A stretch of DNA of 24,586 nucleotides from positions 1 through 24,586 of the IMG/VR virus record IMGVR_UViG_3300022929_000196. One strand, 5' to 3'. Shown here piece after piece: positions 1 to 24,586 of this stretch (the stretch's first letter is position 1; each line of letters begins with the position of its first letter). The translations under genes and the position numbers were made by a program. The notes beneath the pieces are model-generated. The model searched no databases, had not been told where the DNA came from, and saw only the letters and a list, made by a program, of their open reading frames with translations. This DNA comes from a virus.

Positions 1-34
1 ATAGAAAAGGGGGCTTAATTGCCCCCTCTTTTTT
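1..34. terminator. Bidirectional rho-independent terminator
   Basis: A perfect 6-bp stem, GGGGGC (9-14) with GCCCCC (21-26), closes a TTAATT loop. On the minus strand it lies just past the stop of the last virion gene (39-41) and is followed by TTTTC, so it can end the whole late transcript. On the plus strand it is followed by TCTTTTTT, a stronger U-tract. This suggests that it also stops plus-strand transcription entering from beyond the left edge. Confidence 0.85.
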
Positions 35-38
35 GTTC

Positions 39-3000
39 TTAGAACGTATCTTTTGATTCATTGTACAATTTTATAGCTGCTTCCCACGCATCATCATCCG
101 CTATAGTACGACCATTGTTTTGTGTTCTATACGTTTCTTCTATAACCATTCTTTCTCCACTAGGTACTTTATTTAAGTATAAAACTTTTAGTGACCGATT
201 TCTTTCAGCGTCAGAAAGAACACCTGTAGCCACACCTGTATTTTCAGGGTCTAACACTATCTCACGCGCTTCATTTCTAACTTTATTAACTATTTCTTTT
301 AACTTGGCACGTTTTATTTTATCACTAGCTAAACTATTATAGTCGGGTCCAGCAATGTATCGTCCAACTTCCCTATCCATATACTCGCCCATTAAACCTC
401 TTGCCTCATTTGTCAATGGCTTATCTAATTTAATATTTTTAGGGCTTACCTCATAGTACTCAAACTTTAGTCTGTCTAGTTCTTTTTCCACATAATTTTT
501 ACTTTGTTTAGGTGTAAGACCTGTCAACTGTTTTAAGAAAGCGTTTACACTACGTAATCCACCAGAACGAGTAGGGGATTCTAACTGGTCACGTTGAGGC
601 CCAACACCCGTATAACCCATCAAACTTCCCTGCTCTTTATCGCCCGTCATTTGAGGGAAGGAGCGAGTTGCTTGTTTCAGCATGTATCCCAAGGGACTAA
701 CATCAGTGTTATCAGCAACTTGTCTGAAACGAGGATCAACTGTAGTCACTATGTCTTTTATTACACCAGCACCTACAGTATATGTATTTAAATAATTACC
801 TAAAGCCTTTGCTCCGGCTTCCCATATTAAATCTTCTGATAATCCGTTTTCTACACCGTTAATCATAACATCAACGGTGCCATCAATAATATCTAGTTGT
901 GTGCCTGCGCGACCTTGACCACCAGTCATGGCAGTGATAAATTCTTTTGCTGAGTAAGGCATATCTGATGCGACTTTATCATTGTCATGCAGTTTACCCA
1001 TACCCGGTAACTCAGGATTTTTTCTATATAGATAGTCAGCAAACATTGCAAATGCGGCAAAGGGGCCAAGAGAAGCCCTCATATCAAACAAGTCATTAGA
1101 TGTAGGGTCTTTATATTCATAAGGACCAGTGGTCTCATCTCCAAACTGACTTCTTACAGCAGCGAAAGTAGATATTAAAGCTAAACCGCTTAATTGTTTT
1201 CCGGCTCTATCAGCAAAACTAGACTTGTTTAAAACTCCACCTGCATCAATCATACCAAATATAGGCGCATGTTCATACACAAACCTGAATTGATTTACCA
1301 TATAACGTGGAAATGGTATTGCTAAAGAACCGCCTGTGGTCTGACCAAACTCAATAAAGGTTTGTGCTGCAGAATTAAATATGCCATCTTTACCTCTGAA
1401 TTTACCCGTCTGATAGGTAAAGTCTAGTGCTTTCTCCATAGCGTCTGCTAAGTTCTCTTTTGGTATTTTGTTAAAATTACCTGCCTTTAAAGTAGACGCT
1501 AGATTCTGTGCGTTGTTTGAACTTGCACGAATAGCTATGTCTAACTCACGTGCAAAAATAGCACGTTTAAACATATTGTCTGACATTGTGTTAAACGTAT
1601 TTAACTTACGCGCTAGTCCCAATAAACCTGTTTCTGCACCCGTAGTATTGGCAACATCTCCCATATCTTTAAATAGCTGCCTAGCAATCTCACTAGCACC
1701 AAATCTTTCGTCTTTCATTAGTCTAGTCAATGCGGTGGTTGAAGCTGAGTTCATACCAAGAACTAAATCTTTAAACAGTAGACCGTCTGCGCCAACTCGC
1801 ATCTGCGCACGTCCTAACTTAACTGCATTATCAGCCTGTAAAGCAGCATCACTTTTAGGTATGGTAGTTAATTTCTTTATATTACCACCAGCATAATTAA
1901 TTAAACCAGTACCCAAATTATCTAAAGTATAAATAAAATTACGCATATATCCGTTTGTTGTGTTACGAACAGTCGTGGCAGCCTGAATAGTCATCAAACC
2001 GATACGCGCTTTATTTATGTTTCTTAAACCTTCACCAGCCTGACCTAGTTTATGTATTGCTGTTTCTTCTTCAACACGGCGTAAAGCCTTACTGGTAAAG
2101 TCTCCCATATTTAATAGGCCATCGTCTATTTCATTAAATTCTACTTGTAATTTAGCTACTGCACGTTTAGCTGCACCTTTAGCTGCGCTAATTCCCCCCA
2201 GAACTTTACCTGCACGACTAGCTTCTGCGGCAATTACTGCTGAAGCATCATTAACCATAATAGTTCCTAGTTGTTCAGAGGTAACATTGTGTTCATCTAG
2301 TATTTTTTGTAGTGTATTCTTAGGCAAAACACCTTCACGTATACCTCGTGATATACGTGACGTAAATCTTTCAGCTAAATCCTCTTTACTGCCTGCTGTT
2401 ATACGATCTGTTAAACTACCTTCTTTGAGGCGTGGTGGTATAAGATGATATACCCTAGCACCTGCGGTGGCTATATTCTGAAGTAACTGTGTGTCAATTG
2501 CAGCCGTGGTGTTACTACCTCTTTTACCTAACTTTTCTGCTATCTTTGAACCTGCCGCTAACTCTTCTGGTATAGTTTCTTCCAATGCTTTTTTAGTAAC
2601 ATCATCCAGTGTTAAAGTATTCAGTATTGTCTTAGCTGTTTTTGCCTTTAATTTTGCATCTTTTTTACTGCCGCCTTTTAATATAGTCTGACTGATCTTA
2701 TTGCCTGTTTGTATAGCTTCAATGTCTTGCTTACCTGTTGCTCTTACAATCTCTTCAGCTTGAAAAGACCGGAGTGCTGATTGTGTGCCTACACCCAGTC
2801 CTACTAAAGCAGGCGCAATAGTAGACGCTAAACCAGCAAATCCCATAGCACCTAAATCAATTTCTTCTTTTACGCCTGTTTCTACACGAGTCTGTTCTTG
2901 TGCGGCTACAGTTCCTACTGCAACAGGAGCCTCTATAAGCACAGATTTACCAGCAGTCTTCATTCCTTCTTTAAGGGCTTGACGAATACCAAATTTAACG

Positions 3001-3413
3001 CTTTGCTGCGCTGCTAGCGCACCTGCTTTAGCTGCACCACCAGTAAAAATACCCGCATAAGTAGAGGGGGCTTTAAATACGCCTTCCAGATAATCACCAG
3101 CAGCAGACCAACCTAAGTCACTATCCATGTTATCAAATGTGTCCATTAAACGACCCATTCTAGCACGGGATTCATCATCAGCTTCTTGAGCATATGTCAT
3201 GTCTTTTAAAGCAGTTACTTCATTTACATTCTGAAAACGGAAGTGTTCCATGTAAGCATCGTATACTTTGTCATCAGTATCTAGTTCTTCTGGGGCATAC
3301 CCACCACGGTCAATAAGAAAGTAAGCAGCATCATTTACAAAATCTTCATCTTGCATTAATGTTTCTTTATTCAAATCTTCTGGAACATACTCGTGATATA
3401 ATGGAGTTGACAT
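39..3413 (-). CDS. Large (1124 aa) putative internal virion / ejection-type structural protein
   Basis: No enzymatic motif is evident. The protein is large and mostly helical, and it is the last gene of the late operon. An acidic N-terminus is followed by Ala/Gly-rich hydrophobic stretches, notably about residues 187-211 (GFAGLASTIAPALVGLGVG), which could contact membrane. About 468-490 holds GLMTIQAATTVRNTTNGYMR, about 608-628 SDNMFKRAIFARELDIAIRA, and about 698-715 PFPRYMVNQFRFVYEHAP. From memory, this set resembles the large polyvalent-protein-associated domain LPD38 and other very long ocean-phage virion proteins; no profile search was run. Size and position match the large internal or ejected proteins of podoviruses, so a role in DNA delivery is inferred. 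The ATG directly abuts the upstream TAA, with AAGGA 7 nt before it. No frameshift is visible. Confidence 0.7.
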   Translation of the reverse strand: MSTPLYHEYVPEDLNKETLMQDEDFVNDAAYFLIDRGGYAPEELDTDDKVYDAYMEHFRFQNVNEVTALKDMTYAQEADDESRARMGRLMDTFDNMDSDLGWSAAGDYLEGVFKAPSTYAGIFTGGAAKAGALAAQQSVKFGIRQALKEGMKTAGKSVLIEAPVAVGTVAAQEQTRVETGVKEEIDLGAMGFAGLASTIAPALVGLGVGTQSALRSFQAEEIVRATGKQDIEAIQTGNKISQTILKGGSKKDAKLKAKTAKTILNTLTLDDVTKKALEETIPEELAAGSKIAEKLGKRGSNTTAAIDTQLLQNIATAGARVYHLIPPRLKEGSLTDRITAGSKEDLAERFTSRISRGIREGVLPKNTLQKILDEHNVTSEQLGTIMVNDASAVIAAEASRAGKVLGGISAAKGAAKRAVAKLQVEFNEIDDGLLNMGDFTSKALRRVEEETAIHKLGQAGEGLRNINKARIGLMTIQAATTVRNTTNGYMRNFIYTLDNLGTGLINYAGGNIKKLTTIPKSDAALQADNAVKLGRAQMRVGADGLLFKDLVLGMNSASTTALTRLMKDERFGASEIARQLFKDMGDVANTTGAETGLLGLARKLNTFNTMSDNMFKRAIFARELDIAIRASSNNAQNLASTLKAGNFNKIPKENLADAMEKALDFTYQTGKFRGKDGIFNSAAQTFIEFGQTTGGSLAIPFPRYMVNQFRFVYEHAPIFGMIDAGGVLNKSSFADRAGKQLSGLALISTFAAVRSQFGDETTGPYEYKDPTSNDLFDMRASLGPFAAFAMFADYLYRKNPELPGMGKLHDNDKVASDMPYSAKEFITAMTGGQGRAGTQLDIIDGTVDVMINGVENGLSEDLIWEAGAKALGNYLNTYTVGAGVIKDIVTTVDPRFRQVADNTDVSPLGYMLKQATRSFPQMTGDKEQGSLMGYTGVGPQRDQLESPTRSGGLRSVNAFLKQLTGLTPKQSKNYVEKELDRLKFEYYEVSPKNIKLDKPLTNEARGLMGEYMDREVGRYIAGPDYNSLASDKIKRAKLKEIVNKVRNEAREIVLDPENTGVATGVLSDAERNRSLKVLYLNKVPSGERMVIEETYRTQNNGRTIADDDAWEAAIKLYNESKDTF

Positions 3414-4748
3414 TTAATATCCTTGAGGAATTGCTGTACCCGGATGTTTTCTTATTAGTATATTTTTTAAAGCATTTGCTTTTGCTGATCCGGGTTGTTG
3501 TTGCAGTAACTGGTCAACTATCTGTTGAGCAGCAGAGGGGGCATTAATAGCCGCTGCCCCACCGCCGGATGGAGGAGTCGTAGCAGAACCGCCGCCTGTG
3601 CCTGTATTTAATTTAAGATTACCTGATGCAGTTGTATTTGAAGGAGCCGTAAACAGTTTTGCATCTTTGTTTACCACAAACCTACCCATACCATCATCAT
3701 CAGCAGGAGGTTCATAAGAAATCATGTAATTGTCAGCAATGGCTAATTTTAATTCTCTCATTGCCGTACCATGACTTTTTATTCCGTTATCCATAATATA
3801 TTTATTTAGTAATTCTTGTAGATAGGATTGCTTTTTTATATACTCTGTTCGTTGCTTATCATCTCCAGAAATATCCGTTATTAATCCGGTTTTTTTGTCT
3901 ATCACTGTTCCTAAACCATTAGCCATAGCTAAAGATTTTCCTAGATTATCTCCGTTTTTTATAGATTTATCTGTAGTCCATTTTTCATCAGTAGATGTGG
4001 TGGCCCTAGTAGATTCCTCAATCAACATTAGTGATTGTGCTTCTGTTCTCATTGCTTCAGCTTCTTCTTTTTTACCTTTTGCTTGAAGATTATTAGCCAG
4101 CATATACAATCTTTCAGCTTCTTCTTTAGGAGTATCTAACCTACCCAACATATACTCTTTAAGATCACCCTGTAATGTGGGCGGCATTGTTTTTAATGCA
4201 TCTTCACCTGATGGCATTTCAATACCAGCAGCTACCATTTGGCCTTCAGACAACTTTTCTAATCTTTGCATAGATGCATCAGCACCACCGAACATTTTTC
4301 CAAAACCTACAGCAACACTTCCCTTAACCGAATCTAACGGGGCTAAAGATAGATACGGTGTATTGCTATCAATAAGTTGCTCAAGAGTCACACTTTTACC
4401 TGTTCGTTGAGCAAGACTAATTTGATCTAAAGGATTTAAACCTAGCTTTTGTTTTTGCGTTGCCAAATTAGCAGCAATAGTTTTTGCTCTATCATATGAA
4501 AAGTTATCAATCAGGTACTGTGCGGCATCCGTATTGCCGTCCAAGTAACTAACCATTGTTTTTATTTCTGCTTCTTTTTCTTGTCTAGTTTTTTTATTAG
4601 TAGCTTCATTATTAGCGGCACGTTCAAGGCGCAATGCAGCAAGACGACTGATGTTATCTTCCGTCTTCTCCATGTCTTCGTCAATTTCTTTTGCGACTTT
4701 ATTAGCTAAACCTGTAGCAAAACCTCTAGCAAAATTTCCACTGAACAT
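3414..4748 (-). CDS. Putative internal virion protein, 444 aa
   Basis: The N-terminus (MFSGNFARGFATGLANKVAK) is followed by a charged helical region that probably forms a coiled coil (about residues 20-70). A central helix-rich body contains a KEEAERLYMLANNLQAKGKK repeat-like segment near 210-230. A Gly/Thr/Ala/Pro-rich linker (about 370-405, GTGGGSATTPPSGGGAAA) leads to a short amphipathic C-terminal tail. I know no catalytic motif here. From memory, related proteins with the same N-terminus sit next to the preceding IPGMGMT protein in several marine phages, so it is probably a structural or ejection component. Its ATG shares one base with the stop of the upstream gene (TAATG), with a strong GGAGGT a few bases upstream inside that gene, so translation is probably coupled. 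Confidence 0.68.
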   Translation of the reverse strand: MFSGNFARGFATGLANKVAKEIDEDMEKTEDNISRLAALRLERAANNEATNKKTRQEKEAEIKTMVSYLDGNTDAAQYLIDNFSYDRAKTIAANLATQKQKLGLNPLDQISLAQRTGKSVTLEQLIDSNTPYLSLAPLDSVKGSVAVGFGKMFGGADASMQRLEKLSEGQMVAAGIEMPSGEDALKTMPPTLQGDLKEYMLGRLDTPKEEAERLYMLANNLQAKGKKEEAEAMRTEAQSLMLIEESTRATTSTDEKWTTDKSIKNGDNLGKSLAMANGLGTVIDKKTGLITDISGDDKQRTEYIKKQSYLQELLNKYIMDNGIKSHGTAMRELKLAIADNYMISYEPPADDDGMGRFVVNKDAKLFTAPSNTTASGNLKLNTGTGGGSATTPPSGGGAAAINAPSAAQQIVDQLLQQQPGSAKANALKNILIRKHPGTAIPQGY

Positions 4749-5266
4749 TAAGACCTCCGTGCCATAAGACTTGTAGACTGTTTTTCTTCAACAGGAACAG
4801 CCGCAACACTGTCTATTTTAGCTTCTAAATTACTTTCTTGCTCTTGCGTAGCTGAGTTTTTTTCTGCTTTTTTAAATTTATTTAAAGCTGAATTTAACAT
4901 TGCTTTGCTAGGCTCGTCCGTATCTTCGTCCCCTACAGTGTATTCTATACCTGCACTGTCCCCTAAAAACATAACAAATTCCATAAGAACAGGAGCAATA
5001 AGTATACCTACATCAATAGTATGTATGCCCTGCATTGCGCCAGATGTTTGAATGATATTTACTAAAGTAGAAACAGGAACACCCATCTCAAGAATGTCAA
5101 CGATTTGATCCGAAAACTCATCTACTGACAGTCTAGTAATGTAGTAATCAATAGCACCCTCTACGGTAGGGTACTGGGGTGGTGATTGCCACGGTCTACC
5201 GCCAAGTTCTGCTGTCATTCCCATACCCGGAATAGGTGCATCAAATTTCTGTTCAAGATTTTCCAT
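4748..5266 (-). CDS. Conserved marine-phage virion-region protein (IPGMGMT/RPWQ family), 172 aa
   Basis: The function is not known to me. Residues 10-35 carry the signature PIPGMGMTAELGGRPWQSPP, and then a region with IDYYITRLSVDEFSDQIVDI and a EMGVPVSTLVNIIQ helix. A hydrophobic stretch near 85-110 (IDVGILIAPVLMEFVMFLGD) could be a membrane or buried core helix. The C-terminal 60 residues are charged and low in complexity. I remember close relatives in cyanophages and pelagiphages, always beside large virion proteins, which supports a structural role. The ATG lies 14 nt inside the end of the preceding 75-residue gene, and its stop overlaps the next start as TAATG, so this sits in a tightly coupled late operon. 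Confidence 0.72.
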   Translation of the reverse strand: MENLEQKFDAPIPGMGMTAELGGRPWQSPPQYPTVEGAIDYYITRLSVDEFSDQIVDILEMGVPVSTLVNIIQTSGAMQGIHTIDVGILIAPVLMEFVMFLGDSAGIEYTVGDEDTDEPSKAMLNSALNKFKKAEKNSATQEQESNLEAKIDSVAAVPVEEKQSTSLMARRS

Positions 5267-5480
5267 TTAACATGTTCCGCTGTTTGTTTATAGCTAGAAA
5301 ATATTTTTCTACTCTATTTTTAGGTTGAAAAATATCTACATCATTGTCCATTTTACCACTTGTTTTATTTCTTGTCAATAGACCTTTTAAAACTTTTGGC
5401 TCGTTGTCTGGTTTAGTTTGACTATTACTCAGTACAGTTTGTTTCATTTTTGAATATGCAGCAATCATTTCATTAGACAT
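5253..5480 (-). CDS. Small hypothetical protein, 75 aa
   Basis: This is a short, basic and hydrophilic protein without a signal peptide or membrane segment. It starts MSNEMIAAYSKMKQTVLSN and ends KYFLAINKQRNMLNGKS. I recognise no domain. It is accepted as a gene because it fills the space between two virion genes on the same strand. AAGGAG lies about 10 nt before its ATG and overlaps the stop of the 659-residue gene, and its 3' end overlaps the next start by 14 nt. A role as a minor virion or assembly factor is inferred from position only. Confidence 0.62.
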   Translation of the reverse strand: MSNEMIAAYSKMKQTVLSNSQTKPDNEPKVLKGLLTRNKTSGKMDNDVDIFQPKNRVEKYFLAINKQRNMLNGKS

Positions 5481-5494
5481 TATGCGTTCACTCC

Positions 5495-7474
5495 TTAACT
5501 ACCAAAAACACCAAATTTACTTTTGATCCATGCGCTACCCAAAGAACCTACCAAGTTACCGATAGCAGAACCTGCCGCAGAAGAGGCTGCAGCATCCGCT
5601 GCTTGTTTACTAGCATCAGCATCTAATTGTGCTGTAGCGATTGTAGTAATACGATCTAATTCGTTTTCAGCAGATGTCCATGCCCATTCCATTGTATCAG
5701 AATAGTAACTCCATAAATTATCATATGCTTGCTTGCTGATATCTAAGATAGCATTAGCATTTAACTCATTAGCACGGTTAACCGCTGCAGTATCAGCAGT
5801 AGCAATCTGCCTACGCCATTGAGCGTTTGACTGTGCAATTACTAACTGGTTCTGCGCATTGAACTGGTCACGTTGATTATTCAGTTCCGCATTGAAACGA
5901 TTGACTGTGTTAGCTTGTCCAGCATTAAACTGTGACTGTGCATTTTGTTGTGTTGCATTAAACTGAGAAACCTGAGAAGAAAGATTAGCAAAGAACTGAT
6001 CTGTTTGGTTTTGACTTGATGCATTAAACTGTGCGGCAGCGTTAGTGGCAGCTTGATCTGTAAACAAAGACTGTACACGTTGTTGTGCTTTAAACAAATC
6101 GGTTTGCTGACGATTGGATAAGTTAGCCATGTCATACTGCAAAAAGTTCTGTGCATTTTGTACGGCAGCTTGCTGACGGTTATTCAGGTTAGCTGTATCT
6201 AGTTGCGCCAATGCTGCAGCCTCTGACATGATAAGAGCCTGCGTGTTAGACAAGTTAGCTAAATTCATTGTGTTAGCAGCACGTGAGTTCTCTAACTGTA
6301 CCTGCTGTTCTGCTGTAAAGTTCTGATTAGCTATATCGGCAATACGGGATGCATTTTGCACTTTAACTTGGAATGCCTGATCAAACTCTTGACCCATAAA
6401 TCTGGCACGTTGTTCAGCCGCAAGCATTGCTGATTGCTGCCTGTTAGATAAGTTTTGTGATTCAAACTTAGATATTGTAGCTGCATCAGCCTGTGCAATA
6501 GGCATAGCTGATTCCATAGCAGCTTGTACCAAAGCCTGACCTGCAAGAGATGACGCACCCAATCCACGTGCAGCCATTTGCGCTGTAGCATTACGCATAG
6601 CACCTGCTGCCCATGCTGGTGTAGCACCACCTTGGAACTGGTTCATCAGACCGGACAACTGATCTTGTACCATTGCCTGTTGGCTAGGATTAGCCGTAGC
6701 TGCGGCAGCTTGGGTCTGTGCTGTTAGTTGAGCAGCAGCCTGTGCGTCTACACCTGTGCCTGTAATAATTTCACCAGATTGTATCTGACGCTGTACAGGA
6801 TTGTTAATAAGTACTGCATTGCCCTGTGCGGCCTGTAGGCTGCCCACTGAAGACGCTGTTTGCTGTGCTGCTGTAATCTGTGAACGAGGGTCGCTAGGGT
6901 CTGCCTGTGCAGCTTGTGTGGCGTTCATAGCGGCATCTACCGCAGGAGCAGCTTGTGCAGCTTGCATTGTATTAGCGTGTGTCTGATTTACTGGAGCAGC
7001 CTGCGCTGTTTCAGCCATAGCTGTCGGCACTGCTATCTGACCAGTAAGCTGTCCTGTACCTGCTGCTACATCTTGCGTAGAATCATACTGCGTTGTTGCT
7101 GCAACTGTCTGACCGCCTGTTGGTAGTGCGGGGTTATACATTTGGTCTACGCTATAGTCTCCAATAGCTGGTGTCGTAGGTTGTTGTTCTGTTTGCTCTG
7201 TTGTAGTTGAATCGCCTACAGTTTCAGCTACTGCATCTATAACAGCACCAGAAAGAGGGTCTATTGATCCTGTTTCTAACCCACCTTCTTGATACTTTTT
7301 AACCACTCCACCTTTAGCCATTTGAATTGCTTGATTAGTATAGTTCTGCATTTGTTGTTGACGCATAGGGTCTTGGGAGACGTAATCTTGAAAACCTTGC
7401 ATATTTCCTTGATAACCCATAACACGTGCTATCTTTTCCATGCCACTAGGTTTAAATGCTTTAAACATTGCCAT
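5495..7474 (-). CDS. Gln/Asn/Ala-rich hendecad-repeat virion protein, 659 aa
   Basis: Residues 1-50 are helical. Residues 52-65 carry the motif MAKGGVVKKYQEGG, also seen in the 926-residue protein of this window. Residues 90-335 are low-complexity Ala/Gln/Thr. A strict array then follows. Six 22-residue units (NLSNRQQ-type) place a hydrophobic residue at 342, 364, 386, 408, 430 and 452. Eleven-residue units with QFNA cores then place Phe at 483, 494, 505, 516, 527 and 538, continuing in phase to ELNA at 570-573. Such 11-residue periodicity fits a straight or right-handed coiled coil. The C-terminus has Trp/Tyr-rich helices (585-600) and an Ala/Gly-rich hydrophobic tail (625-650). No enzyme motif is seen. 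An elongated internal or tail-tube-like structural protein is inferred. AGGGA precedes the ATG. Confidence 0.72.
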   Translation of the reverse strand: MAMFKAFKPSGMEKIARVMGYQGNMQGFQDYVSQDPMRQQQMQNYTNQAIQMAKGGVVKKYQEGGLETGSIDPLSGAVIDAVAETVGDSTTTEQTEQQPTTPAIGDYSVDQMYNPALPTGGQTVAATTQYDSTQDVAAGTGQLTGQIAVPTAMAETAQAAPVNQTHANTMQAAQAAPAVDAAMNATQAAQADPSDPRSQITAAQQTASSVGSLQAAQGNAVLINNPVQRQIQSGEIITGTGVDAQAAAQLTAQTQAAAATANPSQQAMVQDQLSGLMNQFQGGATPAWAAGAMRNATAQMAARGLGASSLAGQALVQAAMESAMPIAQADAATISKFESQNLSNRQQSAMLAAEQRARFMGQEFDQAFQVKVQNASRIADIANQNFTAEQQVQLENSRAANTMNLANLSNTQALIMSEAAALAQLDTANLNNRQQAAVQNAQNFLQYDMANLSNRQQTDLFKAQQRVQSLFTDQAATNAAAQFNASSQNQTDQFFANLSSQVSQFNATQQNAQSQFNAGQANTVNRFNAELNNQRDQFNAQNQLVIAQSNAQWRRQIATADTAAVNRANELNANAILDISKQAYDNLWSYYSDTMEWAWTSAENELDRITTIATAQLDADASKQAADAAASSAAGSAIGNLVGSLGSAWIKSKFGVFGS

Positions 7475-7477
7475 TTT

Positions 7478-7702
7478 TTAATCCCTACTTAGTACCTTAT
7501 CTAGTTTATCTTCAACACGATGCAAGGCTTCCATTACTTGCCGCATATCATCCCGCAACTCCATACGTGTAGCATATTCTTCACGTGTTTTGTTTAGTAA
7601 AATCTCTACACGTTTTTGCTCTTTAGTGGTGGTATTAGCCCACCAACCAAAACCAAATAGGATTAAACCAATAAGAGTATCTATTAAACTTGTCATATCC
7701 AT
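7478..7702 (-). CDS. Membrane-anchored coiled-coil protein, 74 aa (holin/spanin-like candidate)
   Basis: There is one hydrophobic segment at residues 5-22 (SLIDTLIGLILFGFGWWA). The rest is charged heptad-like helix, including MRQVMEALHRVEDKLDKVL. There is no lipobox and no catalytic motif. One N-terminal membrane helix plus a coiled coil resembles small phage membrane proteins such as holins or inner-membrane spanins, but no endolysin lies beside it, so a lysis role is not proven. It could equally be a virion-associated membrane anchor. It starts by TAATG overlap with the stop of the 210-residue gene, with AAGGA about 8 nt upstream, and it ends 3 nt before the next ATG. Confidence 0.65.
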   Translation of the reverse strand: MDMTSLIDTLIGLILFGFGWWANTTTKEQKRVEILLNKTREEYATRMELRDDMRQVMEALHRVEDKLDKVLSRD

Positions 7703-8334
7703 TAGGTTTTCCTTGCCCCATAGAAATCTGTGAATGATATCGTACCTGAAGTTGGTACACTTGCATTTACTGGTGAGTCTATACTAGCGTTGTTGTACGT
7801 GCTACCACCAATATAAACCCTACAAACAGCCCATCCGGCTGAACCACCGCCTCCTGCTACTCTTATTACCTGATTAGCAGTAACTGATAAAGTTCCGGTA
7901 GTCGATGTGGTAACATTGCCGGGACCGGCGGTAAGACTATGTGTAGCCACTTGACTGCCGTTAACATAAAAAGTAAATGTAGCAGTCTTTACTGCTTGCT
8001 CGATATAGTAGGCTACATAATAGTTGTATGTACCCGTTTTGTCTACCGTAAAATTTCTGTCAAAACTTATTGTGCTACCGTTGTCGCCCCACAGTGCCTG
8101 CGAGTAAAGCCGACTAAGAGTATTTATCTGTGGATTGATGCCGCTTTGGGCAGATGATCTGGCGTTAGCTGAGTTTGAGCCACCAAGATTGCTAGCTGTA
8201 ACAGCTTCGGCAATCGTAGCTGGAAACCAGACACCTCCCTTATAATAATGTGTCAGAGTTGCAGCACTTTGTATATCACCAGCTTCAGTAGCGATATCCC
8301 ATAATGATATTGGACCTGAAGTTTGCAGTGCCAT
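7702..8334 (-). CDS. Tail-tip / receptor-binding type protein, 210 aa
   Basis: The N-terminal LQTSGPISLWDIATE (residues 3-17) and C-terminal TSGTISFTDFYGARK (about 195-209) form a pair I know from the ends of many phage tail-fibre and tip proteins (SGPISL...FYG). The middle (about 85-190) is beta-rich with FTVDKTGTYNYYVAYYIEQ, and it looks like a jelly-roll or carbohydrate-binding-like module, though that fold is a guess. It follows the ELNILDG fibre gene with a TAATG overlap, so the two are probably made together and may form one fibre complex. There is no signal peptide or membrane segment. Family assignment rests on the end motifs only. Confidence 0.7.
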   Translation of the reverse strand: MALQTSGPISLWDIATEAGDIQSAATLTHYYKGGVWFPATIAEAVTASNLGGSNSANARSSAQSGINPQINTLSRLYSQALWGDNGSTISFDRNFTVDKTGTYNYYVAYYIEQAVKTATFTFYVNGSQVATHSLTAGPGNVTTSTTGTLSVTANQVIRVAGGGGSAGWAVCRVYIGGSTYNNASIDSPVNASVPTSGTISFTDFYGARKT

Positions 8335-10217
8335 TACGGTGATCCAACGGCAGTTATGTCACCAGCAGCAGTAACGTCACCATCTGAAGCAACTTTAAAT
8401 TTAGCCACGTTATTATACCTAAACTCTAAGTCAGTACCATCAAGCAGAATAGTCCAGTTACCAAACTTGATAGACTGACCATTAGTGTCAAGTTGACCGC
8501 CAAGCTGCGGTGTAGTATCGTTTACAAGTTCAGTACTGACACCACCAATAGCACTAGACAAACCATTTATTTGTGTTTGAATATTACTTGTAACACCGTC
8601 AAGGTAGTCATATTCAGTAGAGGTCACGCCTGTTGCACGTAAGTCTTTAGCATAGTTAAGGTCCGTTACTGTACCAGTAAATCCGTCTAAATTATTTAAC
8701 TCTGGTGCTGTAGCAGTAACTGTTGTTCCGTTAATTTGAAAGGTATATAAGTTTACTGCGCCTACTAATGTGCCTTCAACATTAGCTAACAAAGTGCCTG
8801 TAGTAATATTCAAGTTACCTGTACTACTACCATTAAATGGTCCAGTGCCTACTACAAACTTATCTACGCTTTCATCCCAACCAATAAAGGCATTAGTTGA
8901 TGAACCTCTTTCAATAACAATACCAGCATCATTAACAGGTGAACCGGATGTACCATTACCTAGTTCAATCAAAGAATCAGCTACGACTGTGTTGGTTGTG
9001 TTGACAGTGGCAGTAGAACCGTTAACAGTAAGGTTGCCTGTAACAGTTAAGTTACCGCCGACAGCCACATTACTGGTTGTGTTAATGCTTTGCATATATG
9101 CATTGGACCAGTAGTTAGAACTATCTCCAAGTGTATATGTATTAGTAATAGAAGGAATAATATTAGAAGATACATCTGCAATAAAGGTTACTGTGTCTGA
9201 TGCAGCGTTACCAATAGTAGTATTACCCTGTACAGTCAAGTTACCTGACAGTGTAGAGTTTCCGGTTACAGATAAGGTAGAAGATAATGTAGCAGCACCA
9301 CTAGCATTAAGTGTTCCTACAGAAGTATTTCCAAGAGATGCCGCACCTGTAGTGGTAATAGTAGAAGAGCCAGTGTCAATATTGCCAAAACCACTAGTAA
9401 TAGAGCCAGCATTAAGTGCGCCTACAGTTGTTACGTTAGGCATTGAAACAAGATACGTTTCAAAGTAATCCTCAAAGTCAGACATAGCAACTTGTTTCAT
9501 TACGCTGCTATCGTTTAGAATAAGCCTGTCTACGGTATTAATTGTAACACCAGATGCAGTATTACTACCGTCCAGAATATTGAGTTCTGTAGTAGTGATG
9601 TTTGCACCATCTAAAATATTAATTTCGCTAGCAGTAGCGGTAACACCATCTAAGATGTTTAACTCTGCCGTTGTTACAGTTGCACCATCAAGAATACCCA
9701 GTTCAGTTTGGTCTACGCTGGATGCACCAATTTCAATTGTTGTTCCTGCGGTAATGCTACCTGATACATCTAAGTCACCATTTAAATCTACAAGAGGCGT
9801 AACAATCTGTAGTTCTACGTCTGCAGCAATATCAAGTTGACCGTCTACAGACGAGTTAATGTACAGAGCGTTATCACGGAATTGAATTTTATTTGCTAGT
9901 AGGAAAGTAGTATCTTCAGCAAAACCATCAATGTAAGCGTTACCATCAATGTACAAGTCTTTATACTGCGCACCAAGAGAACCAATATCAATTGTATTAC
10001 TTGTAAGCGGTACTAGTTGTGTGCTAGATACATTAAACTCACCATTTGGTCCGATTTCAAGAATACGCCCGCCGCCCGCTGCAGTACCATCGTGGGTATG
10101 TCCTGTTGATGCGTTAAAGGCTGCTTCAATAGCGTTAAACTCATCATTAAAATCGTTGGCATCAATAATATTATTAGCTACAATATTAGCTGCTGCTTGT
10201 CTGGTATAACCTGCCAT
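8334..10217 (-). CDS. ELNILDG-repeat tail fibre, 627 aa
   Basis: The N-terminus (residues 1-45) looks like a virion-attachment region and contains GHTHDGT. Four tandem 13-residue units with ELGILDG/ELNILDG/EINILDG cores begin at 172, 185, 198 and 211. A Thr/Ser/Asn/Gly-rich beta-repeat shaft follows (about 250-440), then more degenerate units near 500-550 (APELNNLDG, STEYDYLDG). The C-terminus ends DGDVTAAGDITAVGSP. These repeats are frequent in fibres of ocean myo- and podoviruses, where they build a trimeric beta shaft. No S74 chaperone or enzyme domain is present. The gene begins 4 bp after the nozzle-like gene stop, with a GGAAG/GAAAG site inside that gene, and ends in a TAATG overlap with the 210-residue gene. 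Confidence 0.85.
   Translation of the reverse strand: MAGYTRQAAANIVANNIIDANDFNDEFNAIEAAFNASTGHTHDGTAAGGGRILEIGPNGEFNVSSTQLVPLTSNTIDIGSLGAQYKDLYIDGNAYIDGFAEDTTFLLANKIQFRDNALYINSSVDGQLDIAADVELQIVTPLVDLNGDLDVSGSITAGTTIEIGASSVDQTELGILDGATVTTAELNILDGVTATASEINILDGANITTTELNILDGSNTASGVTINTVDRLILNDSSVMKQVAMSDFEDYFETYLVSMPNVTTVGALNAGSITSGFGNIDTGSSTITTTGAASLGNTSVGTLNASGAATLSSTLSVTGNSTLSGNLTVQGNTTIGNAASDTVTFIADVSSNIIPSITNTYTLGDSSNYWSNAYMQSINTTSNVAVGGNLTVTGNLTVNGSTATVNTTNTVVADSLIELGNGTSGSPVNDAGIVIERGSSTNAFIGWDESVDKFVVGTGPFNGSSTGNLNITTGTLLANVEGTLVGAVNLYTFQINGTTVTATAPELNNLDGFTGTVTDLNYAKDLRATGVTSTEYDYLDGVTSNIQTQINGLSSAIGGVSTELVNDTTPQLGGQLDTNGQSIKFGNWTILLDGTDLEFRYNNVAKFKVASDGDVTAAGDITAVGSP
9567..9704 (-). repeat. 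Four tandem 39-bp repeats coding ELNILDG units
   Basis: Fibre residues 172-217 are four 13-residue units (39 bp each) with cores ELGILDG, ELNILDG, EINILDG and ELNILDG. The DNA copies have diverged at third codon positions, which suggests old duplication under protein-level selection. Confidence 0.85.
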
Positions 10218-10221
10218 AGTA

Positions 10222-11763
10222 TTACTTTCTTCCGTTTATTGCAAATTCAATAATAATAGCATCTAGTGAAAAAGGTGGATTAATATCATCAGATGTTAAT
10301 GTTATTGATGCATTATATGCAGACCCAATTATCTGTGTTTCCAGTATGCTGTCCACGTTTCCTGAACCGTATGTTGCTGTACCATATGTAGCTGATGGTG
10401 ATCCAAACCTAGAAAAATTACTAGTGTTATTAGCTAACGGTATGATGTTTGGCTGAACAACGCCGGTATTAGCCCTGTCAAAGTCAAGTATTAACTGAAA
10501 GTCTACTTCTACTGAACCTGTTGGATCGGTGTATAAGTGTGCTTTATAAAAAGTCTTACGTAGTCTAGGGTCTTGAAAAGTCAGGAAAGGACTAGCAAAT
10601 GTTGCAAGAATGTTTTGTCCATCAAAACTAGAACCACGCTCTAATCTATATACATACCCATCATCATTAGCAAAATATATAAATTCTTCATCATCTACAT
10701 ATTCACTGAAACTTACACGTGCATTAATGCCACGAGTTTCTGCCCAAGCAAACTGACCTTCACCTATTTGTGATGCTATCACACCTAGACTAGATGCATT
10801 TGAAATACCACTTGCATAACCAAATAATCTATACTGGCTTTTGTTTCTAATTACTAAAGAGCAAAAAGCACTTGAGTTATCAACAAAGTCAGTAACCTGT
10901 GACTGAATCGGTTTTGATAAAACAGCAAGATTAAAGTCGCCAATTCTATCAGTAGCACCTAATGTACGTATACCATCCGGTCCAAGGAATACTACGTCAC
11001 CACTAACCTCTTTTGCTGTATCAGGTTGAATAGCACCCAAGTCAGTAGAGATGTCATGCAACTGAAAATCTGCTACACTATTTCCAGTAACCCGTTTAAT
11101 AACTGTTTTACCAAATACAATTAACTGCTCACGAAAAACGATTAGATCAGTTATGTCATCTGTGATGTTGATAACACCACCGCCGGTAGCTATGGTAAAG
11201 TCTGTATCTTTATACGGAGCAGAGAAAAATAAATTTTGTCCGTTAGCTAAAAACAAATGATTTGCAAACTGTACTACAAAATCACACCCAGTAAAGTCAC
11301 CACTTAAACTAGATAGCTGTGTAAGTGTTCCTGCATTGCCATCAAATATAAAAGGTCTACTAGCACCATCTACAATAAATAATTTTTCAGTACCGTCAAA
11401 ATCATATTTTTCAAATCGAACAACACCAGAACCACCTAAATTAATACCAACGCTAGAAAAAGTAGCATTGTTTGTTACTTGTGTCCAGCCGCTACCAGAT
11501 GACCTATATAATTCTGCTCCTCTTGCTGCATATACACGACCACCATAGTATGTGATACCACGAATAATACCTGAACCAGCTAATGCATTGTTGTCGTGTT
11601 TTACAAACCCTTCAATTTTTCTATAACCACCTTCAACCGAAGGCTCAAAATTAAGTAGAACTCTTGCGCTACCCGGTTGATTCATACCTTGCTGCAGTGG
11701 ACTGAGGTTAGTAATTAGCCCTTGTTTAAATTCTATGGGAAATGTATTCCATGAATCTGGCAT
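10222..11763 (-). CDS. Tail nozzle / DNA-stabilisation-like protein (beta-propeller type), 513 aa
   Basis: The N-terminus has FKQGLITNLSPLQQGMNQPGSA, and then repeated beta blades such as GIIRGITYYGGRVYAARGAE and VVRFEKYDFDGTEKLFIVDG. Motifs continue through VVFLGPDGIRTLG and YVYRLERGS, and the protein ends in a beta-rich domain. This pattern resembles phage tail nozzle or packaged-DNA-stabilisation proteins of the P22 gp10 type. Genes of that role sit just after the head-tail adaptor, as here. No catalytic motif is visible. It is the first gene after the 61-bp gap that holds the second promoter, with AGGAA about 9 nt before the ATG. The function is inferred from repeat pattern and neighbourhood. 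Confidence 0.75.
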   Translation of the reverse strand: MPDSWNTFPIEFKQGLITNLSPLQQGMNQPGSARVLLNFEPSVEGGYRKIEGFVKHDNNALAGSGIIRGITYYGGRVYAARGAELYRSSGSGWTQVTNNATFSSVGINLGGSGVVRFEKYDFDGTEKLFIVDGASRPFIFDGNAGTLTQLSSLSGDFTGCDFVVQFANHLFLANGQNLFFSAPYKDTDFTIATGGGVINITDDITDLIVFREQLIVFGKTVIKRVTGNSVADFQLHDISTDLGAIQPDTAKEVSGDVVFLGPDGIRTLGATDRIGDFNLAVLSKPIQSQVTDFVDNSSAFCSLVIRNKSQYRLFGYASGISNASSLGVIASQIGEGQFAWAETRGINARVSFSEYVDDEEFIYFANDDGYVYRLERGSSFDGQNILATFASPFLTFQDPRLRKTFYKAHLYTDPTGSVEVDFQLILDFDRANTGVVQPNIIPLANNTSNFSRFGSPSATYGTATYGSGNVDSILETQIIGSAYNASITLTSDDINPPFSLDAIIIEFAINGRK

Positions 11764-11777
11764 TCTACTTAATTCCT

Positions 11778-11813
11778 ATACTATAGTTTTACATATTTAA
11801 ACGTATTTGTCAA
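11778..11813 (-). promoter_or_regulatory. Sigma70-like late promoter P2
   Basis: On the minus strand TTGACA (11808-11813) is followed after 16 nt by TAAAAC (11786-11791) and then TATAGT. The start point would be near 11779, about 16 nt before the ATG at 11763. It shares TTGACAAATA and, at identical spacing, TA-AACTATAGT with the capsid promoter, one mismatch in 22 compared bases. It would drive the nine genes from the nozzle-like gene to the left-edge terminator. Confidence 0.75.
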
Positions 11814-11824
11814 GTGTTAATTGT

Positions 11825-12538
11825 TTACACTCGCACAATAAAGTTAGCTTGACTTCCTATTGCAGTAGAACGCACGTAGTCATAACGATTAATCAACACT
11901 GAACGCATATTCTTAATACCTTCTTGGAACTTTTCTTTAGAGACTAATGCGTCTTGTGTGTTACCTCTAAACAAATGAGCGTAGTGCATGGCACCATCGG
12001 TAATAACATGCATAAATCTTTCAGGAATAGTAGGCACATCCGTGTCTGAAATCAAGTCTACGGGAATGCGGTAGTATTCATACACTACAGTATAGGCTTT
12101 ATCTGGCGGTGGAACTAAACCATATTCTTCAGCGGGTGATTGAAACACAAAATTAGGCAGAGCAGAAGAAGCATTACTAGCATCATATTCATAACCTATA
12201 TAGTTATTTAGATAGTCTTCATAAGCAATGACTTTTAGTTTTTTTGTATCGTTGCCTAATGTAGCATCCTCCTTAATTCTAAAAGTATTAAAATTTATTA
12301 ACTTTGCGTCAAAAGGAAAAGAGTAACGAGTAATGTTAGCAGTAAGAACATCTTCTTCTTCTACATGATTAAAAGGCCAATTATATTCGTATTGATTAAT
12401 ATCACGAATAGAAGCATTTACTGCATCCTTTGCCTGTGCATAAAAACCAGAAGCAGTAGCAAAGTTAATTGATGTAAGTTCTACCTCATTAAGCCTACGA
12501 TTGATTTGATTTACTAGTCCTATAAAATCATATGCCAT
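11825..12538 (-). CDS. Head-to-tail adaptor protein, 237 aa
   Basis: The helical N-terminus MAYDFIGLVNQINRRLNEVE is followed by NASIRDINQYEYNWPFN and VLTANITRYSFPFD. Further on are YEDYLNNYIGYEYD, EYGLVPPPDKAYTVVYEYYRIP and a C-terminal helix with ERFMHVITDGAMHYAHLFRG. This pattern matches what I remember of short-tailed-phage adaptor (tail tubular A / SU10 adaptor-like) proteins, which form the ring under the portal. Length is typical for the group. The ATG shares a base with the previous stop (TAATG at 12538-12540). The next gene downstream, after promoter P2, is the nozzle-like protein, which fits the assembly order. Confidence 0.75.
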   Translation of the reverse strand: MAYDFIGLVNQINRRLNEVELTSINFATASGFYAQAKDAVNASIRDINQYEYNWPFNHVEEEDVLTANITRYSFPFDAKLINFNTFRIKEDATLGNDTKKLKVIAYEDYLNNYIGYEYDASNASSALPNFVFQSPAEEYGLVPPPDKAYTVVYEYYRIPVDLISDTDVPTIPERFMHVITDGAMHYAHLFRGNTQDALVSKEKFQEGIKNMRSVLINRYDYVRSTAIGSQANFIVRV

Positions 12539-12861
12539 TATTTTTCTCTCACTTTAAGTTTGATACTGCGTTCTGCAATATTGCCTGTGTTATCTGAAAT
12601 TTGACAGAAAATGGTATACTGAATATTGTTAGTTCCATCTGCTAAATAGATTGTTGCAATTTGGTTATTGCTACTAATAGTCTGTGATACACTGCGTAAG
12701 TTATGCACTGTTCCTGTTGGCGTAAGAACAGTCTTAACTCCACTAGCATTATTAACATACCATACTACGCTACTAATAGTACCTGTACCAAGAAACCTAG
12801 ACCAGTCTACACTGTAGTCCAGCAATTCATCTGGGTCTTTATTAGGCCAACGAAAAGACAT
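12538..12861 (-). CDS. Small fibre-tail adaptor-like protein, 107 aa
   Basis: The start MSFRWPNKDPDELLDYSVDW is a signature I associate with proteins annotated as phage fibre-tail adaptors. The rest is one small beta domain ending QISDNTGNIAERSIKLKVRE, similar in layout to an Ig-like fold. There is no membrane segment or signal. It has a strong ribosome binding site (AGGAG, 6-7 nt before the ATG) that overlaps the stop of the 296-residue gene, and its own stop overlaps the adaptor start as TAATG. It probably links a fibre to the tail hub, but that is inferred from family memory and position. Confidence 0.7.
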   Translation of the reverse strand: MSFRWPNKDPDELLDYSVDWSRFLGTGTISSVVWYVNNASGVKTVLTPTGTVHNLRSVSQTISSNNQIATIYLADGTNNIQYTIFCQISDNTGNIAERSIKLKVREK

Positions 12862-12870
12862 ATTTTACTC

Positions 12871-13761
12871 CTATGCTGCTACTCTTACGGTGCGTTCAAA
12901 TGCTGTTGTTTGCGGTTCGCTATACGCTACCCTACTTTGTTTTTCAACCATTACAGTCCTGTCTTGTGAGTTATCTGTGGTTCCTATCCAGGCAAAGCGT
13001 ACTACATTGGCTACATTAACCGTTCTTTCTACTGAAGATAGCTGCCTTTCAATATATACTAGGCGTTTTCTATCGTATGCATCTCTTAGATTGTAATAAT
13101 TAAATAGACTAGCAGCACCATAACCACTAGCTAATCCCGATAAGTTTCCAAACGCACCTTGTATCAGAATAGTAAATATAGATGTTGTAGCTACACCGTT
13201 TACTGTGCTATGCCCATCCGCAATCCGAAGACCACCACCCGTAATCTGGGCGTTTCCTTGTACGCTTGCAGAAAGTAATCGTCTTACAGTGCTAACACCA
13301 ACAGTTGTAGCTACGCCATTTATGGTTTCTGTCGGATTTCCTACAAACGAACCACCTGCTGGTGCAGATGTAGCAGTACCAGAAATGTTTGTAGTAACGG
13401 GTGTAATTGCATTTGCTACACTTGTTGTAGTACCTGCACCTAAAACACTAGCCGTAGTAACTGCTACATTTACAGGGCTTGCTGTTGCTGTTGCCGCACC
13501 TAATACACTTGTAGCTGCAGGTCTTACACGTAAAGATGCTCCAGATACAGTAGCAGAACCAGAAACAAGGACATCACCCGAAAGTAAACCTATGCCTACT
13601 GCAGATGAAGTACCAAAAGCAGAGATAGATGCGTTTACTATAAGTGTAGCTACTGCACTGCCAGCACCAGAACCTGCACCAGATATGTTTGCAGAAGCAT
13701 CAAAGGTTCCTGATGCAAGTGAGGATAGGGGAAACGCACTTATTGCACCAGATGAAATCAT
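12871..13761 (-). CDS. Ala/Gly/Ser/Thr/Val-rich repeat virion protein, 296 aa
   Basis: I do not recognise a named family with confidence. Residues 1-220 are low-complexity beta-repeat sequence (for example SGSATVSGASLRV and INGVATTVGVSTV), like a thin fibrous or prism-like structure. The last 64 residues contain three tandem 22-residue units whose cores ERTV, DRTV and ERTV fall at 245, 267 and 289. There is no signal, membrane helix or enzyme motif. It lies between the gene downstream of the S74 fibre and the fibre-adaptor-like gene, so a tail decoration or fibre-linked protein is inferred. AGGAT precedes the ATG by about 8 nt. A long antisense frame opposite it reflects its codon composition. 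Confidence 0.65.
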   Translation of the reverse strand: MISSGAISAFPLSSLASGTFDASANISGAGSGAGSAVATLIVNASISAFGTSSAVGIGLLSGDVLVSGSATVSGASLRVRPAATSVLGAATATASPVNVAVTTASVLGAGTTTSVANAITPVTTNISGTATSAPAGGSFVGNPTETINGVATTVGVSTVRRLLSASVQGNAQITGGGLRIADGHSTVNGVATTSIFTILIQGAFGNLSGLASGYGAASLFNYYNLRDAYDRKRLVYIERQLSSVERTVNVANVVRFAWIGTTDNSQDRTVMVEKQSRVAYSEPQTTAFERTVRVAA

Positions 13762-13798
13762 CTATCTATATCCTATTTATTTTACTACAGCTAAACAA
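13762..13798. other. Short intergenic gap without a clear signal
   Basis: This 37-bp AT-rich gap holds the AGGAT ribosome binding site of the 296-residue gene. A TTGTTT...TAGGAT pair at 17-nt spacing is too weak to call a promoter. No terminator hairpin is seen. Confidence 0.5.
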
Positions 13799-14041
13799 CT
13801 AAGACTTCCAGTAAGTGCGTCCAGCAGCAATGACTTCGTTAATACGAGTGCAGTCTTTACCTGCCGTCACCCACTTGTCATCAAGCATATCTGTTTCCAG
13901 CTTCATAACAATATTGCCAACGGATTGCTTTTTTTCAACATCCGTAGCATCTTCCATTTTTAATCCGGCGATTATACTTTCGATCATGTCACACTCATGC
14001 AAGATGCGTAAGAAATCACGTTCCAATTCGTTTACAGCCAT
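13799..14041 (-). CDS. Small hypothetical protein downstream of the S74 fibre, 80 aa
   Basis: This is a short, mostly helical acidic protein (MAVNELERDFLRILHECDMI ... VITAAGRTY-type end, read as INEVIAAGRTYWKS). I recognise no domain. An AAGGA about 8 nt before the ATG lies in the last codons of the fibre gene, and only 2 nt separate the fibre stop from this start, so translation is probably coupled. Small proteins after a fibre gene are often fibre-assembly chaperones or attachment factors. That is a positional guess here, because the S74 domain already supplies a chaperone. Confidence 0.65.
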   Translation of the reverse strand: MAVNELERDFLRILHECDMIESIIAGLKMEDATDVEKKQSVGNIVMKLETDMLDDKWVTAGKDCTRINEVIAAGRTYWKS

Positions 14042-14043
14042 TT

Positions 14044-16935
14044 TTAATTTCCTTGTTCCAGTTGTTGTATTCTAGCTTCTAAGGCTTCGCATTTAGCGGA
14101 TAACTCTTGTACCGCTTTAATAAGTATTGGGTAAGTTCTATTCGGAGCAGCCTCCCATTTTTCTGGGTTGTCAAATGAAACCATTCTAGTTCTGTTAGTT
14201 GAACTAAAATCCATTTCAACTTCTGCTAACTCTTGTGCAATAAAGCCAATATCTTTTGTTGCACCCATAGAGCCGTCACGCCTATTCCAAGTAAATTCGA
14301 CAGGACGCATTGCATTTATAAAATCTAATCCATATGGTATGTCTTCGATAGCCGTCTTATCACGCTCATCAGACAGGCTTGATATTGAAGTCGTGTTGCA
14401 CCTCAAACTGGATATGCTACTGTTACCAAGAGTAATTGTATTTGTTGCCGAAGAAACAGGTGCGTTTGCCCCATTTCCAAGATTAGTACAGTTTGAACTT
14501 CCTGCGTAAGTACTTCCAGCATCATGTCCTACGCAGACAATAGTATTTCCAGAAGATATATTAGTTCCAGAAGTATGTCCTACGCAGACATTATTGTAAC
14601 CAGTGGTTATGGCACCGCCAGCACTATGTCCCATACATGTATTGTCATAACCGCTAGTTAAAGCATCCGCAGAGTATGAGCCAATTCCTACGTTGTCGTT
14701 TCCAGTGCCGCCAGCGTAGCCTGATCGATAGCCAACAAAAACGCAGTAATCTCCACCATCCATGTCGTAACCCGACACACGACCTACAGTTGTGCAGTAT
14801 TGACTTCCACTACTTCCACTGTACTGAGATAAATGGCCTACACTTACACCATAAGAGCCTCCCCTAGCACGATAACCTATGCAAACTGAATCGGTAACAG
14901 TACCATTCATTCCGTCAGTTTCATAACCAACCATTGTAAGATCATCACCAGTAGTTATAAAGTCGCCAGACAAACCACCGATAAAAGTACTGTAGGTACT
15001 ACCTGTAGCCGCTGTACCAGCCGAATTGCCTATAAAAGTATTATACGATGCAAATGTTGAAGGCGAATTATTACCAGCGTCCTTGCCGATGTACACACTG
15101 CTGGTCTCACCACCTTTAGATGCCTTTGTGATCGTCCCAGCGTCAGACATAAGTAAGCTGCTGCTTGACGCATCCCAAGTAAGATCGGCGTTACCAGAAC
15201 TGCTGTAGAAAAAAATGTCGCCTGTAGCATGGTCTACTTGAAAACGAGTTGAGCCAGAAGTAGCAGCATCATTGGTAGTTAGAATTGTAAATTTACCAAT
15301 GTTGTTCTGAAGTTGGGTATTTAGGTTACTTGTGTCAGTTTCAAAAAGACGTATGGTTGGATTGGTTGAAGATATTTCCATAGAACCAACATTGATATCG
15401 GCGGTTGTATTGATATCGCCGTTCCACTGCCCTGCATTGTTCCAGAGAGGGCGGTTACTAGCGATGTTCCACGAACCTGTGCTGTTGTCTGAAGCGTACC
15501 ACTGACCACCATCATCGCCACTAAAAGCAAGCAACGCGTTGTATGAGTTGTCTGACGCGTGTACCCAGCTACCATTGTCATAGTAAAGTCCAGTGGAGAA
15601 GAAAGTTTTTCCACCACTCCACGGTAATACGCCCCATACAGTGTCGTATGTTCCGCTTTTCGCTACGATTGGTGATGAACTAGCGACAGCAGACTCAACT
15701 TGTAGACCGGCACTGGTTGTAATGCCCGCGCTATTGATGTCTACGTTTCCGCTGCTTTTTACAACAAATTTGTATCCGCTATCAGCATATACTCCTAAAG
15801 CCAGCGCATCGTGAGCCGCAGTTGCATCACTGCGAACCAACAAACCCTGTGCGTTAGCATCACTTCCAGTATTATAAATTCTTGAAACCCAAGTGTCTAC
15901 GTCTCCTGTGGCATCTAAAATAAAACTAGGCGAACTCGTCCCAATGCCCACGTTTCCGCTGCTGTCGATTTTTGCGGCAAAACTGTTTCCTATGCGAAAT
16001 TCTAGCCCAGTCGATGTAAAGCCAGTATCAATAATCCCTGTGCTATTACCTGCGCTGTAGGTTAGCTTGACACCATCTGTGCCACTTCCGAAAACAGATT
16101 GACCTCTTACATCAAGGGCTTCAGTAGGCGAACTCGTCCCAATGCCAACATTACCGCTGCTGTCGATGCGCATATGTTCACTAGAGCCAGCAGCATTGCG
16201 AAATATTTTATTTTCAGCGTTTATATAAATATCACCACCGCTAGCAGCGTTAATATTAAAGTTTCCGCTGTTTGCACCACCAGTAGTAATTGTATGGGTT
16301 GCCCCTGTCCCACGACTAGATACGAAATTTACAGTAGCATCTGTCGATAATACATCCACGCCTGTGGCGCTGGTTTCAAACTTGAGGGTATTATTGTGAT
16401 AAAGGTTTACTGACGAATTTTCGTTAAATACTGCATAAGTTTGTCCAGAAGTGGTTCTGAAACGTATATCGTCTGACCCTTCGATATATAAATCACCAGT
16501 GCCATTATCTCTTACATAGCTATCACTACCATCGTGATAAATCTGCAAGTCAGACCCAGCACCGAAAATGGCCTTGTCGTTGTCGCCGAAGGTCAGGTCG
16601 CCAGCTAAAGCAGTATTCCCGCTTGCGTCTTGAAAGATGTACTTTTCAGCAGGAACGGTACAGAAAATAGTTTTGTCGCCAGCCGTCCAGTTAACCGCTG
16701 CATCAGCGTTACTAGACTGCAAAATAGTTGTTCTAGCAAGTGTTGTCCCAGAGGCTGTGTATGTACCTATTCCTACTTCAAAGTCAGCACCGCCAGTACA
16801 CACATAATAAGTAGTATTACCATCGCCTATTTCAGCAAAGGATTCAAAACCATCAGCTGCGCCAGCAAGAGTATATGTACCCGTGCCAGTTGTAGTGGTG
16901 GTTTCTTTAATCCGATCAGCGATAGTAAGGGCCAT
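14044..16935 (-). CDS. Tail fibre with C-terminal peptidase S74 chaperone, 963 aa
   Basis: The N-terminus (1-110) looks like a virion-attachment region (MALTIADRIKETTTTTGTGT, TTYYVCTGGADFEVG). The shaft has GSDLQIYHDGSDSYVRD and two copies of DSSGNVGIGTSSP. From about 610 to 850 a series of short units with cores such as NVCVGH and CVFVGYRSG resembles trimeric left-handed beta-roll heads. The last 109 residues form the S74 intramolecular chaperone: SDERDK begins at Ser855, the expected self-cleavage serine with its lysine partner. DIGFIAQELAEV and the closing coiled coil (ELSAKCEALEARIQQLEQ) follow. This domain folds the trimer and then cuts itself off. A GAGG site 6 nt before the ATG overlaps the end of the upstream gene. 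Confidence 0.92.
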   Translation of the reverse strand: MALTIADRIKETTTTTGTGTYTLAGAADGFESFAEIGDGNTTYYVCTGGADFEVGIGTYTASGTTLARTTILQSSNADAAVNWTAGDKTIFCTVPAEKYIFQDASGNTALAGDLTFGDNDKAIFGAGSDLQIYHDGSDSYVRDNGTGDLYIEGSDDIRFRTTSGQTYAVFNENSSVNLYHNNTLKFETSATGVDVLSTDATVNFVSSRGTGATHTITTGGANSGNFNINAASGGDIYINAENKIFRNAAGSSEHMRIDSSGNVGIGTSSPTEALDVRGQSVFGSGTDGVKLTYSAGNSTGIIDTGFTSTGLEFRIGNSFAAKIDSSGNVGIGTSSPSFILDATGDVDTWVSRIYNTGSDANAQGLLVRSDATAAHDALALGVYADSGYKFVVKSSGNVDINSAGITTSAGLQVESAVASSSPIVAKSGTYDTVWGVLPWSGGKTFFSTGLYYDNGSWVHASDNSYNALLAFSGDDGGQWYASDNSTGSWNIASNRPLWNNAGQWNGDINTTADINVGSMEISSTNPTIRLFETDTSNLNTQLQNNIGKFTILTTNDAATSGSTRFQVDHATGDIFFYSSSGNADLTWDASSSSLLMSDAGTITKASKGGETSSVYIGKDAGNNSPSTFASYNTFIGNSAGTAATGSTYSTFIGGLSGDFITTGDDLTMVGYETDGMNGTVTDSVCIGYRARGGSYGVSVGHLSQYSGSSGSQYCTTVGRVSGYDMDGGDYCVFVGYRSGYAGGTGNDNVGIGSYSADALTSGYDNTCMGHSAGGAITTGYNNVCVGHTSGTNISSGNTIVCVGHDAGSTYAGSSNCTNLGNGANAPVSSATNTITLGNSSISSLRCNTTSISSLSDERDKTAIEDIPYGLDFINAMRPVEFTWNRRDGSMGATKDIGFIAQELAEVEMDFSSTNRTRMVSFDNPEKWEAAPNRTYPILIKAVQELSAKCEALEARIQQLEQGN
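15927..16167. repeat. Pair of direct repeats in the S74 fibre gene
   Basis: A 22-bp perfect direct repeat lies at 15927-15948 and 16125-16146. It extends imperfectly through a second identical 14-bp block, CCGCTGCTGTCGAT, at 15956-15969 and 16154-16167. The two copies encode the DSSGNVGIGTSSP units. Conservation at the DNA level, not only in protein, points to a recent duplication or to gene conversion within the fibre. Confidence 0.85.
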
Positions 16936-16936
16936 A

Positions 16937-17323
16937 TTAAGCCTCTGTTATGGTAATGCTGTTAACGGCAAAACGTAGAGTGTCACCATCAGCAATTGTC
17001 TTAGATGCTGTCAATGCACCGTAATACATCAGATTGCCTGCAGAAACTGCATCGTGAATACCAAAATGTGTAACAGTCCCCCATGCACCACCGGATGCAG
17101 TAAATTCAGTTACAGATGTTGGGCCAGATGCGCTACCACTACTAGCTGCACCAAACGAAGCAGTAAGTCTTGCATAACCATTGCCAGACACTTCTGTACC
17201 TGAATCAGTTTCACCCGGATCGGATGTGTATAATGAAATGTAAACAGTTGAAGAAGACAATGCTGACGTACCAAGCACGTGGTCCAGAATGGCGTTCTCC
17301 AAGTAATCAGATTTTGCAGACAT
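16937..17323 (-). CDS. Conserved small tail-associated protein, 128 aa
   Basis: The pattern YLENAILDHVLGTS, VYISLYTSDPGE, YARLTASFG, WGTVTHFGIHD and GALTASKTIADGD is one I recognise from a widespread family of 120-130-residue phage proteins found near fibre genes. They are variously annotated as tail or minor structural proteins. It is a compact beta-rich domain without a signal or membrane segment. It is the first gene after the capsid terminator, with GGAGAA about 6 nt before the ATG, and its stop lies 1 nt before the fibre start. No promoter is seen just upstream, so it probably depends on read-through from the head genes or on a signal I cannot see. Confidence 0.78.
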   Translation of the reverse strand: MSAKSDYLENAILDHVLGTSALSSSTVYISLYTSDPGETDSGTEVSGNGYARLTASFGAASSGSASGPTSVTEFTASGGAWGTVTHFGIHDAVSAGNLMYYGALTASKTIADGDTLRFAVNSITITEA

Positions 17324-17340
17324 TTTTTATTCTCCAATTA

Positions 17341-17380
17341 AAACAAAAAAGTAAGAGAGCAGTTTTCCCACTCTCTTACT
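17341..17380 (-). terminator. Rho-independent terminator of the capsid gene
   Basis: A perfect 10-bp stem, AGTAAGAGAG (17350-17359) with CTCTCTTACT (17371-17380), surrounds an 11-nt loop. On the minus strand it is followed at once by TTTTTTGTTTT. It starts 11 nt past the capsid stop codon. The stem is AT-rich enough that partial read-through into the neck genes is likely. Confidence 0.88.
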
Positions 17381-17390
17381 ATACCTATCA

Positions 17391-18449
17391 CTAGGCGAGG
17401 TTGTAAACAGCGTTGACAAGAGCCTCTGGACGCAGAATCTTGCGACCATAGAGATGCATGCCACGAACAATGTCAGCAAAGCTGTCAGGGTCACGGTATG
17501 TCTCTGTCTTGTTAATCTGCTCTGCAGTAGCTACCGCTGAGTCATGTCCAGCTACAATCACACCAAAGTTAGTAGCGTTAGTACCACCAGTAGTTGATGG
17601 ACCAGTACCAAGAATTGGCAGGTTGTTAGACACGTACACACGGAAACCATGCAGGTTGTTCAGGATCAAACCGTTCTGCAAGCCTGAACCGCCGAAGTCA
17701 GCGTCAAGGAGACGTGACTCTTCGTCCATCAGGATTTCTTTCAGAACTGGATCAATGACAATCCAACGTCCACGGCTGTCAACATTTTGCTCGTCTAGCT
17801 TACGTGCCATACGTGCAATGATCTGCAGTGGGTTAGCAGTACCAGTTGCTGAAGGTACGCCAGAAGTACCGGCACGAGGCACGATACCAATTGACTGAGC
17901 AGCAACACCAGCATTGAAGTCAGATGCGTCCAGCTTGTTACCTGCAAGCAATTCGTCACTACCAGCAGTAGTGTTTGCCTTTGTACCGTTAACAGTTGTG
18001 TTTACGGTGTCTGCATTTGTATGCAGGGCTGACTGCGAGTAACCTGACAAGTAGCCAAGAACATCTTGGTCATACTGATCAGCAAGACGATACGCAGCAC
18101 GATCACTTGCCAGAGACTGGAAGTTAACGTGGCTGTGCGCCTCTTCAATGTCATCGACTTTGAATGCAAAGTAGTTTGCTTTGTCGATTGTCAGTGAGAA
18201 GTCAGCATCGTCAATTGCTTGTGGAACGATTGTTGTACCACGAAGGTATGCTGAAACTGAAATCTCAGGTTCTTTGATGATCTTCACTGAATCGCCCATG
18301 TTAGCGATTTCACCGAAGTAGTCGGAATTAGTAATCCCTTCACAAACAGCGGCCTTGCGGAAAGCAAGTTGCACCTGTTTGGAGTAGATTACTGGTGAAA
18401 AATTTCCGTTTGGTAGGTTAGTCCAACCTACTGCACTTCCAAATGCCAT
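17391..18449 (-). CDS. Major capsid protein (HK97-fold coat), 352 aa
   Basis: The protein starts MAFGSAVGWTNLPNGNFSPV and shows VQLAFRKAAVCEGITNSDYF and VDDIEEAHSHVNFQSLASDR. It continues with RWIVIDPVLKEILMDEESRL, GLILNNLHGFRVYVSNNLP and the ending DIVRGMHLYGRKILRPEALV. This order of segments is typical of HK97-fold coats of marine podoviruses; the last segment forms the conserved C-terminal part of the fold. I start it at the ATG at 18449, with AGGAGAT 7 nt upstream. An in-frame start 24 nt earlier lies before that site and is rejected. It has its own promoter, a long 5' UTR with a hairpin, and its own terminator, as expected for the most abundant virion protein. No protease gene is seen next to it. 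Confidence 0.93.
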   Translation of the reverse strand: MAFGSAVGWTNLPNGNFSPVIYSKQVQLAFRKAAVCEGITNSDYFGEIANMGDSVKIIKEPEISVSAYLRGTTIVPQAIDDADFSLTIDKANYFAFKVDDIEEAHSHVNFQSLASDRAAYRLADQYDQDVLGYLSGYSQSALHTNADTVNTTVNGTKANTTAGSDELLAGNKLDASDFNAGVAAQSIGIVPRAGTSGVPSATGTANPLQIIARMARKLDEQNVDSRGRWIVIDPVLKEILMDEESRLLDADFGGSGLQNGLILNNLHGFRVYVSNNLPILGTGPSTTGGTNATNFGVIVAGHDSAVATAEQINKTETYRDPDSFADIVRGMHLYGRKILRPEALVNAVYNLA

Positions 18450-18615
18450 TGTAATATCTCCTATTATTAGCATTGTTCACAGATGCAAACATTACAATTC
18501 TTAGCAGAGGCTGACTAACGTAGGGTGTACTGCATACAAAGGTGGCCGCCGATGTATTTAGTAGGCCATGTTATTCAGGTAATCCGAAAGGGTTATTGTC
18601 GTTTGCGGATGATTT

Positions 18616-18644
18616 GTGTAACCAAGTAGCTACCTTAGTTACAC
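18616..18644 (-). promoter_or_regulatory. 5' UTR stem-loop of the capsid mRNA
   Basis: Perfect 7-bp arms GTGTAAC (18616-18622) and GTTACAC (18638-18644) flank inner complementary AAG/CTT bases and a GTAGCTAC palindrome. Transcription from the promoter should begin near 18651, so this hairpin would form almost at the 5' end of the mRNA. Such 5' hairpins can protect abundant mRNAs from decay; that role is inferred here. Confidence 0.65.
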
Positions 18645-18650
18645 GTATCT

Positions 18651-18685
18651 GACTATAGTTATATCTATTATTAACTATTTGTCAA
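18651..18685 (-). promoter_or_regulatory. Sigma70-like capsid promoter P1
   Basis: On the minus strand TTGACA (18680-18685) is followed after 16 nt by TATAAC (18658-18663), then TATAGT. The -35 hexamer is a perfect consensus and the -10 differs at one base. The expected start is near 18651. The same arrangement occurs at 11778-11813, which supports a real shared signal. The CTATAG end also recalls T7-like promoter cores, so recognition by a phage polymerase cannot be excluded. Confidence 0.78.
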
Positions 18686-18701
18686 CTCTTTTTTAGTTTA
18701 A

Positions 18702-19574
18702 TTATCTGGCTGAACCAGATACATCATAGACAAACTTTCCACTACGGATAGCTTCCATGATTTCGTCTGCCCTTTTCTCATATTCTTGAGGGGACATTTT
18801 CTGCACAACAGACTCTTTAATAAACGAACCAGTGTCGTCTTCTTGAGGCTTGCTGCGACTATTCTTTGTTGCTACAGACTTAGCTGCATCTTTATCTGAC
18901 TTAGCTTTCTTAGTAGAAATACCCATGTCAGATTTGTACAAGTCAATGGCTCTTGCTGCAGAACGTGCATCGTTGTCGTTGTCGTACAGTGCATCTTGCA
19001 CCCACTTAGGCTGATCATCCGCCCATGTATGAAACTCATCACTGTCACGAATCTGATCGAAATCAGGATGCAATCGCATTAGTTCTGCTTCGGCTTTTTC
19101 TTTTGTAGCACTAATTTGCATTTCATCAATTACTTTAAGGCGTTCTTCAAGAGCAGTAGATTGCTCACGTGCCTTTTTCATAGCAATTGTTTCAACGATA
19201 GCTGCTACATCTGGGTAGTCTGATGCCCACTGTTCGATGTCTTCATCTGACTTAGGCAGCTTCATTTCATTTTTAGTAGCTTGTTCTAGCTGCCGTTTCA
19301 TTGCATCTAGTTCAGCTTTAAACTCTTCAGCCTGTTTTTGTTGATGTCGGCGCAAATCGGAGTAACGCTTTTTAAACGTCTTCTCTTCTGCACTGGTAGG
19401 TTCTTCTTCTTCTTGTTCTTCTACCTTACCTTCTTTAGCCATTTTTTGCTGTTCTAACAGTTCAGCAAGTTCTGCTTCTTCACGTTCACGTTTTTCTTCA
19501 TTAGTGTATTTACGATTTGCAAATGCAACTTTCTTTTGTGATTGCATTTCTTCAGCCATAATTGTATCGTTCAT
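18702..19574 (-). CDS. Capsid scaffolding protein, 290 aa
   Basis: This is a highly charged, almost fully helical protein next to the coat gene, as is usual for scaffolds. Residues about 20-100 are Glu/Lys/Gln-rich coiled coil (KREREEAELAELLEQQ, EEQEEEEPTSAEEKTFKKRY). A middle acidic part holds DEDIEQWASDYPDVAAIVE and LMRLHPDFDQIRDSDEFHTW. The basic C-terminal part with SPQEYEKRADEIMEAIRSGK may bind the coat, by analogy with other scaffolds. I start it at the ATG at 19574, with AAAAGGAA about 6 nt upstream. A GTG 33 nt earlier would add MATVAPTKGNT but lacks a comparable site. No protease domain is seen. A short hairpin spans its stop codon. Confidence 0.85.
   Translation of the reverse strand: MNDTIMAEEMQSQKKVAFANRKYTNEEKREREEAELAELLEQQKMAKEGKVEEQEEEEPTSAEEKTFKKRYSDLRRHQQKQAEEFKAELDAMKRQLEQATKNEMKLPKSDEDIEQWASDYPDVAAIVETIAMKKAREQSTALEERLKVIDEMQISATKEKAEAELMRLHPDFDQIRDSDEFHTWADDQPKWVQDALYDNDNDARSAARAIDLYKSDMGISTKKAKSDKDAAKSVATKNSRSKPQEDDTGSFIKESVVQKMSPQEYEKRADEIMEAIRSGKFVYDVSGSAR
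18704..18720. other. Small hairpin over the scaffold stop codon
   Basis: ATCTGG (18704-18709) pairs with CCAGAT (18715-18720) around a 5-nt loop. On the minus strand it is followed by A-rich sequence, not a U-tract, so it is not an intrinsic terminator. It lies just upstream of the capsid promoter and could mark an RNA-processing point or do nothing. Confidence 0.4.
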
Positions 19575-19677
19575 TGTATTTCCTTTTGTTGGGGCCACTG
19601 TAGCCACACTGTCGGGCGTGGGGAGTGAGTAGCCAACTGATTGTGAGGTTGTTTTGCAAGCCCCTCACGCAGCTTGT
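19575..19677 (-). promoter_or_regulatory. Structured spacer between the 926-residue gene and scaffold
   Basis: This 103-bp gap contains nested inverted repeats. GTGAGG (19643-19648) can pair with CCTCAC (19663-19668). The outer GCGT and GGGG blocks near 19661-19670 also match CCCC and ACGC near 19616-19623. There is no U-tract and no clear promoter. It may be a folded leader or processing element for the scaffold mRNA. The scaffold ribosome binding site is at its left end. Confidence 0.45.
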
Positions 19678-22458
19678 TTAACCATCTCCAACACTTTCAG
19701 ACCCCTCTGTAGAACCTCCGTCCATTCCATCAAGACCGCCGCCGGTGTCATTATCATTATTGTTGTTGCCAAACTCACCACCACCCGGCGTATTCTCACG
19801 GTATCCAGAAGACACTGCTGCGGCTGCACTTGTAGCTGCTTTTTCTGCTGCCTTTTCTCTGTTCGCCATAGCCGTATCCGTTTTTTGTCTTTCAGCCGCA
19901 GCTTCTTGAGCAACCCTGTTAGCTTCAAAGGCACTTCTAAAGCGTCCTGCGTCAACAACATTTCCTTTTTTCTCTTCTTCTTCTACTCTATCTACAAGAG
20001 AACGTAATGAGTCATTTACTCTAACACGACCATCATCAGAGCCTACAATATTTTCACCATACTTATCTACAAAGTTAGCTATTTTTTCCATTTCTTTTCT
20101 GTCAGATACATTTCCACGCATCATATCATTGTAGGTTGCAGCATCTAAAACCAAATCTAATGCTAACGTCTTGTCTTGACCCAATGGAGTTGCTCTTGTA
20201 CCGGGAACTTTAATATCTGAAATAACAGCAAATTGTCCTTCTTTTAAAGATAGCTGCTCTCCAAATTTACCGTTTGTTAATCCATAAGCTAGACCAGAGG
20301 GAACATTCCCGAAGTAATCTTTTATAGCTTTTGCTGTGCCTAAAACACCTACTCCGGGCATTTCAATAGAAAATTTTCCGCTAAAAGCATTATCTACTAA
20401 ACCAGCACGTCTACCTGTTGCTTGGGTTCCACCAAAAGAAACAGTAGGCTCAGTACTTACATCGTCTTCTCTACCGCCATCACCCTGTCCAGTAACTTGT
20501 GTTGTTTGAGTTGTTACAGGTGCTACCTCTTCTTCTTCACCTTTTAATTTATAACCTTCCGGTACAGTTGCAGGATTACCAGCTAAGTCAAGAAGCTGTC
20601 CTGTCTGTTTATTTTTCTTAAATACTAAAGTTTGATTAGCTTCATTTACGTAAGTAACAGTTTCGTACTCTACGCCCTCAGGACCAAAACCTACTACGCC
20701 TTGAAACGTAGGTGTTAGTTCTTGAGGAAGACGTACCGGCGTAAACGCTTGCTGTGGTGGTTTATATCCACCCATTGGGTTAGCGGGTGCAGAAGCTGCA
20801 ACCATAGGGGCCTCAGCAACACCTGTAGTTGTAGGTGCCGAAGGCTGATAATAAACGCCGCTTTGTGGATCAGGATTTACAAATGTACCCTCTTGAGCAT
20901 AAACTACACCACCTCTTGCAAACTCTTGTGTTTTATTATACTCTTCTTCGTCTTCCATGTCAAGGTCTTCAATAGAAAATGGCAAGTCATCTGGCATAGT
21001 AGCTTCTTCACTATTGCCCATCTGACCCATAGCTTCCATGCGCTTTAGGCCCATCTTAGCTTCTTGACGCATCTTCATAAGTTTTTCAAGACCAAAGTAT
21101 CGCACTACGTCTGCAGGAAAAACAAATTCACCCTCACTAAGTTGAGCCGGAATATCATCACGTACTTCTTCTTGAGTGGAGCCGGGTGGCACTTCATTAC
21201 CAGATACAGGGTCTACTGTACCGCCCTCATCCATAAGACCGCCATCTTCAAAGCCACGTGTTACAGGCTCAAAGAGTTCCATTTGTTCTGCCATACGTTT
21301 CATAGGTACCACTCCACCTTCGTTAAAAACTCGTATTTTACCGTCTTTTGTTCTGGCTGTTTTTTGACTAAACAGTTCTTTTAGTTCTGATAACTTTGGT
21401 TCTGTTACATTTTTTGCAAGTACAAGTGGACCGATTTGAATTACTTCATCTGCACGAGTAACAACATTACCGGTTTCTTTGTTATAAAAGTAACTACCCC
21501 TGTATGGGTTCATACCAACTTGTGTCCAGCCAGAATCTTTATCTGCTAAAACTTTTCTAGCAAACTCTTGTAATTCATAAGGGTCTTCTGGTACATAGTC
21601 ACCAAATACACGGGCTATTGTCGCTTTGCCCATAGGTTTTTCTTCGCCAGATTTTTTAGCTACTCTTTTGCCTTTTGCAATATCTAAAGCAACTTCAGGG
21701 TCTGAACCAAATTCAATATTTTTTAATCTTATAGCTTGTCCATATCCAACAACAGAACCATTTCTAATCTTACCATCGTGTATAGATACAACCCACTTAT
21801 CATACTCATTATATGCAGGTATATCTAATCTAGCACCTACACGCTGACCTGGCTCCAAGTCAAATCCTTTTACACCTAAAATGCCTTTTTCTGCTTTTTT
21901 ACCCATAGACCCCACAACATCTGTTATTGTAGTCATTTCTGGCATTGTTTCAGCAGTATACAGTTGCGGTTCTGGGAATACTTCTTTAATACGCTTACGT
22001 GATTCCTTTGATGTTATATTACCTTGAAACAAATCTTCCGCAGCTTGTTGTGCTTCTGGTATGTTTTTTTGTCTTTGCGATTCTGGAAGACGGTTAGCAT
22101 CCCGCCACTCTTGTAGTTTTTCTGCATTATCTACTAATTTTTCTGCTTCACCGATATCTTTTTTACGAAATGATTTTGCTGCAGCTTTAATTGGTTTATT
22201 TAAAATGTCTCCACCGGGAAGAATACCTACACCTAATGCTGCTGTTCCTAATGCTGCACTAGTATAATTACCCTTAGATACATCACTTGCAATTTCTTTA
22301 GCCAGCATTGCTTCGCCAAGAATAGGAACATTTTCTGCAAGAGTTTTTCTGTCTTGCATTACTTCTTTTTCTGTTCGTGTTTCTTTACTTCCCATATAGG
22401 GAGCAGAAAAACCCATTGACTGCATTTGCTTTTTAGCTTTATCTGCTGGTTTATCCAT
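19678..22458 (-). CDS. Large multidomain virion-region protein, 926 aa
   Basis: Residues 1-200 are mostly helical with an Ala/Gly hydrophobic patch (65-83). Residues 205-352 look like a globular domain (VGARLDIPAYNEYDKWVVS, VVGYGQAIRLKNIEFGSDPE, SYFYNKETGNVV, ADEVIQIGPLVLAKN). I remember this pattern from large polyvalent phage proteins but cannot assign an activity. GGVV (381-384), GGLMDEGG (406-413) and ARGGVVYAQEG (514-524) flank a conserved block (413-500: GTVDPVSGNEVPPGSTQEEV, EGEFVFPADVVRYFGLEKLM) that I recall in many ocean-phage structural proteins. Residues 640-880 are Pro/Thr-rich and then globular or helical; the last 40 are Gly/Asn/Asp-rich. The ATG overlaps the upstream gene by 8 nt. 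The position between portal and scaffold suggests a head-associated protein; function unknown. Confidence 0.75.
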   Translation of the reverse strand: MDKPADKAKKQMQSMGFSAPYMGSKETRTEKEVMQDRKTLAENVPILGEAMLAKEIASDVSKGNYTSAALGTAALGVGILPGGDILNKPIKAAAKSFRKKDIGEAEKLVDNAEKLQEWRDANRLPESQRQKNIPEAQQAAEDLFQGNITSKESRKRIKEVFPEPQLYTAETMPEMTTITDVVGSMGKKAEKGILGVKGFDLEPGQRVGARLDIPAYNEYDKWVVSIHDGKIRNGSVVGYGQAIRLKNIEFGSDPEVALDIAKGKRVAKKSGEEKPMGKATIARVFGDYVPEDPYELQEFARKVLADKDSGWTQVGMNPYRGSYFYNKETGNVVTRADEVIQIGPLVLAKNVTEPKLSELKELFSQKTARTKDGKIRVFNEGGVVPMKRMAEQMELFEPVTRGFEDGGLMDEGGTVDPVSGNEVPPGSTQEEVRDDIPAQLSEGEFVFPADVVRYFGLEKLMKMRQEAKMGLKRMEAMGQMGNSEEATMPDDLPFSIEDLDMEDEEEYNKTQEFARGGVVYAQEGTFVNPDPQSGVYYQPSAPTTTGVAEAPMVAASAPANPMGGYKPPQQAFTPVRLPQELTPTFQGVVGFGPEGVEYETVTYVNEANQTLVFKKNKQTGQLLDLAGNPATVPEGYKLKGEEEEVAPVTTQTTQVTGQGDGGREDDVSTEPTVSFGGTQATGRRAGLVDNAFSGKFSIEMPGVGVLGTAKAIKDYFGNVPSGLAYGLTNGKFGEQLSLKEGQFAVISDIKVPGTRATPLGQDKTLALDLVLDAATYNDMMRGNVSDRKEMEKIANFVDKYGENIVGSDDGRVRVNDSLRSLVDRVEEEEKKGNVVDAGRFRSAFEANRVAQEAAAERQKTDTAMANREKAAEKAATSAAAAVSSGYRENTPGGGEFGNNNNDNDTGGGLDGMDGGSTEGSESVGDG

Positions 22459-22678
22459 CTGCGTTAGCTACGTCCTCACGTAATCGTTTAATCTTACGTA
22501 GTACATCTATAGCACCCTGTGCTTTGTGTACTGTTATCATATTCTCTGATTGTTCTAGCACCTTATGATGCTGGTCTACCATGTTATCCAAATACTTACT
22601 GAAGTGGTCCCATTGGCGGTTGTTGCCCACCAGCGGCTTGAGCTTGCTGAGGAGTTCCCGGCTGTTGTCCTTGTCCAT
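22451..22678 (-). CDS. Small helical hypothetical protein overlapping the portal 3' end, 75 aa
   Basis: I recognise no family. It is a charged two-helix-like protein (MDKDNSRELLSKLKPLVGNN ... QGAIDVLRKIKRLREDVANA). I start it at the ATG at 22678, because AAGGA lies about 10 nt upstream. A GTG at 22699 would add seven residues but has no visible ribosome binding site. With the ATG start, the first 83 nt overlap the portal in another frame, and the end overlaps the next gene by 8 nt. The open frame continues over 140 nt beyond the portal stop, and the coupled ends support a real gene. A head-assembly or connector role is only a positional guess. Confidence 0.6.
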   Translation of the reverse strand: MDKDNSRELLSKLKPLVGNNRQWDHFSKYLDNMVDQHHKVLEQSENMITVHKAQGAIDVLRKIKRLREDVANADG

Positions 22679-24586
22679 TTGCACTAAATCCTTGTTCACC
22701 CGGCACAGGAGCCTGTCCTACACCTATATTGCCACCGCCTGCACCAGAGGTATCCATTGCATCCGCACCCGCTGGTGCGCCTTCCTGCGGTCCTGCAGGG
22801 GCTTGGAAGCCTTTCATAATCTCTGCTTGCAGTGCAGCTTCGTCCATATTGTTGGTTACTTTGTCGGGGTCTAAGTCCATAGACTTTGCAATCTCACGGA
22901 TTACATACTGGAACTTAGCAAAAGGTGCAAGTGCTGGGCTGCTTGCAATCTGCAAGAATTGCATCAACCGCTGGCTACGTACTTCATTAGCCATTAGGCT
23001 TTCAGTACCACGAGCCTTAACTTCTAAGTCGCCTTTGATTTCTGGATCAAAGTCAAACTGCATGTTAAAACGAAACAGCCCTTCACCTAACGGACGAAGA
23101 AGATAGTCGTCTACGTTTTTAATAACAGTTTTTGTGCCGCCTTGCGCAGCACCCATAAGCATAGAGATACCACTAGCTGTACGGCCTACACCGCTAATAC
23201 CAGTCTGTCCATGCGCAAATGATGGGAAGCCTGTGCTTTCATCCGCTAGCACACGAGCCTTGTCAAATAGCATCATATTCTCTTGTGACACGTTTGGAAA
23301 TTTAGTGCCAAAGATAGCTTGACCCGGTGCGCCACCTTGTCTGCGAAAAATTTTGCCGGGATACAAAGACAAGTCCTGACCCGGTACTAGATTGGTTTCG
23401 TCTACTTCTACAATTAGATTGCCAGACAATACGGCGTTATCAACAGCCATACGCATAAAGCCATTCATTAGTGTCTGCGTATCATCCATGTTTTCAGCAA
23501 TACCTACACCAAAGAATGAGTAGGGGTTCAACTCGTATGGCGCAGCACAGTATGGAATTTTAGCTGGCTTGAATGGGTTAAGAACCATACGCAGCAATCT
23601 ACCGTTACATATCCAGACGTTAGCCTGCAGTTCGTCAAACTCTTTAAGTTCTTTTGGAATGTCGATGCCTTGCTCTTCTAGCAATGTAGTATCGACCATG
23701 CCCCAGTATTCAAGCACTTCAAACCGATCTACACCATGATCTGGTGCATAGTCGGACAGGTCATCTTCCCAGTATTTCTTTTCGTAGTTCTCACCCATTT
23801 GGATGACTTCATCAATAACGCCACCTCTAAAGTAAGGTCTACGCTTTAAATTACGTAATTGTGTACGGGACATTTTGTGACGCTCAATTACATATTGGGC
23901 TTCGTCCATGTTATTGGCATCTGGGTCTGCATAAAAGTTCCATACAGATACGTGATTTACCTGTGGGATTGTTTTAAATAACGGATCATAGTTCCCGTCT
24001 TCATCCCAATTAGGATATTCTTTGTCTACTGCAAACGGACCTTTCATTACGCCCGTGCCAAACAAGGCCATCTCAAATGCTGCACTACGTAAATGCTTAG
24101 TTGCCCCTGACTCTTCAAGTTGGTCGTGTATTTTCTTTTGCATCTTTTTAGCAGCAATCATAGCTGGGCTAAATGAAATTGCTGTAGGTGTTTTGCCCGG
24201 ACCTTCTCTCAGTTTATCCTGAATAGGCTCCAGTTTATTCTGCATAACACCTAGTTTTTCCTGTAGTGTCTTAGCAGTAGCACCCGGTGGTAAGTCTTCA
24301 CCATCACCAGCAAAACCATAAGGGCTAACATTTGGATCAGACTGTAACTGCTCTGGTTCTTGTGGATCAAAGCTAACGTCTGCGACTACACCTTCTGGTA
24401 ATTCAGTAGGCTCAATAGAAAGAGGAAAACGCTGGTTAGCAAATAGCACATCAACGATTTGCCCATAAGCTGCCAGCGTTTTAGTTTTTGTGACTTTAAT
24501 AAAGACACGAGATTTTTCTGCTTCGGTAAATTGAACATCAGGACCATACAAACCGCGATAATTGCGGTAGGCACGAAGCCAGCGTT
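22596..24586 (-). CDS. Portal protein (5' end outside the window)
   Basis: The portal is the dodecameric ring at one capsid vertex for DNA entry and exit. The frame is open to the window edge: upstream of the apparent TTG at 24551 it reads RWLRAYRNYRG, the usual near-N-terminal motif of these portals, so the true start lies outside. Visible parts include EAEKSRVFIKVTKTKTLAAY, FGTGVMKGPFAVDKEYPNW, VWNFYADPDANNMDEAQYVI and GGVIDEVIQMGENYEKKYW. LNPYSFFGVGIAENMDDTQTLMNG, split here as LNPYSFFGVGIAENMDD and TQTLMNG, continues into GISGVGRTASGISMLMGAA. The C-terminal 60 residues are Gly/Gln/Pro-rich and probably disordered. The family matches portals of marine short-tailed phages and is broadly P22-like in layout. 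The terminase genes should lie just upstream. Confidence 0.9.
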   Translation of the reverse strand, partial: RWLRAYRNYRGLYGPDVQFTEAEKSRVFIKVTKTKTLAAYGQIVDVLFANQRFPLSIEPTELPEGVVADVSFDPQEPEQLQSDPNVSPYGFAGDGEDLPPGATAKTLQEKLGVMQNKLEPIQDKLREGPGKTPTAISFSPAMIAAKKMQKKIHDQLEESGATKHLRSAAFEMALFGTGVMKGPFAVDKEYPNWDEDGNYDPLFKTIPQVNHVSVWNFYADPDANNMDEAQYVIERHKMSRTQLRNLKRRPYFRGGVIDEVIQMGENYEKKYWEDDLSDYAPDHGVDRFEVLEYWGMVDTTLLEEQGIDIPKELKEFDELQANVWICNGRLLRMVLNPFKPAKIPYCAAPYELNPYSFFGVGIAENMDDTQTLMNGFMRMAVDNAVLSGNLIVEVDETNLVPGQDLSLYPGKIFRRQGGAPGQAIFGTKFPNVSQENMMLFDKARVLADESTGFPSFAHGQTGISGVGRTASGISMLMGAAQGGTKTVIKNVDDYLLRPLGEGLFRFNMQFDFDPEIKGDLEVKARGTESLMANEVRSQRLMQFLQIASSPALAPFAKFQYVIREIAKSMDLDPDKVTNNMDEAALQAEIMKGFQAPAGPQEGAPAGADAMDTSGAGGGNIGVGQAPVPGEQGFSANGQGQQPGTPQQAQAAGGQQPPMGPLQ

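Follow-up and report, generated by a model that had tools for sequence, protein, structure and literature searches.

An 11-residue helical repeat array in a marine podovirus protein that changes length only in whole units, and its possible place in DNA ejection

What might a phage do with a protein in which a long stretch repeats every 11 or 22 residues? The question is raised by a protein of 659 residues encoded in a virus record of 24,586 bases, the whole of which was analysed and is referred to here as the window. All major ORFs of the window lie on the minus strand, in the order portal-like protein (24551-22596), 926-residue protein, 301-residue protein, coat protein (18473-17391), tail/fibre genes, and then proteins of 659, 75, 172, 444 and 1124 residues. 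The coat protein matches the P22-type coat proteins of HMO-2011 and the Roseobacter CRP phages at 76-82%, and the 659-residue protein matches the hypothetical protein phage1322_25 (gp25) of Puniceispirillum phage HMO-2011 at 65.6% identity, with 99% of the protein covered. As both proteins match HMO-2011, the window is assigned to an HMO-2011-type marine podovirus, of which it is a fragment; the gene order round the 659-residue gene is also that found round HMO-2011 gp25, so that full-length homology is accompanied by synteny. Scans of the 659-residue protein against PHROGs, Pfam and NCBIfam gave no matches. The protein, which we call the array protein, is divided as follows.

5495..7474, minus strand: 659-residue array protein, homologue of HMO-2011 phage1322_25 (gp25)
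7316..7450, minus strand: N-terminal small helical domain, residues 9-53 (FKPSGMEKIARVMGYQGNMQGF...MAKGG), AlphaFold2 pLDDT about 90
6479..6613, minus strand: N anchor, residues 288-332 (ARGLGASSLAG...MPIAQADA), non-repeat and conserved family-wide
6056..6451, minus strand: 22-residue repeat part of the array, residues 342-473, consensus LSNxQQxxLxNAQxxxxMDxAN
5831..6055, minus strand: Phe-x10 part of the array, residues 474-548, QFNA units, with F538 the final Phe of the track
5630..5830, minus strand: C anchor, residues 549-615 (SNAQWRRQ...NLWSYYSDTMEWAW)
5510..5593, minus strand: Ala/Gly-rich C-terminal tail, residues 628-655 (AAASSAAGSAIGNLVGSLGSAWIKSKFG), weakly hydrophobic, in the place where relatives have other modules

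The array protein (5495-7474) has near its N terminus a motif, MAxGGVVxxxxxGG, that is also found in the 926-residue protein near the portal (19678-22458, minus strand) as ARGGVVYAQEG and may be a targeting or processing signal shared by the two.

The initial annotation placed an array of 22- and 11-residue spacings at 5738-6451, which on the minus strand does correspond to residues 342-579 of the ORF, and both spacings are present: residues 342, 364, 386, 408, 430 and 452 are L, F, F, L, L and L, and residues 483, 494, 505, 516, 527 and 538 are all F. The Phe track had been thought to stay in phase to residue 571, but it ends at 538, with Ser at 549, Ala at 560 and Leu at 571. Nor do the two hydrophobic tracks share one register, the series 342 to 452 falling on hendecad position 1 and the Phe track on position 10, although they are two tracks of one lattice. 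Compared with itself, the window array has an identity of 0.27 at an offset of 22 residues, 0.21 at 11, 0.23 at 33 and 0.23 at 44; over 2,000 shuffles, the best offset had a 99.9th percentile of 0.21. Fourier analysis of the large hydrophobic residues of the array against shuffles gave p = 0.002 for the 11-residue component and p < 0.0005 for 11/4. The array is real, and stronger than first reported. The replacement of charged residues by Gln and Asn was likewise confirmed, Gln and Asn making up 31% of 137 representative arrays and Asp, Glu, Lys and Arg 14%; proline and cysteine do not occur in 37,171 array residues, and Gly accounts for 1.4%. Hydrophobic positions of the 22-residue unit are L1 (91% hydrophobic), [LVMI]9 (94%), [MLVI]18 (77%) and [LM]20, together with A12, and its amide positions are 5 (Gln/Asn in 88%), 6 (80%), 3 (72%), and 11 and 22 (about 70%). 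In the final 75 array residues, position 10 is Phe, position 7 Ile/Val and position 1 Ala.

In a true hendecad coiled coil the hydrophobic residues should follow a period of 11/3. In the family profile this period is not significant (p = 0.46 in the 22-mer part and p = 0.14 in the Phe part) and the dominant hydrophobic component is 11/4 (p = 0.03), so that what survives of the hendecad rule first proposed is a strict 11-residue rule, kept in homologues, and not a simple 11/3 seam. When the unit is drawn as a helical wheel of 11/3 period, one face holds positions 1, 5, 9, 12, 16 and 20, and the opposite face position 18 with positions 3, 7 and 10 of the Phe part. Since the single-face moment is not significant and the 11/4 component is, we infer that the array helices have two contact faces and do not form a simple two- or three-stranded coiled coil. 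The same geometry bears on a reading of the array as a membrane-coating 3-11 amphipathic helix that would cover lipid or LPS at entry, comparable to perilipin 4, the apolipoproteins and alpha-synuclein. Perilipin 4 has long helical arrays of 11-mers in which charges are few and uncharged polar residues abundant (PMC5889406), and a chain of dimeric apoA-IV ranks third, without significance, when the array model is searched against the PDB with Foldseek. Such helices, however, have a single hydrophobic face at about 98 degrees per residue. In the array the component at that angle is weak (0.08, compared with 0.15 at 130 degrees), and position 18 is on the side away from the main face; a membrane coat is therefore very improbable.

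AlphaFold2, applied to a single chain (the packing of copies is outside the reach of such a model), predicts helix at residues 309-359, 366-383, 388-449 and 454-650 with low-confidence breaks between them; pLDDT is about 75-88 over the Phe part but lower, about 50-65, over the 22-mer part. The long helical region anticipated from the repeat is thus recovered as a near-continuous helix over residues 309-650 at moderate confidence, in keeping with the lack of proline in the arrays. A beta-solenoid, which had been raised by the 2.2- and 2.75-residue components, was dropped given the AlphaFold2 helix, the missing proline and the scarcity of Gly. Searching PDB chains with the family profile returned nothing at E <= 10, the solved phiX174 H tube included, and Foldseek found no significant PDB match to the array model, the lowest E-value being not below 2.4. 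In BFVD, Foldseek recovered the family itself and, at non-significant E-values, a 'DNA transfer protein' and tape measure proteins. The initial claim that no structure of this type had been described therefore holds at the level of sequence matches to the PDB, but a tube of similar design is known in phiX174 H.

The relatives of the array protein show how strictly the 11-residue rule is kept. Homologues were collected from six viral-contig scans, one genome scan and named phages, giving 314 distinct proteins, and array length was taken as the distance between the HMM-placed non-repeat anchors (window residues 288-332 and 549-615). Array length takes 14 values (139, 150, 161, 172, 216, 304, 326, 414, 436, 524, 546, 634, 656 and 766 residues), and all 314 homologues are congruent modulo 11, with no pattern modulo 7; 12 of the 14 lengths differ from that of the window by multiples of 22. 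Long clades change in steps of 110 residues (5 x 22), as in the series 216, 326, 436, 546, 656, 766 and 304, 414, 524, 634. As controls, the flanks show no such preference: the 163 lengths of the N-terminal segment and the 52 of the C tail are evenly spread modulo 11. The anchor tree implies at least 31 changes of array length, a rough figure, the tree being built on 112 residues, and in one pair with near-identical anchors (L250 and L235) the arrays differ by exactly one unit, QFNATLDNQRQ. Homologues that keep their length and lose the period would, by the initial annotation, have refuted the array reading; the reverse is found: length shifts, and only by units of 11.

Could the rule lack structural meaning, and reflect nothing beyond unequal recombination among repeated DNA in the gene of a low-complexity protein? 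In L394, which has the longest array, a tandem duplication of 330 bp can be seen in the DNA, so unequal recombination is one route by which units arise, and self-identity at 110 residues peaks (0.59) in the longest arrays. Yet the window array has no detectable tandem repeat at the DNA level, and both close and distant relatives stay in register while the flanks accept indels of any length. Recombination would account for the origin of units but not for the absence of out-of-register indels from 314 arrays, and the amide and hydrophobic positions are conserved, so that we consider recombination by itself quite unlikely as an explanation. Because out-of-register indels are absent from the arrays though both flanks take indels, the data point to selection acting on array register.

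Several further observations concern the ends of these proteins and their surroundings. The N-terminal segment before the N anchor ranges from 88 to 1,117 residues and contains differing modules, among them DUF4214 in L401 (5954-10078), as if this end of the family were exchangeable. An extra C-terminal module, CWVAREVYG...FRxWLxYDAPKWxxxLYxKHGxxxAKFI, is present in 48 of the 305 complete homologues (e.g. L045, L058 and L064) and, within the named-phage collection, in HMO-2011 gp25 only. Upstream of the array gene of L394, the phage with the longest hendecad array, lies a separate 72-bp (24-residue) tandem array of about eight copies (L394:3304-3929). A compact relative of 326 residues, sharing the N anchor and the Phe-x10 QFNA units, is encoded in a Luteibacter MAG contig (L173:7479-8459), directly after a phrog_10775 tail gene and a 1005-residue ORF, and the family therefore extends to gammaproteobacterial (pro)phages.

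A virion setting had been proposed for the array protein, and its gene does sit in a virion gene module, with the following neighbours.

7478..7702, minus strand: 74-residue ORF with an N-terminal hydrophobic helix, directly upstream of the array gene
5253..5480, minus strand: 75-residue ORF between the array gene and the 172-residue partner gene
4748..5266, minus strand: 172-residue partner protein, candidate membrane/pore protein, hydrophobic segment 84-102
3414..4748, minus strand: 444-residue protein, putative gp15/gp20-like ejection protein by position and size
39..3413, minus strand: 1124-residue protein, putative gp16-like ejection protein by position and size, predicted nearly all helical

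The family of the 172-residue protein, which has the most hydrophobic stretch of the block (residues 84-102, Kyte-Doolittle 2.07), is found downstream of the array gene in 292 of 314 loci, and many of the remainder are truncated contigs. Comparison of HMO-2011, CRP-1, CRP-3, HTVC115P, HTVC033P, phiM6, RHph_N3_19, CHOED, MQM1, Slicky01 and a spring-water phage gave a kept order, in which small genes vary somewhat, of stopper/hub genes, variable tail or lysis genes, array gene, a small gene, and genes for proteins of about 170, 450 and 1100 residues. Published analogues of gp14, gp15 and gp16 lie in one operon and have 181-240, 431-982 and 609-1337 residues in that order (PMC8954989); the 172-, 444- and 1124-residue proteins follow the same order, with 172 just under the published range of 181-240. 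Profile searches of the PDB with the 1124-, 444- and 172-residue neighbours gave nothing meaningful. The AlphaFold2 model of the 1124-residue protein (pLDDT 74, pTM 0.69) had a best Foldseek E-value of 0.067, and T7 gp16 is not among its fold matches, which is no evidence against likeness to gp16. A resemblance of this model to the SmhB alpha-pore toxin was set aside, the VIA-align Z of 8.1 over 78 residues being below the level that the tool treats as meaningful for helical proteins.

Elsewhere in the window, a 513-residue hub-like protein (10222-11763, minus strand) has its best match to phrog_5107 'amidase' and also matches head-closure families (phrog_578 Hc3), and a CHOED tail-module gene of similar size is labelled 'dimodular nonribosomal peptide synthetase'; the enzyme labels look misleading. 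A 963-residue fibre-like protein (14044-16935, minus strand) ends, as judged by eye, in an apparent S74 intramolecular chaperone (DERDKTAIEDIPYGLDFI...).

The position of the array gene also bears on the proposal that the protein is a tape-measure-like helix in the tail or portal channel, setting the length of a tail part or of an injected tube, with Phe every 11 residues as a marker. In long-tailed phages there are tape measure proteins with [FW]-x10-[FW] units of 11 residues that undergo unit duplications and losses (PMC3271669); the Phe track and the modulo 11 rule look alike, gain and loss of 11-residue aromatic units is seen in the arrays too, and tape measures are among the non-significant BFVD matches. 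Against this, CRP-1 to CRP-3 of the group are short-tailed (PMC6918029), the gene lies beyond the tail genes and adjoins the cassette, and 59 members gave no tape measure match in PHROGs, Pfam or NCBIfam, one of the 59 having a weak match to 'minor tail protein' (E = 0.005). We regard a tape measure as unlikely.

A further indication comes from the C terminus of one clade. In the CRP-3 clade the array proteins carry a C-terminal Peptidase_S74 domain (PF13884; score 28.5 bits, Pfam cut-off 22), which within the family is confined to this clade and is absent from the array protein of the window. S74 domains usually assemble trimers. For this reason a real share of the probability stays with the alternative of a homotrimeric coiled-coil fibre, whisker or tail needle outside the tail, in which the array would be the shaft, the N-terminal region a docking or binding module and S74, the chaperone of endosialidase, a trimer chaperone in the one clade that has it. 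The spread of N-terminal segments from 88 to 1,117 residues, with DUF4214 in one member, and the variation in shaft length between 139 and 766 residues are as in fibres. The array core, however, has nearly invariant Gln and two opposite hydrophobic faces instead of one seam, the gene is linked to the 172/444/1124 cassette and not to tail-fibre genes, and S74 is found at the end of ejection proteins too, so that a fibre, while a serious alternative, is on the whole improbable. The ejection proteins concerned are annotated as DNA injection or ejection proteins in phages 7-11, GAP52, APT65, H6/1 and AH02; in the first four of these their genes stand at the start of the ejection genes, and the array gene likewise stands at the head of a putative ejection cassette. 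The homologue of 7-11 gp20 in phage SU10 is SU10_022, and gp20-24 of SU10 are present in the virion and gone after genome release (PMC9509320). Outside S74, hhalign found nothing above the reversed control between the array family and ejection proteins of the gp7/7-11-gp20 type. The hhalign result also led to rejection of a likeness, seen by eye, between the N anchor and the GxxGSSRxG motif found in gp7-like proteins, and a link of the array to phrog_6121 'virion structural protein' vanished once S74 was removed. As no homology can be demonstrated outside S74, the link to S74 ejection proteins is one of position and of a terminal domain in one clade, and not of family membership. No virion proteomics of a family member turned up in the literature searched.

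At a probability of roughly 0.5, we propose that the array protein functions as an ejection (pilot) protein; its helices would be packed into an extended conduit or rod that resembles the phiX174 H tube, and its gene adjoins a cassette of gp14/15/16 size. That the steps are of exactly 11 residues suggests a helical component built with precision, within the apparatus by which phage DNA is delivered across the cell envelope. The protein would be made late, packed in the virion and released with or ahead of the DNA, and its array, as a very long alpha-helix, would associate side by side with other copies through its two hydrophobic faces and Gln/Asn ladders. The resulting rod or tube would prolong the short tail through the envelope and would work in the manner of the phiX174 H hendecad tube with its amide lining, alongside the 172/444/1124-residue proteins. 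Only whole units of 11 residues (or 22, or the 110-residue block) would be gained or lost, because neighbouring helices must keep register. There are precedents: in phiX174 H the hendecads QKELTKMQLDN, QKEIAEMQNET and QKEIAGIQSAT place Asn, Gln and Arg towards the lumen of a DNA tube (PMC7354561), and the podoviral ejection proteins DEV gp72:gp73 and T7 gp15 refold into helical conduits. The weak point of the conduit reading is that, as one straight helix, the arrays span 21-115 nm (32 nm for 216 residues and 115 nm for 766), which exceeds what the periplasm needs; the longest arrays may cross more than the periplasm, fold back or form an external shaft. It is possible, if doubtful, that the array is a molecular ruler of short-tailed phages: a two-faced, amide-laddered alpha-helical rod or tube, with a reach fixed in 11-residue quanta and tuned in each phage to the envelope or surface layer to be crossed. 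We hold just as tentatively that the 110-residue (16.5-nm) block would be its usual step, and the whole a new DNA-conduit architecture convergent with the phiX174 H tube and with tape measures.

Whatever the function, the modulo 11 rule is a strong physical constraint, and models must account for arrays that span a fivefold range of sizes and have changed length at least 31 times, always in register. If the array is a conduit, the adaptation of DNA-delivery tube length to the host becomes testable in podoviruses, a question mostly open outside the T7, P22 and N4 groups, and the 14 natural length classes are a ready-made series for this. The prediction is sharp, and HMO-2011-type short-tailed ocean phages are very abundant.

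How does the array protein compare with known systems? Helical phage proteins built from 11-residue units are already known as a kind. The cassette of T7 (gp14-gp15-gp16) is approached by the neighbours of 172, 444 and 1124 residues, which broadly resemble its analogues in order and size without a meaningful sequence or fold match, and to which the array protein would add an extra member with no clear T7 counterpart. With the S74 DNA ejection proteins (7-11 gp20 / phrog_4287, SU10 gp22 and H6/1 gp17) it shares a gene that precedes other ejection genes, a helical, Gln/Asn/Ala-rich composition and, in the CRP-3 clade, S74 itself; the protein in the window lacks S74, there is no homology beyond that domain, and in S74 ejection proteins of phiEco32-like and P22-like phages the lengths between motifs are not limited to one class modulo 11, unlike the arrays. 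Perilipin 4 and the apolipoproteins have comparable giant 11-mer helical arrays with larger super-repeats (33 residues there, 22 and 110 here), but the array has no single amphipathic face. Tape measure proteins (Belcaid et al. 2011, PMC3271669) have the same [FW]-x10-[FW] units and duplication or loss of whole units; they set tail length in long-tailed phages, whereas the array gene belongs to short-tailed phages, lies outside the tail-tube genes and has no match to their families. The phiX174 H protein has three hendecads followed by heptads in a decameric tube of 170 A, and differs from the array protein, which has up to about 70 units of 11 and two hydrophobic faces, belongs to a dsDNA podovirus and gives no sequence match; the two are alike in their Gln/Asn-rich 11-residue repeats, predicted to be helical in the array, their few prolines and the DNA-delivery context proposed for them (PMC7354561).
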